64,000 nucleotides of DNA. It comes from Glaciimonas sp. CA11.2 (GTDB lineage Bacteria > Pseudomonadota > Gammaproteobacteria > Burkholderiales > Burkholderiaceae_D). Under the pieces are notes generated by a model. The model did not search any database. It worked only from the letters and a program-made list of their open reading frames with translations, and was not told where the DNA came from. Shown one piece after another: positions 1 through 64,000 of this stretch (position 1 is its first letter; the number at the start of each line of letters is the position of its first letter). The translations under genes and the position numbers were made by a program. The stretch spans positions 4,216,001 through 4,280,000 of the forward strand of contig NZ_JAVIWL010000001.1 in NCBI RefSeq assembly GCF_034314045.1, read 5' to 3'.

Positions 1-622
1 TGCGGGTCGCAGATTCACGTGTTTTATAGATAGACCATGTTGCCCAAGCGGCAAATACACCGATTGGAATGTTGATATAAAAAATCCATGGCCAAGTGTA
101 ATTGTCGGAAATCCAGCCGCCTAACAGCGGCCCCATGATGGGCGCTACAAGCGTCGTCATCCCCCAGAACGCCAGGGCCATTCCGCTTTTTGAGGGCTTA
201 TAACTCCCTAGTAATAGCGATTGGGATAACGGAATCATTGGTCCAGCAACAGCGCCCTGCAAAACCCGTGCTGCAATCAACACTTCCATGCTTGGCGCGA
301 GCCCGCACAGCGTTGATGACAGGATAAACAGGATAATTGAGGTGATAAATAATCGGACCTGACCAAAGCGCTGGGTCAACCAGCCGGTCAGCGGAACCGA
401 AATTGCATTCGCAACCGCGAACGAAGTGATAACCCATGTTCCTTGTTGCGGGGAGACGCCCAAATCTCCCGAGATAGCAGGGATAGAGACGTTTGCAATC
501 GACGAGTCGAGTACGTTCATGAACACGGCTAGCGACAAGGCTACCGTGCCAAGAACCAGTTTTCCACCCGTTAACGGTTGCAAGGGTTGCAACGGCTGAT
601 GTGGTCGGTTAGGGGAACTCAT
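1..622 (-). CDS. emrB: EmrB-type MFS drug exporter (DHA2 family), 3' part cut by window edge
   Basis: Inner-membrane proton-driven multidrug exporter of the 14-helix DHA2 family, which works with a membrane-fusion protein and an outer-membrane channel. About the first 207 residues are visible. They start MSSPNRPHQP, pass a TM1 segment containing the family signature AVFMNVLDSSIANVS, then QQGTWVITSFAVANA and the motif-A-like GWLTQRFGQVR. The ATG ends at position 622; I chose it because it gives the usual short cytoplasmic leader before TM1. It is the last gene of a leftward operon after marR, nodT-type and emrA. The family assignment is firm; the substrate is not visible. Confidence 0.9.
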   Translation of the reverse strand, partial: MSSPNRPHQPLQPLQPLTGGKLVLGTVALSLAVFMNVLDSSIANVSIPAISGDLGVSPQQGTWVITSFAVANAISVPLTGWLTQRFGQVRLFITSIILFILSSTLCGLAPSMEVLIAARVLQGAVAGPMIPLSQSLLLGSYKPSKSGMALAFWGMTTLVAPIMGPLLGGWISDNYTWPWIFYINIPIGVFAAWATWSIYKTRESATR

Positions 623-727
623 GCATGCATTCCGGTTCGGTTATTGTACAAAATACGCCATGAATTTTCTGAAAAGTGATGCGCTTAGAGATATTAGAAA
701 TTTGCATGGCGCCAGATGTCACAGGTT

Positions 728-1975
728 TCAATGTGCAGCAACGGCAGGATTCGGTGCGTTATTGGCGGCGATAATATCGCTAATAATCGCATCGGCTTCC
801 TGGCCAGATTTGTCGAATACTTCGGTTTTGTAAGCAGGCACAGTCCTGGCTGCGGAGCCTGCAGTCAATGAAGTTCCTTCGGTTTTAGCGATATCGACCT
901 TCACATCCATTGAGACGCCGATCCGTAGTGGATGGGATTCCAGATCTTTTGGATCGAGGGTGATGCGCACCGGAATACGCTGTACGATTTTGATCCAGTT
1001 GCCACTGGCATTTTGTGCTGGTAACAGTGCGAAGGCAGAACCTGTTCCGGCTGCAAGGCCTAAAACTGTTCCGTGATATTCGATCTTCGAGCCGTACAAA
1101 TCGGACACTAATGTCACCGGTTGACCGATGCGCATATTCGCGATTTGCACTTCCTTAAAATTGGCATCTACCCATAATGCATTCAGCGGCACAATTGATA
1201 ACAACGTCGTTCCGGCGGCTACACGCTGGCCGACTTGTACTGAACGTTTCGCAATGTAGCCGGTGATTGGCGCCGGCAATGTTGTCCGTGCGAAGTTCAG
1301 GTACATGGTGCGCACCTGAGCTGCAGCGTGCAGCACATTTGGATGTTGCGCCACTGTTGTCTTGTCAGTCAGTACGCGATTGGATGCGAGCTGTTCGCTG
1401 GTCGCTAATAGTGCCGCATCGGCAGCTTGAACGGCAACTTTTGCATGCTCCAACTCTTCCTTGGATACAGCACCTGTGGCGATTAATTGCTGACGGCGGG
1501 CCAAATCAGCGCGTGCTTTTTCAACGTCCGCACGACGTGCTGTGACGTTTGCGTTCAAGGCGCTGTTATTGACAAACAATGTACGTACTTCGCGCACAGT
1601 TTGTGCCAGTTGGGCTTCCGATTGGTCGAGTGCAACTTTGGCATCCGCTTGATCCAATTTGATGAGAGGTACGCCCGCAGTGACCAATTCGGTGTCGTCG
1701 GCATTGATCGCAATGACAGTACCGCTAACCTGAGGCGTGACCTGCACTACGTTTCCTGAGACATACGCGTCGTCGGTACTTTCGAAGTGACGAGCAAAGA
1801 TCACCCACCAAATGCCATACGCAATCAATAAAATCAAAAGAAGGACGGTAAAAGCGATGAGAAGTCCACGGCGCTTGCCTTTGGTCTCAATTGGCTGTTC
1901 GACGTCAGGCACGCCAGCACTGGCGGGAGGTGCAGCATTGTTAGAGTCTTGCGGAGTTTGATTAGGTGTATTCAT
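728..1975 (-). CDS. emrA: EmrA/HlyD-family membrane fusion protein
   Basis: Periplasmic adaptor linking the EmrB exporter to the outer-membrane channel. The protein has 415 residues: a Pro/Asn-rich cytoplasmic leader, one membrane anchor at about residues 38-60, then a lipoyl/barrel-sandwich half with STDDAYVSGNVVQVTPQVSG, an alpha-helical coiled-coil hairpin at about 110-215 and the second lipoyl half around APITGYIAKRSVQVGQ. Its ATG overlaps the stop of the upstream outer-membrane gene (ATGA), so the two are probably translationally coupled. The C-terminal tail after about residue 370 is Ala/Thr-rich and probably unstructured. Assignment as EmrA rather than another HlyD adaptor follows from the neighbouring DHA2 exporter. 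Confidence 0.93.
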   Translation of the reverse strand: MNTPNQTPQDSNNAAPPASAGVPDVEQPIETKGKRRGLLIAFTVLLLILLIAYGIWWVIFARHFESTDDAYVSGNVVQVTPQVSGTVIAINADDTELVTAGVPLIKLDQADAKVALDQSEAQLAQTVREVRTLFVNNSALNANVTARRADVEKARADLARRQQLIATGAVSKEELEHAKVAVQAADAALLATSEQLASNRVLTDKTTVAQHPNVLHAAAQVRTMYLNFARTTLPAPITGYIAKRSVQVGQRVAAGTTLLSIVPLNALWVDANFKEVQIANMRIGQPVTLVSDLYGSKIEYHGTVLGLAAGTGSAFALLPAQNASGNWIKIVQRIPVRITLDPKDLESHPLRIGVSMDVKVDIAKTEGTSLTAGSAARTVPAYKTEVFDKSGQEADAIISDIIAANNAPNPAVAAH

Positions 1976-3525
1976 GACGCTGCATTCACAAGAGGTGGAC
2001 GGTTTGACAATGGATTATTGCTGCTGGTTTTTTTTGCATCGGTAGTGCTGATCGCCGCTGGGGACAGCCCTTCAGTGTTGGCATCAAAACCACCACCTAA
2101 TGACTTGATCAGACCTATCCTCAAATCAGCGCGACGGGCAAGCGTATCGAGCTCGAATTTGCGCTGTGAGAGATAGGTGATTTGCGTGGCTACAACTTGG
2201 AGCATGTTGGCAGTACCAACTTGCTGGCGTTGCTGCGCGAGCTTCATGCCACGCTCAGCAGCCTGAGTTGCTGCGGCCTGATTATTTTTTTCAATCTCAG
2301 CTGCCCGCAACGACTGTACCTGATCCGAGACTTCGTGCAGTGCATCGGTGAGGGCTTTGTTATAGGTTGCAACGGCACCGTCGTAAGCGGCAACACGGCC
2401 TTTCAACTGAGCACGCAACGCGCCGCCTTCAAATATTGGCAAGTGAATAGCGGGACCGATTCCATTGACCATACTACTTTTGCTTAAAAAGTTGGTCCAG
2501 CCCAAACTTGAAAGTCCGATCATCGCCGATAAATTGACGTTTGGATAGAACTCAGTTTTTGCCACTTTAATATCGCTTTGAGCGGCTTCGACTTGCCAGC
2601 GTGCAGCCACAATATCAGCGCGTCGCCCGAGTAATCCCATTGGCAACTGGTCGGGCAGAGTGATAGCTGTTTCTGCTGGCAGTGATGGTTGGGGAATCAG
2701 CAAACCACGGTCTGGTCCTTGCCCGAGCAGCGCCGCCAATTGGTTGCGGGTCAAGGCAATGGCTTCATTCCATTGAGCGTGTTCGGAGAGTAAATTGGCT
2801 ACTTGTAAGCGACTTTGTTGATTGTCGCTTTGCGTATCAAGGCCGGCAGCAAAACGTTGTTGCGTCAAACGGTCTAACTGATCGCGTAAAGCTAATTGTT
2901 GATTGGTTAAATCCAGCTGCGCATATTGTCTTGCCAATTGAATCCATGCCTTGGCGACTGCGGTGGTCAGCATGAGACGCGAAGCATAATGTTCAGCCTC
3001 TGCTGCTTTACTTTGAGACAGCGCAGACCGCAATTCCGCGCCATGTTTATCCCAAAAGTCAAGATCATACGAAAAGTTCAGCGCCAATTCATTATCCGTT
3101 ACGTACGCGCCACCAAATGGTGGTGGATAGATGCTGTTTTCAGTGAATCGTTGGCGCGTGGATGAAAAGCTGGCTCCAACCTGTGGCTTGGAACTTGCAC
3201 CCGCTGCTTCAACCATTGCGTGTGCCGCTGCGACACGGGCTGCTGCGACTTGCAGATCTGGGTTACCGGCCAAAGCTTCATCAGTGAGTTGTTGTAGCGG
3301 AGCGCCGCCAATACTCGTTACCCACGAAGCGTCAGGCCATTGGCCACCTTGGTCTGGAAGCGATGTCGCAGTGGCATAGTCGGCCGCGGTATTGGAGTGA
3401 GCACTTGTTTGAATACCGCTCATATTGGCACAAGCCGACAAAAGGATAGCGGTCACAGAGATAGCGAGGCGCTGCAGGCGCATGGAGGATAATGCGGGTC
3501 GAAAAGAATTAGGAAGAGTGTTCAT
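1972..3525 (-). CDS. NodT/OprM-type outer-membrane efflux lipoprotein
   Basis: Outer-membrane channel of a tripartite efflux pump (TolC superfamily, NodT lipoprotein family). I place the start at MNTLPNSFRPALSS, giving 517 residues. A type-II signal peptide follows, with lipobox LLSAC, then two OEP repeats rich in Ala/Gln/Leu helices. The frame is open upstream to a TTG at 3624 overlapping the marR stop, but that would put about 50 residues before the hydrophobic segment. An ATG at 3483, directly at the signal peptide, is also possible, and none of the candidates has a strong ribosome-binding site. It lies between the regulator and emrA in the same leftward operon. Confidence 0.88.
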   Translation of the reverse strand: MNTLPNSFRPALSSMRLQRLAISVTAILLSACANMSGIQTSAHSNTAADYATATSLPDQGGQWPDASWVTSIGGAPLQQLTDEALAGNPDLQVAAARVAAAHAMVEAAGASSKPQVGASFSSTRQRFTENSIYPPPFGGAYVTDNELALNFSYDLDFWDKHGAELRSALSQSKAAEAEHYASRLMLTTAVAKAWIQLARQYAQLDLTNQQLALRDQLDRLTQQRFAAGLDTQSDNQQSRLQVANLLSEHAQWNEAIALTRNQLAALLGQGPDRGLLIPQPSLPAETAITLPDQLPMGLLGRRADIVAARWQVEAAQSDIKVAKTEFYPNVNLSAMIGLSSLGWTNFLSKSSMVNGIGPAIHLPIFEGGALRAQLKGRVAAYDGAVATYNKALTDALHEVSDQVQSLRAAEIEKNNQAAATQAAERGMKLAQQRQQVGTANMLQVVATQITYLSQRKFELDTLARRADLRIGLIKSLGGGFDANTEGLSPAAISTTDAKKTSSNNPLSNRPPLVNAAS

Positions 3526-3620
3526 TGGAATGATTTGTTTAGCTGCATTCGTTGATGATGGCATTTTTAGAGAAGATGTCACGTAGGCAATAATTGCCGG
3601 ATTAATTTTTTGTTGTCTGG

Positions 3621-4109
3621 TCAATGAATTTTCACGGCTGGATTTTGTGGGTTATTTGCCAGCACACGTCGCAATAGGGACTTTAAAAAACCGATCTCTT
3701 CTGGGGTAAATCCAACAAAATGTTGATTTAGTACATCACAAAAAACCGACGGTATCTTTTTTGCCAGTTCTGCACCGTCATCGGTAAGCCCCAACTTTAC
3801 TAAACGCCGATCTTGCGGGCATGGCTCACGCAGGATCAGCCCACGCGACGCCAACCTATCAATCATCCGCTTCATCGAAGCCGCATCGGTGTACGTTTCT
3901 CTGGTTAAGTCTGCGGCTGTTAAATACTTCCCGGTGGAAAGCATTAATAAAATGGCTCCCTGCGCGTGTGTTATGCCAAATTTGCTTAATAAATCGTCTG
4001 AGCTTTTCATCAGCATAGTGCGCGAGCGCGCTAATAAGTAGCCGATGCTATCTTCGATTTGATACGTATCGATTGCGAAAAGGGGTGAAATTTCAGCCGG
4101 ATTGGTCAC
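3621..4109 (-). CDS. MarR-family transcriptional regulator of the efflux operon
   Basis: A 162-residue winged-helix regulator starting at GTG. The core reads like EmrR/MarR: a dimerisation helix at the N terminus, then helix-turn-helix around residues 55-90 (LTAADLTRETYTDAASMKRM) and the wing LILREPCPQDRRLVKLGLTD. The DxR pattern in the wing is typical of the family. As first gene of marR-OMF-emrA-emrB it probably represses its own operon and is released by a small aromatic ligand, by analogy with EmrR. Two CCTAGG-centred symmetrical sites lie just upstream. Confidence 0.92.
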   Translation of the reverse strand: MTNPAEISPLFAIDTYQIEDSIGYLLARSRTMLMKSSDDLLSKFGITHAQGAILLMLSTGKYLTAADLTRETYTDAASMKRMIDRLASRGLILREPCPQDRRLVKLGLTDDGAELAKKIPSVFCDVLNQHFVGFTPEEIGFLKSLLRRVLANNPQNPAVKIH

Positions 4110-4128
4110 TTAGTTTCTTTAATAATCA

Positions 4129-4140
4129 TTGCCTAGGCAA
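4129..4140. promoter_or_regulatory. Perfect 12-bp palindrome upstream of marR, candidate operator
   Basis: TTGCCTAGGCAA is a perfect palindrome 20 bases upstream of the marR start codon. A second symmetrical element shares its GCCTAGG core about 110 bases further upstream. MarR proteins bind such palindromes as dimers, so this is probably the autoregulatory operator. The function is inferred from position and symmetry. Confidence 0.5.
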
Positions 4141-4240
4141 GAATATACAGGAGTTTAAGGAAACACGCAGCCAGTTGCTATCGTCAAAAACCAGTTGTAT
4201 AAGTGTGTTTGGTGTTAATAGTCCTGATTAAGATGGCATA

Positions 4241-4261
4241 TTAAGATAGCCTAGGTCTTAA
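4241..4261. promoter_or_regulatory. Second symmetrical element with CCTAGG core
   Basis: The inverted arms TTAAGA and TCTTAA are separated by nine bases that contain CCTAGG. It shares the core GCCTAGG with the palindrome at 4129-4140. It could be a second operator of the MarR protein or a promoter element of the leftward operon. Confidence 0.35.
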
Positions 4262-4420
4262 ACGTTGTTTTTTATCCTCACAAAATAGAGGGCATCCTCC
4301 ATATAAATCGACGGTAGATAACAACGAAGTGTTGTTTTTCATAAATTTTTTTGGGGCGGAGAAGCTTGGTTTTTTATTCCAAATGCCATCTCCACGCGCA
4401 CCAAAATAGGGGGCTCACGT

Positions 4421-4594
4421 ATGCATAGGATGCATGTGATACAAATAAGCCCAACAAATCCAGGGCATGAGTACGCACCATCTTGGGCAAATGTGGTCCA
4501 TCTCGATACATCAACAAAAGAGTTTCAAATAGAAAACTATCAGAACAAAAAACCGATAGTTGTTGATGAAATGATCAAGCTAAAAATCATATAA
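4421..4594 (+). CDS. Possible small protein of 57 residues, unrecognised
   Basis: An ATG-started frame in the 550-base gap between marR and the sigma-54 activator. The product begins MHRMHVIQIS and ends EMIKLKII; it is polar, with no membrane segment or known motif. No convincing ribosome-binding site precedes it. The rest of the gap, apart from the two symmetrical sites, is AT-rich and appears non-coding. This may be a chance frame. Confidence 0.2.
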   Translation: MHRMHVIQISPTNPGHEYAPSWANVVHLDTSTKEFQIENYQNKKPIVVDEMIKLKII

Positions 4595-4659
4595 ATTATT
4601 TATAAATCAAACGTTCCTTCTAGGTAACATTACTGTTAATCTTAAAAATTGACGGTTCG

Positions 4660-5769
4660 GTGGAACATGTTTTGAATAAACTTCTGACTTTTCCTGAGCA
4701 ATTAGCTGCACCTCCTTCAGCACGCGCTAAAGCCATGCTGTTCCACGATCCACGCTCCACGGCATTGTTAAAACAGGTTGAGCGGATCGCGTTAAGCGAT
4801 GCGACTGTATTAGTTACCGGCGACACAGGCACCGGTAAAGAATTAATTGCCAGACACATCCATGTCCAAAGTGGCCGTACTGGCCCTTTTATTGCAGTAA
4901 ATTGCGGCGCGTTCTGTGAAACGTTGGTGGACGCGGAATTGTTCGGTCATGAAGTTGGCGCATTTACGGGCGCTACTCATGCCCGTTCAGGATGGTTTGA
5001 AGCCGCCAACGGAGGGACTTTATTTCTTGATGAAATTGGAGAGTTACCGGCTTCTTTGCAGGTGAAGTTATTACGCGTGCTGCAGGAACGTCAGGTCGTC
5101 AGACTAGGTTCGCGACGCCCGATTCCGCTAGACGTGCGATTGGTTGCGGCCACCAACGTCGACTTGCAACAGGCAATATTCCACAACAGATTTCGTGCTG
5201 ACTTATATTATCGTCTTAGCGTCGCGACGGTAAATATGTTGTCGCTTCGTGCCAGATCCGGTGACATCTTACCGCTGGCACGCCACTTCATTGAGACCTA
5301 CAGTACAAGACTGCACTTGGAGGGGGTAACCTTAAGTGTTGTTGCACAAAAGATGCTTGAAGCTTATGACTGGCCGGGCAATATTCGTGAGTTAGAAAAC
5401 GTAATCCATTACGCACTTATCGTCTGTGATGGAAATGTGATCATCAAGGATGATTTAAAGCTTGCCGGTAACATGCAGCGCTCTCCCAACTTCGAGTCAC
5501 ATGATACGGCCGAATTTACGCCTACTTCCTCACCACAGAGAGATCAATCGATTAATGGCTCCGCGACACAGATGCAACATCGACTAGAAGCCTTAATTGC
5601 AGAGTGCATCCAATTTGCGCAACCTAATCTCTTCGAAACCGTCGAGAAAGCGGTGGTTCATACCGCTTTTGCAGGTTGTAATCAAAATCAGGTACAAACC
5701 GCAAAGGTCTTAGGGGTTACTCGCAACATGCTTAGAACCCATTTGAAACGATTTGGTTTAATCGGTTAA
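4660..5769 (+). CDS. Sigma-54-dependent activator without receiver domain (SfnR/PspF-like)
   Basis: A 369-residue AAA+ enhancer-binding protein that would remodel sigma-54 RNA polymerase. The domains are a short N-terminal segment, then the AAA+ core with Walker A GDTGTGKE (54-61), the sigma-54 contact loop GAFTGA (100-105), Walker B LFLDE (121-125) and the arginine-finger region around [10 protein letters not shown] Fis-type helix-turn-helix ends the protein ([20 protein letters not shown]). The start is GTG. There is no N-terminal sensory domain, as in SfnR and PspF, so activity must be controlled by partner proteins or by expression. The neighbours give no clue to the regulon. Confidence 0.9.
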
Positions 5770-5864
5770 GTACTAGTAAACTCGGTCAAATATCTGTAAC
5801 GGTGAAACATTGCGCGATTGCATTGTTGCCATGGCTGTCTGATATAAATAAAAAATTAGTTAAT

Positions 5865-5902
5865 AAAAAAGGGAGCAATTCAATTGAATTGCTCCCTTTT
5901 TA
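5865..5902. terminator. Bidirectional intrinsic terminator
   Basis: A perfect 13-bp stem, GGGAGCAATTCAA paired with TTGAATTGCTCCC (5871-5896), is flanked by A-rich sequence on the left and T-rich sequence on the right. It sits between the convergent sigma-54 activator and phoH genes and can serve both. Confidence 0.85.
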
Positions 5903-5951
5903 TATACTACTGAACCCACCTTCTTGGCCCGGATAGCTTAACTTACAGGCA

Positions 5952-7679
5952 TTACAATACTTCACTCGCGTGATCTGCCAAACGTGACCTTTCACCGCGT
6001 GCCAATGTAACGTGACCACTGTGCGACCAACCTTTGAAACGATCAACGACGTAAGTCAAGCCGCTGGAACCTTCGGTCAGATAAGGCGTATCGATTTGCG
6101 CAATATTGCCCAAACAAATAATTTTGGTTCCCGGACCTGCGCGAGTTACCAATGTTTTGATTTGTTTTGGTGTCAAGTTTTGTGCTTCGTCGATGATCAA
6201 AAACTTATTAACAAAGGTCCGACCACGCATAAAGTTAAGCGACTTGATTTTGATCTTTGAGCGAATCAGGTCTTGCGTTGCTGCACGGCCCCATTCACCC
6301 GCGTCGGAGTCCGATTTGTTGAGCACTTCGAGATTGTCGTCGAATGCACCCATCCACGGACCCATTTTCTCTTCTTCTGTACCTGGCAGAAAACCGATAT
6401 CCTCACCGACCGGCACCGTGACACGCGTAACGATAATCTCGTTATAGGTTTTGGTTTCCAGCACCTGGGCCAGACCTGCGGCTAATGCTAATAGCGTTTT
6501 TCCAGTACCTGCTTGTCCTAACAATGTGACAAAATCACACTCCGGATTCATCAGCAAATTCAGGGCGAAATTCTGTTCGCGGTTACGTGCCGTGACGCCC
6601 CACACGCTATTTTTTGCATGCGCGTAGTCGCGTAGCGATTGCAGCACAGCGGTTTTGCCATTGATCTGCGTCACTTGCCCGTAGAACGCAGCTTCACCGT
6701 TTTTCGGCTCGATAAATACGAACTGATTAACCAGTAGAGAGGGGACCAAAGGACCTGTCAGACGATAAAAGGTATAGCCGGTTCCGAGCTTGTTTTCCTG
6801 CCACGACTCAATCCCTTTGCCGTGCTTGATCCAGAAATCATCCGGTAGTTGCTGAATACCGGAGTACAGCAGATCGGTGTCTTCCAATACATGATCATTG
6901 AAATAATCTTCTGCTGGAAGACCCATAGCGCGGGCCTTAATGCGCATGTTGATGTCTTTGGACACCAGCACCACCGGCCGACTTGGTGTCTCGGCTTCAA
7001 GTGCGCGCACCACGCCCAGGATCTGATTGTCGGCTTTGCCGACAGGCAAGCCTTCAGGGAGTGTTCCGTTTTGAAGTTTGGTCTGGAAAAACAGGCGACC
7101 CTTCGCGTCCTTATTACCTAGTTTTGATAACGGAATTCCATGATCAATCTGGTCATCGACTACGTCACCTACGAGTGCGTCAAGCGAGCGGGATACCTGA
7201 CGCGCATTGCGCGCAACTTCCGACATGCCTTTTTTATGGTTGTCGAGTTCTTCCAACGTCACCATCGGCAAGTAAATATCGTGCTCTTCGAAACGGAATA
7301 ATGAGCTCGGATCATGCATTAATACGTTGGTATCGAGCACAAACAGTTTTGTTACGCCTGACTTATCAGCCGCACGGCTGGTACTTGATTTGGGACGACC
7401 TTCTGTCGATTTAACGGTTTTATCTACTACTGAGCGCGGGTTATCGCTTGGTGCTTTATCGGTCTTACGGCTCTCAACGGGGCGAGTCTGAACTGGCTTA
7501 TTACGCGCTTGTGGTGCTGGAGCGGTTATCAGTTTTGCTACTGGCGCAGTACGAACCGGGCGGTTAACTGGTTCCACGATTGCAATGCGCGGCTTGACGG
7601 TTTTGCCAACTTCCGCTTTGGGGTAATCCTGAACGGAGAGTAGGGCAGCGGGTTTGGTCGGTAGTTTTGGTAGGGGCAT
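5952..7679 (-). CDS. phoH: PhoH-family ATPase with N-terminal PIN nuclease domain
   Basis: Fusion of a PIN-type ribonuclease domain and a PhoH helicase-like ATPase (PhoH2 architecture), thought to act on RNA. With the start at MPLPKLPTKP the protein has 575 residues: a low-complexity basic linker (1-110), the PIN domain (about 112-255) with FVLDTNVLMHD, and the PhoH domain with Walker A GQAGTGKT (388-395) and Walker B FLIIDEAQNL. I prefer this start to the longer frame because GAGG lies nine bases upstream and the extra N terminus is an unlikely hydrophobic stretch. It is flanked by terminators and so appears monocistronic. Confidence 0.92.
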   Translation of the reverse strand: MPLPKLPTKPAALLSVQDYPKAEVGKTVKPRIAIVEPVNRPVRTAPVAKLITAPAPQARNKPVQTRPVESRKTDKAPSDNPRSVVDKTVKSTEGRPKSSTSRAADKSGVTKLFVLDTNVLMHDPSSLFRFEEHDIYLPMVTLEELDNHKKGMSEVARNARQVSRSLDALVGDVVDDQIDHGIPLSKLGNKDAKGRLFFQTKLQNGTLPEGLPVGKADNQILGVVRALEAETPSRPVVLVSKDINMRIKARAMGLPAEDYFNDHVLEDTDLLYSGIQQLPDDFWIKHGKGIESWQENKLGTGYTFYRLTGPLVPSLLVNQFVFIEPKNGEAAFYGQVTQINGKTAVLQSLRDYAHAKNSVWGVTARNREQNFALNLLMNPECDFVTLLGQAGTGKTLLALAAGLAQVLETKTYNEIIVTRVTVPVGEDIGFLPGTEEEKMGPWMGAFDDNLEVLNKSDSDAGEWGRAATQDLIRSKIKIKSLNFMRGRTFVNKFLIIDEAQNLTPKQIKTLVTRAGPGTKIICLGNIAQIDTPYLTEGSSGLTYVVDRFKGWSHSGHVTLARGERSRLADHASEVL

Positions 7680-7831
7680 AAAAAACCTCGCTTTAGTGAT
7701 GAAAAAATAGTTCGTTATGATAAAAACGAACCAGACCAACCAGTGAAACAACCTTAAAAAACAACAAAATACATGTAAAAAGAGGAACGGCTATGTCTAG
7801 ATTGTAGAAAATCGTTAAATCGCAAAGTAAA

Positions 7832-7875
7832 AAAGCCGTTTGAGAAGGCCTAAGACCTTTTCCTCAAACGGCTTT
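7832..7875. terminator. Intrinsic terminator downstream of bcp
   Basis: A 13-bp inverted repeat, AAAGCCGTTTGAG and CTCAAACGGCTTT, with an 18-base loop region and A/T-rich flanks. It lies downstream of the leftward bcp gene and upstream of phoH, so it separates the two units. Confidence 0.75.
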
Positions 7876-7913
7876 CCATGGAATAATTTTTTAGAATTCA
7901 ATGATTTAGAAAC

Positions 7914-8390
7914 TCAAGTTATAGTTTTCACAAAATCAAGTATATCCGTGACGTGCCCAGGCACTTTCACTCCCCGCCATTCTTTCACCAATATGCCAGC
8001 GCCGTCAATCACAAACGTACTTCTGTCGATACCGCGCACTTTTTTGCCGTACATATTTTTGATTTTCATCACATTAAACATCGTGCATAAAATCTCGTCC
8101 GGATCTGAAATTAAGTCGAACGGCATGTCTAGTTTAGCTTTAAAACCCTCATGCGAACGGATACTGTCGCGGCTGATTCCAAATATAAATGTGTTGCTTT
8201 CTTGAAATTTAGAATAAAGATCACGGAACTGAATACTTTCCGTTGTGCAGCCCGGGGTATTATCTTTTGGATAAAAATACAGAACCAGGTTTTTTCCAAG
8301 AAAATTGGACAATATGAATGTTTGGTTGCCAGTCATCGGCGCGGAAAATTCGGGAACAGTCATGTTAATGATGGATGCTTGATCTGTCAC
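7914..8390 (-). CDS. bcp: Thioredoxin-dependent thiol peroxidase (Bcp/PrxQ)
   Basis: Reduces organic hydroperoxides and H2O2 using thioredoxin. 158 residues with the thioredoxin-fold active site YPKDNTPGCTTES; the peroxidatic cysteine is Cys48. The resolving cysteine often found five residues later is absent (IQFRD follows), so this is the variant without the helix-2 resolving Cys. It lies downstream of arnD with a 69-base gap and may be read from the same transcript. Confidence 0.92.
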   Translation of the reverse strand: MTDQASIINMTVPEFSAPMTGNQTFILSNFLGKNLVLYFYPKDNTPGCTTESIQFRDLYSKFQESNTFIFGISRDSIRSHEGFKAKLDMPFDLISDPDEILCTMFNVMKIKNMYGKKVRGIDRSTFVIDGAGILVKEWRGVKVPGHVTDILDFVKTIT

Positions 8391-8459
8391 TTTTTGTCCT
8401 CTTCTCTGAATGAAATATATAAAATAATTACCAGCTCAGAGAGATTGCAGTTAATTGCA

Positions 8460-9404
8460 TCAAACGCTGGCTTGCATGATCATGTCGCCAGAACGGCCTG
8501 GCAATTCTGCCCAGTGCATCGGCAAAGTAGGCATGGACTGATCTTTTATCTTCAGATAATAGTCTTCCATGGAAACCAACTCATAACCTTGCGCCCGCCA
8601 TCCTTGCAGCAACTGTTCAAATATTGGGGCGAGTTTTTGTCCTTCAAGTTCCGCGTGCAATGTAAATACATGATCTCGTGGCTCGGCCGTTAATTTCAGC
8701 AAGTGTGCCGCAATATTTACAACGTTCAACTCAACACCATTGATCGTGCGTCCCAGTAGTTCGTCTAACGTCGGCAGGGTGGTTGGAAGCTGCACGCAAG
8801 GTAACGTTACGCCGCTTACACTTAAGCGATGTGGCCCAGCCAATTGGTCAGTTAATGCGCCAGATTCGGTTAGCATAGCCCGGCCATCGGATGAGTAAGC
8901 TATGTTAAAAACTTCAAGCTGTTCGAAAGCATAGGGATTCATTTGCCAACCGGCAGCGCCATGTGTTTTGGGAGCAAAGCCAAAAATATTTTTGAAGCGA
9001 TCAAATGACCGTTGCATCGTACTTTGAGTCCATGCCGCGCCCCTGTGGCGCACGTGATCTTGCCAGACACGATGATCCCAGGTATGGATGCCACACTCAA
9101 AACCTGCCGCGTGTACGGCCTGCATGTAACTCGCGCAGGTTTTCCCGATATCTGGTGCTGGCAATAAAACGCCGTACATCAGTGTTTTGAGGCCGTAATG
9201 CTCAACGACTGAGGTACGCGACACTTTTTTGAAAAAACCCGGTCTGAATACCTGTTTTAATGCCCAACCGGTATGGTCTGGACCAAGCGAAAACAAGAAC
9301 GTTGCATTGGCTTGATATTTGGTGAGCAGACGCACCAGGTTAGGTATTCCCTCGCGCGTGCCGCGATAGGTGTCAGCGTCGATTTTTAGGGTAAGGAGAG
9401 CCAA
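8460..9404 (-). CDS. arnD: ArnD: undecaprenyl-phosphate formamido-arabinose deformylase
   Basis: Removes the formyl group from undecaprenyl-P-4-formamido-4-deoxy-L-arabinose on the cytoplasmic face, before flipping. It is a 314-residue NodB-type polysaccharide deacetylase fold: the N-terminal motif LKIDADTYRGTREG supplies the catalytic and metal Asp, and HTWDHRVWQDH supplies the metal histidines. The family length matches E. coli ArnD (about 300). It is the last arn gene of the leftward cluster, 168 bases after the decarboxylase gene. Confidence 0.93.
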   Translation of the reverse strand: MALLTLKIDADTYRGTREGIPNLVRLLTKYQANATFLFSLGPDHTGWALKQVFRPGFFKKVSRTSVVEHYGLKTLMYGVLLPAPDIGKTCASYMQAVHAAGFECGIHTWDHRVWQDHVRHRGAAWTQSTMQRSFDRFKNIFGFAPKTHGAAGWQMNPYAFEQLEVFNIAYSSDGRAMLTESGALTDQLAGPHRLSVSGVTLPCVQLPTTLPTLDELLGRTINGVELNVVNIAAHLLKLTAEPRDHVFTLHAELEGQKLAPIFEQLLQGWRAQGYELVSMEDYYLKIKDQSMPTLPMHWAELPGRSGDMIMQASV

Positions 9405-9527
9405 GGTTGGTGTAATACCTGAAGGTGGTGTTGACCCGCGTAGCGCGGTTGAAGGAGAGCTGTTTTTTTGTGACTATGAGTTAGTCAGCAGCAGCAATAA
9501 TGAAACGAATTTAATCTTTGGTGACTT

Positions 9528-9564
9528 GTTAATAGGCGCAAGGAAACAGATTACGCCTATTAAC
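9528..9564. repeat. Strong hairpin between arnA (decarboxylase) and arnD
   Basis: Perfect 11-bp arms GTTAATAGGCG and CGCCTATTAAC with a 15-base loop, just after the decarboxylase stop. There is no T-tract on the minus strand, so it is not a classical terminator. It could stabilise the upstream mRNA or attenuate arnD. Confidence 0.6.
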
Positions 9565-9572
9565 ACGTTAGT

Positions 9573-10628
9573 TTAATCCATCAAGGCACGCGCCTCTGCG
9601 ACCTGACCGCGATAAGCATCAAAAATATTGCGCAAAGTATCCGCCATATTGGTCGTCGGCTTCCAGTTCAACTCATCGCAAGTGTTTGTGATTTTTGGCA
9701 CACGGTTTTGCACGTCCTGATAGCCTTTTCCGTAGTATTCAGCGGAAGTCGTTTCGATCAGTTTAACGTCCTTGGCAGAGTCTGCGTATTCAGGGTACTC
9801 GGCAGCCAATTTCAACATCATGTCCGCAAGATCACGGATGGAATAGTTGTTAATCGGGTTGCCAATATTGTAGATTTTGCCGCTAGCAATACCATCTTTA
9901 TTAGCGATGATTTTAATCAATGCATCGATACCATCGTCGATATACGTGAACGCGCGTTTTTGCTCGCCACCGTCGACCAGAGAAATATTTTCGCCACGAA
10001 CGATGTGACCAAAGAATTGCGTTACTACACGGGAGCTACCTTCTTTTGGCGTATGGATAGAATCCAGGCCAGCGCCAATCCAGTTGAATGGACGGAACAA
10101 GGTGAAGTTCAGGCCATCTTCCATGCCATAACCCCAGATCACGCGATCCATTAATTGCTTGGCGCAAGAATAAATCCACCGTGGTTTGTTGATCGGGCCG
10201 CAAATTAATTCAGATGCTTCTGGATCGAACTCTTCGTCATGGCACATGCCATAAACTTCAGAAGTCGAAGGAAATACCAAATGTTTACCGTATTTTGCTG
10301 CTGATCGCACGATCGGTAGATTTGCTTCAAAATCTAGTTCGAAGACACGCAATGGTTTTTTGACGTACGTTGACGGTGTCGCGATGGCGACCAAAGGTAG
10401 AATGACGTCACATTTTTTGACGTGATATTCGACCCACTCCTTGTTGATGGTGATGTCGCCTTCAAAGAAGTGCATGCGCGATTTGTATTCTTCGTTTTCC
10501 AGCAGATCAGTAATACGGTCGGTCATCATGTCCATACCGTATACGTGCCAGTCGGTGGTGTCCAAAATACGCTTGGATAGATGGTGGCCGATGAAGCCGT
10601 TAACGCCGAGAATAAGAACTTTTTTCAT
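9573..10628 (-). CDS. arnA: ArnA C-terminal activity: UDP-glucuronate C4 oxidative decarboxylase
   Basis: Oxidises UDP-glucuronate with NAD+ and decarboxylates it to UDP-4-ketopentose, the first committed step of Ara4N synthesis. A 351-residue SDR enzyme with GVNGFIGHH as the NAD-binding Gly motif, the catalytic Tyr/Lys in IYSCAKQLMDR (YxxxK), and strong similarity to the C-terminal half of E. coli ArnA. Here it is a free-standing gene rather than the fused bifunctional protein. It lies between the separate formyltransferase gene and arnD. Confidence 0.93.
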   Translation of the reverse strand: MKKVLILGVNGFIGHHLSKRILDTTDWHVYGMDMMTDRITDLLENEEYKSRMHFFEGDITINKEWVEYHVKKCDVILPLVAIATPSTYVKKPLRVFELDFEANLPIVRSAAKYGKHLVFPSTSEVYGMCHDEEFDPEASELICGPINKPRWIYSCAKQLMDRVIWGYGMEDGLNFTLFRPFNWIGAGLDSIHTPKEGSSRVVTQFFGHIVRGENISLVDGGEQKRAFTYIDDGIDALIKIIANKDGIASGKIYNIGNPINNYSIRDLADMMLKLAAEYPEYADSAKDVKLIETTSAEYYGKGYQDVQNRVPKITNTCDELNWKPTTNMADTLRNIFDAYRGQVAEARALMD

Positions 10629-10787
10629 ATTGATATCGTTTAATAGGTTGTTGTTCTAATTGGTACAGTGCGTCACCGCCAAAATCTTAAACGCTGCTAT
10701 TTTTTATAAGCACGATAGTTTGAGACTTCGCTTCGATAAATAGTCGAAGGGCGGGCGACATTGCCAGATTGTTTTGTTGTAAATCTA

Positions 10788-11681
10788 CTAAAGCATCGTT
10801 TGTAGCGCTTGCGCTGTCACGGCCTTCCCATTCGCTGACAAACTTTTGATTAACAGCGCGCGACCATCGCCGCACACCCCAAAAATGCAATTATCCACCA
10901 CCGCCAGGCCGATAGGCAAATTTGTCATCGGGATTTTAGAAAGACGGGCATTTTCTATCACAAAAGTAACATCGTCCAAGACAGTCCATGCGCCGGGATA
11001 GGGCGGCGCTACTGCACGATACAGGTTGTACACTGATTGTGCTGTTTGTTGCCAGTCTATCTTGCCGTCAGCTGGCTTTCTACCGCCGAAATAGCTTCCC
11101 TGCGATAGATTGTTCGGGATTGCCGGTATTGCGCCCGCTAACATCGCTGGTAGGGCATTCCATAGCGTCTGCTCAGCCGCTACGACTACTTTGCCGAATA
11201 CCTCGTGAGCGGTATCGTCAGGCAAAATAGGGACTGATGTTTGTGCAACGATAACACCGGCATCAGGTTTGAGCGCCATTTTATGCAACGTCGCGCCGGT
11301 TTCGGTTTCACCGTGTAACACTGCCCAATTGATCGGTACGCGTCCCCGATATTTTGGCAACAATGAACCGTGCATGTTGAAAGCGCCATGTGTGGCGAGC
11401 GCTAACAATTTAACGGACAACATGTGACGGTAATAAAAACTGAAAATAAAATCAGGTTTTAAAACGGAAATTTGTGCAAATAGCTCTGGGTCGCTCGGAT
11501 CTGCGGGTGTAACGACCGGAATACCCTGTTCTTGACATAAGGCTGAAACCGAGTCGAACCAGATAGTTTCTTGCGGATTGTCCTCGTGGCTGACGACTAA
11601 CGCTACATCAACGCCACGCGCCAAAAGCACCTTCAGACAACGTACGCCGACGTTATGGTAAGCAAAGACAACCGCTTTCAT
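10788..11681 (-). CDS. arnA: ArnA N-terminal activity: UDP-Ara4N formyltransferase
   Basis: Transfers a formyl group from 10-formyl-tetrahydrofolate to UDP-Ara4N. A 297-residue enzyme of the methionyl-tRNA formyltransferase fold: catalytic Asn/His/Asp region FNMHGSLLPKYRGRVPINWA, then the conserved Asp in TGATLHKMALKPDAG, followed by the small C-terminal OB-like domain. It corresponds to residues 1-300 of E. coli ArnA, so the bifunctional protein is split into two genes here. Its ATG overlaps the arnC stop (ATGA). A 159-base gap separates it from the decarboxylase gene. Confidence 0.92.
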   Translation of the reverse strand: MKAVVFAYHNVGVRCLKVLLARGVDVALVVSHEDNPQETIWFDSVSALCQEQGIPVVTPADPSDPELFAQISVLKPDFIFSFYYRHMLSVKLLALATHGAFNMHGSLLPKYRGRVPINWAVLHGETETGATLHKMALKPDAGVIVAQTSVPILPDDTAHEVFGKVVVAAEQTLWNALPAMLAGAIPAIPNNLSQGSYFGGRKPADGKIDWQQTAQSVYNLYRAVAPPYPGAWTVLDDVTFVIENARLSKIPMTNLPIGLAVVDNCIFGVCGDGRALLIKSLSANGKAVTAQALQTML

Positions 11682-12634
11682 GATGCGCCCATATCCTCAG
11701 GACTGGTTCGCTCCAGCACCGCTTGAATGACATATCGCGGACGTGCACGCACTTGCTGATAAATCCTACCGACGTATTCACCTACTAAACCGATGCCAAA
11801 CAAAATCATCCCCATCAGGAAAAAGTTGATTGCGAACAACGTGAAAAGTCCCTGAACCTCTGCGCCCAACACGAAGCGCCGTATTAGCAACAAAATGAAC
11901 AACGCGGCAGATCCAAAAGCCAGCACTATACCAACGAGTGAAAATAACTGTAACGGAATCAGGGAGAAGCCCGTTATCAAATCGAAATTCAACCGAATGA
12001 GACTATACAGTGAATACTTAGATTCACCAGCCGAGCGCTCTTCATGTTCAACAGTGATTTCGGTCTGTTTGCGGGCAAATGTGTATGCCAGTGCAGGGAC
12101 GAAAGTATTGACTTCTTTGCATTGATTTATCAAATCAACAACGTTGCGTCCGTATGCGCGCAGCATGTTGCCCTGATCTGTCATTTTGATATGTGTGATT
12201 TTTTCGCGTATTCGGTTCATTACCTTGGAGGCAATGGTGCGCCATATCGAGTCCTGGCGCTGTCGGCGTATCGATCCGACATAATCATATCCTTCACGCA
12301 TCTTGGCAACCAGATGGCGAATCTCTTCTGGTGGATTTTGAAGATCAGCATCCAATGTGATGATAATCTCACCCCGACTACTTTCAAAGCCCGCGAGAAT
12401 CGCCATATGTTGGCCAAAATTGCCATTAAACAACACTACCCGAGTAACATCCGGACGTAACCGGAACTGCTCGGCCAAAACCGCGGCTGACGTATCGCGG
12501 CTGCCGTCATTGACGAAAACAATTTCATAAGATGTGCCGAGTGCGTCGAGCGCCGGATAAAGGCGCGCGAATAACTGGGCGAGGCCGGATTCCTCGTTAT
12601 AAACCGGGATGACAACGCTGATTTCTGGTTTCAT
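11678..12634 (-). CDS. arnC: ArnC: undecaprenyl-phosphate Ara4FN transferase
   Basis: Inner-membrane GT2 glycosyltransferase that moves formamido-arabinose from UDP to undecaprenyl phosphate. 318 residues: the GT2 domain has SVVIPVYNEESG, the DxD-type LDADLQNPPEE and IRRQRQDS, and two C-terminal transmembrane helices lie at about residues 230-290. It sits 15 bases downstream of arnB and overlaps the formyltransferase gene by 4 bases, so it is tightly coupled in the operon. Confidence 0.94.
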   Translation of the reverse strand: MKPEISVVIPVYNEESGLAQLFARLYPALDALGTSYEIVFVNDGSRDTSAAVLAEQFRLRPDVTRVVLFNGNFGQHMAILAGFESSRGEIIITLDADLQNPPEEIRHLVAKMREGYDYVGSIRRQRQDSIWRTIASKVMNRIREKITHIKMTDQGNMLRAYGRNVVDLINQCKEVNTFVPALAYTFARKQTEITVEHEERSAGESKYSLYSLIRLNFDLITGFSLIPLQLFSLVGIVLAFGSAALFILLLIRRFVLGAEVQGLFTLFAINFFLMGMILFGIGLVGEYVGRIYQQVRARPRYVIQAVLERTSPEDMGAS

Positions 12635-12649
12635 GAATCTTTTGCAAAT

Positions 12650-13786
12650 TTATTTAAGCACAGATTTTACCGCGTCCACAGCGCGTTCGACATCACTGCT
12701 TTTCATCGCATTGAACATTGGCAGCGTCACGATGAGCCGACCGACCCGTTCTGAGACTGGAAACATGCCTTCTTTGAAGCCACGCTCACGGTACATGGTA
12801 AACAAATGTATCGGGGCGTAGTGATAGCCAACGCCCACACCAAGTGCTTGCATTTGCTCCATGAAAGTCGCGCGCGCTGGCTTACCGTCTGACCGTTCTG
12901 GCAATATCAGCTGGAACAGATGCCAGTTACTGTTTTCGAAATCGGCAATCGGCAACTCAGCGCCGTATTTTTCGGTAAAGTCGTTTCCGAAACAATCAAA
13001 ATAGTGTTTTGCTAACTGGCACCGATGCGCTGTAATGGCGTCAATATGCGCAAACTGTCCAAGGCCGATCGCGGCGGCGATATCAGTCATGTTAAATTTC
13101 CCGCCCAAGACGTCAACATCAATGCCATCAAAACCCTGGCGGGTTACACCTTGCAATCGATATTTTTCGGCTAGCGAGGCTTCTTCGGCGTTATTTAATA
13201 CTAAACAACCGCCTTCGGAAGACGTGATATTTTTATTGGCTTGGAAGCTAAAAGAAACAAAATCGCCAAATGAGCCTATGCGCTGCCCCTTCCAGGATGA
13301 GCCGAGTGCTTGCGCGGCATCTTCTACTACGCGCAGATTATATTTTTTAGCAATCGCATACAGGCGATCCATGTCGATTGGCAAGCCAGCCAAATAAACA
13401 GGAATAATTGCCTTGGTGCGAGGTGTAATGACGGCTTCCAGCTTGTCCAGATCGATATTATGGGTAAGTGGATCGATATCAGCAAATACCGGTGTTGCAC
13501 CAGTTTCAATAATGACATTGGCGGTGGCAACCCAAGAAATCGGTGTTGTAATGACCTCGTCTCCGGGGCCAATGCCAGCGATCCGTAATGCAATTTCCAT
13601 CGTGCAGGTACCGGAGTTGAAGGTCCGCACCGGACGACCACCAAAATAGGTAGATAACTGACTTTCAAAAGCCTGTACTTTAGGCCCGCTTGTGATCCAG
13701 CCAGAACGCAACACATCGCTCACTGCGGCGATGGTGTCTTCGTCGATGGTTGGCTTGGAGAATGGGAGAAATGGTTGTTGGCTCAT
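12650..13786 (-). CDS. arnB: ArnB: UDP-4-ketopentose aminotransferase
   Basis: PLP enzyme that converts UDP-4-ketopentose to UDP-Ara4N with glutamate. 378 residues from MSQQPFLPFS; the family length is about 380. The PLP lysine lies in FQANKNITSSEGG, and the Asp that contacts the pyridine N is in VVEDAAQALGS. A longer frame begins at a GTG at 13801, but I prefer this ATG because it matches ArnB N termini. It is the first gene of the arnBCA-AD block, with a separate upstream region holding a direct repeat. Confidence 0.93.
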   Translation of the reverse strand: MSQQPFLPFSKPTIDEDTIAAVSDVLRSGWITSGPKVQAFESQLSTYFGGRPVRTFNSGTCTMEIALRIAGIGPGDEVITTPISWVATANVIIETGATPVFADIDPLTHNIDLDKLEAVITPRTKAIIPVYLAGLPIDMDRLYAIAKKYNLRVVEDAAQALGSSWKGQRIGSFGDFVSFSFQANKNITSSEGGCLVLNNAEEASLAEKYRLQGVTRQGFDGIDVDVLGGKFNMTDIAAAIGLGQFAHIDAITAHRCQLAKHYFDCFGNDFTEKYGAELPIADFENSNWHLFQLILPERSDGKPARATFMEQMQALGVGVGYHYAPIHLFTMYRERGFKEGMFPVSERVGRLIVTLPMFNAMKSSDVERAVDAVKSVLK

Positions 13787-13813
13787 AGCGATGTGGATCA
13801 CAATATTTTAAGT

Positions 13814-13843
13814 AAATAAATTCCAATTGATGGAAATAAATTC
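13814..13843 (-). promoter_or_regulatory. Direct repeat upstream of arnB, candidate activator site
   Basis: On the minus strand GAATTTATTT occurs twice, 20 bases apart start to start (two helical turns), 28 bases before the chosen arnB ATG. A TAAAAT hexamer lies between the repeats and the start. Tandem half-sites on one face of the helix are how PmrA/PhoP-type response regulators bind, and arn operons are classically under such control. This is inference: the repeat is not a consensus PmrA box. Confidence 0.35.
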
Positions 13844-13946
13844 AAATGTTAAAAATAGCGGGTTAAGTATAACGCGACTATAGCTCGGACTTGGCTGGAG
13901 AAAGCTTCGGCGAGTTCTGCACTCCAAAGCCTGCTACCGCCTATAT

Positions 13947-14318
13947 TTAACTGCGCGTGAGTAACACAACACCGACAATAATGACGCCAATCCCCATTAT
14001 TCGTTGCGCCGAAATGACTTCACCCAAAAAGTACCACGCGCCAATCGCGCTGACGATGTAACCCAACGAAAGCATTGGGTAAGCGATGGTTACGTCGACG
14101 CGGGAAAGTCCGATGATCCAGACACCAACTGAAATAACATAGCAGGTCAAACCACCGAGGATCGGCAATTGCGTGATCAGTTTAATGCCGGTTGGAAACC
14201 AGTTTTCGCTCGTCAAGTGAATGGCGCCGACTGCATTGGTTCCTGCTTTAAGGAGTAATTGTGCCAATGCATTGAGCAATACACCAGTCAAAATAAAGCC
14301 GAAGGTCGTAATATTCAT
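13947..14318 (-). CDS. Four-helix EamA/SMR-type membrane protein, candidate Ara4N-lipid flippase
   Basis: A 123-residue protein with four predicted helices (about 4-23, 49-67, 71-93, 97-120), of the small multidrug resistance/EamA size class. The conserved segment LLNALAQLLLKAG resembles ArnE/ArnF. In E. coli a heteropair ArnE-ArnF flips undecaprenyl-P-Ara4N. Here only one gene of this type lies in the cluster, five bases downstream of arnT, so it may act as a homodimer. The role is inferred from context; the fold is clear. Confidence 0.75.
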   Translation of the reverse strand: MNITTFGFILTGVLLNALAQLLLKAGTNAVGAIHLTSENWFPTGIKLITQLPILGGLTCYVISVGVWIIGLSRVDVTIAYPMLSLGYIVSAIGAWYFLGEVISAQRIMGIGVIIVGVVLLTRS

Positions 14319-14323
14319 GGGCC

Positions 14324-16117
14324 CTATTCCTTTTGGGACGAAATTGATGTGGGTGATGTGGCATCGGCATCTGACATGGACGACGATGGTTCAGGCGAAG
14401 CCGGATTTCCTCCCATTTTAGGAACATTAGCTGGATTCGATTTTTCACTAGGTTTAAGCATTGCATTAGTTACTACTACACGCCTTGGATCTTGCGCAAT
14501 GACACGCATTGGGATGCCACTTTTTTGCAACTCGACATAATTTTCGGGGCGCATGATCGCAACATCTTTCTTGCCAGCCGCGTGGTCTGCAGTCCACTTC
14601 ACCGCAAACGCATCGACTGTCGGAATCCATAATTGCGGCTCTTGCGTGAGACCGAACTCGAGTTCATCCATATGCTGCACCATAATCATGGTGCGACGTA
14701 GATAAAATGGCAATGACTGCTCATATTTCCCTACAACATAAATGGGGGTTTCTGGCGTCAACTCGGCCTCAATCGCAGGAACCATGTCGATACCAGCTGA
14801 GTAACGACCTTGCGGATCATGTCCATACATTAGGAGCTGTCCACCCACAAAACCGCTGGCAGCCAAAGCCACAATTGCCCATTCTTTTTGACGACGTGAA
14901 AGGAGCAAGGCGGCGACAGCGCCAATGCAAGCAATGACCGATGCCGCAAATACCCATGGAACATGAGCCGCCATGAGTGGTGCGGAGAATGCATCTTTTG
15001 CCAGAGAAGGTATTTTCCAGGCGAGCGCTACACCGACCAAGCCAGGAATAAGTAAGACTAATGCCGAGGCATTGATTGCCTTGTTTGAGGCTCTATCCAG
15101 ATGGCAAGCAATGAGTAAAGCTAACGACGGAAAAATCGGCAAGATGTAAGACGGCAGCTTCGAGTCAGAAATACTGAAAAAGACGAAAATGAACAGTGTC
15201 CAAATTAATAACATCTTTTTCGGCTGGAAGCCGGATGCTGCGTTGCGTTCGTGTGCACCGTTCCATAAACTCTGGAAAAGGACGCCTAACCATGGAATAA
15301 TGCCCAACAGCAAAATTGGTACAAAGTAATAGGGTGGTCCATAACGATGATGAATCTTGCTGGTGAACCGCTGGAACTGCTCATGGATGAAGAAAAATTG
15401 CGGAAACTCGGGATTTTTGAGCGTAATTAGAACAAACCAAGGGGTGGCGATCACAAAAAACAGGATCAGTCCTTTTAACAGATGCAAGCGTTTCCAGATC
15501 GCCCAATCGCGTGAAAACACGGTGTAGAGCACAAGAACAGCACCAGGTATAAGTATGCCAATAAGTCCCTTCGACAGCACAGACAAGGCCATGCCCGCCC
15601 AACACACCAGCATCCAGTTGCGTTGTTGTGCAGCAGTGGCGTCAGTACGCTGTGCCAACAGTAAGCCAGACAGCGAAAGTGTCATCATCGCAGCGAGGCC
15701 CATATCAAGCGTATTGATATGACCCAACCCAGCCCACAGAAAGCTGGAGCCAAGCACCAAGGCGGCAAAAAATCCAATCCGTTCCGAAAATACTTTACGG
15801 CCGGTGTATGCCACCAGCACAACTCCTAGCAAACCACATAAACCAGTCCACAAACGTGCCTGCCATTCACCCAGGCCAAACACTTGAAAGGTCAATGCGT
15901 TCATCCAGGTTTGTAGAGGTGGCTTTTCAAAATACTTGATACCATTTAATCGCAATGTGATCCAGTCGCCCGTGGCCACCATCTCGCGCGCCATTTCAGC
16001 GTAGCGACCTTCATCGCTCGGGACTAACGTCCTTGCACCTAACATGTAGCACCAAATGATGCAAAACAGGAGAAACAACACCCATACGAAGGTTTTGGAT
16101 TTATGCAGTTCACGCAT
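14324..16117 (-). CDS. arnT: ArnT: lipid A Ara4N glycosyltransferase
   Basis: Periplasm-facing GT-C enzyme that transfers Ara4N from undecaprenyl phosphate to lipid A phosphates, lowering binding of polymyxin and cationic peptides. 597 residues with about 12 membrane helices. The first periplasmic loop carries PSDEGRYAEMAREMVATGDW, which holds the catalytic Asp/Glu pair, followed by FEKPPLQTW. The C-terminal soluble domain ends in a Ser/Pro-rich tail of about 40 residues not usual in ArnT. Its start overlaps the preceding small gene by 8 bases. Confidence 0.92.
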   Translation of the reverse strand: MRELHKSKTFVWVLFLLFCIIWCYMLGARTLVPSDEGRYAEMAREMVATGDWITLRLNGIKYFEKPPLQTWMNALTFQVFGLGEWQARLWTGLCGLLGVVLVAYTGRKVFSERIGFFAALVLGSSFLWAGLGHINTLDMGLAAMMTLSLSGLLLAQRTDATAAQQRNWMLVCWAGMALSVLSKGLIGILIPGAVLVLYTVFSRDWAIWKRLHLLKGLILFFVIATPWFVLITLKNPEFPQFFFIHEQFQRFTSKIHHRYGPPYYFVPILLLGIIPWLGVLFQSLWNGAHERNAASGFQPKKMLLIWTLFIFVFFSISDSKLPSYILPIFPSLALLIACHLDRASNKAINASALVLLIPGLVGVALAWKIPSLAKDAFSAPLMAAHVPWVFAASVIACIGAVAALLLSRRQKEWAIVALAASGFVGGQLLMYGHDPQGRYSAGIDMVPAIEAELTPETPIYVVGKYEQSLPFYLRRTMIMVQHMDELEFGLTQEPQLWIPTVDAFAVKWTADHAAGKKDVAIMRPENYVELQKSGIPMRVIAQDPRRVVVTNAMLKPSEKSNPANVPKMGGNPASPEPSSSMSDADATSPTSISSQKE

Positions 16118-16526
16118 CTTTGGCGAGTTCCTTGGTTGGTGGTGTCGGAACGACTAGTTCGAAAATTAATGCTAAGGCGACCTTGCGGCCCTCAGCCATC
16201 AAAATGTTGTATGTTCGGCATGCCGCCTGATTATCCATACACTCCACGCCGATACGACGTGCAGTCAGTACGGTGGTCAATTTGGGATGGATGAAGCGCT
16301 GCCGTTTGCCTGTACCTAGTATTACCACGTCGGGATTGGTACTGCCGATATGTGCGAAGTGTTCGGGGTCTAGTCGATCAAAGCTCCGAACAGGCCAGGC
16401 GACTGGCGGTAATTCAGGCAAAACGAGAAGGCTGTAATTAAAACGCACCATGTTGATGTCGACACCGTCGTCATCGTAAGCGGTTACGGTTTGATATTGT
16501 TGTGTAGTAGTGTGATGAAGCTTCAT
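16110..16526 (-). CDS. Mth938/Xcc1710-like domain protein (DUF498)
   Basis: A 138-residue soluble protein of the Mth938-like fold, known from NDUFAF3-related proteins. Supporting sequence: the core NPDVVILGTGKRQRF, then GVECMDNQAACRTYNILMAEGR near the C terminus, both characteristic of the family. No enzymatic role is established. It is the first gene of the leftward arnT unit and overlaps arnT by 8 bases, so it is co-transcribed; a role in Ara4N metabolism is not implied by the family. Confidence 0.85.
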   Translation of the reverse strand: MKLHHTTTQQYQTVTAYDDDGVDINMVRFNYSLLVLPELPPVAWPVRSFDRLDPEHFAHIGSTNPDVVILGTGKRQRFIHPKLTTVLTARRIGVECMDNQAACRTYNILMAEGRKVALALIFELVVPTPPTKELAKDA

Positions 16527-16844
16527 AGTCTGATTCTCCGCGTGATTGACTGCTATTAGACCGTCTACAGTCCGCCAATTCCCGTAAAAAGGAAAATAAA
16601 GTGCTGCATTGTAGCGTTTTCCATGGGGAACGACGTGGTATTACATGATAATTTGATTGATAAAGCGCTTCGCTTTCGGCAAAATGGGTAGTTCTGTCCT
16701 ATTTTTTTACGTCAGTGAGATGCGCTAGTACCCTGGATAGTTAATGTAATTCCTAAATGTAGCCATTTAGTGCAACCATTAATGCAGCAACCCAGTGACA
16801 CGCATTAGCGGATGTGATTGTCATCAACTAACAAGGAATGCGCT
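16527..16844. other. Divergent intergenic region between the arnT unit and alaA
   Basis: About 318 bases with no gene. It must carry the promoter of the leftward Mth938-arnT unit and that of the rightward aminotransferase. I see no riboswitch-like structure or terminator. Confidence 0.6.
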
Positions 16845-18074
16845 GTGCGGACGATTAAAAAATCAAAAAAACTGGACGACGTTTGCTACGATATCCGTGG
16901 GCCTGTGCTGGAAAAAGCACGGCAAATGGAAGAAGAAGGCCACAAAATTATTAAGTTAAACATTGGCAATCTGGCCGTGTTTGGCTTTGAACCGCCTGAT
17001 GAAATCGTTCAGGATATGATCCGCAACATGGGTAATGCCGCCGGTTATACGGATTCTAAGGGTATGTTTGCGCCACGTAAATCGGTGATGCATTACACCC
17101 AACAAAAGAAAATCCAGGGCGTCACGATTGAGGATATCTATCTTGGCAACGGTGCTTCGGAACTGATTGTGATGAGTATGAATGCGCTACTCAATACCGG
17201 CGACGAAGTGTTGGTACCATCGCCCGACTATCCGTTATGGACTGCTGCAGTGAGTCTGTCGGGGGGGATTCCACGCCATTATATTTGCGATGAAAAAGCG
17301 GATTGGTTCCCTGATATTGCTGATATAAGAAGTAAAATCAACGCCAACACGCGTGCGATTGTTGTCATCAATCCGAATAATCCTACCGGTGCTTTGTATC
17401 CGGATACGTTGCTGCAAGAAATAGTTGATCTGGCGCGTGAGCATCAGCTGATCATCTTTGCAGATGAAATATACGACAAAGTGTTATACGACGGGCACAC
17501 CCACACCTCGCTTGCGTCGCTTGCCGATGATGTGCTGTTTATTACCTTTAACGGCTTATCAAAAAATTACCGTTCATGCGGATATCGGGCTGGCTGGATG
17601 GTTGTGTCGGGCGAAAAAAGACATGCAAAAAGTTATATCGAAGGCTTGAACATGCTGGCGTCAATGCGTTTGTGCGCCAACGCACCAGGTCAATATGCGA
17701 TTCAAACCGCGTTAGGTGGTTACCAGAGTATCAATGACCTGGTGAGTCCCACCGGTCGTCTGACCCGTCAGCGTGATATGGCGTATAAGTTGCTGACTGA
17801 TATTCCTGGGGTGACATGCGTTAAGCCAAAAGCGGCGCTGTATATGTTTCCGCGCCTCGATCCACATATGTACCCGATTGCTGATGATCAGGATTTTGCT
17901 TATCAGTTGCTGGCCGAGGAACGGGTCTTAGTCGTGCAGGGAACTGGCTTTAATTGCCCGACGCAAGATCATTTTCGCGTGGTATTTTTGCCAAATACGG
18001 ACGATTTGGCAGTGTCGGTTGGGCGAATTGCGCACTTTCTCGAAGGGTATCGCAAGCGGCACGGTACTGCGTAA
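16845..18074 (+). CDS. alaA: Pyridoxal-phosphate aminotransferase, AlaA-like (glutamate-pyruvate)
   Basis: Fold-type I aminotransferase, likely interconverting pyruvate/glutamate and alanine. 409 residues from GTG at 16845, where AAGGA lies seven bases upstream; a TTG at 16818 in the same frame has no such site. Motifs: NPNNPTGALY, ADEIYDKVLYDG with the PLP-contacting Asp, and the Schiff-base lysine in NGLSKNYRSCGYRAGW. It lies 146 bases before hom, an order common in Burkholderiales. The AlaA assignment rests on overall similarity. Confidence 0.9.
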   Translation: MRTIKKSKKLDDVCYDIRGPVLEKARQMEEEGHKIIKLNIGNLAVFGFEPPDEIVQDMIRNMGNAAGYTDSKGMFAPRKSVMHYTQQKKIQGVTIEDIYLGNGASELIVMSMNALLNTGDEVLVPSPDYPLWTAAVSLSGGIPRHYICDEKADWFPDIADIRSKINANTRAIVVINPNNPTGALYPDTLLQEIVDLAREHQLIIFADEIYDKVLYDGHTHTSLASLADDVLFITFNGLSKNYRSCGYRAGWMVVSGEKRHAKSYIEGLNMLASMRLCANAPGQYAIQTALGGYQSINDLVSPTGRLTRQRDMAYKLLTDIPGVTCVKPKAALYMFPRLDPHMYPIADDQDFAYQLLAEERVLVVQGTGFNCPTQDHFRVVFLPNTDDLAVSVGRIAHFLEGYRKRHGTA

Positions 18075-18220
18075 AGTGCTCTCAATAAGAAGTACATCAA
18101 ACATCGAATACAGCTAACACCTTAAATTTATTAATCGATGAACTTCATGTTGTTGTTCATCCCGTCGAATTGGCCTAAGTGCCATTTCGCTAGTAGCATT
18201 TTTTACAGATAGTAGAGACT

Positions 18221-19531
18221 ATGAAATCCATCAAAGTAGGTTTGCTTGGCATCGGCACGGTCGGGTCCGGTACGTTCAATGTATTGAAACGCAATCAGCA
18301 GGAAATCGCAGCACGCGCTGGTCGCGGTATTGAAATTACGATGGTGGCCGATCTCAATACTGAGCGCGCAAAACAATTGACCAATGGCGAAGTGGAAGTG
18401 GTGAACGACGCCAACCTGGTCATCAATAACCCAGATATTGACATCGTCATTGAGCTGATCGGCGGCTACGGCATCGCGAAAGATCTGGTCCTGAAAGCGA
18501 TTGCGAATGGCAAACATGTAGTAACAGCAAACAAAGCGTTAATTGCGATTCATGGAAACGAAATTTTCAAAGCAGCACAGGAAAAAGGCGTCATCGTGGC
18601 ATTTGAGGCCGCTGTTGCTGGCGGCATTCCTATCATAAAAGCGTTACGCGAAGGTCTGACGGCTAATCGCATCGAATGGATCGCTGGGATCATCAACGGT
18701 ACTACGAACTTCATTTTGTCCGAAATGCGGGATAAAGGGCTTGATTTCGAAGTTGTCCTGAAGGAAGCGCAACGCTTGGGCTACGCCGAAGCGGATCCGA
18801 CTTTTGATATTGAAGGCGTAGACGCGGCGCATAAGCTAACGATCATGGCGGCAATTGCGTTTGGTATTCCTGTGCAATTTAATAAGGCCCATGTTGAAGG
18901 CATAACAAAGTTGCAGGCGACGGATATTCGCTACGCTGAACAACTTGGTTACCGTATTAAGTTACTCGGTATTACCAAACGGACGGCGGCAGGTATTGAG
19001 TTGCGCGTGCATCCAACTTTGGTACCGGCAAGTCGTTTGATTGCAAACGTCGAGGGTGCGATGAATGCGGTGCTGGTCCGTGGCGATGCGGTTGGTGAAA
19101 CGCTCTATTACGGCAAGGGTGCCGGTTCCGAGCCTACCGCTTCAGCAGTCATTGCCGATTTGGTCGATATCACCCGATTAGCGACAGCTGACCCTGAGCA
19201 TCGGGTACCACATCTGGCCTTCCAGCCAGACGCGATGACTGATATTGAGATTTTGCCGATGGCCGAAATCACCACTAGTTACTATTTGCGCATGCGTGTT
19301 ACGGACCAACCGGGCGTCATTGCCGATGTGACGCGCATCCTTGCCGATTCGTTGATTTCTATCAGCGCGATGTTACAAAAAGAGCCAGCCGAAGGGGAAA
19401 CCTGTACCGATATCATTATGCTGACACATCAAACGCAAGAGAAAAACGTAGAAGCGGCTATTGCCAAAATCGAAGCACTGGAGACAGTCGTTGGTACGGT
19501 CACCAAGATTCGCCTGGAAGAGTTGACTTAA
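18221..19531 (+). CDS. hom: Homoserine dehydrogenase
   Basis: NAD(P)H-dependent reduction of aspartate semialdehyde to homoserine, the branch point to threonine and methionine. 436 residues: Rossmann motif GLLGIGTVGSGTF, the catalytic core with GGIPIIKALREGL and NGTTNFILSEM, then a C-terminal ACT domain (about 350-430, starting YYLRMRVTDQPGVIADVT) for threonine feedback. In most Burkholderiales thrC follows directly; here it does not. Confidence 0.95.
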   Translation: MKSIKVGLLGIGTVGSGTFNVLKRNQQEIAARAGRGIEITMVADLNTERAKQLTNGEVEVVNDANLVINNPDIDIVIELIGGYGIAKDLVLKAIANGKHVVTANKALIAIHGNEIFKAAQEKGVIVAFEAAVAGGIPIIKALREGLTANRIEWIAGIINGTTNFILSEMRDKGLDFEVVLKEAQRLGYAEADPTFDIEGVDAAHKLTIMAAIAFGIPVQFNKAHVEGITKLQATDIRYAEQLGYRIKLLGITKRTAAGIELRVHPTLVPASRLIANVEGAMNAVLVRGDAVGETLYYGKGAGSEPTASAVIADLVDITRLATADPEHRVPHLAFQPDAMTDIEILPMAEITTSYYLRMRVTDQPGVIADVTRILADSLISISAMLQKEPAEGETCTDIIMLTHQTQEKNVEAAIAKIEALETVVGTVTKIRLEELT

Positions 19532-19846
19532 GCAGAGTGTTATTTAAAGATGCCCTTCAATATAGCGCTTGATTAATTTTTTGCGCAGAAAATACGACAT
19601 TACCAAGGTCAGCAAAGGTTGTATTGCTGTTTAGTGAATGCAAATAATAAACGCCACTCAGACGGATATTTTTTTGCTTAATTGAAAAGCATTGCATAGG
19701 GTGCTGGCCTTTTTCGTTATTTGAATTAACGAACACGCAATCAGTATTTTGCTCACTTGGTCGTAATGTCGGATGTTGAATAACGAGGCAAGTAGAACTT
19801 TTATAGCGCCTAACGTTGTGGCGCAGCATGATTGGGATCGTACCGT
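19532..19846. other. Intergenic region after hom
   Basis: 315 bases without a convincing gene, in the place where thrC normally starts. A 90-codon minus-strand frame is open here but has no recognisable product. Confidence 0.5.
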
Positions 19847-20242
19847 ATGCATAAATTATTGACCGTTTTAGTATGTCTTTTGCCGCTGACTGCCTTTGCT
19901 GAAGCGCAAGACCCTTGTCTCACTCAGCGCAATACCATTGAGATAAATGCATGTGGACAGAAGCAGTTTGAGCAAAGCGATCGCTCCCTCAACCAAGTTT
20001 ATCAATCGTTGTTAAAAAAATTCTCAGACAAAGATACGCCTGATAGTCAGAATTCAGTCATTAAGCAGTATCTGGTTAATGCGCAACGTGCCTGGGTAAC
20101 ATTCAGGGAAAATGATTGCAAGGCAATTTATACCTACAACGAAGGCGGAACAATCCGAACCATTGCTTACTTGGGTTGCATGACCCAACATGCGGCTCAG
20201 CGAACTAAAGATTTAAAGGAATTTAGCTCAAGCGACCAGTGA
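19847..20242 (+). CDS. LprI-like secreted protein (DUF1311)
   Basis: A small periplasmic protein of 131 residues with a Sec signal peptide (MHKLLTVLVCLLPLTAFAEA, probable cleavage after AFA or AEA). The mature part has paired cysteines (DPCLTQRNTIEINACG; ENDCKAIY; LGCMTQHAAQR) and the helical pattern of the DUF1311/LprI family, in which LprI inhibits lysozyme. I chose the ATG at 19847 because the upstream TTG would add five residues before the signal peptide. The function in this organism is unproven. Confidence 0.8.
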   Translation: MHKLLTVLVCLLPLTAFAEAQDPCLTQRNTIEINACGQKQFEQSDRSLNQVYQSLLKKFSDKDTPDSQNSVIKQYLVNAQRAWVTFRENDCKAIYTYNEGGTIRTIAYLGCMTQHAAQRTKDLKEFSSSDQ

Positions 20243-20301
20243 TCTGGTCCGGTGCTTATGTGTCGGCGATGTAGTTGGTAGCCCTAAAAAATAACGCATA
20301 T

Positions 20302-20329
20302 AAAAAGCGACCGGCGTGAGCGGGCCGCT
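20302..20329 (-). terminator. Intrinsic terminator of yicC
   Basis: On the minus strand AGCGGCCCG pairs imperfectly with CCGGTCGCT, followed by TTTTTAT. It lies 38 bases beyond the yicC stop. Confidence 0.7.
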
Positions 20330-20366
20330 GTTTGCATTTTTTGAGTCACACGACGTTAAGCATGTT

Positions 20367-21287
20367 TTATTCCAAATTCTGTACTTGTTCCCGCATTTGG
20401 TCGATTAATAGTTTAAGTTCCATTGACGCGTCGGCGAGTTCTTTGATCGCCGCTTTTGAACCAACCGTGTTAGCCTCGCGATTCAGTTCTTGCATCATAA
20501 AATCAAGCCGTTTCCCGACAGGACCGCCTTTTTTCAAAATGTGGCGGGTTTCAGTTAAATGCGCACCTAGTCGAGACAGTTCTTCTGCAATATCAATCCG
20601 AATCCCATATAGTGTTACTTCCTGTCTAATCCTATCCATTGCTTCATCACGCGACAGCCCAGACGCTGGGCCGGCTGCGGTAGAATCCGGCTGAGCCAAA
20701 CCTAAGGCTTCTTGCATACGGGCAATGGCCTTTTGCTGAAATTGGGCGATCACTTGTGGCACCAATGGAGTGATTCTTTGGACAATGATTTCCATCGCAT
20801 CAATACGTGCAATGATGGTCGCAGTCAGTGCAGAACCTTCGCGCACGCGTGACTCAGCAAAGGCGTCGAGCGTCGTCGCCATCGTAGTCTGAACGTCTGC
20901 TTGAAGCATATCCTGACTAATGACAGTCTCTTCGATCACGCCAGGCCAGCGCAATAATTCACCAACTGTTAGCGGGCTCGCCTCACCAAACTGTTTCTGC
21001 ACGGTATTTTGTAATTCGGCTAACGCTGCCAAGAGCATCGTATTTAACGTTTGGCTGCTGTCATTACCTGCTTTGCGTCCAAAACTTAGTCGGCACTCGA
21101 CTTTGCCACGACTGATGCGCGCCATAATTGCCTCACGCAACGCAGGTTCCAACGCCCTCAGATCGTCATTAATTCGGAATTGCAAATCTAAAAAACGTGA
21201 ATTCACGCTTTTCAGCTCTATAGTAATGGTGCCGGCAGCGCTTTGATAGGTATTGACGGCATAGCCGGTCATGCTGGAAATAGTCAA
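20367..21287 (-). CDS. yicC: YicC/YloC-family endoribonuclease
   Basis: A 306-residue protein of the YicC family, endoribonucleases linked to sRNA turnover. The N-terminal MTISSMTGYAVNTYQSAAG and ELKSVNSRFLDLQFR are the family signature, and the C-terminal DUF1732 part includes KRLDFMMQELNREANT. In related genomes gmk and rpoZ follow; here the downstream side carries a terminator and then the convergent LprI-like gene. It is divergent from the kinase gene at 21400. Confidence 0.93.
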   Translation of the reverse strand: MTISSMTGYAVNTYQSAAGTITIELKSVNSRFLDLQFRINDDLRALEPALREAIMARISRGKVECRLSFGRKAGNDSSQTLNTMLLAALAELQNTVQKQFGEASPLTVGELLRWPGVIEETVISQDMLQADVQTTMATTLDAFAESRVREGSALTATIIARIDAMEIIVQRITPLVPQVIAQFQQKAIARMQEALGLAQPDSTAAGPASGLSRDEAMDRIRQEVTLYGIRIDIAEELSRLGAHLTETRHILKKGGPVGKRLDFMMQELNREANTVGSKAAIKELADASMELKLLIDQMREQVQNLE

Positions 21288-21399
21288 AATAAAGTCCTCT
21301 TTGATTCTTGTTTACAAATTTATGAATTATCAAGACAATCTCAGTCACGCAGCAGATTATGGGATCAAAATCACCGACAACTGATAGGACTACGATCGT

Positions 21400-22416
21400 A
21401 TGGCAGCACAAAACAATGCTCCACTGCCTGATGGGCTTAAGCTCGCTGGATATCGCATTGTAAAGAAGATTGCTTCGGGCGGGTTCAGTATTGTCTACCT
21501 GGCCTATGACGATGAAGGCAATGCCGTCGCTATAAAGGAATATTTGCCGAGTTCGCTGGCATTACGTCAATGGGGGGAGTTGTCACCGGCGATTCCTCCC
21601 GAAAATTTGCCTATTTTTCGCATCGGCCTTAAATGTTTTTTTGAAGAAGGGCGCTCGCTCGCCCATATTTCCCATCCGAACGTTGTTAGTGTACTGAATT
21701 TCTTTCGCGCTAATGACACAGTCTATATGGTCATGGCATATGAGTCAGGACGCTCGCTACAAGAGCATATTTTGCGACGTCGGGACAAGGGTGAAAAACC
21801 GCTGGTTTCTGAAAAATTTATACGTAAGATGTTTCATCAAGTCATGAATGGGTTGCGCGAAGTTCATACGCACAAGCTGTTACATCTGGATATCAAACCG
21901 GCGAATATTTATTTACGCGCTGACGGGACGCCGATTTTGCTGGATTTTGGTGCCGCCCGACAAACGTTGCGCACTGATTCTCCCAAACTATATCCTATGT
22001 ACACGCCTGGTTTTGCACCTGCAGAGTTGTATGAAAAAAATGGTGAGTTAGGGCCGTGGACCGATATTTATAGTATTGGCGCCTCTATATTTGCGTGTAT
22101 GACAGGTGCGCCACCGCAACCGGTCGATCAGCGCAAGCTTAATGACAAAATGCAGGAGCATTTTCGTAAGTTGGAAGGGTTCTATACCCCTGAATTAATT
22201 CAGGTAGTCCGTTGGAGCCTGATGATTGATCCTTTAGAGCGCCCCCAAAGTGTATTTGCATTGCAGCGAGCGTTAATGACACCTGTACATAAAGAAGAAT
22301 TGCGAATTATGGATAAAGTGTCGCGCAAGGTACGGAGCTTGTTTTTTTCACACTTACAGTTTCGTCGCCGATTGCCAATTCCTGCGGAAACCATTCAGGA
22401 AAATACCCGATGTTAG
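21400..22416 (+). CDS. Hanks-type serine/threonine protein kinase
   Basis: A 338-residue cytoplasmic kinase with no membrane segment. Gly-rich loop IASGGFSIVYLAYD, catalytic Lys in AVAIKEYLP, catalytic loop LLHLDIKPANI (HLD instead of HRD), metal loop LLDFGAAR and FAPAEL in place of APE, all in order. After about residue 285 comes a basic tail. In related Burkholderiales a PP2C phosphatase gene follows and forms a kinase-phosphatase pair; here a 305-base gap separates it from rph. Confidence 0.92.
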   Translation: MAAQNNAPLPDGLKLAGYRIVKKIASGGFSIVYLAYDDEGNAVAIKEYLPSSLALRQWGELSPAIPPENLPIFRIGLKCFFEEGRSLAHISHPNVVSVLNFFRANDTVYMVMAYESGRSLQEHILRRRDKGEKPLVSEKFIRKMFHQVMNGLREVHTHKLLHLDIKPANIYLRADGTPILLDFGAARQTLRTDSPKLYPMYTPGFAPAELYEKNGELGPWTDIYSIGASIFACMTGAPPQPVDQRKLNDKMQEHFRKLEGFYTPELIQVVRWSLMIDPLERPQSVFALQRALMTPVHKEELRIMDKVSRKVRSLFFSHLQFRRRLPIPAETIQENTRC

Positions 22417-22721
22417 TGCTCTTAAGTGATAATTTATCTCAAGCCCATCGCAACGCGATCCGTATTGTAGGCAAAAGCAGCGATGGTGTGGGAAAGCACG
22501 TGTAACATTGAAAACCAATCGACCTCAAGCGTTATTCACACCTTGCCAATGAAGGCCTTCACGGCGACAATTCAAGCCTCTCGACATACCGCCTGTTAAA
22601 TAGGTGAAACGTTTAAAGATGAGGAAAGCGAAAAAGCGATAGAAGAAATTCGGTACGTTATAGAAAAATCAACGACCGCGACGACTCCTTTCATGGCATC
22701 ACCGATTATTAAGGAATAACA
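22417..22721. other. Gap where a PP2C phosphatase gene is expected
   Basis: 305 bases with short open stretches interrupted by stops. One stretch of about 40 codons ends at the TAA just before the rph start (FKDEESEKAIEEIRYVIEK and onward) and looks like protein sequence, but I cannot assign it. The gap is too short for a PP2C gene (about 750 bases). It may be a decayed remnant. Confidence 0.4.
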
Positions 22722-23468
22722 ATGCTGTCTGCTTCACATAAATTCACCCGTCCAAGTGGCCGTTCCGCCGACGCTTTGCGTCCTGTGCGCCTGACCCGCA
22801 ATTACACCAAGCATGCCGAAGGCTCAGTATTGATTGAGTTTGGCGACACCAAAGTCATTTGTACCGCAAGCCTTTCGGACAAAGTCCCCGGTTTCCTAAA
22901 AGGCAAAGGGCAAGGCTGGCTGACAGCAGAGTACGGCATGCTGCCACGCTCCACCAACACGCGTATGGATCGTGAAGCCGCGCGTGGTAAGCAATCTGGC
23001 CGCACGCAAGAAATACAACGATTAATAGGGCGCTCCTTGCGCGCGGCCTTTGATCTGGAAGCCTTTGGCGAGCGAACGTTGCATCTTGATTGCGATGTCA
23101 TCCAGGCCGATGGCGGTACCCGCACGGCGGCTATTACCGGCGCGATGGTTGCTGCTTACGACGCATTTTCTACGCTAGTCGATAGCAAGGCGATCGCCGC
23201 TATACCGCTGAAGCATTTTGTGGCTGCGATTTCAGTTGGTGTCGTTCAGGGTTCGCCTGTACTGGATTTGGATTATCTTGAAGATTCCGGCTGCGATACG
23301 GACATGAATGTGGTGATGACCGATGCCGGCCATTTTATTGAAGTGCAGGGCACTGCAGAAGGTGTGGCATTTGATCGTTCGACGCTAAATAGTTTGCTGG
23401 ATCTGGCACAAACCGGTATCGGTCAATTGATAGCGATGCAGCGTGAAGTACTGGGCTTATCAGCATAG
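22722..23468 (+). CDS. rph: Ribonuclease PH
   Basis: Phosphorolytic 3'-5' exoribonuclease that trims tRNA 3' ends. 248 residues with the RNase PH signature: [34 protein letters not shown], and [19 protein letters not shown], followed by [18 protein letters not shown]. It heads the rph-rdgB-hemW group. 219 bases separate it from rdgB. Confidence 0.96.
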
Positions 23469-23687
23469 TCCGTTGATCGGCAGGCATCAAAGCAGTATCG
23501 AAGCGCGTGACACAAGGCCAGGTAAATAAAATCGGCCCCCTTTTTGCCTGCCGTTTAACGCGGTTTTGGTCGCTGCTTGTTACAAATGCTGCGCCCTGTC
23601 TATAGCCATGATTCTGCCTGTTTACCCTCCTTCTACCAGCGATGCTAGAGTATTGTCTTTATACGTTTTGTTTTGAGTTACCTATCT

Positions 23688-24272
23688 ATGTTACGCACTC
23701 TGGTTTTAGCATCAAATAACGCTGGCAAATTAAAAGAATTTGGTCAATTGCTCTCCCGCGTTGGATTCGACGTGCATCCACAGGGCGAATTTAACGTTCC
23801 TGAAGCGGATGAACCATACCTGACATTTGTTGAAAATGCATTGACTAAAGCACGTCATGCCGCCCGACTGACGGGGCAGCCCGCTTTGGCTGACGATTCC
23901 GGCGTATGCGTTAATGCGCTGCAAGGTGCACCCGGCGTATTGTCAGCGCGCTATGCTGGCGAACCCAAATCCGATGCGGAAAACAATCGCAAACTAGTAA
24001 CAGATCTTGTCCAGCATCAAGACAAATCGGCTTATTATTATTGTGTGCTGGTATTTGTGCGTCACGCTAACGATCCACAGCCAGTCATTGCAGATGGCAG
24101 CTGGCACGGAGAAATCATCGCGGAACCACGCGGCGATGGTGGATTTGGTTACGATGCGCATTTTCTGTTGCCTGATTTAGGAAAAACTGCCGCTGAGCTG
24201 ACTTCGAGTGAAAAAAATGCTCTGTCACATCGCGGTCAGGCGTTACGCGCACTAGTTGAAAAATTGCGATGA
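23688..24272 (+). CDS. rdgB: Non-canonical purine NTP pyrophosphatase (RdgB/HAM1)
   Basis: Hydrolyses ITP, dITP and XTP to monophosphates, keeping them out of nucleic acids. 194 residues from ATG at 23688: substrate loop LASNNAGKLKEF, catalytic ALADDSGVCVNALQGAPGVLSARYAG and C-terminal LSHRGQALRAL. A TTG 15 bases upstream is in frame but less likely. The last 4 bases overlap hemW. Confidence 0.95.
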   Translation: MLRTLVLASNNAGKLKEFGQLLSRVGFDVHPQGEFNVPEADEPYLTFVENALTKARHAARLTGQPALADDSGVCVNALQGAPGVLSARYAGEPKSDAENNRKLVTDLVQHQDKSAYYYCVLVFVRHANDPQPVIADGSWHGEIIAEPRGDGGFGYDAHFLLPDLGKTAAELTSSEKNALSHRGQALRALVEKLR

Positions 24273-25540
24273 TTCCTATTAAGCTTATTGGCAGCACGCC
24301 AACCAAAACAAAAGTGGCCTCGGCAGAAAGTTCGGTTGAAACTTTGGACGGCGCAGCGCAAGCAGCGCTCGCTTATTTAAAGCCAGGACATTTACATCTG
24401 AGCGCATTACCGCCGCTATCACTATATGTACATTTTCCGTGGTGTGTCAAAAAGTGCCCGTATTGCGACTTCAATTCGCACGAGGCAAAGGGCGGTTTTC
24501 CAGAAGAAGAATATCTCACCGCGTTGCGGGCTGATCTCGAAAATGCGTTACCGCTTATTTGGGGTCGCAAGATATACTCAATTTTCATCGGTGGAGGAAC
24601 GCCCAGTTTGATGTCTGCAGCGGGACTCGATCGCTTAATGTCGGATATTCGTGCACTACTACCGCTGGATGGCGCTGCCGAAATAACGATGGAGGCTAAT
24701 CCGGGTACTTTCGAAGTCGAGAAGTTCAAGTCCTATCGCGCTAGTGGAATAAATCGGCTGTCGATTGGAATTCAAAGTTTCAATGGCCGCCACCTCCAAG
24801 CATTAGGGCGGATTCACGATGATGGCGAAGCGCGTCGCGCTGTCGAGATCGCGCAACAGACATTTGATAACTTTAATCTGGATCTGATGTATGCGTTGCC
24901 CGGCCAGACGCAGGAAGAAGCACACCATGACGTCACGACAGCTATCGGTTTCGCCCCCCCGCATCTATCGATGTACCACTTGACGCTGGAGCCGAATACT
25001 TATTTCGCCAAATATCCCCCGCTAGTGCCTGATGATGATGCCAGCGCCGAAATGCAAGATATGATCACCGCGTTAACGGCCGAAGCGGGTTATGGACATT
25101 ATGAAGTATCGGCTTACGCTCAGCCCGGTCGACAAGCGCGACACAATTTGAATTATTGGCAGTTTGGGGACTATCTGGGTATTGGTGCCGGTGCGCACTC
25201 AAAAATATCCTTTCCCCATCGCGTGATTCGACAAGTCCGCTACAAGCAACCCAAAGCCTATTTGGAACAAACCAGACTTGGCAACGTAGTGCAAGAAGAG
25301 GTTGAGATTGAAAGAGGCGAGTTAGGATTTGAATTCATGCTAAACGCATTGCGGCTAAATGGCGGTTTCGAGGTCAATCTATTTGCCGAACGAACCGGCA
25401 TGTCTCTGAGTACGATCGAAAAATCTCTAAATGACGCGGAAGCAAAAGGTTTACTTTATCGAGATCATAAATTGATTAAACCTACAGCGCTTGGGGAACG
25501 CTTTTTGAATGATTTACAGCAGATGTTTTTGGTAGATTAA
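24269..25540 (+). CDS. hemW: HemW, radical-SAM heme chaperone (formerly called HemN-like)
   Basis: A 423-residue radical SAM protein with the cluster motif CVKKCPYCDF (CxxxCxxC plus the fourth Cys absent, as in HemW), GGGTPSLM, EANPGT and the C-terminal HemN domain. HemW proteins bind heme and lack the extra Cys of true coproporphyrinogen dehydrogenase. An N-terminal extension of about 45 residues precedes the barrel. Its ATG overlaps the rdgB stop, so the two are coupled. Confidence 0.93.
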   Translation: MIPIKLIGSTPTKTKVASAESSVETLDGAAQAALAYLKPGHLHLSALPPLSLYVHFPWCVKKCPYCDFNSHEAKGGFPEEEYLTALRADLENALPLIWGRKIYSIFIGGGTPSLMSAAGLDRLMSDIRALLPLDGAAEITMEANPGTFEVEKFKSYRASGINRLSIGIQSFNGRHLQALGRIHDDGEARRAVEIAQQTFDNFNLDLMYALPGQTQEEAHHDVTTAIGFAPPHLSMYHLTLEPNTYFAKYPPLVPDDDASAEMQDMITALTAEAGYGHYEVSAYAQPGRQARHNLNYWQFGDYLGIGAGAHSKISFPHRVIRQVRYKQPKAYLEQTRLGNVVQEEVEIERGELGFEFMLNALRLNGGFEVNLFAERTGMSLSTIEKSLNDAEAKGLLYRDHKLIKPTALGERFLNDLQQMFLVD

Positions 25541-25651
25541 TTAGAATTAAGCCCGCTAATGACATTTAAAACAAAAAAATTCAAACATTGTCTAAAATTT
25601 AGCATCCAGCTATCGTCATTTCAGCGCGACTTATGTATAATTCGTCTCTCT

Positions 25652-25741
25652 GGAAGTGTGGCCGAGTGGTTGAAGGCACTAGTCTTGAAAACTAGCGACG
25701 GTTTATCCCGTTCGTGAGTTCGAATCTCACCGCTTCCGCCA
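25652..25741 (+). tRNA. tRNA-Ser(TGA)
   Basis: 90 bases with encoded CCA. The acceptor stem GGAAGTG/CGCTTCC pairs with one G-T. The anticodon stem-loop CTAGTCTTGAAAACTAG contains TGA. The long variable arm and the T-arm GTGAGTTCGAATCTCAC are typical of class II serine tRNAs. An IS4 element starts 26 bases downstream. Confidence 0.97.
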
Positions 25742-25767
25742 GTTTTACCAAAAAGCCCCTATGACGG

Positions 25768-27192
25768 TAATGCCGTTCAGTTAAGACTGGACGGCATTTT
25801 TATTTATGGCTTGTATACGCTCGCTGCAGCTGTTATCCTGTGCGGCGATGCTCGATGACACTCTCCATTTCCTGGCAAACCACCTTGAAGCGCCTGACTG
25901 GCGTCGTTTGGGAGAGCATTTGCCTGTGGAATGGATTGAACAGGCCGTGCTGCGCACCGAGGCCACGAGCATCCGCCATCGGCGCTTGCCTGCCGAGCAA
26001 GTAGTGTGGCTGATGGTGGCCTTGGCACTCTATCGTCACAAATCCATCAGTGAAGTACTTGATGATCTCGGCTTGGCGGTGCCAGACTCACAGACCCCTT
26101 TTGTCAGCAAGAGCGCAGTGGCGCAGGCACGCCAGCGTCTTGGATCAGATCCTTTGAAATGGCTGTTTGATCATTCGGTACAACATTGGAGCAAGCAGGA
26201 TCGTGGCACCTATTTATTCAAAGGGCTAGTGTTGTTTGCCATGGATGGCACCACATTGCGCACCCATGACATTGTTGAGGATCGGGAGCACTTCGGGGCA
26301 CAAAATTATGCCAGTGGTGCCATCGCGAGCTATCCTCAGGTACGTGGGGTGACGCTGACCGCGTTGTCCACGCATATTGTTCACAGTGCTGCATTTGGCC
26401 CTTACGGTACCAATGAAATGCTGTATGCCAAACAGCTCATCGACGGTGTGCCCAACGATTCGCTCACTGTCTTTGATCGGGGGTTTCTGTCAGCCGAAAT
26501 TCTGTGCGCGCTGACCCGTGGCGGCAGCGAACGTCACTTCATCATTCCCGCTAAATCGAATACCCGCTGGGAAATCATTGAGGGCGATGACGAGGAGGAT
26601 GACTTCACAGTGCGTATGCGCGTATCTCCGCAAGCGCGTGCCAAGTGCGCTGAGTTGCCGCAGTTCTGGGAGGCGCGTGCCATTGCCATTGTCGATCACC
26701 AAGGGCGCAAACGTATTCTATTGACTTCGCTACGCGACCAACGCCGCTACAAACCTCTCGATATTGCGAACTGCTACGCGCGTCGCTGGGGTATCGAAAC
26801 AAGTTACCGTGAACTCAATCAGACAATGTTGGGAACCACGCTCACCCTGCGCTCAAAAACCGTGGACGGGGTATATCAGGAAATCTGGGGCACCCTGATC
26901 GCCTACAACCTGATCCGCCTGGAGATTGCCAAGGCAGCTTTAGTTGTCAAATGCGAACCCACGGAAGTAAGCTTCATCCGCGCCTTCCATTTGATCCAGT
27001 TCGAGCTTCACTGGACTGCCGTCACCAGATCCTATGGCAAGTTGCCTGCTTCAATGAAACATCTGCGTGAAAGGCTGGTTAGCCTTCTCAAGGACGAACG
27101 GCCCGATCGAAAATTCGATCGGGCCGTTAAGGCAAAACCAAAGCGCTATGCCACTCGCGTTCTAAGAAAGCCTGCTTAAGTGAACGGCATTA
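25768..27192 (+). mobile_element. IS4-family insertion sequence, apparently complete
   Basis: 1425 bases bounded by inverted repeats. Left end TAATGCCGTTCAGTTAAG; right end, on the opposite strand, TAATGCCGTTCACTTAAG. These match the ends and length (1426 bp) known for E. coli IS4. I see no exact target-site duplication: the flanks share only a loose CCT...ACGG pattern. It sits between tRNA-Ser and the IS graveyard to the right. Confidence 0.9.
25806..27179 (+). CDS. IS4-family transposase
   Basis: A 457-residue DDE transposase of the IS4 group. Visible catalytic elements: first Asp in LFAMDGTTLRTHD, second in LTVFDRGFLSAE, and the YREK-type signature RRWGIETSYRELNQTMLG with the catalytic Glu, then LTLRSKT. 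The N terminus has the DUF4372-like RRLPAEQVVWLMVALALYR. A second ATG at 25848 (MLDDTLHF) is an alternative start. The frame is intact, so it may still be active. Confidence 0.93.
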   Translation: MACIRSLQLLSCAAMLDDTLHFLANHLEAPDWRRLGEHLPVEWIEQAVLRTEATSIRHRRLPAEQVVWLMVALALYRHKSISEVLDDLGLAVPDSQTPFVSKSAVAQARQRLGSDPLKWLFDHSVQHWSKQDRGTYLFKGLVLFAMDGTTLRTHDIVEDREHFGAQNYASGAIASYPQVRGVTLTALSTHIVHSAAFGPYGTNEMLYAKQLIDGVPNDSLTVFDRGFLSAEILCALTRGGSERHFIIPAKSNTRWEIIEGDDEEDDFTVRMRVSPQARAKCAELPQFWEARAIAIVDHQGRKRILLTSLRDQRRYKPLDIANCYARRWGIETSYRELNQTMLGTTLTLRSKTVDGVYQEIWGTLIAYNLIRLEIAKAALVVKCEPTEVSFIRAFHLIQFELHWTAVTRSYGKLPASMKHLRERLVSLLKDERPDRKFDRAVKAKPKRYATRVLRKPA

Positions 27193-27499
27193 GGGCCTCA
27201 ACGGCTCTATTTATTAACCCGGATTGGTACACTTTTAACGCGCCATTTGGTACATCTTTACTCCGGCATTGACAGCCTTGATGGAAAGCTTGCATTTGCC
27301 AAAGCCGAAGCTACTGGATATTACCGTTCCGGCTAATCAGAATCTGGGCTTGCCGCACGATGCGTGAATGATCCATTTGCATGGAGCTAATATAAAGACT
27401 GGTGAAGTTCATCAAGCAACTCAAGTAAGCCAAATTTCTTGAGTCCTTTGCAAATATGGCGCGGCGTTTGCTTGAGTTTGGGCATGAGGTTAAATTGAC
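27193..27499. other. Transposon debris between IS4 and an IS6 fragment
   Basis: About 300 bases with no intact gene. Near the right end the plus strand reads ANMARRLLEFGHEVKL, which resembles the IS110-family segment containing WAREL..LGH.V, so part of this stretch is probably an IS110 remnant. The rest is unassigned. Confidence 0.35.
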
Positions 27500-27686
27500 G
27501 GTTCTGTCGCATTGTTGAGCGCGAGGCGGATTTTTCCGTGCCGGGTATGCCTCCCGATCACAGTCGACGGATTTGTCCCGCCAGCGCATAAAACTGGTCG
27601 GCGAACGACATGGCAGTGGCGCCATCGAGCGCGAACTGACCCTTGCGGATCATGTGCATGAGCTCGATGCCGGCAAGTACAGAACC
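27500..27686 (-). mobile_element. Internally deleted IS6-family element (MITE-like, 187 bp)
   Basis: Both ends carry the IS6-type terminal sequence (GGTTCTGTCGCA on the left, GTACAGAACC on the right). Between them lies only the 3' end of the transposase region, which is homologous to 31060-31245 and, inverted, to 32351-32535. The transposase 5' part and catalytic core are missing. It ends exactly at the stop codon of the neighbouring phosphodiesterase gene. No 8-bp duplication is visible. Confidence 0.75.
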
Positions 27687-29471
27687 CTAAATACAACCTC
27701 GCTGTTTGGTAATCAATATTTCTAACTGGTCCCAAGGCAAAGGCTCACATATAAAATATCCCTGCAATATATCACAACCATGTGCGCGTAGAAAATTGGC
27801 TTGTTCTTGTGTTTCGACGCCCTCTGCCACGACTTGTAATTTTAGATTATGCGCTAGCGAGATGATGGATCGAACAATGGCCGCATCGTCCGCATTAATG
27901 GAGATGTCCTGCACAAAGATTCGATCAATTTTGAGGACATCTATAGGAAATTGTTTTAAATATGAGAGGCTCGAATATCCAGTACCGAAATCATCAATCG
28001 ACAACGTAATCCCGAGGTCTTTAAGTGCATGCATTTTTTTAATTCCAAGCTCGACATCGCTCATAATCAAGCGTTCTGTCAGCTCCAATTCTAAATATTG
28101 AGGAGCCAATCCAGTCTGCTTGAGTGTGCGGGCAATTGAGTCGACAAAGTCTATTTGAGAAAATTGTCGTGCAGAGACGTTTACAGCTATCCGTATCTGA
28201 TGGAAACCTAGCTTGGACAATGCTCTCGTTTGTGTACAAGCAGTGCGTAATACCCAATCTCCAACCGTAATAATTAAGCCACTTTCCTCTGCAATTCCTA
28301 TAAACCGGTCGGGTACTATATTGCCAAGCTTTGAATGATGCCATCGAATTAATGCTTCCATGCCGACGATTTGCTTTGTTTCAGCATTTACTTGAAGCTG
28401 GTAATGCAAAACGAATTCATCTTTTACCAAGGCTGTGCGTAAAGCTTTCTCGATAACTACCCGTTCAAGCGCTTTTACCTCCATTGCTTTTGTAAAAAAT
28501 TGAAAATTTGCCTGATCCAATCTTTTCGCGTTATACATGGCGATATCGGCACTTTTTAAAAGTAGTTCAGCAGATCCCCCATCAAATGGATATATTGCTA
28601 CGCCAGCACTGCACGTAATAGTTAAAGTCTTATCTTCGATTATCATGTGTCGCGCGATCGAGTCTATGATGCCTTGGATCACACGCGCTAACGGTGTACC
28701 ATCTGCCCTCTCGTGTATTACCAGTATGAATTCGTCCCCGCTAGGACGACATACGATATCGGTAGACAAGACCTCTTTTAAAATTCGTTTTGCCACTTCG
28801 TTTAACAACAGGTCACCGACATGATGACCATAACTGTCGTTAACAGATTTAAATCGATCAAGATCTAAAAATATCACCCCAATTGATTGCTTGTTGCTAG
28901 CGGCATATGTGATGGCGTCATTTAAACCATGGCGCATAGTTTTCCGATTGACAAGGCCAGTCAATTCATCTCGCGTAGCTTGATGGTGTAACTGCTTTCG
29001 GAGCTCTTTTTGAACTGAAATATCTTGTAAATTTATCTGTACTGCGGGCTGGCCAAAATAAGTGTACCTAATGCAACTGACACTCACGTCAAGCAAACGA
29101 CCGTCCAGTAGGCAGGCCTGGTCTTCATGGCCAGCAGCCGATTTATTGTACGTATCGTAACCAGATGCAAACAAAGAAACCAAAGAACGGCCCAAAAGAT
29201 CGCCCGGACTTGATGCGCAAAAAAGCGTCTGTGCCGCCGGATTTACAAAAACGATTCGCTTTTTAACTTCAATTAAAATTGAAAATGGCGATAGCTCAAC
29301 TAGCAATCTATAACGTTCTTCACTTTCTATTAAGGCCGCGACTATTACCTCTCGTTTGAGGGCCTCATTGTAAAGTTGAAGGCTTTTTTCTTCCAATAGC
29401 AATTCAGCTTGTTGCCGTGCACTATCCGCCCGGGCTAACCGCCGTTCGTTCAACTCGTTAGGCGTTGTCAT
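27687..29471 (-). CDS. PAS-GGDEF-EAL protein, probable c-di-GMP phosphodiesterase paired with H-NOX
   Basis: 594 residues, cytoplasmic: an N-terminal coiled coil (1-50), a PAS domain (about 50-165), GGDEF (about 170-330) and EAL (about 345-590). The GGDEF site reads RPSGDEF, a SGDEF variant, so cyclase activity is uncertain. The EAL domain keeps MEALIRW, NVSARQF, LELTERL, DDFGTGYSSLSYL, KIDRIF and EGVETQEQ, so it should hydrolyse c-di-GMP. The ATG lies inside the end of the H-NOX gene (14-base overlap). H-NOX proteins are known to control adjacent c-di-GMP enzymes in response to NO, the likely role here. The stop codon abuts an IS6 fragment. Confidence 0.93.
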   Translation of the reverse strand: MTTPNELNERRLARADSARQQAELLLEEKSLQLYNEALKREVIVAALIESEERYRLLVELSPFSILIEVKKRIVFVNPAAQTLFCASSPGDLLGRSLVSLFASGYDTYNKSAAGHEDQACLLDGRLLDVSVSCIRYTYFGQPAVQINLQDISVQKELRKQLHHQATRDELTGLVNRKTMRHGLNDAITYAASNKQSIGVIFLDLDRFKSVNDSYGHHVGDLLLNEVAKRILKEVLSTDIVCRPSGDEFILVIHERADGTPLARVIQGIIDSIARHMIIEDKTLTITCSAGVAIYPFDGGSAELLLKSADIAMYNAKRLDQANFQFFTKAMEVKALERVVIEKALRTALVKDEFVLHYQLQVNAETKQIVGMEALIRWHHSKLGNIVPDRFIGIAEESGLIITVGDWVLRTACTQTRALSKLGFHQIRIAVNVSARQFSQIDFVDSIARTLKQTGLAPQYLELELTERLIMSDVELGIKKMHALKDLGITLSIDDFGTGYSSLSYLKQFPIDVLKIDRIFVQDISINADDAAIVRSIISLAHNLKLQVVAEGVETQEQANFLRAHGCDILQGYFICEPLPWDQLEILITKQRGCI

Positions 29472-30015
29472 CGAATGTTTTTGTGAGTGTGAATCGACTA
29501 TGCACGCCTTGTTGAGAAGGGTAATCTATTCGGCATAACGAAATCGACTCATTGAAATGGCTGATAGCACCACGAATCAACCCCTCAGCCAAGTCCGCAA
29601 AAGGACGTTGGGAACGATATACTAAAATTAATACTAAAGGATCAGAATTACTGTATTCGAAGCTTGGTAATTCTGCATCGGGATACAATTTTTTAACATC
29701 AACATGTATTTTGTTATCTAATACTTTCAGAAGAGAAAAAGTGGAGTTCACATTTTCCAAATGATTAATGTTAGATCGCGTGAAACTGGTAAACAAGTCT
29801 TTTCCGAACGCGCAAAGCAGCGTGGGTACGGGCACTCCTGTCCTTTCACTTAAATGACCTACCATTTCGATTATTTCAGGATATTTATATGTTCCGACAG
29901 TTGTGTAAGCCCCGCCCGTTTCTAACGTCGCCGCAGACATGACTTCATCAGCCATTTCGATGGAAAATGTTTTTTCCATCATGTGAATAAATGTTTGAAA
30001 AATAATGCCCTTCAT
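29458..30015 (-). CDS. H-NOX heme-nitric oxide binding protein
   Basis: A 185-residue stand-alone H-NOX (HNOB) sensor. It begins MKGIIFQTFIHMMEK like other bacterial H-NOX proteins. The proximal heme ligand is His104 in LDNKIHVDVKKLYPDAELP, and the heme-propionate motif YxSxR is present as Y133-R-S135-Q-R137. The position of the distal Tyr that stabilises O2 in Thermoanaerobacter H-NOX (Arg+5) is Leu142 here, which favours NO over O2. An AAGGA site lies close upstream of the ATG. It is co-transcribed with the downstream phosphodiesterase. A promoter with TATAAT-like hexamers lies in 30030-30080. Confidence 0.93.
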   Translation of the reverse strand: MKGIIFQTFIHMMEKTFSIEMADEVMSAATLETGGAYTTVGTYKYPEIIEMVGHLSERTGVPVPTLLCAFGKDLFTSFTRSNINHLENVNSTFSLLKVLDNKIHVDVKKLYPDAELPSFEYSNSDPLVLILVYRSQRPFADLAEGLIRGAISHFNESISLCRIDYPSQQGVHSRFTLTKTFDDNA

Positions 30016-30144
30016 ATTTATCCTTACAGTTCGTGCATAATTTCTATGTGCAAATATTGTATAATAGCATTATAATTATTTTGGACGCAACGATGGTATT
30101 GATTGCCAGCGTGGTAGAGGAAGGGCGGTTTCAAATAGGAAGCG

Positions 30145-30455
30145 TAACACTGGGTTAATGAACAGTATCTATTGGGTGTTGGAGTAAAGCGATTTGCTGC
30201 ATGTAGACAACGAGTGGTGTTTTATAGTTGAGGCGTGCTCGTGTATTGTGAGCGATAAGGCTATAGCGTCAAGCTCGTCCTCTGAGTAGATCAACAGGTC
30301 TGAACCTTTGGGCATGTACTGGCGGAGCAAGCCATTGGTATTTTCATTGGATCCCCGCCGCCATGGGCTATATGGGTCAGCGAAATATATCAGTATGCCG
30401 GTGCGCTCGGTAAGGACTTTGTGAGTGTACATCGGTTCTTTCGCGTTAATCAACG
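30145..30455 (-). pseudogene. IS30-family transposase 3' remnant
   Basis: The minus strand encodes HKVLTERTGILIYFADP, SPWRRGSNENTNGLLRQY and MPKGSDLLIYSEDELDA, the C-terminal catalytic part of IS30 transposases. It continues after a frameshift as TRARLNYKTPLVVY. The N-terminal two thirds are missing and the fragment joins a truncated IS6 copy. Confidence 0.85.
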
Positions 30456-30496
30456 TCATCGAGTCGATCAAGTAGATTACTGACTTTGATGATAAG

Positions 30497-31245
30497 AGCG
30501 AACCGATATGCTTAATACGAAAGGGATGCGATTTCCGATCGCCGTGATGTTGGTGTGCATTCGCTGGTACGCAGCTTATCCGTTGAGTTACCGCCACCTT
30601 GAGGAAATGATGGAAGAACGTGGCGTGGCTGTCGATCAATCGTTGGGCGATCCGTTTCCTGCCGTTGATTGAAAAGTTAGCGTGCAAATACAAGCGCAAG
30701 GTCGGCGCCGGCTGGCGAATGGACAAAACGTACATCAAAGCCAAGGGCATCTGGAAGTATCTCTACCGTGCAGTCGACAAAGAGGGAAAACTGTCGACTT
30801 TCTTCTGACGGCACAACGTGACCTGGCTGCGACCAGGCGGTTCTTCGAAAAACCCATCGGTGAGAACGGCGCGCCGAGCAAGGTCACGATGGACAAGAGC
30901 GGCGCTAACAAAGCTGCCATCGACGAGATCAACCGCAACCGGGACGTCCAGATCACCGTACGCCAGCTCAAGTACCTCAACAACATCGTCGAACAGGACC
31001 ACCGCGCTATCAAGCGGGTGACCAAGCCGACGCTTAACTTCAAGTCCTTCCGGTCTGCCAGCAATGTACTTACCAGCATCGAGCTCATGCACATGATCCG
31101 TAAGGGTCAGTTCGCGGTCGATGGCGCCACTGCCATGTCGTTCGCCGACCAGTTTATGCGCTGGCGGGACAAATCCATCCACTGTAATCGGGGGCCATGC
31201 CCTGCACCGGAAAATCCGTCTCGCGCTCAACATTGCGACAGAACC
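30497..31245 (+). mobile_element. IS6-family element, left end missing, transposase broken
   Basis: Transposase pieces are readable in order: RHLEEMMEERGVAVDQ, then in another frame RWAIRFLPLIEKL...WRMDKTYIKAKG...YLYRAVDKEG, then in a third frame VDFLLTAQRDLAATRRFFEK to NNIVEQDHRAIKRVTKP. Two lesions are present: a deletion after VAVDQ and a one-base loss at GGGAAAA. The right terminal repeat (…GCGACAGAACC) is present; the left one is lost at the junction with the IS30 fragment. The copy at 32351-33162 is almost identical, inverted, and has the same lesions. Confidence 0.9.
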
Positions 31246-31418
31246 CGCAAGCTCACCACTTCGTTGACCGCTGACTCTGCAATACTGCTACTGATGGTGT
31301 TGTTACATTTTCCACCGGATTCTTGCGTTAACGTCTACTATTCGCAACTATAGATTACCGAATGTCCGCTGAAATACTACTGGGTTGCATGTCTGGTTGC
31401 TTTGAGGGGAATAACAAA

Positions 31419-32327
31419 ATGGAATACGCGCAATTGAAGCCTGGGCGGGCTTTTAAGCCGTTGCAAAGCCTACTTTACTATCTTCAGCGTATCGTCACGT
31501 CCCGCTGTTTGCGACACATGATAACCCAAGGTCTTACCGAATACATACGACGTCGTCACGGTGCGATGTCAACCGATACGGAAAGCTACGATCAGGTGCA
31601 GCTAGACTCACTTCGCCAACACGGCCATGCGGCGCTGGGCGAGCTACTCTCCGCAGAACAGCTGTCCCATATTCGCGATCATCTCAGCAGCAAATCTCTC
31701 TTGGCGCAAGGAGCGAAAGCGCAGGCTTTTACCATTGAGCAGGTACCGCCAGGCCTACGCCTTGCAGAATATGAGCTTCGCGATATTCTTGATTGCCCAC
31801 ATTTACTGGAATTGGCCAATCATCCTGCTATTCTGCGGCTGGCGGGCGATTACATCGGTTGCAAGCCGACTCTCTCCGCCCTTGGACTGCGCTGGTCGTT
31901 TCCTGACGCCGGAGCAGGTTCCGGTTCGCAGGCATTTCATCGCGATTGTGACGACTGGCGTTTTATGAAGGTAATGGTTTATCTGACGGACGTCGATGCC
32001 GAAACCGGCCCGCATATTTATGTGCAAGGTACGCATCTCGAACGTTGCAGCATGCGCTTGCAGGTCTATAGCGACAACAAAATACTTAATCGCTACGGTG
32101 AGAAAAATATCGTAAATATGATGGGGGTCGCGGGCACCGGCTTCGCGGTGAATACGCAAGGAATCCATAAAGGTATGTTGCCTAGCCAGAAGCCACGGCT
32201 GCTACTGCAAATTCAATACTCATTGCTACCGGTCTACATCTATCGCTACCGGCCCGCAACCGGCCTGCAAAAACCCCTCCTTGACCGTTATATCAATCGA
32301 CTTTTTGTCAGCAATGCGCGAAAGTAG
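31419..32327 (+). CDS. Phytanoyl-CoA dioxygenase (PhyH) family protein, cargo between IS6 copies
   Basis: Fe(II)/2-oxoglutarate-dependent oxygenase family; substrate unknown. 302 residues from ATG at 31419, which has GAGGGGA eight bases upstream; the frame opens earlier at 31362 without such a site. Metal site: H174-x-D176 in QAFHRDCDDWRF and H250 in GIHKGML; the 2-oxoglutarate-binding Arg is R260 in SQKPRLLLQ. The segment GPHIYVQGTHLE is also typical. It lies alone between two inverted, nearly identical IS6 copies, so it was probably brought in or locked in by them. PhyH proteins near glycan genes can modify sugars or lipids, but nothing here decides this. Confidence 0.85.
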   Translation: MEYAQLKPGRAFKPLQSLLYYLQRIVTSRCLRHMITQGLTEYIRRRHGAMSTDTESYDQVQLDSLRQHGHAALGELLSAEQLSHIRDHLSSKSLLAQGAKAQAFTIEQVPPGLRLAEYELRDILDCPHLLELANHPAILRLAGDYIGCKPTLSALGLRWSFPDAGAGSGSQAFHRDCDDWRFMKVMVYLTDVDAETGPHIYVQGTHLERCSMRLQVYSDNKILNRYGEKNIVNMMGVAGTGFAVNTQGIHKGMLPSQKPRLLLQIQYSLLPVYIYRYRPATGLQKPLLDRYINRLFVSNARK

Positions 32328-32350
32328 TGGAGTACGGTAGATGCATCGCG

Positions 32351-33162
32351 GGTTCTGTCGTAATGTTGAGCGCGAGACGGATTTTCCGGTGCAGGGCATG
32401 GCCCCCGATTACAGTGGATGGATTTGTCCCGCCAGCGCATAAACTGGTCGGCGAACGACATGGCAGTGGCGCCATCGACCGCGAACTGACCCTTACGGAT
32501 CATGTGCATGAGCTCGATGCTGGTAAGTACATTGCTGGCAGACCGGAAGGACTTGAAGTTAAGCGTCGGCTTGGTCACCCGCTTGATAGCGCGGTGGTCC
32601 TGTTCGACGATGTTGTTGAGGTACTTGAGCTGGCGTACGGTGATCTGGACGTCCCGGTTGCGGTTGATCTCGTCGATGGCAGCTTTGTTAGCGCCGCTCT
32701 TGTCCATCGTGACCTTGCTCGGCGCGCCGTTCTCACCGATGGGTTTTTCGAAGAACCGCCTGGTCGCAGCCAGGTCACGTTGTGCCGTCAGAAGAAAGTC
32801 GACAGTTTTCCCTCTTTGTCGACTGCACGGTAGAGATACTTCCAGATGCCCTTGGCTTTGATGTACGTTTTGTCCATTCGCCAGCCGGCGCCGACCTTGC
32901 GCTTGTATTTGCACGCTAACTTTTCAATCAACGGCAGGAAACGGATCGCCCAACGATTGATCGACAGCCACGCCACGTTCTTCCATCATTTCCTCAAGGT
33001 GGCGGTAACTCAACGGGTAAGCTGCGTACCAGCGAATGCACACCAACATCACGGCGATCGGAAATCGCATCCCTTTCGTATTAAGCATATCGGTTCGTCC
33101 ATTCGTCAGGGGAACAGCAGGCTACCTGATCGGGACGCAGGTTTGCCTAACGCGACAGAACC
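32351..33162 (-). mobile_element. IS6-family element with both ends, transposase broken
   Basis: 812 bases with terminal repeats GGTTCTGTCG at both ends. The transposase on the minus strand has the same deletion and one-base frameshift as the inverted copy at 30497-31245, so neither can make an intact protein. The flanks GCATCGCG (left) and ACATCGAG (right) agree in 6 of 8 bases, a possible decayed target duplication. The right end cuts a sensor gene. Confidence 0.9.
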
Positions 33163-33961
33163 ACATCGAGGACTAACGGAAAGTTGCGGATGTGCCGAAA
33201 CGTGTACCATCGCTGCACGGCGTCGATCGCAGCCGTGCCGAAAAAGTCACCACTAGGAGACTGAGTAAAGCGCGTGTAATTGGCGGTACCAATAAGGCTC
33301 TGGCCAATCGCCTTCGCGTCATAGGGCAGGCGCATCAGCATTGTCCCGTCCGCGAGCATCAGGGCCATCGAACCGCTGGTACCGAGATTCATGCCGGCGA
33401 AAAGGTTGCGGAAATAGTTCAGGTGCATGGTCCCCACCACCACACCGGCATAGCTGCCGTCCGGGTGCGAAGGCGTCGACTCAAAGCGATGCTGGTGCCA
33501 CCGGTGGCCATCCGTGGTTCAAAAGGACGACTAACATAGAGCCCGAAGTTCGGAGATTCGCGATGCACCTTGAAATAATCGCTCTCCGCCAGGTTCTCGC
33601 GGTGCGGCGACTCAGACTTCGAGTCGATCATTACATTGCCGGCCTCGTCGAGAACCAGCAACGAACCCATGGTCTGAGCTGTTGCCGAGTGGTCAAACAG
33701 CACTAACTGGCGGAGGTCGGGCGATAGGTCCATCACGCCGGGATGGCTGCGCCCCTGAATAACTGCCTGCAGAGACAGGTCATACACTTCAAGATTGCGC
33801 GCGGTGTCACGCTACACCAGGAGTGACACGTTGAATGCAGATTCCCGCTCCCGCGCAAGTGCATCGCGCCGCATCTCAATTAGCATCCATGCAGTGATAA
33901 CAAGTATCAGGCAAGCAATAGCCACACTCACACCTATCACACTGTTGGGGCGCAGGATCAT
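33163..33961 (-). pseudogene. Broken dCache sensor of a membrane signalling protein (probably a diguanylate cyclase)
   Basis: The minus strand begins MILRPNSVIGVSVAIACLIL (membrane helix) and runs through RRDALARERESAFNVSLLV, then an in-frame TAG, then RDTARNLEVYDLSLQAVIQG. The frame continues through a periplasmic Cache-like region (LVLDEAGNVMIDSKSESP; YVSRPFEPRMATGGTSIAL), shifts frame near 33480, and goes on as MHLNYFRNLFAGMNLGTSGS to about FPLVLDVV, where the IS6 element interrupts it. Such sensors are usually followed by GGDEF domains in this family. One nonsense codon, one frameshift and the IS insertion make it dead. Confidence 0.8.
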
Positions 33962-34204
33962 GTGTTGTTTACCATCGCTGCTGCGAAATGCTGAAAAACC
34001 ATTGCCTAACTTTCGTTCAGACCTTCATTAAAATCCACCTGAACCATTTTTTATGGTCCTCGTTTTATACATTCAGAGCTTTGAATAAACATAAATAAAT
34101 TTCACTATTACATAGTCGCTTATGGGACCCGTTTGACCTGAGAGAAATAAAGGAAAATTCATCGCGAAAATTAAAACACGATTCAATACCTTAATTTTCT
34201 TCTG

Positions 34205-34365
34205 CAGGTATCTTTTATGGGGCCGTGGACAAGGAAACCAACACGATCGATTTTCTGTTGACGGCCAGGCGGGACAAAGCGGCTGCAAAACGGTTTTTTC
34301 GACAAGTCCATGCAAGCCCATGGCGTTCCTGAAAAAGTTGCGATCGTCAACCGAAGTAAATGGAA
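34205..34365 (+). pseudogene. IS6-family transposase fragment
   Basis: Reads GAVDKETNTIDFLLTARRDK then, after a shift, KSMQAHGVPEKVAIV, homologous to the middle of IS6 transposases (compare AVDKEG...DFLLTA...GVPEKVTM in the intact copy). No ends are present. Confidence 0.75.
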
Positions 34366-34544
34366 TGGACGCCTCTCCCCGCAAGCGCCAGTAATGGAAT
34401 CGGCGGGGTGAATCGAAAAAACTAAAGGGTTCTTTCGACCGCCGGCATCAGATGTGCCAAAGTGGAGTTTCGAAGCTTACCCCTTGAGGAAGGAGGAATC
34501 ACCAGGAATACCGTATTTAGAGTCCATCTTGCAAGGCGTATTTT

Positions 34545-34785
34545 TCAGGTGCATTCCGTTGATTCGGCGATCGGCGAAATTACCGGCATGTAGACCAAGC
34601 GGGATAAATTCCTGGAGTATTTTGCGAACAGCGCGCCCTCTCTGATCGGAATGGAGGCGTGCGGCGGCGCACAGCACTGGGCAAGGCGGTTGATCGAGAT
34701 GGGTCACCAGGTCAAAGTGATGCAGTGTAAAGCGGTCAAGGCGTTTGTCAGCGGCAACAAGAACGTAAGCGATCAATCATCCACG
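34545..34785 (+). pseudogene. IS110-family transposase N-terminal fragment
   Basis: In one frame: FQVHSVDSAIGEITGM, a TAG stop, then TKRDKFLEYFANSAPSL, IGMEACGGAQHWARRLIEMG and AFVSGNKN. This matches the RNase-H-like N-terminal domain of IS110 transposases, which is also present at 41510. It is truncated on both sides. Confidence 0.8.
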
Positions 34786-34794
34786 TCTCTTGCG

Positions 34795-35345
34795 GCATAA
34801 ATTGATTTATGCAGCGGCCGGGCCGGTTGGCTGTAAATTCCACGGCAGTAGCGCTTCATAGTCATCGGCGGTATTGGCATAAGGCAGTGTAGTGAACAGC
34901 TGGGTCAGATATTGGTAAGCGTCAATATTGCCCGCCTTGCAGGTCTCAATCAATGAGTACAGATTGGCGCTGGCTTTTGCGCCCCCGACGGTATCGGCGA
35001 ATAACTAGTTCTTGCGACCGATCACAAAGGGCCGAATCGCGTTCTCGGCTAAATTATTATCGATCGGCCAGGTGCCGTTCTCCACATACCGCGTCAATTT
35101 CGGTCATTGCCCTGTCAGATACTGCAATGCCTTCCCCAGCAATCCGCTCGGCGCAGTCGTTGCCAGATGATGGTCGAGCAAATCTTTGATCGCTGCCAAT
35201 ATTGCCGTGCTGTATTTCATGCCCAAACGCTGTCGTTGCTGTGGTGTTGATGTGCTGGCAAGAGATTCTGCCGCGTATAGTTTGCCGATCAAGGTAATGA
35301 ATTGGGTGGCCGGCTGCTGCGCACTGCGCGCTTCCTTGGGCAACT
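34795..35345 (-). pseudogene. IS66-family TnpC C-terminal remnant
   Basis: The minus strand reads QPATQFITLIGKLYAAES, then ALQYLTGQ, a stop, [32 protein letters not shown], another stop, LFADTVGGAKASANLYSLIE and DYEALLPWNLQPT, in the order of IS66 TnpC ends. It is a different subtype from the complete IS66-type element at 42341. The 227 bases to its right (35346-35572) hold nothing I recognise. Confidence 0.8.
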
Positions 35346-35572
35346 AAAAGTGTTATGGGTCATTTTTACCCTTATCTCGGCACACACCCCCACCGGCGAA
35401 ATTCTGGAGTGCTCAGCTTCCGGGAAAAATCTGGCGCCACATTGGCACGAGATCGAAAGATCACGTATTCACTAGATCTTATTTTAGTGCCCTTACCGAC
35501 AAACGACGCCAAAATACAATCTGGATCAGAAGTGAGAATAGGAGAAGGATGGCGACCGCCTATGGCATAGGG

Positions 35573-37189
35573 TTAGCCGCTTTTGCTTGTCCATTTTGCG
35601 GCTACGCATACCTGTCGCTTGCCCAGCCCCTTAGCGTTATACATTGCATGATCCGCATTTTTTAAAAGAGTGTCAGTATCCGTTGCAGAGGTAGGATATT
35701 CGGCGACTCCAATGCTTGCAGAAATCATCACCTTATTTGTGCCGAACAGATAAGGTTCCGAGATGATTTCGATCAACTTATGGGCGAATTTGGTGGCATT
35801 TTCTAAATTAGAATTAATCAACGCGATGGCAAACTCATCGCCACCGAGTCGCGCTGCAATATCTGATGCACGAATGGCGTTTTTGATTCTCATTGAAACG
35901 GTACGTAAAAGCTCATCTCCCCGTGCGTGACCATAACTATCGTTGACTTGTTTGAAGCCGTCCAAGTCAATATACAACACAGCCAGTGCAGTCTTGTCTC
36001 GTTGGCAAAGTGATAATTGTTGGTTGAGGACAGTATGGAAAAACTCTCGATTCGGTAAGCCCGTAAGCCCGTCATGATAGGCGTCGTATTGTGCTTGACG
36101 CAGGGTTACAGACGCATTCAGCAATGCCTGACGTAATTTGTTTGCCTCTGTAAAATATAGATGCGGAACGGTGAATGGCTTATTGGAACCTAGTGCCGTT
36201 GCTGGTGAAATAAGTGCTATTATAGAATCAGCAACACGTCCTCCGATAAACCAAGCTAGCGCTAGTCCCAAGATTAAAGCACAAAAGGTTGCGATAATCA
36301 GTAAGATCAGTGTGTGACGAAGCCCTTCGGTGATCTGAGCTAATGGCATAGCGAGGGCGACTGTCCACTTTGTCGCCGCTGATCGACTGTACACCGTGAA
36401 CGCAGGAATATTATCCAAAGTTTGTGTCACGAAGCCGCCTTCATTCGAACTGTTTATTTGTTGCCACAAGGCCGGCGTCACTTTCTTGCCAACAAATTTC
36501 TGCATATTGGTTGTTCGGCCTACGATGCAGCCGTTGCTGTCGATAATGGCACCGATCCAACCGCTGGGCAGTTTTTGCTCCGTCATTAAATTCAAAAGTT
36601 GGGCGGGAGCAATCGTTGCATTTAATGAGTATATGGTCGACTCATTGCTCTTCACCGGTACGGAAATGGTGAAAATAGAATGATCTGTCAGCGCTGCTTT
36701 AAATAACCCAGAAACTCCCGGTTTTCCGGTTTCAAATGTGTGTTTAAGTAGTGGCGGATTAGTTAGTTTCGGAAGTATTGTGCCAAAGGGGCGATTTGTA
36801 GCCAGAAGCATCTGCCCGTCGGGTGCTAAGACTAGTATGTTTTCAACCGGCAAGTTCGGCAACTCCTCCCGAGCTCGGGTATGGAAGCCTTTTAAATCAC
36901 CGTTGGCTAGCCGATGAGAGGTGCCGAGTGCTTGAAGTGCGGCCTGGGTACTGGTGAAATCCCTATCTATTGCCGCCATCGTCGCGCGCGCGCGACTGAT
37001 CGCGGTAAGGGTTAATTGCTCTCGTTCGTGGGTGTAAAAATTAACGATCAAAAAAGTCGCTATAGCCGCGATTGGCAGCACGCACCCAAGTACAAGCACA
37101 ACGAGACAGGCGCGAATGCTAGGCACATGCACGCCTTTCAAAAGGATACGGTCCATCATCCTGGTATCAGTAGTCGTGGCGACCTTCAT
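35573..37189 (-). CDS. Membrane diguanylate cyclase with periplasmic dCache sensor
   Basis: 538 residues: cytoplasmic start, membrane helix (about 27-50), periplasmic dCache-type sensor (about 52-290), second helix (about 296-318), linker and GGDEF domain (about 370-530). The active site is RLGGDEFAIAL and the inhibitory site RASD lies five residues before it, so product inhibition by c-di-GMP is expected. AGAGGA six bases before the ATG supports the start. It stands alone between an IS66 remnant and the intact IS6 element. The ligand is unknown. Confidence 0.92.
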   Translation of the reverse strand: MKVATTTDTRMMDRILLKGVHVPSIRACLVVLVLGCVLPIAAIATFLIVNFYTHEREQLTLTAISRARATMAAIDRDFTSTQAALQALGTSHRLANGDLKGFHTRAREELPNLPVENILVLAPDGQMLLATNRPFGTILPKLTNPPLLKHTFETGKPGVSGLFKAALTDHSIFTISVPVKSNESTIYSLNATIAPAQLLNLMTEQKLPSGWIGAIIDSNGCIVGRTTNMQKFVGKKVTPALWQQINSSNEGGFVTQTLDNIPAFTVYSRSAATKWTVALAMPLAQITEGLRHTLILLIIATFCALILGLALAWFIGGRVADSIIALISPATALGSNKPFTVPHLYFTEANKLRQALLNASVTLRQAQYDAYHDGLTGLPNREFFHTVLNQQLSLCQRDKTALAVLYIDLDGFKQVNDSYGHARGDELLRTVSMRIKNAIRASDIAARLGGDEFAIALINSNLENATKFAHKLIEIISEPYLFGTNKVMISASIGVAEYPTSATDTDTLLKNADHAMYNAKGLGKRQVCVAAKWTSKSG

Positions 37190-37412
37190 AAATTCCTCTT
37201 TTTATTGTTGATTTTTATGTAACGCAGTATGCATCGAATATTGCTTAAATAGATCGTTACGCAAAAACCATAAAAATGTAACGAAATGTAATGACGTAAA
37301 CCTAAAAATACGAACGGATGGGTAAAGTTCTAGTCATACAATATCAATTTATAAGCCGTTTTTTTAAAGGGAATCATGTCGTGGTCTAATAAAAAAAGAC
37401 CACGACAATAAG

Positions 37413-38270
37413 GGTTCTGTTGCATTAACAGAAAATTCTGAAACAACAGCGTAAAAAAGGACATCTCCTTAATTTGGACGAACTTGTCCAACGAGTGCAT
37501 AAAACTGTTGCGATACCGACAGATTCTCAGCACCACTCATGCAAAATTGCCCTTTGCTGATCATGTGCATGATTTCAATACCGGCCAGAATGACTCTGGC
37601 AGAGCAAAACGATTTGAATCCTAACATCGGTTTGGTGATGCGCTTGATAGCGCGATGATCTTGCTCAACGATGTTGTTGAGGTACTTTATTTGATGCACG
37701 ATGATGGCATTTTCATGCTCGAAGTTGATCGTATCAATCGCTGATTTATTCGCTCCACTCTTGTCCATTGTGACTTTTTCTGGAACGCCGTTATCAAGCA
37801 TGGCTTTACGGAAAAAGCGCATGGCGGCTGACTTGTCACGCTTTGCCGTCAATAGAAAGTCAATAGTTCGCCCCTCTTTGTCTACCGCACGATACAAATA
37901 TTTCCAAGTGTCTTTAACCTTGATATAGGTTTCATCGATGCGCCAGCTAGTACCTACTGGACGTTTGAACTTGCGGAACTTTTTTTCAAATACCAGCCAC
38001 AGTTTCATTGCCCACCGATGTACTGTCGAATGATCCACTGCGATACCACGCTCTGCCATCATCTGTTCCAGATGGCGCAGGCTCAATGGATACGCAATAT
38101 ACCAACGCACGCACATCAACATTATTTCCAACGGATAATGTAATCGCTTCAGCACCTTCGCTACCTCAGGATTGATCCCATTATTTGGCATTACGGATAG
38201 CTTCATTTCGACAGGTTTATCGTCAACTAAAACATAAATTCTAATTGATCGCTGTTAATGCGACAGAACC
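37413..38270 (-). mobile_element. Complete IS6-family element
   Basis: 858 bases with terminal repeats GGTTCTGTTGCATTAACAG (left) and GGTTCTGTCGCATTAACAG (right, opposite strand), 18 of 19 identical. It carries one intact transposase. The flanking 8-mers (ACAATAAG and ACTTATGG) do not match, so the flanks have recombined or the element arrived by replicative deletion. Its right end abuts an antitoxin fragment. Confidence 0.93.
37469..38206 (-). CDS. IS6-family transposase, intact
   Basis: A 245-residue DDE transposase. N-terminal HTH (LRHLEQMMAERGIAVDHSTV), first Asp in WRIDETYIKVKDTWKYLYRA, second in KVTMDKSGANKSAID, and Glu in NNIVEQDHRAIKRITKPMLG. It keeps the reading frame where the two broken copies in the window have lost it (DKEGRTIDFLL). 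It could act in trans on the defective copies, although its terminal repeats differ from theirs beyond the first ten bases. Confidence 0.95.
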   Translation of the reverse strand: MKLSVMPNNGINPEVAKVLKRLHYPLEIMLMCVRWYIAYPLSLRHLEQMMAERGIAVDHSTVHRWAMKLWLVFEKKFRKFKRPVGTSWRIDETYIKVKDTWKYLYRAVDKEGRTIDFLLTAKRDKSAAMRFFRKAMLDNGVPEKVTMDKSGANKSAIDTINFEHENAIIVHQIKYLNNIVEQDHRAIKRITKPMLGFKSFCSARVILAGIEIMHMISKGQFCMSGAENLSVSQQFYALVGQVRPN

Positions 38271-38372
38271 ACTTATGGTTCCTTCAGCGAAAACGGCAAT
38301 CCGACCTTGAAAACTACTCTTGCCGTGATGAGGGCACTTGGCCTGGATCTGACTGCTAAGGTTCACGCCTGA
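38271..38372 (+). pseudogene. 3' fragment of a HigA-like addiction-module antidote gene
   Basis: The plus strand reads GSFSENGNPTLKTTLAVMR, ALGLDLTAKVHA, then TGA. This matches the C-terminal half of putative addiction-module antidote proteins (SENGNP...ALGL pattern). The 5' half is cut by the IS6 element. No toxin gene is visible on either side. The following 200 bases to 38576 hold nothing recognisable. Confidence 0.65.
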
Positions 38373-38576
38373 ATAGACTCTTGCCCGGATGGCCGCCGTT
38401 TCGACCAGTGAGATAGCGCCTGTTACTCATTTACGAAGGAATCTTTACGGTACCCCAGATTGATTCCCGACAATTCTGCCTCAGCGCAACTCTTCTCCAT
38501 GGTGGCTCACCTTGCTCTTGGTCACGAATTTCGTTAGACCAGAGAAGGGGAAAGTAATTGTGTGTAATGCGGTGCG

Positions 38577-41081
38577 TTAATAGTCATTATCTTCCGTTCC
38601 GGATTGAGAAATTTTCTTAAAATACCGTGAAAAACTGTTACTTGGCCCGTTCACGGTACCCTTATACAGGTCGGACCATTCATCAATTGCAACTGGCTTG
38701 CCGAATAGATAACCCTGAAAATTTGTGCATCCGTTTTCTAGCAGGAAATACAGTTGCTCCTCTGTTTCGACGCCTTCTGCAATCACCTGAATGCCAAGCG
38801 ATTTATTCATGGCAATTATGGCGCACACAATAGCGGCATCGCTAGGGTCGCTGGTTATATCGCGGACGAACGATTGATCGATCTTCACTTCGTTCAGCGG
38901 TAATCGCTTCAGATATGACAGCGAGGAAAAGCCGGTGCCGAAGTCATCCAGAGAAAAGGTGACGCCAAGCGCTCTGATCTGGCGCATCCGGTTAATGACG
39001 TCGTTAATTTTTTCCAGCACAATGCTTTCTGTTAACTCCAGTCTCAGCAGTGTTGGGTTAGCGCCAGAACATTTCAGCGTATCAAAAACCTGTTCTACGA
39101 AATTCGGTTGGTGAAACTGGCGTGCACTGACGTTAATCGAAATATGTAAATTGCTCGTGCTCGGATTTTCCGACCAAGTTTTGAGTTGTGTACAGGCGGT
39201 CTGCATGACCCACAGTCCCAAGGGGAGGATAAGGCCCGTGTCTTCGGCTAGTTGAATAAAATGAACGGGTGAGACAATTTTTTTCTCTGGCGTGAACCAG
39301 CGCAACAGAGCTTCGGCTCCGATTAAACATCCTTGCTGATCAACTTGGGGTTGATAGAACAGCTGAAATTCGCCATTTTGCAATCCATTACTTAGCGCGT
39401 TCTCCATCTTTAAACGCGACTCAAGAGCAGCTTGCATGGCTGGATTGAAAAACGTAATGGTGTTCCGCCCTGCAACTTTAGCTTCATACAACGCGGTATC
39501 GGCGTGCTTGAGCAAGACATCAATGGTATCCGCATTGTCCCTGAAAAGTACGGCACCGATGCTGGTGGTCAGGTTGCGCGTGTACTCAACGTGATTTAAC
39601 GTGTAAGGTTGGTTGAGCGCAATTTTAATTTTATCGGCTATCGTCTCAACAAGGCTGACGGCTAAAGTTTTATCCGTTTCCAGTCCCTCAATTATCACCA
39701 TGTATTCATCGCCGCCAAAACGGGAGACGGTATCTTCCAATCGTAATGAGGAGACGATTCGACGCCCCACTTCAACCAGTAGTTGATCTCCAACATCGTG
39801 GCCACGCGTGTCGTTGACACTCTTGAAATCGTCGAGATCAAGCATCAGTAGCACACCATATTTCATAGAGCCGTTGCTGGTGATTAATGCCTGATCAAGG
39901 CGGTCCATCGCTAGTCGGCGATTAGGCAGTTTTGTGAGCACGTCAAAATAGGCCAAATTCCAGATTTTCTCCTCCGCGTCCTTCCGCTCAGTGATTTCCT
40001 GTTTCAAGTTATGGGCGGATTCAGCCAAGTTCGCTATATGCTCCAAATGTTTCCTGGCGCGCATCTTCAATGTTTGCACGTAGCTCGCGACAAAAATGGT
40101 AAATATGAGGCCACACGCCAGTGCCCACCACGCCTGTCTGACCTTATGAACAGTTTCGAAGGCGCTGGTCGATTCCACGTGGACGAGCCAGTTCTGGCCC
40201 GGCACACTCAACGACTGGACGTAGTGAAACCCCTCATGGAGAACTTGTTCAGCGTTGCCTCCTTCTGTCCTATGTGGGCGGCTATAGAGTATGCCTTCGG
40301 TCGACTTGACGGAGGAATCGCGTACCGTGATGGCCATTTCTGCAGTCGGAATATTGCGGAGGGCATAATCTATCATGTTGTCGATACGAAACACGCCCAA
40401 AACATAGCCCCGCAATGCCGTCCTTCTCGTTGCCGGGGACGTCGGAACTTCTCCGATGCCATAGACCGGATAAATCATCAGAAAACCACGCTGGAAACCA
40501 TCTCCCTGTATTAAGACAACGGGCACCGTGGCCTTCATCTCGCCTGAGTCTCTGGAGGACTCGAGAGCAGCCAAACGACTGGGATTCGAGGCTAAATCAT
40601 AGCCGAAGGCCGCTTCATTCCCTTGTAGAGGTTCGACAAAATACACTGGGAAATACTCCGCTCGGTTCGCAGCAGACACTATTCGCCCACTGGCCTGCTT
40701 TTCAGTGAAGCGAAAATTTGGAAATATCTGTGTGGCACTATGTTCATAGGCGTCGCGTTGGCTGCTGGAAACACGAGGAATCCACTCCAAAGCTTGGATG
40801 TCTCCATGGTTTGACAGTAATTCAGTGACGAAGTGGTGAAATTCGTTGCGGCTGATCGGATCGATGCTGGTATAAAGCGCCGCAAAGGATTCCAGAATCT
40901 GGACGTTGCGGTCGATCCCCTGTTGAAGAATGCTGGCCAGAGAGCTGGCTTGTTGTGTGAACTCGCTCTCAAGCAATTTCTGTTCGGTTTTCCTCACTTC
41001 ATAAAATACATAAAGCGTAAAGACTATTCCTATGATGAGAATCAATAAGGGTAACTTCAGCCATTTAGTTGTTCGATTCAA
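38577..41081 (-). CDS. CHASE-GGDEF-EAL membrane protein
   Basis: 834 residues: N-terminal helix (about 12-30), periplasmic CHASE domain (about 70-290; includes LEWIPRVSSSQRDAYE and AEYFPVYFVEPLQGNE), second helix (about 315-335), a short coiled coil, GGDEF (about 375-540) and EAL (about 555-800). The GGDEF site RFGGDEYMVI and the inhibitory motif RLED five residues before it are present. The EAL part keeps GAEALLRWF, NVSARQF, LELTES, DDFGTGFSSLSYL and EGVETEEQ. It could therefore make or break c-di-GMP depending on the periplasmic signal. Confidence 0.92.
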   Translation of the reverse strand: MNRTTKWLKLPLLILIIGIVFTLYVFYEVRKTEQKLLESEFTQQASSLASILQQGIDRNVQILESFAALYTSIDPISRNEFHHFVTELLSNHGDIQALEWIPRVSSSQRDAYEHSATQIFPNFRFTEKQASGRIVSAANRAEYFPVYFVEPLQGNEAAFGYDLASNPSRLAALESSRDSGEMKATVPVVLIQGDGFQRGFLMIYPVYGIGEVPTSPATRRTALRGYVLGVFRIDNMIDYALRNIPTAEMAITVRDSSVKSTEGILYSRPHRTEGGNAEQVLHEGFHYVQSLSVPGQNWLVHVESTSAFETVHKVRQAWWALACGLIFTIFVASYVQTLKMRARKHLEHIANLAESAHNLKQEITERKDAEEKIWNLAYFDVLTKLPNRRLAMDRLDQALITSNGSMKYGVLLMLDLDDFKSVNDTRGHDVGDQLLVEVGRRIVSSLRLEDTVSRFGGDEYMVIIEGLETDKTLAVSLVETIADKIKIALNQPYTLNHVEYTRNLTTSIGAVLFRDNADTIDVLLKHADTALYEAKVAGRNTITFFNPAMQAALESRLKMENALSNGLQNGEFQLFYQPQVDQQGCLIGAEALLRWFTPEKKIVSPVHFIQLAEDTGLILPLGLWVMQTACTQLKTWSENPSTSNLHISINVSARQFHQPNFVEQVFDTLKCSGANPTLLRLELTESIVLEKINDVINRMRQIRALGVTFSLDDFGTGFSSLSYLKRLPLNEVKIDQSFVRDITSDPSDAAIVCAIIAMNKSLGIQVIAEGVETEEQLYFLLENGCTNFQGYLFGKPVAIDEWSDLYKGTVNGPSNSFSRYFKKISQSGTEDNDY

Positions 41082-41509
41082 TTGAGGCCCTTGCTTTTCT
41101 TAAAGATTGGGGCTCGAGTCGCAATGGAACATTTATGGGAATCCTTCGATAAGCGTTCCATTGCACTCCAGACTCCAGTCTTTTGAGTTTAATCACCGAC
41201 GTTGATGATCGGCTATATTAACTTTTCAGAGCCGTATCTTTTGCAGGATTGGCGGTTTCCTGCTTCTGTTTTAGTGCATTGAGTTTTTTGAGTTTTTCTT
41301 CCTGCGCTTTGATACGTTCTTGGATGGGGGTAATGTTTTTTTAATGACTTATCTTATTCTTATTTAGTTGTCATGTGTTAATAATGTAATTTCACAGACG
41401 AATACCCGTCAATCGAACGCAATAAGATGGACGCCCCCTCCTTAATAGTATCCAGATGTGTCAAAGTTGAGGTTCTAATTAACCACCTGAGCTGACAGGA
41501 GCGTCTGAC
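41082..41509. other. Intergenic stretch with a small coding remnant
   Basis: 428 bases. On the minus strand (about 41222-41337) a short frame reads IQERIKAQEEKLKKLNALKQ and onward to a stop. It is a charged coiled-coil tail that looks like the 3' end of a lost gene, but it has no start codon. I cannot name it. The last 50 bases are the leader of the IS110 transposase. Confidence 0.4.
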
Positions 41510-42010
41510 ATGAAGATCCAAACAGTAGGTATCGATCTGGCCAAAAACGTGTTCCAGATACATGGCGTTAACGAATTTGGTAAACCCGTTATTCGCAAGC
41601 AATTGCGTCGCGAACAGATAGCGGTATTTTTCGTCAATCTACCGCCCCATCTGATCGGCATGGAAGCGTGTGGCAGCGCGCATTACTGGGCACGCAAGCT
41701 AGGAGGTTATGGCCATACAGTCATACAGATGGCACGCCAGTTCGTCAAGCTCTATGTCAAATCCAACAAGAACGATGCAGCCGATGCTGAGGCGATCTGC
41801 GAAGCGGTGGCCCGGCCGAACATGCGGTTTGTGCCGATCAAAAATGTCGAACAGCATGCTGTTCTGGCGCTGCATCGGGTACGACAAGGATTTGTCAAAG
41901 CACGTATCGCCCAGGTTAATCAGATTCGGGACTTGCTGGGGGAGTTTTTGGGGTGATCATTCCTCAGGGTGTTACTTACATTGCCAACCATGTGCCTGAA
42001 CTACAATCTG
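41510..42010 (+). pseudogene. IS110-family transposase, truncated and frameshifted
   Basis: The frame begins with an ATG and gives 148 residues of the IS110 RNase-H-like domain (VGIDLAKNVFQIHGVNEFG; HLIGMEACGSAHYWARKL; SNKNDAADAEAICEAV). It stops early because of extra bases near 41947. In another frame it continues GVIIPQGVTYIANHVPEL and then ends. The C-terminal domain with the catalytic Ser is absent; normal length is about 340 residues. Confidence 0.9.
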
Positions 42011-42029
42011 TTTAAAGAATCCAAGAATA

Positions 42030-42340
42030 CATGATCGAATGAACGCGACGAAGTCGGCTGCATGTGTGACCCGTGAAAACGCGCTCCCTGAGTCTGCCCA
42101 TGGGTGCTCACCGAAATAACGTTGCGTGTAAGCGATAGCTTGAAAATGCCGTGAGATTATTCTCATCTCATAGTCCCAGATGCGTCTATCTGATACCGAA
42201 CCATGCACGAACACAACCGGCTGCCCGTCCCTTGTTCGCCGTAGATCAGCTGTACACCATTTACTTCGCTCTGTTGTAGCGCTTGCATCTTGTCAGGAAC
42301 CGAATTTTTTGTGGAACTGCATTCCGCTAATACCATGCCA
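42030..42340 (-). pseudogene. Alpha/beta-hydrolase N-terminal fragment between two IS elements
   Basis: The minus strand reads VNGVQLIYGEQGTGSR, shifts frame, then FVHGSVSDRRIWDYEMRIIS and QAIAYTQRYFGEHPWADSGS. HGS near the start matches the oxyanion-hole motif of alpha/beta hydrolases. The nucleophile region is gone. It is cut on one side by the IS66-type element and on the other by the IS110 remnant. Confidence 0.7.
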
Positions 42341-42400
42341 GTAAGCGTATTCCCACGGCCGTCTTGACGAATTCCGGTAAAGGAATCCAATCGGCAGGAA

Positions 42401-43966
42401 TTAGCGGGTTATCGCCATAGTAGAAGTGAAGTTCCACGGCAGGAAGTCATGGACCTGATTGACCGGATGGTCAGCGATATGGGTGAGAACGTGGCGTAGC
42501 CATGCTTCAGGATCAATACCGTTTAATTTCGCTGTGCCGATCAGGGAATACACGGCGGCAGCGCGCTCCCCACCGCTGTCGGCACCCGCGAAGAGATAGT
42601 TACGACGTCCGATAGCGACGCCACGCAAGGAGCGCTCCGCTGCGGAATTATCGATTTCAATGCAGCCATCGTCACAATAACGTTTCAGCGCTGGCCATAG
42701 ATTGAGGCGATACATGATGGCCGCGGTCGTGTCTGACTTGCGCGACAGCATCAGAAGCGTCGCCCGCAACCAGGTTTCGAAGTCGTCAATGAGCGCCAGC
42801 GATTGTGCTTGTCGGGCTGCTCGACGTTGGTCCGGTGGTTGGCCACGAATCTCAGCTTCAATCACATACAGTTCGCCGATCCGGCGTAACGCTTCGGTGG
42901 TGACGGCGGACGGTCGTGCCACATGCAAATCATAAAATTTACGGCGTGCATGCGCCCAGCAAGCGGCTTCTACTACCTGGCCGCCTTCATAGATCGCGTT
43001 AAATCCGGCATATGCATCCGCTTGCAAGACGCCGGTAAAGGAGGCGAGATGTGTTTGCGGATGGATGCCTTTACGGTCCGGGGTATAGGCAAACCAGACT
43101 GCCGCCGGTTCAGAAGAACCGGAAGAACGGTCGTCCCGCGCATAGGTCCACAGTCGCGCTGTCTTGGTCTTGCCGTTACCTGGTGCCAGAACCGGTATCG
43201 GGGTGTCGTTGGCATGCAGTTTCGTGGCTGCGAGAACATGACGTCGAATCGCGTCCACCAGTGGTCGCAGCAAACTGCTGGCAGCACCAACCCAGTCAGC
43301 CAATAATCCCCGATCCAGTTCAACGCCTTCGCGGGCATATATGACCGATTGCCGATAGAGCGGCAGGTGATCGGCATATTTACTGACCAATACATGGGCC
43401 AGTAAGCGGGGACCGGCCAGACCGCGTGCAATCGGACGACTAGGCGCGGCGGCTTGCAGGATGGTATCGCAGCATTTGCAGGCCAGCTTCGGACGAATGT
43501 GTCGGATGACTCTGAAGCTGGCGGGAATGAAATCGAGTTGTTCAGCAACGTCTTCGCCCAGTTGCCGCAGGCCACCACCGCAATCCGGACAGGCATTCTG
43601 TTCGGGTAAATGAATCTTCTCGTCACGGGGTAAATGGGCCGGTAGCGGTTTGCGCGGTGCACTCTGGCGTGGCTTTCTGGACGGAAGTTCTTCCATGGCA
43701 ACCGTACTCTCATCGGCCTGCAAATCTTCCAGTCGCAGTTCGAGTTGTTCGATCTGATGATCGAGCTTCTCGGATTTACGACCGAACTGCATGCGCTTGA
43801 GTTTGGCGATGAGGAGTTTGAGATGTTCGATTTCAATGCCGCGCGTGGAAAGTTCTTCCCGCAACTGTGCCACCGGTTCCCCTTGCGTAGCAAGGGCGAC
43901 ATCACGCTCCAGGATCATGGCCTTCAAGGTCGCGATATCGTCAGGAAGATGGGCGTGCGTTGGCAT
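42401..43966 (-). CDS. tnpC: IS66 transposase TnpC
   Basis: 521 residues: N-terminal leucine-zipper-like region, basic segment with KRMQFGRKSEKL, zinc-finger-like CPDCGGGLRQLGEDV...CKCC, then the DDE core (THANDTP-type site as KLHANDTPIPVL; LQADAYAGFNAIY; CWAHARRKFYDLH) and the C-terminal IEIDNSAAERSLRGVAIGRRNYLFAGAD split over the IS66 end. The frame is intact. Confidence 0.95.
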   Translation of the reverse strand: MPTHAHLPDDIATLKAMILERDVALATQGEPVAQLREELSTRGIEIEHLKLLIAKLKRMQFGRKSEKLDHQIEQLELRLEDLQADESTVAMEELPSRKPRQSAPRKPLPAHLPRDEKIHLPEQNACPDCGGGLRQLGEDVAEQLDFIPASFRVIRHIRPKLACKCCDTILQAAAPSRPIARGLAGPRLLAHVLVSKYADHLPLYRQSVIYAREGVELDRGLLADWVGAASSLLRPLVDAIRRHVLAATKLHANDTPIPVLAPGNGKTKTARLWTYARDDRSSGSSEPAAVWFAYTPDRKGIHPQTHLASFTGVLQADAYAGFNAIYEGGQVVEAACWAHARRKFYDLHVARPSAVTTEALRRIGELYVIEAEIRGQPPDQRRAARQAQSLALIDDFETWLRATLLMLSRKSDTTAAIMYRLNLWPALKRYCDDGCIEIDNSAAERSLRGVAIGRRNYLFAGADSGGERAAAVYSLIGTAKLNGIDPEAWLRHVLTHIADHPVNQVHDFLPWNFTSTMAITR

Positions 43967-43995
43967 GGCGCCAGTTTACGCATTTGTGGCGATGT

Positions 43996-44343
43996 TTACA
44001 AGCCCAATGCGGGCCGATTCGTGCGTTCAGGACGCCACCAATCGATCCCTTCCAGTAGCATCGACAACTGCGCTTGCGAGAGCGACACCGATCCTTCACT
44101 CGCCTGCGGCCAGATGAAGCGGCCGCGTTCGAGGCGCTTGGCCAGCAGGCACAGGCCATCGCCGGTCCACCACAGTATTTTAAGGATATCTCCACGCCGT
44201 CCGCGGAAGACGAACACATGACCGCTAAACGGATCTTCGGCCAATGCCGTCTGCACCTTGGCTGCCAGACCATTAAAGCCACAGCCCATATCGGCCACAC
44301 CCGCTGCCATCCAGATACGTGTGCCTGCCGGCAGGCCAATCAT
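43996..44343 (-). CDS. tnpB: IS66 accessory protein TnpB
   Basis: A 115-residue IS66 Orf2 protein. It begins MIGLPAGTRIWMAAGVADM and carries the family core FRGRRGDILKILWWTGDGLCL. It overlaps tnpA by 4 bases and lies 29 bases before tnpC. It is required for transposition in the family; its exact role is unknown. Confidence 0.95.
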   Translation of the reverse strand: MIGLPAGTRIWMAAGVADMGCGFNGLAAKVQTALAEDPFSGHVFVFRGRRGDILKILWWTGDGLCLLAKRLERGRFIWPQASEGSVSLSQAQLSMLLEGIDWWRPERTNRPALGL

Positions 44344-44720
44344 GCGAGCAACCGGTCCAGAAGGAGGGCAAGCATGCCAGAATCAACGACGCCTTCGAGT
44401 CGGAGCCGGGCTTTGCCTACTTCCAGAATAATGACCCCGGGGGAAACAGCGGTACTGGTAAAAGCTGGTTGTGTATCTATCTGCAGCGGATCGCTGAGTA
44501 CAACCGGCAATAATGTACTCTGAGTGTCAAAGGCTCCCACATGAAACAGCTTACGCCATGCAAAAACCTGATTGGCATTGAGGTCATGCGCCCGCGCTAC
44601 CCGCGATACCGAAGCCCCTGGCACTAGAGATTTTTCGGCGACCCTGCGTTTAAATTCCGTTGAGTGCTGGCGATAAGTGCCACGCTTTGCCCGCGAAACC
44701 GTCCCAATATTTGTGTCCAT
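44340..44720 (-). CDS. tnpA: IS66 accessory protein TnpA
   Basis: A 126-residue IS66 Orf1 protein with a helix-turn-helix (LVPGASVSRVARAHDLNANQ then VFAWRKLF) typical of the IS66/IS3 Orf1 group. It is the first gene of the element. The stop overlaps the tnpB start. Confidence 0.93.
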   Translation of the reverse strand: MDTNIGTVSRAKRGTYRQHSTEFKRRVAEKSLVPGASVSRVARAHDLNANQVFAWRKLFHVGAFDTQSTLLPVVLSDPLQIDTQPAFTSTAVSPGVIILEVGKARLRLEGVVDSGMLALLLDRLLA

Positions 44721-44949
44721 AATTTAATTTGTGGGCACAATTAATTTGCGCCTCCCATTCAATCATCCGGATATTTGGTCTTTAGCGGTAGAGGGTGCTG
44801 GGAGGACGCTTACCTTGGATGTGTATTCGGCATCTTTTAAGGCAAACGTCCGCAACTGATACAAAGTATTCGCAACCCTCCTAATTTTTGATCGAAAATG
44901 CTGTGTTAAGGTCAAAAAACCAATCCATCTTACATCGATATAAAAATAG

Positions 44950-45339
44950 CTAATCTCCCATAGATTGCTTGAGCCGAGCTGTAAGAAGTGCGTATTTCTG
45001 CTTTGAAGTATCGGCAAACGCTGCATCGCGAGATGACGGTGTATCGTCATATGGCACAGGTTCGGCGAATTGGTGGACAGTTAGATCCCACTTTTTTCCA
45101 TCAATTAGATTATAAAAGTGCGTTCCGCCAGGCGTCTTAGTGGTAAGAATCCCACCGCCGAAATGATCTTGTACGACAAGAGACGTAATGCTGCAATGAT
45201 TCTGCGCCGGATTTGATTGTGACCATGCACCAGTTGGGCTTGAAGTGTCTGCGGACCATACCCGCGAAATCGATCTATATAGATCAAGTGGCGTCTCAAA
45301 TGTCGTCGATGTAGAAGTATTCTGTTTGTCTTGTTTCAT
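44950..45339 (-). CDS. YunG-family protein of unknown function
   Basis: A 129-residue soluble protein from MKQDKQNTST; AGGAA lies upstream of this ATG, while the earlier in-frame start has no such site. The core AWSQSNPAQNHCSITSLVVQ...DHFGGGI...GTHFYNLIDGKKWDLT with its conserved Cys and His recalls YunG of Bacillus subtilis. The papain-like spacing of Cys and His is suggestive, but no activity is established. It stands alone next to the IS66-type element. Confidence 0.7.
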   Translation of the reverse strand: MKQDKQNTSTSTTFETPLDLYRSISRVWSADTSSPTGAWSQSNPAQNHCSITSLVVQDHFGGGILTTKTPGGTHFYNLIDGKKWDLTVHQFAEPVPYDDTPSSRDAAFADTSKQKYALLTARLKQSMGD

Positions 45340-45477
45340 TAAAAAATTCCTATTCAACGAAAATTCTCTATAGGAGAAAATGTATTAGACATGGATATTT
45401 CGCCATAGGCGGGTAGGATAAGGAGTTTTTTGCCGTCACACTATTGGTATGGCGTCTAGCGATGCCAATGGATAACT

Positions 45478-46077
45478 TCAATGAAAAGTAGCCCAGGCGA
45501 TAGATGCCGAGAATGCACAAAGCACCAATGAAGTTGCGCGCTGCAACTTGATGCGATCTGCAAACTTCAAGCGCCCGTTGGCTAACGCTGCGCCGAACAT
45601 CGTCCAAGCGATGCCGATAGGTATCAACAGGCAAACAAACAACGCCGTCGCTGAAAAATAGATTTGCATATTGCTGGGCGATAGAACGGGGAAAATCGCA
45701 GACGAAAAAAGTAGTGCTTTGGGATTGAGAAGGGTTGCCACGAATAAGGAATGAGGGCCAACCGATCGTTGTCCCGAGGTCTGCAGCACGGAGGCTGCCC
45801 TCCATACCATCACCGCAATGTAGATGAGGTAGAGGCTGCTGGCGGCGCGTGCCAAGATCGCTACCCAAGGGTAACTACTTTGTAAGGGCGCGAGCACTGC
45901 GCCCCAAACCGAGATCGCAATGAGATAGCCGAGAAGTTCGCATGCAATGAGTGGCAACGCGCCTTTCGCACCTCGCTCCAGGCCGGCGGCGGCCAGTAAG
46001 GTATTGGTCGGTCCGGGCGTCAGCAGTATGACCGCAGTGCTCAGCGCAAATATAGGTAAGTTGAAGTCAGATGTCAT
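45478..46077 (-). CDS. LysE/RhtB-family amino-acid exporter
   Basis: 199 residues from MTSDFNLPIF with six predicted helices. The family motif is AVILLTPGPTNTLLAAAGLERG near the start, and LLNPKALLF lies in the middle. It is probably an exporter of amino acids or related small molecules. The longer frame from 46122 adds 15 residues without a better start. It is a single gene. Confidence 0.88.
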   Translation of the reverse strand: MTSDFNLPIFALSTAVILLTPGPTNTLLAAAGLERGAKGALPLIACELLGYLIAISVWGAVLAPLQSSYPWVAILARAASSLYLIYIAVMVWRAASVLQTSGQRSVGPHSLFVATLLNPKALLFSSAIFPVLSPSNMQIYFSATALFVCLLIPIGIAWTMFGAALANGRLKFADRIKLQRATSLVLCAFSASIAWATFH

Positions 46078-46269
46078 CAAAGTCTTAGAGGGGTAAGCAA
46101 CTTGGACAGAGCCGGTTTGCAATTATCAATATCGCCGTTTAGTGCCAGTTTGTTGGCTAAAAGGAAAAGCGTAACAGTTTTTGGTGATGGTCAGTTTTCG
46201 ACTTGCCCGCCCAACTTCGCCATATTGTACGCTACGCGTTTTGCTCCTAACAGATGCTTAACCCTATTT

Positions 46270-47082
46270 CTAAGCTCGCTCGCTGCGCGCCTCCGTAAGT
46301 GCTATGGTCAAGTGTTGCACCTTCTTTTTTAATTGATTGCGCTCTTCAGTAAGTTCAGCGACCAGTAACGTCAAACGGTAGATTTCTACTTGATCCGGGG
46401 AAGCGTCGCTCGACGGAGTCTCTCGTTCTGGCTTTGGCGGTAGTCGTGCCTCACGTACTTGTCTTGCTGCTTCGCGTAATTCTTTCTTGCCGCCAGCGAC
46501 AGCAGCTATCTGTTGTTCGCTAGGCAAGGACGCTACGGCGACCGCAGCATTAATAGATATTTCACCGGACTTTACGGCTCTGACCAGTTCCGGCGCAGCC
46601 GTTTTTTGGATTTTTTCGATTTGTGCCAAGGTTGCGCTGCTTACCCTCGCAGAACGCGCAATGGCTTCCCGCGTTAACGGTTGCTCGCCCTCTGGCTGGC
46701 TTAATACATCTGCCCCAGCTATCTTATCGGGCGGGCGCTGGGCTTGCGTCTGTGCCACGCGCGTCGATACGATCTCTTTCTTGCGCAGGGCAAGCACACC
46801 GCGTTGAAAGTCCGATACGCTGCGCCGCCCAAGGTGGTTATCAATCATCCACATGTGGACATCTTCGATAGATTTAAACGTGTGGTTCTGAATAATATTA
46901 AAAGGAATTTCGTGCTTTTGGCAGATACCGTAGCGGTTGTGCCCATCTATTAAAAGATCACCCCACAGTACTAGCGCGTCGCGGCAGCCTTCGGACAGCA
47001 GGCTACGTTCTAGTGCGGCGAATTCGTCATCGGTTAAAGGATCGATATAAGCACGGAGATCTTCGCTGATATTAATGGTCAT
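46270..47082 (-). CDS. ParB N-terminal-domain protein, not a chromosome partition protein
   Basis: 270 residues. N-terminal ParB/sulfiredoxin-like fold (about 10-80) with LIDGHNRYGICQKHEIPF, then a helical segment with an HTH-like stretch (TREAIARSARVSSATLAQIE), then a C-terminal coiled coil (about 215-265). Stand-alone proteins of this kind occur on plasmids and integrated elements. There is no parA partner or parS-like array nearby. Confidence 0.8.
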   Translation of the reverse strand: MTINISEDLRAYIDPLTDDEFAALERSLLSEGCRDALVLWGDLLIDGHNRYGICQKHEIPFNIIQNHTFKSIEDVHMWMIDNHLGRRSVSDFQRGVLALRKKEIVSTRVAQTQAQRPPDKIAGADVLSQPEGEQPLTREAIARSARVSSATLAQIEKIQKTAAPELVRAVKSGEISINAAVAVASLPSEQQIAAVAGGKKELREAARQVREARLPPKPERETPSSDASPDQVEIYRLTLLVAELTEERNQLKKKVQHLTIALTEARSERA

Positions 47083-47765
47083 GGTTAAGACGAAATTAAA
47101 TGATAGCGCGGTAGTGTACGCAACGCCGCTATTTTAAGCCACATAGCAACCTATTATTTCAAAAAAATCTGAGCTGCCCCGGTGTCTTGACGGACAGTGA
47201 TGTATGAAGCGCCACGAATATGTTTGGCCGAGCTAGCCGGAATAGGGGAGAAATTGAAACAAAACGAATGCGCAAAAATACTTAACCGAAAGCCGCTCCA
47301 GCGAAGAGTTGAAATTCAGCGTAAATACGTAATGCGACTTTTATACGTATTGTTATGGATACTTCTTGTGCATCAATATAGGGAAGTGACGATCCTTTTT
47401 AAATTCGTTGCAATTTGATTTATTGGTCCGAGTTTTGATGGGTATTTTTCACGGTGGTCTGTGAAGAATGGGGTTTGAAAGATATACAAGCGTTAAATTA
47501 TTACTAGTAATTATGATCTCAAGCCGTGCTAAAAGCCTCTAGAAAAAAGGTTGATAAATATATTAATAGATAGATTCCAGAGAGTAACTATACAGTGAAG
47601 AAAACCTCCAAACTAAGGCGACTCTTGTGTTGTGAAGCCTAAGTATTTCTTGAATGAGTGAAAAAAATTTTATATATTTAACCAATATAGAATTCTTGAT
47701 AATTATTTCGGCATCAACTTTGTTCAAAGGTTGAAATATAGGGCATCAAAATTGAATTGACGGGC
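47083..47765. other. Non-coding stretch between the ParB-like gene and hydrogenase remnant
   Basis: About 680 AT-rich bases. A 73-codon plus-strand frame (47197-47418) is open but has no recognisable product or ribosome-binding site. I see no IS ends or terminators. Confidence 0.45.
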
Positions 47766-48083
47766 TTGGTCGAGGGGGTAGCAAGGCTCCGATTTTCGGG
47801 AAGATGGTATTGGAAGAGTATTTCCTCGGCAGAGGTCGGAAGCAAGATTGATAAAGCAATTTTTGTGCTGGAACCGGATGTGGTGGCGCTGTTATTCAAT
47901 CGTGCGCAGGGCGCACACTAATATTATCGGTTACCGATTGACCAATGCCAAGCTTTGACAGGCATCATCCCATGGCGTTGGCAGGGCTTGATCGGAGGCA
48001 CTGAGGCTTAGGTTGCTATCGGTGAATTCTTTTCTGACCTTCAGGCGGGTGTCCGCGTATCGAAAAGGAGTTTCCATGCCTGA
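47766..48083 (+). pseudogene. DUF5947 protein remnant (hydrogenase-associated), 3' end only
   Basis: One plus-strand frame reads KAIFVLEPDVVALLFNRAQG, AH, TAA, then YYRLPIDQCQALTGIIPWRW, QGLIGGTEA, TAG, then VAIGEFFSDLQAGVRV and a stop that overlaps the next gene. This pattern (LEPDV.ALL.NR, YY.VPID, W.GL.GG, FF..L) is the C-terminal third of DUF5947 proteins, which sit next to DUF6084 genes in actinobacterial-type [NiFe]-hydrogenase operons. Two nonsense codons and the missing N terminus make it a pseudogene. Confidence 0.75.
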
Positions 48084-48723
48084 ACTATCGTTCCAGGTGG
48101 AAGGCGCGGAGACGGTCCGTTCTGCGGCCACTCCGCTGCTTAATTTCAGACTGTGCATCAACACGGCTATTTCGAGCGTGAGAGTCGCGAATGTCATCCT
48201 ACAGTGCCACATTCAGATCGAATCGCCACGGCGGCGCTACCGGCCGGGGGAGCAAGAACGGTTGCGAGAATTATTTGGCGATCCCCTGCGTTTCAAACAG
48301 GGGCCACATCCACTCCTGTGGACGCATAACACTTTGCTCATACCTGGTTTCGAAGGGAGTTGTATTGCGGACTTGCCGGTTCCATGTAGCTATGATTTCA
48401 ATGTGGCCGCAGTGAAATTCTTTTATGCGCTTGAAGATGGTGAGGTGCCACTTTTGTTCCAGTTTAGCGGTACGGGTTTTTATCGCGATGAAAATGATCG
48501 GCTCCAGATCAGCCGGATTGCCTGGACCAAGGAGGCAACATTTTTGCTGCCCGATTCGGTGTGGCAGGAGATGATGGATCGCTATTATCCCAACGGCACA
48601 TGGTTGTGTCTGGATCGCGATCAGTTTGATCGGCTTTATCGATATAAGAGGCAGCATGGACTATCGACATGGGAGCAGGCGCTGGATAGTCTATTGGATA
48701 TCGTTGAAGAGAATGTGCCATGA
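48076..48723 (+). CDS. DUF6084 protein, hydrogenase-cluster accessory
   Basis: 215 residues from ATG at 48076, with AAGGAG five bases upstream. Starts MPELSFQVEGAETVRSAATP; conserved blocks are IQIESPRRRYRPGEQERLRE, LWTHNTLLIPGFEGS, LPVPCSYDFNVAAVKFFYAL and VWQEMMDRYYPN. The family is found almost only with group 1h/type-5 [NiFe] hydrogenases (Streptomyces, Ralstonia), but its job is unknown. Here the hydrogenase subunits are absent. The frame is intact and its last 4 bases overlap the next gene. Confidence 0.85.
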   Translation: MPELSFQVEGAETVRSAATPLLNFRLCINTAISSVRVANVILQCHIQIESPRRRYRPGEQERLRELFGDPLRFKQGPHPLLWTHNTLLIPGFEGSCIADLPVPCSYDFNVAAVKFFYALEDGEVPLLFQFSGTGFYRDENDRLQISRIAWTKEATFLLPDSVWQEMMDRYYPNGTWLCLDRDQFDRLYRYKRQHGLSTWEQALDSLLDIVEENVP

Positions 48724-49577
48724 ATGCCTCGTTTATTCATAGCGTTGTAAGCGCCGTGCTTTATGAAGGTTATATGCTTTATCCCTACCGCGCCTCCTCG
48801 GTGAAAAACCGGCAGCGCTGGGCCTTCGGGGGCGTTTATCCACACAATTACTGTATGGCTCATGATGGTGCCGATCCATGGATGATTCAGACTCAGTGCC
48901 TTGTGCAGGGTGGTCCCGACACGGTACTGACGGTCACGTCAGGGTTCTTGCATTTAACCGCGCGCGAGACGGGAGAATTGAAGCCGCCATTGGTGGAGTG
49001 GCCACAGGACGAGCCGCCATATTGTGCGGTTGATGTTCTGACGATCGACGGGCAGCATTTTTATAGCTGGCAGGAAGCGGTTGAGCGCCAGATTAATACC
49101 GAACCACTCTGCCTGGATGAGGTGGGTGAATCTGAATATAAGGAGTGGAAAACCCCCTTTGAATTAGCAGGGCATCGCGAATTGGAACCGTTAGGTAATG
49201 CGCAAGGTAAAGTGGCAGGTTTATTGGCACGTAACCGCCGATGCATAAACGGCGAAGTAGGAATACGTGCCGAGCGAGTGATCGATAACGTTTTCCGAAT
49301 CACCGCCAGAATCGCCAATTGGACACCGTTGCCGGATGTGCGTGGTATTAGCCGCGATGCAGCAACGCTGCGAGCGTTAGTCTCGTGTCACCTGATTCTT
49401 CGGGTATCGGATGGTCGGTTCGTATCTTCTATTGATCCTCCTGCGGATCTCGCGGTGAATGTAGCAGAGTGTGAAAATATTGGTGTCTGGCCAGTACTAG
49501 TTGGTGAGGAAGGGACATTTGATACCATACTGGCCTCGCCGATTATCCTCTACGATTATCCGCAAATCGCACCGTAA
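48720..49577 (+). CDS. Hydrogenase-cluster-associated protein of unknown function
   Basis: A 285-residue soluble protein. It begins MNASFIHSVVSAVLYEGYML, followed by YPYRASSVKNRQRWAFGGVY, which I recognise as the start of a conserved uncharacterised protein that accompanies DUF6084 in actinobacterial-type hydrogenase operons. The middle has two beta-rich stretches and a Cys-containing RNRRCINGEV. It overlaps the DUF6084 gene by 4 bases (ATGA), so the pair is one operon. No function can be assigned. Confidence 0.7.
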   Translation: MNASFIHSVVSAVLYEGYMLYPYRASSVKNRQRWAFGGVYPHNYCMAHDGADPWMIQTQCLVQGGPDTVLTVTSGFLHLTARETGELKPPLVEWPQDEPPYCAVDVLTIDGQHFYSWQEAVERQINTEPLCLDEVGESEYKEWKTPFELAGHRELEPLGNAQGKVAGLLARNRRCINGEVGIRAERVIDNVFRITARIANWTPLPDVRGISRDAATLRALVSCHLILRVSDGRFVSSIDPPADLAVNVAECENIGVWPVLVGEEGTFDTILASPIILYDYPQIAP

Positions 49578-50288
49578 AGCTGGGTGACCTTTTCGCTGAT
49601 CCTAGGCACGATTTGGGATTGGCGCGTATGCCTGGCTATTGATTCCTCTTTGCGGCGGACGAAATTGAACTTATTACCTCGCAGGAAGCAAGGAGATACG
49701 CTGCATCCTTATCGCCGGTGGTTGAAAAACGTGTAAAATCATGCTCTCAACTTTAAGGCAAGCGTCTCGCTAGGATTGTCCTTCGTCAGGTGAATTGGCG
49801 CAAATGCGGAAATGAAATTAATCTAATTAATTGCTATTGACTTAAAAAAGCAGAGTTGAAAACTAGTAATGTGACCCATTTGATAGTTTGAAGTGGACTG
49901 CTTTTGTCACTATCGAACATGAACCCTGATTATTCAGGGCTTTTTTGTTTTTGGAGAGGCCGTTTCCTACAGTGGATTTTAGGATAGTTATTTTCCCGCT
50001 ATGCTTGATTTCTTTAATAAGGCGCTAAAACAAGTTTCTTTATTTTCTGTTCGTGAAATGAAGGTCAGGTGTAAGGCCTTTGAACGTCGCCTTTGTCATT
50101 AATGGAGACTATTTAATTAACATTCCCCGGAAAATGGGAACGTTAATTTTGGCCTTAGAATGCATGTTGAAGTCATTTTTATTCGCTTAATGCTGTCATG
50201 CGGTTTATGGACTTGACCCGATAGCCGGACCGAAACTTCGGCAAGCAACCGTTAATGTTCAATTTCATCTTATATATTACATCTGGGA
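49578..50288. other. 711-base intergenic region with one terminator
   Basis: No gene is visible. It contains a terminator-like hairpin at 49924-49939 and otherwise AT-rich sequence leading to the rlmI fragment. It probably marks the right border zone of the accessory region. Confidence 0.5.
49922..49953 (+). terminator. Intrinsic terminator
   Basis: Perfect 6-bp stem CCCTGA-TTAT-TCAGGG followed by CTTTTTTGTTTTT. It is about 345 bases downstream of the hydrogenase-associated pair, too far to be certain that it ends that operon. Confidence 0.7.
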
Positions 50289-50942
50289 ATGGGTATTATG
50301 CTCGTCATTACCATAAAGCAAGGCAAGGAAAAAAGCCTGCTAGTTCGTCAGCCTTGGATTTATGCCTCTGCCATTGAGCGCATCGATGGAAAGCCTGGCG
50401 AAAATATGCAATTTGGCGCTACAGCGCTGGTACACTCGTCTTCAGGCAAGTTTTTGGCGCGCGCAGCACATAGCCCGAAATCGGAAATTCGCGCGCGAGT
50501 CTGGACTTTCGATCAGAACGAATCCGTCGATCATGCATTTATGAAGCGTCGTATCAAAGCAGCTGTTGCGACGCGCAGTCTCGCCAGGGGTGCAAAAAAT
50601 AGCGCTGCAACCGATGTGGTGCGACTGATATTGGCAGAAAAAGATGGATTACCGGGACTATTGGTGGATTGGTATGGCGGTCGAAACGGCTACCTCATAT
50701 GCGAATTTCAGGCCGCTGGCGTGGAAGCCTGGAAGGTGCCGATTGTTAAGGCTTTGATGGCCGAAACCGATTGTCCGAATGTCTATGAACGCTCAGATGA
50801 GCTTATCCGAAAAGGTGAAGGCTTGCTCAACGTATCCGGTGTCTTGGCGGGGGATGAGCCGCCAGATGAAACTCAATTCACGGAGAATGGTGTGCGTTTT
50901 GCTATTGATATAAAGACAGGGAAGAAAAGTAAATACCGGTAA
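50289..50942 (+). pseudogene. rlmI: RlmI 23S rRNA methyltransferase, C-terminal half missing
   Basis: RlmI methylates C1962 of 23S rRNA; the full protein is about 390-400 residues. Here 217 residues are readable: PUA domain (VITIKQGKEKSLLVRQPWIY) and the central domain (DGLPGLLVDWYGG; CPNVYERSDELIRKGEGL). The frame ends in VRFAIDIKTGKKSKYR, exactly where GHKTGFYxDQRDNR and the SAM-binding Rossmann domain should begin. The sequence after the stop does not continue the family. Without the catalytic domain it cannot methylate. Confidence 0.88.
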
Positions 50943-51055
50943 ACAGGTGTCGGCTGTGTACTTTGACGCGCATACACCGGTGCAAGTCACACCCTCCTGT
51001 GGCGGATGGTGCGAAGAGAGTGAGAAATATTCCTATGCTGAGTGCGTTTTCGTAA

Positions 51056-51346
51056 TTAACCTAGATTCTCCATAATCCGCAGTGTGCTGCTCTCTACCAA
51101 CTCACCGGCTTGCGCAATCCATGCAATAACGTGTGGAGCCTTAAAATGTTGGTGAAGCAGTTCACGGCTTTCCCACCTTTCAAAGAACACGAAAGTGCGC
51201 GGGTCGTCTAAGTCGCGATGGAGGTCATATTGAATAAAACCTGGATCGCGTTGACTTGGTGCTATTAATGCACGCATTGCCGCTTCCATTTTTTTTTCTT
51301 GCCCAGGTTTGGCGGTATTGATCGATACGACGGCGATTTGAGACAT
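51056..51346 (-). CDS. Antibiotic-biosynthesis-monooxygenase-type small protein (quinol monooxygenase family)
   Basis: A 96-residue dimeric alpha-beta barrel (ABM/YgiN-like). Typical blocks are KPGQEKKMEAAMRALIAPSQ, DPGFIQYDLHRDLDDPRTFV, FFERWESRELLHQHFKAPHV. Members oxidise quinols or act as small-molecule-binding proteins; the substrate cannot be read from sequence. It is divergent from the gene at 51452. Confidence 0.85.
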   Translation of the reverse strand: MSQIAVVSINTAKPGQEKKMEAAMRALIAPSQRDPGFIQYDLHRDLDDPRTFVFFERWESRELLHQHFKAPHVIAWIAQAGELVESSTLRIMENLG

Positions 51347-51451
51347 TTTTTTCCTTTTTTTAAGGTGAGAATCGAACGATACAGCAGGATAGTTTTACGC
51401 GCACGAGTGTTGGTAAAAATAGCAAATTCTTCAAGATAGAGAAAGTCTGAT

Positions 51452-52006
51452 ATGAGTGATAATGTAACCGCTGTAAGCGCGGAAGACATCCTCCCGGTTG
51501 GCATGCTTGCCAATGGACGTGGGCCAGCTAAAGCGATGGAGAGCGTAGCAAAACGTAAAATGAACGTTCCAGGTTGGGAACCGTTCCACTATGAGCAGAT
51601 TTCTGCAACAGAATTTGAAGTAACCGGCGGTCTTCCCGAGGTTGTTGGTGGTGCAAAAAGGTGGCCGGAACCACATACTACAGTGATTGTTTTAGAAGGC
51701 GAATTGACTAAAGAATTACAGTTGAGTACTTCAGTCGAAGCATCGTTTGATGATAAAAAGACTGCCATTACCATCCATCCGAAAGTGACACTTTCGTCCA
51801 ATGTTGCAGCATCATCTCCTCATACCCAACATACTAAAAGTCAGTCCAGATATATGACTGTTATCTTGCGCATGCCTGATGATGCGGCGGGACATCAACG
51901 GATAGTCGAGATGTTAGCGCTGAATAAAAATTTCTTTGGCGCTGACGTCGTAGCGACTGCCTTTCAGGACGATGTTATGGTCAGCAAATCTTTGCAGATA
52001 AGCTGA
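51452..52006 (+). CDS. Conserved-looking protein of unknown family
   Basis: 184 residues, acidic, no signal peptide or membrane segment. The N-terminal third includes MSDNVTAVSAEDILPVGMLA and ESVAKRKMNVPGWEPFHYEQ; a central hydrophobic strand is TTVIVLEGELTKELQL; the C terminus has a ferredoxin-like pattern (YMTVILRMPDD...RIVEMLALNKNFFGADVVATAF). I do not recognise it. The frame is long and free of decay, so it is probably a real gene. Confidence 0.65.
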   Translation: MSDNVTAVSAEDILPVGMLANGRGPAKAMESVAKRKMNVPGWEPFHYEQISATEFEVTGGLPEVVGGAKRWPEPHTTVIVLEGELTKELQLSTSVEASFDDKKTAITIHPKVTLSSNVAASSPHTQHTKSQSRYMTVILRMPDDAAGHQRIVEMLALNKNFFGADVVATAFQDDVMVSKSLQIS

Positions 52007-52096
52007 TGCCACAGTAATCAACTAAAAAAGTTTGCTTTGATGCTTGCCTTGGCACTCAAAAATAGCGGACGTTCGGTTTTGGTATGGCCAGGACTA

Positions 52097-52795
52097 TCAA
52101 CATTGCAAAACGTTATTCAAGCCCAGTCCGTGTAGGACCCTTTCGCTTAACTCTGCTGATGTCTGTGAGATGATTTCTTCAGGCACTTTAAATTTTTTGG
52201 TAAGCCGCTTATAGCTTTCGAATCCGTACGAAACCATAAACGGATGCATCCCGGAATCGATCGCGGCCAAGAAATCCTTCTCTTCATCACCGCAAATATA
52301 GCTACGCGCCGGATTAATATTAAAACGCTCTCTGGCAGCACGAAATTCGACCCTCTTTTCCTCGCGAACCGGAATATGAATAAAAAAATCAAGCGCGTCG
52401 AGATCAACGTCGTGGCGGCGGAAAAGTTGTCGCAGCGTTTCTTCTGGCTCGTTGGTGATGTTACGGGTAACTAGTCCGACTATTACGTCGGGCGCAGCGA
52501 TCAGTGTTCGAATCAGCTCTGCAATATGGGGATAAAGTTGCGCCTCCTCCCGATATACTTCTGTCAACGTTTGAATTATTTGTTTCCGACTTTGTTTGCC
52601 GATCTGTTTTTTTATATTCGATGGAAAATCTTTCAACCCGCCCAGATATTTAAAAATATGGCGTCGCTTCTGAAAACTCTCTTCATCACCAATTGCCATA
52701 TTGTGGTGTGCAAAGGTCTTATCGATTGCGCTAAACGCATCGATCGTGGTGCCATCCGCGTCTAGAATAATGAGTCGCTTGTCATTGTTGTACAT
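52097..52795 (-). CDS. HAD-superfamily phosphatase
   Basis: A 232-residue haloacid-dehalogenase-type hydrolase. Motif I is LIILDADGTTIDAF (nucleophile and acid Asp), motif II IVGLVTRN (Thr), motif III includes the Lys in REEKRVEFRAARERF, and motif IV is SYICGDEEKDFLAAIDSGM. A helical cap lies between motifs I and II. It resembles phosphoglycolate-phosphatase-type HADs; the substrate is unknown. It is a single gene. Confidence 0.88.
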   Translation of the reverse strand: MYNNDKRLIILDADGTTIDAFSAIDKTFAHHNMAIGDEESFQKRRHIFKYLGGLKDFPSNIKKQIGKQSRKQIIQTLTEVYREEAQLYPHIAELIRTLIAAPDVIVGLVTRNITNEPEETLRQLFRRHDVDLDALDFFIHIPVREEKRVEFRAARERFNINPARSYICGDEEKDFLAAIDSGMHPFMVSYGFESYKRLTKKFKVPEEIISQTSAELSERVLHGLGLNNVLQC

Positions 52796-52983
52796 ACGTT
52801 ACCCATAAAATGAAAAGGTGGCGATACGGCTTTTATAACTACTATGATTCCGTCCGAACCCTACCTAAACAATATGACGGGAGCGTGACGTGAATAACGC
52901 GTGGGGAGGAAGTTGGTATTGTCAGATTGATAGAAGCACGGGAAGAGGGCAAATGCGTAGATATAAAATGCAGTTTTTTATAC

Positions 52984-53016
52984 AGTCAAAAAAACCACGT
53001 GCGATGACGTGGTTTT
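52984..53016 (-). terminator. Intrinsic terminator of the H-NS-like gene
   Basis: On the minus strand AAAACCACGT-CATCGC-ACGTGGTTTT is a perfect 10-bp stem extended by a run of seven T. It lies about 110 bases past the stop of the H-NS-type gene. Confidence 0.85.
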
Positions 53017-53124
53017 GGGAATGGGCAATGTCTTCAGGTCGTTCAGCTGCCAAACGTATGTATTCTTACTACGAAAGCGAATATCACAATTAACAGCTTG
53101 GGGAACCTTTCAACCTTAGCCTAT

Positions 53125-53352
53125 TTACATTTCAGCATTTTCGGATGCCGGTACTTCTGGTTCCATCGATGCCGGTGACGGTTTCATTACACGTTTTTTG
53201 CCCATCAGGCCCAAATCAGACCCGGTAATGCCATATTCCTGCATTTTGGTTTTGATTTCCATAATGACATCTGCGAGTTCGACCTGACGGACTTCTTCTG
53301 CTTGCAGGCGCAACTGTTCGATTTGTTCTTGAAGTTCTCTGTATGTAGACAT
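53125..53352 (-). CDS. H-NS-type protein lacking the DNA-binding domain
   Basis: 75 residues from MSTYRELQEQIEQLRLQAEE. The dimerisation coiled coil is typical of betaproteobacterial H-NS (VRQVELADVIMEIKTKMQEY, then GITGSDLGL), followed by a basic linker MGKKRVMKPSP and an acidic end PEVPASENAEM. The usual C-terminal YRDP..G.TWSGRGR..KW module is absent, both in the protein and in the DNA after the stop. The track frame extends upstream to 53475, but that part does not match the family. It may antagonise full-length H-NS by forming mixed dimers, as shown for H-NST proteins; that role is inferred. Confidence 0.8.
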   Translation of the reverse strand: MSTYRELQEQIEQLRLQAEEVRQVELADVIMEIKTKMQEYGITGSDLGLMGKKRVMKPSPASMEPEVPASENAEM

Positions 53353-53673
53353 TTCTATGGCTTTCTTTCTGCTGTTCAGTGGCGAAGTATACATTAACCA
53401 CGCGGTTGAGCGAGAGGCTAGATCAAATAACCGAGTAAAATTTCTGTCGTGAAATATCGAATATGTCTGCTTCAAGTAATTAAATTCAATCTTTAGATGG
53501 AGGCTTGTCTTTTTTGTTAGATAGAACGGCGTGGCAGTGGCATCAAAAAGGCGAGTGAAATAATCTTAAAATTAAACCTTAAATTCCTTTCGCCCCTCTC
53601 CGGCGACTCCCTCTAAAAATACACGATCGCTTTATTTATCTGTCGTTACGATGCTATTAACAAGGTTTTCTAT
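53353..53673. other. Divergent region upstream of the H-NS-like and patatin genes
   Basis: About 320 AT-rich bases with no gene, expected to hold the promoters of the H-NS-like gene (leftward) and the patatin gene (rightward). Confidence 0.5.
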
Positions 53674-54894
53674 ATGATACGATTTTTACTTAGTTTATTG
53701 GCTGCTGTAGGACTGCCGTTTGCTCCTGATGTCAGACCCGCCTTGGCTTTTTTACAACGTAAAGAGCAAGATGATGTCGCGCGTGCTCAATACGAGGCCA
53801 AAATAGACGCAATCGTTGATGGCTTAGTGCATCGCAGTGTTGCTCGAGGAGACAATACATTAGACTTATTGTTGCTTTCAGGTGGCGGTCAGCACGGTGC
53901 CTACGGCATCGGTTTTCTACGTGGATGGCAAAGTCGTAGCAATGGCTCTATGCCTGACTTCGATTTGGTGACAGGAATTAGCACTGGTGGGTTACAGGCA
54001 CCGTTTGCGTTGTTGGGTACGGCAGAAGCACTATCCCAGGCTGCCGCCTTGTACCGCAACGCCACTACCGATTTCGCTCCGACGTTTGACTGGCTATTTT
54101 GGCTAAGACGAACCGGGGGATTAGTCAAGACCGAGCTATATCGACAGATGATTGAGCGCGAGATGAGCGGACGTATGAGTGCGCGATTGCAGGCTCGCTT
54201 TTCTGAAGGTAGGCAATTGATCATCGGTACGACAGATTTTGATCTGGGAATTGGCCATCTTTGGGACATCGGCCGAGAATTGGCGGCACCAATAGAGGGG
54301 CAACGTCGGGTGCAACAGATACTACTGGCTACGACCGCTATTCCTGGTATTTTCCCTCCGTTAATCTTGGATGATCACCTGCATGCAGATGGCGGTATTG
54401 TATCTAACGTACTGCAGGTTTTGGATTTTGATGGTTACCGAAAACTAGCTGCGAGTCTAGTTACTTCTGGCGTAATGCAACCGGTTACTGTGCGTATTTG
54501 GATAGTTATAAATATGTGGACATATCCGCGCCCGGTATCAATAGATCCATCCAGTCGTCGGTCCATCGTCCGTCGTAGCAACCTGTTGATGTTTTGGACC
54601 CATCAACTCCAATACCTTGCCGGAATGAAAGATATGGTGCGTGCTGTGAACGCCGAATTACCCGGCTTACGACTTGAGATGCGGTACACGTCGATCCCGT
54701 CAGAACTTGCAAACGAACCTGGTGCGGCTGATTTATTTAATCAGGAATGGATGACGCGTATCGAAAAATTTGGATTCGAACGCGCCCAAAGTAGCCATCC
54801 GTGGGATGAGATAACCACGCCTTATGCCCGTCCAGTGCCCTCAATGTCACAGGAGGAACAGCTTCTCTTTTCAATCTTAGTTCAAAAGAAGTAA
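53674..54894 (+). CDS. Patatin-like phospholipase with signal peptide
   Basis: A 406-residue exported serine lipase/acyl hydrolase. Signal-peptide-like N terminus MIRFLLSLLAAVGLPFAPDV, then the oxyanion hole GGGQHGAYG (70-78), the nucleophile elbow GISTG with Ser103, and the catalytic Asp in DGG (Asp239). The Ser-Asp dyad is therefore complete. It is probably periplasmic or membrane-attached; the lipid substrate is unknown. Confidence 0.9.
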   Translation: MIRFLLSLLAAVGLPFAPDVRPALAFLQRKEQDDVARAQYEAKIDAIVDGLVHRSVARGDNTLDLLLLSGGGQHGAYGIGFLRGWQSRSNGSMPDFDLVTGISTGGLQAPFALLGTAEALSQAAALYRNATTDFAPTFDWLFWLRRTGGLVKTELYRQMIEREMSGRMSARLQARFSEGRQLIIGTTDFDLGIGHLWDIGRELAAPIEGQRRVQQILLATTAIPGIFPPLILDDHLHADGGIVSNVLQVLDFDGYRKLAASLVTSGVMQPVTVRIWIVINMWTYPRPVSIDPSSRRSIVRRSNLLMFWTHQLQYLAGMKDMVRAVNAELPGLRLEMRYTSIPSELANEPGAADLFNQEWMTRIEKFGFERAQSSHPWDEITTPYARPVPSMSQEEQLLFSILVQKK

Positions 54895-55236
54895 GGCAAC
54901 ACACTGGGGTGGGTGTTTTTTTAGTTCATTAAGTTATATTTTTGACTAGTATTTTTCACAATTATTTACTATTGTAAGGGAATAGGTCAGATCTATAGTG
55001 GGATCGAAATGCTGATTGAACGTTTTCGTCAAAATGTAGAAGTCGACCTGCGCGATCCCCATAGTACAAATAAAAGGTTGCTCTGGTTACGTGATGGATG
55101 TTTTTGGGCCTATACCGCAGAAAGATCGTTAAGTGCGTTGCCGTGGCAATTGCAGGTAAGCCGTAGCTAATTAAAAGGGAGTCTTGGTGCAACCAAGACC
55201 ACGGTTAACATGTTAACCAAAGGGGAGTGTCGAAAA
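54895..55236. other. Intergenic region with a short hairpin
   Basis: 342 bases without a gene. GTCTTGGT-GCA-ACCAAGAC at 55181-55199 is a perfect 8-bp hairpin 38 bases before the lipoprotein start, in its probable mRNA leader. On the minus strand it is followed by TCCCTTTT, so it could also act as a weak terminator from the right. Confidence 0.5.
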
Positions 55237-55938
55237 ATGAACCGACTGTCCATATCGTGGATGAACATCGCTGCATTTAATTTAATACTATTATTTTTAT
55301 CGGGATGCGCTCCCGTGACGCTTAAAACGGTTGATTTACAACCGCTTATTGCCACGACTGGTACAACGGTAAATAGTGGCTCGTTCGGCTTTTGCAGCGG
55401 AGAAGGGAAGACTCCCTCGACAACTTTTTCCGCCCCCGCAGAAACAGTCATGGTCGGTTACGATGATTTTTTTAGGGCAGGAAAACCACCTTTTGCTTGC
55501 GACGACGTGCGTGTTTCGGTGTTCAGAGGAGGCGTAAAATTTGACGTTAGTCAGTTTGATGCTATTGCTAGCGCTGAATTTTGGCTCGACACCACCAAAT
55601 CGATCTCACGCAGTGATGGAAAATTAATGGAAACTTCTACCCCAATATCCTATGCGAACAGGCTTTGTATGGGAACCGAAATTTTCTCTTCCAAAATGCT
55701 GTGTGATTATTCTATGCTTTTACCGGTAGGCGAAACCATCAGCGTAGTGGTGTCTGATCAGGTACGTGATTGGATAAGTATGCGTCGAAATAATTTTGGA
55801 TTTGTTCTTACCGGGCCGCGATCCGAGTTCTCTGCGCAAACTCCACCAAGAGATAACGATGCAAAAATAAGCTGGTACAGTAACTTTCGTTTACGCATTA
55901 CTTATGAACCTGCGCTTAATTTTCGGATGGCGCAGTGA
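55237..55938 (+). CDS. Putative lipoprotein of unknown function
   Basis: 233 residues from MNRLSISWMN; AAGGGGAG lies nine bases upstream. The lipoprotein signal peptide ends in LLFLSGC (lipobox LSGC). The mature part is beta-rich with three further cysteines (GSFGFCSGEG, FACDDVRV, NRLCMGTE) and MLCDYSMLLPVG. I do not recognise the family; the fold looks like a beta-sandwich carbohydrate- or protein-binding domain. Confidence 0.7.
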   Translation: MNRLSISWMNIAAFNLILLFLSGCAPVTLKTVDLQPLIATTGTTVNSGSFGFCSGEGKTPSTTFSAPAETVMVGYDDFFRAGKPPFACDDVRVSVFRGGVKFDVSQFDAIASAEFWLDTTKSISRSDGKLMETSTPISYANRLCMGTEIFSSKMLCDYSMLLPVGETISVVVSDQVRDWISMRRNNFGFVLTGPRSEFSAQTPPRDNDAKISWYSNFRLRITYEPALNFRMAQ

Positions 55939-56015
55939 TTTACGCAAGGTTTTTAAGGCACGAGATTCGTCCCTATACTTGACCGTAGTTTCAACGCCTA
56001 AAGTTGCTCGCCAAT

Positions 56016-56043
56016 AAAAAAACGCCCCAAGGAGCGTTTTTTT
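56016..56043. terminator. Bidirectional terminator between the lipoprotein gene and ppiC
   Basis: AAAAAACGC and GCGTTTTTT form a stem of nine pairs with a short G/C-rich loop, between two convergent genes. A and T runs on both sides allow function in both directions. Confidence 0.8.
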
Positions 56044-56065
56044 AGGCAGAGCAATATAGCAAGAC

Positions 56066-56845
56066 TTATTGAATTTTCGCTTTTGCGCGAAGTTCCTGTT
56101 GATATGCTTGCAATTTTTTCTGTTGCAGCGCTTCAGTAATTTGCGGCTTCACTTCTGCCAATGTTGGGATCTTGGCCGGACGTGACTCTTCCAGTTGGAT
56201 TACGTGATATCCGAATTGGGTTTTGACCGGTGTATCAGTAACTTGACCTGGTTTCAAAGCAACTAGCGCATCCGAGAAAGGTTTGACGAAAGAAACGGGT
56301 GTTGCCCAACCTAAATCGCCGCCATTAGCTGCTGAGCCTGGATCTTTTGATTGCTTAGCCAGGTCTTCAAACTTTCCGCCAGCTTTTAACTTAGCGATGA
56401 TGGCTTTTGCATCTGCTTCATTATCGACCAAAATGTGGCGAGCATGATATTCCTTGTCGCCAGCAGTTGCTTTAAATTTGTCGTATTCGGCTTTGATGTC
56501 AGCATCGCTAACTGGGTTTTTCTTGATGTAATCCGATACCAATGCGCGGATCAGGATTGACTGACGGGCGATATCGGCTTGCGCTTTTACATCTGGATTG
56601 TTGCCAAGGCCTTGTTTTTCAGCTTGCTGAATCAATACTTCGCGATTGATCAACTCGTCTTTAACCATTGCGCGCAACTGCGGAGAATCAGGTTGACCAC
56701 CTTGTGCCGCCATTTGCGTAACCATTAAGTCAGCACGTGAAGATGGAATTGCCTTGCCGTTTACTACGGCAACGTTTTGGGCCAAAGCAGGTAATGCAGC
56801 TGCAGCAAAAAGAACCACCAACAAGCGAGCAGGTTTAAAAGTCAT
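56066..56845 (-). CDS. Periplasmic parvulin-type peptidyl-prolyl isomerase
   Basis: 259 residues: Sec signal peptide ending ALPALAQN, an N-terminal SurA-like helical region (LMVTQMAAQGGQPDSPQLRA), and one rotamase domain (about 130-235) with EYHARHILVDNEADAKAIIA, GGDLGWATPVSFVKPF and TQFGYHVIQLEES. It assists folding of exported proteins. It is the last gene of the selO-msrB-yciB-bolA-ppiC row, 121 bases after bolA. Confidence 0.93.
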   Translation of the reverse strand: MTFKPARLLVVLFAAAALPALAQNVAVVNGKAIPSSRADLMVTQMAAQGGQPDSPQLRAMVKDELINREVLIQQAEKQGLGNNPDVKAQADIARQSILIRALVSDYIKKNPVSDADIKAEYDKFKATAGDKEYHARHILVDNEADAKAIIAKLKAGGKFEDLAKQSKDPGSAANGGDLGWATPVSFVKPFSDALVALKPGQVTDTPVKTQFGYHVIQLEESRPAKIPTLAEVKPQITEALQQKKLQAYQQELRAKAKIQ

Positions 56846-56966
56846 ATTCGAATCCTAAATAGAATGGGGGAGTTGTAGAAGAGTAAAACAGAATATAGCT
56901 AGAAATAATGAAGTGTTCAATAAATGTGTAACTAAATTTTATCGTGCAATGATTATTTTCGCGTTT

Positions 56967-57245
56967 TTAAGCGTCTTTAATCTCCGATGGCGCCAACGCT
57001 GTGATCGCCAAAGCATGAATCTTATGTTGCATCATGTCATCCAAACAATCATACACCAGACGATGGCGATTTAACCGATTTTTCCCTTCAAAAACTTCGG
57101 AAATAAGCCGAAGGCGGTAATGACTACCACCAGAGGCTGCACCAGCATGGCCGGCATGCATCGCTGATTCATCCTGCAATAGACATTCTGTCGGAGAGAA
57201 AGTTGCAATTAATTTTGTACGAATATCATCTAATTGGGTAGTCAT
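56967..57245 (-). CDS. bolA: BolA-family protein
   Basis: A 92-residue class II KH-like BolA protein. Conserved blocks: [40 protein letters not shown]. It includes the conserved His (HR) that with glutaredoxin can ligate a [2Fe-2S] cluster. Its start overlaps the yciB stop by 4 bases. Confidence 0.93.
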
Positions 57246-57862
57246 TTAGGTTCCTTGATATATTTTGAGAGATAAAGGCTTTGTCCAATGACAAATGCAA
57301 ACATTAATCCCATACCGCCAAATAACTTGAAGTTAACCCATGTATTGATCGGAAAATTAAAGGCTACGTATAAATTCAGCAAGCCCATAAATATAAAGAA
57401 CGCGCTCCAGGCGAAACCTACTTTGGCCCAGATTGGTTCAGGTAACGCCATCTGTTTTTCCATCATGGTTCTTATTAAATTTTTACCCATAATCAATTGA
57501 CTACCTAGCAATGCTGCTGCAAAGCACCAGTATAAAACGGTAGGTTTCCATTTGATAAATGCTTCGTTATGAAAGTAAATGGTGGCGCCACCAAACACGC
57601 TAATAATCACTAGCGAAACCCACAGCATCGCATCGACCTTTTTACGGCGCGCGAGTAGATAGCCAATCTGAGCCAAAGTAGCAATGATAGCCACCGCCGT
57701 TGCCAATATGATTGGCGCTTGCGTCGCAGTGACAATACCGCCAGACACAAAGCCCGATAGATATTGCGACACCAAAGCCTGGGCGGCATCGGTATGGCCT
57801 TCGCCCCACTTAAAAATGCCGAAAAAAAGTATTACAGGGAAAAGGTCAAACAGAAACTTCAT
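57242..57862 (-). CDS. yciB: Septation protein A / YciB (IspZ family) membrane protein
   Basis: A 206-residue inner-membrane protein with about five or six helices, beginning [20 protein letters not shown] as is usual for the family. Conserved [17 protein letters not shown] sequence is present ([20 protein letters not shown]). It affects cell division and envelope synthesis in enterobacteria. It lies 105 bases after msrB. Confidence 0.93.
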
Positions 57863-57967
57863 GGACTGGGCTTTCTTTCGTTAGTGCGATTGTGCAATTG
57901 TGCGAGGCTTTATTTTACTAATTCATATCCAATGCGTAAACACGGGTATATAAATAAGATTAACGGA

Positions 57968-58366
57968 TTATGCCGGATCAAAACGTAATGATGCGGAGTT
58001 AATGCAGTATCTTAAGCCAGTTGGCGCTGGTCCATCAGGGAAAACATGTCCTAAATGTGCATCACAGACATTACATAAAATTTCGGTGCGGGTCATGCCG
58101 TGAGCGCGGTCAATCCGTTCGCTGACATTTTCTGGATTAATCGCTTTGAAATAACTTGGCCAGCCGCAACCCGAATCGAATTTCGCGTCTGATTCAAACA
58201 AAGGTGTGTTGCAGCATACACAGGTATAAATGCCATGTTCGTGGTGATCCCAGAATTTTCCCGTGAAAGCACGTTCAGTGGCGGCTTTTCTTGTAACTTC
58301 ATATTCCATTGGTTCTAGTGTCGCGCGCCATTCTGCTTCGGTTTTAGTAACTTTTGAGTTGCTCAT
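57968..58366 (-). CDS. msrB: Methionine-R-sulfoxide reductase B
   Basis: 132 residues. The two zinc-binding CxxC pairs are CVCCNTPL and [15 protein letters not shown]; the catalytic Cys is in [19 protein letters not shown] carries the substrate Trp. It reduces protein methionine-R-sulfoxide, with no signal peptide, so it is cytoplasmic. It lies downstream of selO with a 110-base gap. Confidence 0.95.
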
Positions 58367-58476
58367 GATGGACTCCTATTTTAATGGACAGTTTTTGAGT
58401 TTTTTTTGATGGCTTTTTTAATTTCCGTACTCATCTGCCGACTCACTGATGAGTCAATTATGTTTAACTTACTCAT

Positions 58477-59976
58477 TTAAGAAGAACAGCTAACTTCTAA
58501 TCCGTTGGCCCAGTCGGGTGGCAACGCGGCGTAGTCAGCATATTCAGGCTGTTCATCAAATGGCTGCTGTAAAATTTTAAGTAGTTTACGAACCTCGGAA
58601 TAGTCTTTTTTCTGTGCTTTTTCAATCGCAACTTGCGCTAAATAATTCCGCAGCACGTACTTGGGGTTCGTTTTATGCATTGCAAGACGTCGCACTGCGT
58701 CAAGGCTATTTTCTGACTGCAATCTCGCCCTGTATTGAAGCACCCATGCATCAAAACCTGCTCTATCGATAAACAGATCACGCAATAGCATGTCGTTTTC
58801 TGGATGCGCGATTTGCAAGTCACCTAAACGGCGGAAAAATAATGTGAAGTCCGTATGGCTACTTTGCATTAATGCAAACATTGCATCAAATAACTTATCG
58901 TCTTCTGGCTGAACAGTTAGCAGGCCTAGCTTGGCGTGCAATAAGTCACCATACTTAGCAGTATATTGGTTTTGATAGCCTTTCAACGCATCTTCGGTGT
59001 CTTCAACACTTCCAATCAATGGGAGTAATGTCTGGCCGAGTGCATAGCAGTTCCAATGACCGATTTGTGGTTGCATATTGTAAGCATAGCGGCCTTGTTG
59101 ATCCGTATGGTTGCAGATATGGCGTTGGTCGTAAGCTTCCATGAACCCAAATGGTCCGTAATCAAGTGTTAGTCCTAATATCGACATATTGTCGGTATTC
59201 ATAACGCCGTGCATAAAACCGACTGCCTGCCACTCGGCCATTAAATGGGCGGTACGCTTGGTCACTTCCGCTAAAAAAGCTTGATATCTATTTTCTTTTG
59301 CTGCTAGTTCTGGATAAAATTGTACGATAACGTAATCGGCCAAGATTTTCAGCGATGTATGTTGTTTGTTGTAAAACCAGTGTTCAAACGATCCAAAGCG
59401 AACAAAGCTTGGTGCCATGCGCGTTACTACTGCCGTGGTTTCCGGTGTTTCTCGCATCACCAACTGGTCTGATCCGATGACACTTAGTGCGCGCGAGGTT
59501 GGAATGCCCAGCGCCGCCATCGCTTCTGAGCAAAGATATTCGCGAATGGATGAGCGCAGTACCGCACGACCGTCTCCCATACGCGAATAAGGCGTCGCTC
59601 CAGCCCCTTTGAGTTGCAACTCAATACGGCTAGTAGCGTTATATGATGGGACGTCGCCTAATAATATCGCGCGCCCATCACCCAATTGGCCCGCCCATTG
59701 TCCAAACTGGTGCCCTGAATATACGGCGGAAAGTGGCTGTGATGCATCCAATAACTGGTTACCTGAAAAGGTATCAATAAATTGTTTAGAGGGAAATATA
59801 GCCGGATCAATACCAATTAACGCTGCGGCGACATCATTGGCATCGACCAGATAAGGTGCCACGATTGGCGTTGGCATTAGGCGCGTATAAAACTCTGGAG
59901 GTAAAGCGGCAAATCCATTGCTTAATGAAAGTTTCGGGAATGTTGGCTCGATATTCGGTGCGGCTACGTCATGCAT
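58477..59976 (-). CDS. selO: SelO (YdiU) pseudokinase-fold AMPylase
   Basis: 499 residues from MHDVAAPNIEP, with AAGGA six bases upstream; the longer frame to 60009 lacks this. Family blocks: YSGHQFGQWAGQLGDGRAIL, LQLKGAGATPYSRMGDGRAV, LRSSIREYLCSEAMAALGIP, then HGVMNTDNMSILGLTLDYGP for the metal/ATP site. SelO transfers AMP to Ser/Thr/Tyr and takes part in redox homeostasis. It heads the five-gene leftward row. Confidence 0.95.
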   Translation of the reverse strand: MHDVAAPNIEPTFPKLSLSNGFAALPPEFYTRLMPTPIVAPYLVDANDVAAALIGIDPAIFPSKQFIDTFSGNQLLDASQPLSAVYSGHQFGQWAGQLGDGRAILLGDVPSYNATSRIELQLKGAGATPYSRMGDGRAVLRSSIREYLCSEAMAALGIPTSRALSVIGSDQLVMRETPETTAVVTRMAPSFVRFGSFEHWFYNKQHTSLKILADYVIVQFYPELAAKENRYQAFLAEVTKRTAHLMAEWQAVGFMHGVMNTDNMSILGLTLDYGPFGFMEAYDQRHICNHTDQQGRYAYNMQPQIGHWNCYALGQTLLPLIGSVEDTEDALKGYQNQYTAKYGDLLHAKLGLLTVQPEDDKLFDAMFALMQSSHTDFTLFFRRLGDLQIAHPENDMLLRDLFIDRAGFDAWVLQYRARLQSENSLDAVRRLAMHKTNPKYVLRNYLAQVAIEKAQKKDYSEVRKLLKILQQPFDEQPEYADYAALPPDWANGLEVSCSS

Positions 59977-60248
59977 GCGGGTTCCTTGGAAAGCGGAATG
60001 TGGTGGCAACCCGTAGTTTGACAGAGATAGCCGATATCGTTGCTAAACACTGTCAATCTAAAAAAGGAGTAATAAGCGACTGACGTTCTTACATCGTCGA
60101 AACGCATACTATTTCCGGGCTTTTATTAGCAGTCAATTGACAGGGTTAAGCCATCATCAGCGCAAGAACAGGATGTTAAAGCGTCTTTTAGCTTGTTAAA
60201 TATTCATGGTCAAAATGAGGCGTAAATAATCGAAATAGGAGTAATTTG

Positions 60249-61058
60249 TTACCAATAATCTTCGGTGACAAATTGTCCGGGTATTGCTCTGCGGCAGGGG
60301 CGCATACCGCGCTGAACCAACATTTCCCGGGTAGCTGTAATCATTTCTGGATTTCCACAAATCATCACGCGCGATGCCTCTACCGTTATTGAGTGACCAG
60401 TTACATGCTCGAGCGTGCCATTTTCAAGTAGTGTCGTGATGCGACCATGAAGATGGCGCGGACTCGCCGTTTGCGCGTCACGGGTTGTCGCTCGCACCAA
60501 CGTCAGACTCGCGCCGCCATCTGCAAGTTCTGTACGTTGTGGCAGGCCTTCCAGCAACGCTTGATAGGCCAGTTCCTCCGTATTTCGTACGCAGTGCACG
60601 AGCACTAAATGTCTAAACTTTTTCCATACGACGGGATCTTGCAAAATCGAGATGAACGGCCCCAGACCCGTGCCAGTTGCCAGCATCCAGAGATCTTCTC
60701 CATCGACAAAACGATCTGCGGTCATAAACCCATAACTGGATTTTTCGACGAGTATTTTATCTCCCGGCAGTAGCTTTGACAGAAGTGCCGAAAACGGACC
60801 ATTTGGTACTAGCACCAAATAGAATTCGAGGGTATTTTCTGTCATCGCTGAGGTCAATGAATAGGCGCGGGACACCGTTTCGCCACTCTCCGTCCTGAGG
60901 CCTAAGCGCGCAAACTGGCCGGGTGTGAATTGATATGCGGATGGCCGCGTGCATCGAAAGGATAGTAAAGTATCAGTCCAGTGATGCACGCTCGTAATGG
61001 TTTCGAGAGTATCTTTTTCGCCGCTAGTAATAGCGCTGTCGGGGATAACGTTTGTCAT
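60249..61058 (-). CDS. fpr: Ferredoxin/flavodoxin-NADP+ reductase
   Basis: A 269-residue FAD enzyme. FAD-binding RAYSLTS and the Gly-rich NADP motif ATGTGLGPFISILQ, followed by VMICGNPEMI; the C-terminal tail ends FVTEDYW, the usual aromatic terminus stacking on FAD. It reduces ferredoxin/flavodoxin with NADPH or the reverse, including for oxidative stress. It is a single gene. Confidence 0.93.
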   Translation of the reverse strand: MTNVIPDSAITSGEKDTLETITSVHHWTDTLLSFRCTRPSAYQFTPGQFARLGLRTESGETVSRAYSLTSAMTENTLEFYLVLVPNGPFSALLSKLLPGDKILVEKSSYGFMTADRFVDGEDLWMLATGTGLGPFISILQDPVVWKKFRHLVLVHCVRNTEELAYQALLEGLPQRTELADGGASLTLVRATTRDAQTASPRHLHGRITTLLENGTLEHVTGHSITVEASRVMICGNPEMITATREMLVQRGMRPCRRAIPGQFVTEDYW

Positions 61059-61389
61059 AATCAGGCACTCGTTTTATCAGTATATCTCCCACAATACACG
61101 TTTCATTAGTGATGTGATGACGTTCCACGGATAACGAGATAGTTTTTAACATCGGAGCACATCCAGATAAACGGTTGGTTGCTAATTAAATGTAAAAAAT
61201 AGGAACAGGCATCGTTTTTTTACCACGCACAAATTGTCAACTGATTCGTTGTCTACCGCAGCGAATCAGTTGCACATCGCCAAATTTTTAAAATAAAAAT
61301 ATCTTTTCAATAGGTGGAAAAAGCGTTCACTAAACTAGATTGAGCTTTTGTAATTGAGTAAAGCAACTAATGTTGGTTCTAATTGAGCG
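61059..61389. other. Intergenic region with an 11-bp inverted repeat
   Basis: 331 bases. CAACTGATTCG (61238-61248) and CGAATCAGTTG (61262-61272) form a perfect stem with a 13-base loop, downstream of the diguanylate cyclase gene and upstream of fpr on the minus strand. There is no T-tract, so it is either a processed transcript end or an operator upstream of fpr. Confidence 0.55.
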
Positions 61390-62718
61390 TTATGTCTGCC
61401 TCCAAATTTTTACGTTGTTACGTCCCGAATGTTTGGCATCATAGAGTGCTGTATCGGCACGCTGAAGCAATTCGTCAAAGCCGGTGACTGTGTGGTCCAT
61501 AGCGCTGATCCCGATGCTAATAGTGTATTTAATTTCTGCACCATCGATGATGACCCGTGCAGCTTCGATCTTGTTGCGTAAGCGTTCTGCCAGTTGCAAT
61601 GCCCCGCCAAGATCTGTTGATGGGAGAAGCGCTGCGAATTCTTCGCCACCGATCCGTGCTACCGTATCGATGTCTCGCATCGTTTCCTTCATCGTGCTTG
61701 CCAGATTACACAATATAAGATCACCAGCTGCATGTCCGTACGTATCATTGACTTTCTTGAAATAGTCAGCATCGATGATGATAAGAGTGAGGGGCCGAGG
61801 ATTTCGATGCCAACGTTTGAACTCTAGCTCTGCTGCCTCGAAAAGCGTACGTCGATTTGCTATGCCAGTTAAATAGTCGCTCGACAGGGCACTTAAGTGT
61901 CCAGCCGCATCGTTATTCCGGTCAGTTATATCGCGCAAAATTAAAGCATAACTGAGTTCATCAGGATCCGCTAAAACCATATTTCCTGCACCATCTACTG
62001 CAGTATCTTCAATCGGCACAATCATACTGCTGCTCCAGAAGCTTGTCCCGTCAGCCTTGACACGCCAGCCTTCGTTCAGACTCCAGCCGTCTTCATCGGC
62101 TTCTTTTAAGTAGTCTGTAATCCGTTCGGGCGAGATGCTACCTTCCTTGTAGAACATAGAGAAGGATTTTCCCACCACGTCTTCGGCAGTAAATTTAGTG
62201 ACGCGTCCAATACTTGGATTCCATTCGTGGATTTTCCCTTCCTGATCAAGGCTCATTAATGCATAGTCTGTGACGCCCACCGTTATCGCGTTAATCCAAG
62301 CCGTGTTGTACTTGAGTTGGCGCTCTTGGGCTATGATCTGCGTCATATCGGTTAGGACTGTCATCAGATGGCTTTCATCCAATTTGATCATGCTTATCCC
62401 GAGCATCTTGGGATCTTGTTTTCCGCGAACGCCTGCAGTCAATTGGGCTCTGAAACCCTCACAAATAGATCCTTGTGGTGCTGTAAAATCTGCTGCCATG
62501 CGCCGCAATTCTGGGGCAACCGACTCTAAAGCGTTAAATAAATTTGACAGCCCGCCATCTTTCGATAAGGGCATTAATAGCTGGGCTGAGAGTGGATTCA
62601 TCAGCTCAACCTCGCCCAAGCGGTTAGTTTGCACAAGGCCAACCGGTGCGAGGTAAAGAAACTGCAGTAATGCCTCGTACTCGCTGGCAATGTCTTGCGT
62701 ACTCCCGTCTTCGCTCAT
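61390..62718 (-). CDS. PAS-PAS-GGDEF diguanylate cyclase, partner of the PYP-like gene
   Basis: 442 residues, cytoplasmic: PAS-like domain 1 (about 18-130, LAPVGLVQTNRLGEVELMNP), PAS 2 (about 145-275, LMSLDQEGKIHEWNPSIGRV and KADGTSFWSSSMIVPIED), GGDEF (about 280-440). The active site is RIGGEEFAALLP, and the inhibitory motif RDID lies five residues before it, so it is a feedback-inhibited active cyclase. The ATG overlaps the stop of the PYP-like gene (ATGA), indicating translational coupling. It is probably controlled by that partner. Confidence 0.93.
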   Translation of the reverse strand: MSEDGSTQDIASEYEALLQFLYLAPVGLVQTNRLGEVELMNPLSAQLLMPLSKDGGLSNLFNALESVAPELRRMAADFTAPQGSICEGFRAQLTAGVRGKQDPKMLGISMIKLDESHLMTVLTDMTQIIAQERQLKYNTAWINAITVGVTDYALMSLDQEGKIHEWNPSIGRVTKFTAEDVVGKSFSMFYKEGSISPERITDYLKEADEDGWSLNEGWRVKADGTSFWSSSMIVPIEDTAVDGAGNMVLADPDELSYALILRDITDRNNDAAGHLSALSSDYLTGIANRRTLFEAAELEFKRWHRNPRPLTLIIIDADYFKKVNDTYGHAAGDLILCNLASTMKETMRDIDTVARIGGEEFAALLPSTDLGGALQLAERLRNKIEAARVIIDGAEIKYTISIGISAMDHTVTGFDELLQRADTALYDAKHSGRNNVKIWRQT

Positions 62719-63107
62719 GTTGCGCGTAAAACTAAAATGAATCGGATCAGCACGTCAGGACGCGATAAAAGTCTTAGTTTTACCTTAATAGGGCGCATGC
62801 GTAATGTGAGTACGTAATCAATGATGGTATCTAAAGAGGTGGAGGATTCGCGTGCATCTTCGAAGCGCTGGGCAACCATGAAGTTATTCATGCACGGAGC
62901 AACATTCGTAAATAAATGTGACCCGATCACGTTTTGAGCCCGCAATCCAGCCAATTTCGATTCAAATAGGTTGTAGCGTTGCACCAGGCCTGCGTCGTCA
63001 AATCCAATCACCCCAAAATCCATCTCATCGAGCTCTGTTGTCGACGCGTTAGCAATTATTGACATCAATCCTTCTTGATCGAAGAGCTCTTTGTTTATTT
63101 CAAGCAT
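62715..63107 (-). CDS. Photoactive-yellow-protein-like PAS protein
   Basis: A 130-residue single PAS domain with colinear similarity to PYP of Halorhodospira. The PYP chromophore cysteine (Cys69, in VAPC) is conserved as Cys72 in HLFTNVAPCMNNF; Tyr42 and Glu46, which hydrogen-bond the p-coumaric acid, are conserved as Tyr45 and Glu49 in VQRYNLFES. Thr50 and Arg52 of PYP are replaced by Ala and Leu. The C-terminal strand MRPIKVKLRLL matches MTPTKVKVHM. A strong GGGAGA site precedes the ATG. It is coupled to a diguanylate cyclase. Whether it binds a chromophore is unknown. Confidence 0.8.
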   Translation of the reverse strand: MLEINKELFDQEGLMSIIANASTTELDEMDFGVIGFDDAGLVQRYNLFESKLAGLRAQNVIGSHLFTNVAPCMNNFMVAQRFEDARESSTSLDTIIDYVLTLRMRPIKVKLRLLSRPDVLIRFILVLRAT

Positions 63108-63726
63108 GTTATCTCCCGAGTTTTAAGCAAATATGACATCGACGGCCACGCATATTTGGTTCAAATTACAATTGAAAAATGGTTTTCAGAGCAAGCGTGT
63201 TGAAAAAAATAGTAGGTATTCATCGCGGGGCGGGTAACTACAGAGGACAGCACGCGTTTGTTCACGAGACTTTTTGATGTACTAATGAGACAACTAGACG
63301 ATCAGCGAAACGCTGCTATCGCGGTAGAAATAATAAATACTGAAAGTTTGAAGTATTAGAAACTGATGGCACCGCTGGTATTGAAAGACTTAATTGATAT
63401 TTGCTGCCGCGGGATAGCGGATTTGTCTTCGCTTTTAGTGCGCTTTATTTTCACCTAATCTTTTTAGAGACAAGGAGGTACGTTGCGCTGCTGCTAATGG
63501 GTATAAAAGCAATGTTTTTATAGACTTTATAGTACCGCAAAATTTCACAAACACCAGCATGACTTTCTTCTTATTTTATGGCGTGGTTTTTCTAAAATTA
63601 CACGTTATTGATATAACTACATATCGTGCAATATTCACGCTATGTAATGTCTATTATTAAGCGAGGACTCTTTTTACGGTTTTTATAGTGGTTTCACTTG
63701 CAATACCCAAATAGAATTTTGTTTCA
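63108..63726. other. 619-base region between cls and the PYP-like operon
   Basis: AT-rich with no gene I can support. It should hold the promoter of the leftward PYP-cyclase operon. A small plus-strand frame near its left end is the shadow of the cardiolipin synthase gene and is not listed. Confidence 0.5.
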
Positions 63727-64000
63727 TCAAAGCCAATATCCCAATGACCTTGCGGCCCACTCTTTGATTCGGTCAGTCAGTGACCTTTGGTCCCAAGCCT
63801 CTGCGGTAATTTCATCCGAGGTACTTAGATCATCATCAAACGCATTTTCCATTTCGCTACCAAATTCGTCGCCCATGATGATGACGTTTGCTTCGTAATT
63901 ATGCAGAAAACTACGGATGTCAAGGTTGGCCGATCCGACCGTAGACCAGTTGCCATCGATTACTGCAGTTTTGGCGTGAAGGATGGCGACCTGTAATCGA
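63727..64000 (-). CDS. Cardiolipin synthase / phospholipase D family protein, C-terminal part
   Basis: The last 90 residues of a PLD-superfamily enzyme, entering from the right edge. The second HKD motif is HAKTAVIDGNWSTVGSANLD (His-x-Lys-x4-Asp), followed by IRSFLHNYEANVIIMGDEFG and a C terminus ending RSLGYWL. It probably joins phosphatidylglycerol units into cardiolipin (ClsA/B type). The rest lies outside the window. Confidence 0.88.
   Translation of the reverse strand, partial: RLQVAILHAKTAVIDGNWSTVGSANLDIRSFLHNYEANVIIMGDEFGSEMENAFDDDLSTSDEITAEAWDQRSLTDRIKEWAARSLGYWL

Follow-up and report, generated by a model that had tools for sequence, protein, structure and literature searches.

A small open reading frame in the window (the whole 64,000-nucleotide stretch of Glaciimonas sp. 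CA11.2 DNA analysed here, taken from a 5.5-Mb assembly in two contigs) raises the question of whether a single-domain light sensor is paired with a diguanylate cyclase in this bacterium and, if so, through which part of the cyclase it would act. The small gene, pyp (window 62715..63107, minus strand), encodes 130 residues; the cyclase gene (61390..62718, minus strand; recognised by its reading frame, Pfam matches and a structural model) encodes 442. Re-reading of the open reading frames confirmed both positions and the 4-base overlap given by an earlier, sequence-only reading: the ATGA at 62715..62718 (minus strand) holds the stop of pyp and the start of the cyclase gene, an arrangement that suggests translational coupling. 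The GGDEF gene adjoins pyp on the same strand with its active motif intact, and the two form a pyp-GGDEF operon.

Tree, residues and fold place the 130-residue protein in clade C of the photoactive yellow proteins (PYPs), and it has profile and PDB matches to the family. The NCBIfam model TIGR02373 matches it at 81 bits (E = 7.3e-23), below the equivalog cut-off of 143 bits; this model recovers about 20% of PYP homologs (PMC9664959), and the 11 matches above its cut-off in our family sample are not the clade C places, all of which score lower. The best sequence match in the PDB is the PYP domain of Ppr (1mzu, E = 6.2e-17). Alignment to Halorhodospira halophila PYP, whose numbering is used unless stated, bears out the retention of Tyr42, Glu46, Cys69, Met100 and Pro102 (locally Y45, E49, C72, M104 and P106); the gap-free alignment that the sequence-only reading described for residues 30-110 holds through the chromophore loop, after which, still within that range, there is one single-residue gap. 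Tyr45 and Glu49 (62961..62975, minus strand) are, by alignment, the hydrogen-bond residues of the chromophore and Cys72 (62892..62894, minus strand) the predicted p-coumaroyl thioester site. Thr50 and Arg52 are altered (to Ala and Leu), the change itself being as that reading claimed; Ala50/Leu52 is the consensus over 984 PYPs (PMC12826048). Met100 is kept while Phe92, Phe96 and Trp119 are replaced by I, L and F, the pattern of retention and loss given as the clade C signature (PMC9664959).

Structure prediction and phylogeny, both recommended in the sequence-only reading, agree with this assignment. The AlphaFold2 model of the protein (mean pLDDT 90.2) superposes on PYPs: ranks 1-40 of a Foldseek search are all PYPs or PYP-derived proteins, most with TM-scores of 0.82-0.85 by query, and the best non-PYP PAS domains score about 0.6 (query) and 0.67 (target). 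In a tree of 66 rows, 50 clade C rows, including the window protein, split from 16 clade A-type rows (H. halophila PYP, Ppr and relatives) with support 100/99; the 50 rows contain two duplicates, namely G170 and the window protein (entered as G000). The cysteine, whose loss in close homologues had been named as telling against the assignment, is present in all clade C proteins examined. That an ordinary PAS domain resembles PYP by chance could draw on the weak PAS match that is all Pfam returns and on the TIGR02373 score below cut-off, but it is scarcely credible and was rejected, the top PDB sequence match and the Foldseek ranking being PYPs, the pocket residues being retained and ligase genes being associated with the family (see below). 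Two stretches beside the chromophore, CMNNFMVAQRFxDA (69-82) and YVLTLRMRP (94-102), are near-invariant in clade C and specific to it, and are candidates for partner-contact surfaces.

A stand-alone PYP beside a cyclase is ordinary in such a bacterium, and the pairing is already known. Clade C occurs mostly in Proteobacteria, especially Burkholderiales, is often found beside GGDEF genes and is described as photochemically uncharacterised (Xing, Gumerov and Zhulin, 2022; PMC9664959); we found no study of clade C photochemistry in the open-licence literature. Single-domain proteins make up 83% of 984 PYPs with Cys69, and 113 predicted pyp operons include GGDEF in 29 cases, pCL in 42 and TAL in 7 (PMC12826048). 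Given these counts the pairing is not unusual, and the rarity that the sequence-only reading ascribed to a stand-alone PYP here does not stand; the pairing of a PYP-family sensor with a c-di-GMP cyclase, the core of its proposal, has good support. PYP homologs are frequently misnamed, for example as 'phosphonate transporter' (PMC9664959), which is the annotation of a Glaciimonas relative (P0007) among the best 120 of 3946 homologs. Signal transmission by single-domain PYPs is called unknown in PMC9664959 and a knowledge gap in PMC12826048, and the partner interface of stand-alone PYPs is described as unknown in both.

The cyclase consists of two PAS domains followed by a GGDEF domain (PAS-A, PAS-B and GGDEF). 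The catalytic domain (residues 280-435; 61414..61881, minus strand; PF00990, E = 1.3e-44) contains an RxxD I-site and a GGEEF motif (RDIDTVARIGGEEF, residues 348-361; 61636..61677, minus strand), in agreement with the earlier description of an intact cyclase with a feedback site. PAS-B (residues about 150-265; 61924..62271, minus strand) is recognised by Pfam (PAS_9/PAS) and in the AlphaFold2 model of the cyclase (mean pLDDT 84.8). The Pfam scan gave nothing significant before residue 154; in the model, strands and helices follow one another as in PAS domains over residues 27-124, and this region, named PAS-A and taken as residues 11-134 (62317..62688, minus strand), is the proposed PYP docking domain. 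No convincing sequence relative of PAS-A was found in the PDB (best E = 0.69), and a derivation of PAS-A from PYP was unsupported (0.3% probability in profile comparison). Three more GGDEF domains lie on the minus strand of the window (28521-28979, 35615-36082 and 39462-39953).

Thirty-six cyclases went into the profile for PAS-A, and 34 of these came from a set of 80 pyp loci (80 of 89). Within this set, 34 members of which had thus contributed to the profile, 79 of 80 loci have PAS-A on the same strand as pyp and at most 450 bases downstream of it; the exception is L073, with PAS-A 2.2 kb from pyp. Two PAS-A domains occur within 3.5 kb in 49 of the 80. A family sample of 195 genomes, searched with the whole window protein as query, comprises 40 PYP-positive and 155 PYP-negative genomes (one search gave 41 positives, of which G117, at 37 bits, was set aside as generic PAS). 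PAS-A is present in 41 of these genomes, namely in all 40 with PYP and in one of the 155 without (G093), and PYP presence and absence are both seen within at least eight genera (g1, g5, g12, g13, g18, g23, g57 and g64). Phylum-wide it was found in two of 397 genomes, the window's own and G021, both PYP-positive; at most 22 first-look candidates per genome were scored in the family sample and at most 11 in the phylum sample. PAS-A begins 27-88 bases after the pyp match in 43 of 44 clade C places, the 44th being at a contig end, and pyp is found at most 3.5 kb upstream of 72 of 79 PAS-A places. The remaining seven are a remnant operon in the window's own genome (operon B, below), four genomes of one genus (G114, G018, G079 and G098), G095 (the second PAS-A of a 480-contig assembly) and G093. 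No pyp was detected in the 9-11 kb around these PAS-A places of G093 and the four congeneric genomes, whose pyp-distant PAS-A proteins carry a GGDEF-like and an EAL domain. The PAS-A protein of G093 (L231; G093:C4:316369-316731, minus strand), with GGEEF and I-site present, is the sole PAS-A cyclase found in a sampled PYP-negative genome. The window's genome has 27 GGDEF matches, and the PAS-A/PAS-B module is confined to its two pyp operons. Genome by genome, PAS-A occurs near one-to-one with clade C PYP, a relation that is new here.

What follows PAS-A varies. The 80 loci contain 129 PAS-A frames, of which 61 lead into PAS-GGDEF and 58 into GGDEF-EAL; six are unclassified and four are 'PAS only', with some of these truncated or shifted. 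One PAS-GGDEF frame followed by one GGDEF-EAL frame, in that order, is found in 42 of the 80 loci. PAS-A belongs to a PAS-A/PAS-B module in 67 loci, 63 of these with GGDEF and no EAL in frame, and in two loci (L051 and L057) the module runs into GGDEF-EAL. Two Massilia loci (L054 and L055) have a PAS-A/PAS-B protein without catalytic domain directly after pyp, followed by a GGDEF-EAL gene. An Archangium metagenome-assembled genome (L063, 1255-2442) has a clade C-like PYP beside a PAS-A kinase with HisKA-HATPase output, in which no other Pfam sensor domain was found; a homology search from the PAS-A region of this kinase retrieved just that protein.

Operon B is a second pyp-cyclase operon of the window's genome (C1:3750266-3751755, minus strand; L115:4266-5755). 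Its cyclase is 76% identical to that of the window, with GGEEF and I-site present. Its pyp is a 56-codon remnant in which the beginning, the final strands and the ATGA overlap survive but 74 internal codons have dropped out in frame, among them those of Tyr42, Glu46 and Cys69. Cyclase B groups with the sole such cyclase found in G004 (support 100/99), whose operon is syntenic with the window locus; the flanking genes of operon B gave no match to the G004 locus. Between cyclase B and the G004 cyclase dN/dS is about 0.06 (dS 1.5, dS values being near or beyond saturation), and the 56 codons left of pyp show roughly three times the cyclase's dN (0.28 versus 0.09). Because of this dN/dS and the contrast in dN, cyclase B seems to be conserved and the pyp remnant to be under relaxed constraint. 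Just downstream of cyclase B is a GGDEF fragment with three stop codons (C1:3749853-3750032; L115 3853-4032, minus strand), perhaps the remnant of a third (GGDEF-EAL) gene.

From the genome linkage we propose PAS-A as the putative docking partner of PYP, which is new relative to the known pairing. The wider proposal, that PAS-A is a docking domain dedicated to clade C PYP and that one detachable light subunit would serve cyclase, GGDEF-EAL and histidine kinase outputs, is held tentatively, doubt slightly outweighing belief. PYP and cyclase might instead share an operon without contact, PYP signalling to another protein. A mirror-tree comparison of 35 operons does not favour PAS-A and shows no special PYP/PAS-A signal: PYP distances correlate with those of PAS-A at r = 0.70 and with those of PAS-B or GGDEF at 0.80 (partial correlation -0.08). 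Counter-evidence to docking also comes from G093, which retains a PAS-A cyclase with no PYP found, and from operon B, where the cyclase lacks a complete PYP and appears conserved although its PYP is broken. Co-occurrence could partly reflect joint operon transfer; transfer of whole operons also yields linkage, but not obviously a constant domain before changing outputs. It is this constancy of PAS-A beside pyp while outputs vary that speaks against an operon shared without contact, as do the pyp-distant PAS-A genes, which sit in PYP-positive genomes (G114, G018, G079 and G098, of one genus, and perhaps G095) as against one PYP-negative genome. We therefore regard the absence of contact as distinctly improbable and retain docking of PYP on PAS-A as the preferred reading.

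All 43 clade C proteins read from the family sample, the window protein included, retain Tyr42, Glu46 and Cys69 (44 places, of which a fragment at a contig end in G106 was excluded from the count); in the separate 80-locus set the invariance of these residues is partly built in, because the search patterns contained pocket motifs. The p-coumarate ligase model TIGR02372 scores at least 250 bits in 21 of 40 PYP-positive and 1 of 155 PYP-negative genomes (Fisher p = 3e-16, kinship ignored), a threshold picked after inspection of the scores (257, then 130). Ten genomes (G015, G021, G080, G099, G109, G140, G151, G160, G170 and G220) have such a ligase gene and a clade C pyp side by side on opposite strands. 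Four Methyloversatilis loci (L011, L019, L028 and L041) contain an unbroken series of lyase, ligase, clade C pyp and cyclase, and their flanks show no clade A PYP; in L023 a clade A PYP gene stands between lyase and ligase, and clade C pyp and cyclase come next. The ligase association and the Methyloversatilis gene order make it very probable that clade C, taken as a whole, uses p-coumaric acid. In G106 (C832:3357-3724) fragments of a disrupted pyp, with stop codons and probably of clade A, lie beside a ligase gene and a stop-bearing lyase frame.

The search of the window's own genome for chromophore genes, which the sequence-only reading had recommended, turned up neither a ligase of at least 250 bits nor a pyp-linked lyase. 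The best TIGR02372 match has 98 bits against a cut-off of 334.7, and no pCL or TAL was found beside the window pyp, that match and three lyases being far away. Among 22 of 26 AMP-binding matches scanned, in part with strict E-value limits, a single protein (L112:7822-10635) drew a coumarate-ligase name, with TIGR02372 at 96 bits, below cut-off; with this coverage and these limits the scan is not proof of absence. One of the three PF00221 lyases (C1:3587548-3589152) is 71-72% identical to lyases adjoining pyp in G016 and G007, the pyp of G007 being of clade A. The surrounding cluster is presumably aryl-polyene-like, to go by gene order, and no link between this type of lyase and PYP emerged (19 of 40 PYP-positive versus 57 of 155 PYP-negative genomes, p = 0.28). 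Two histidine-ammonia-lyase-like genes, apparently very similar to each other, are found at C1:3098542-3100011 and C1:4809105-4810574, one of them by an NRPS-type gene.

These results leave some room for the view that in this genus the PYP-fold protein dispenses with p-coumaric acid and senses another ligand or a redox state, or serves as a constitutive subunit of the cyclase. G000, G001 and G004 have no TIGR02372 match that reaches 250 bits, 9 of the 40 PYP-positive genomes have neither the ligase nor the searched lyase type, and clade C has no characterised member in the account of PMC9664959. We nevertheless think this unlikely: the PYPs of the 19 of 40 PYP-positive genomes that are ligase-negative retain Tyr42, Glu46 and Cys69 as well, and the window's genome has a lyase 71-72% identical to pyp-linked ones, though of a type not associated with PYP. 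The window PYP likely carries p-coumaric acid.

Taken together, we lean towards a system in which a p-coumarate-bearing clade C PYP, co-translated with the cyclase, binds PAS-A, and light alters cyclase output. The steps set out for the window protein rest on the PYP family and on linkage. Cys72 would carry p-coumaric acid covalently and blue light would be sensed. PYP and cyclase would be translated together through the ATGA overlap and therefore be expected in fixed proportion, and PYP would bind the N-terminal PAS-A of the cyclase. Light would partially unfold PYP and alter its contact with PAS-A; the helices of PAS-A and PAS-B that keep the GGDEF dimer in place would change in turn, altering GGDEF activity and c-di-GMP output. 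That light lowers the output is a guess, made because blue light reduces biofilm in Idiomarina loihiensis (PMC12826048). As PAS-A also heads the neighbouring GGDEF-EAL protein in about half of the loci, one PYP could there steer both synthesis and breakdown and push c-di-GMP both ways. If correct, stand-alone PYPs would gain a defined partner interface and a modular, two-chain light input; the match of PYP and PAS-A would name a concrete partner in operons that join light sensing, c-di-GMP synthesis and, often, a GGDEF-EAL protein.

The window system resembles clade C as described (PMC9664959) in its single domain, its occurrence in Burkholderiales, the retention of Tyr42, Glu46, Cys69 and Met100 with loss of Phe92, Phe96 and Trp119, the adjoining GGDEF gene and relatives misnamed 'phosphonate transporter'. 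In a comparison by text, the available portions of that account contain neither a shared putative partner domain in the neighbours nor a remnant pyp by an intact cyclase, both of which are seen here. In Idiomarina loihiensis, too, a stand-alone PYP is proposed to influence biofilm as well as an adjacent GGDEF protein (cited in PMC9664959 and PMC12826048); its PYP is of clade A, whereas that of the window is of clade C. The H. halophila operon (pyp, pCL, TAL; PMC12826048) shares the PYP fold and chromophore pocket but contains pCL and TAL, whereas the window pyp adjoins a cyclase and neither of these genes. In the Ppd and Ppr fusions (PMC9664959) PYP likewise provides input to GGDEF/EAL or kinase output, but there it is joined with phytochrome in one chain, whereas sensor and cyclase in the window are two separate chains.
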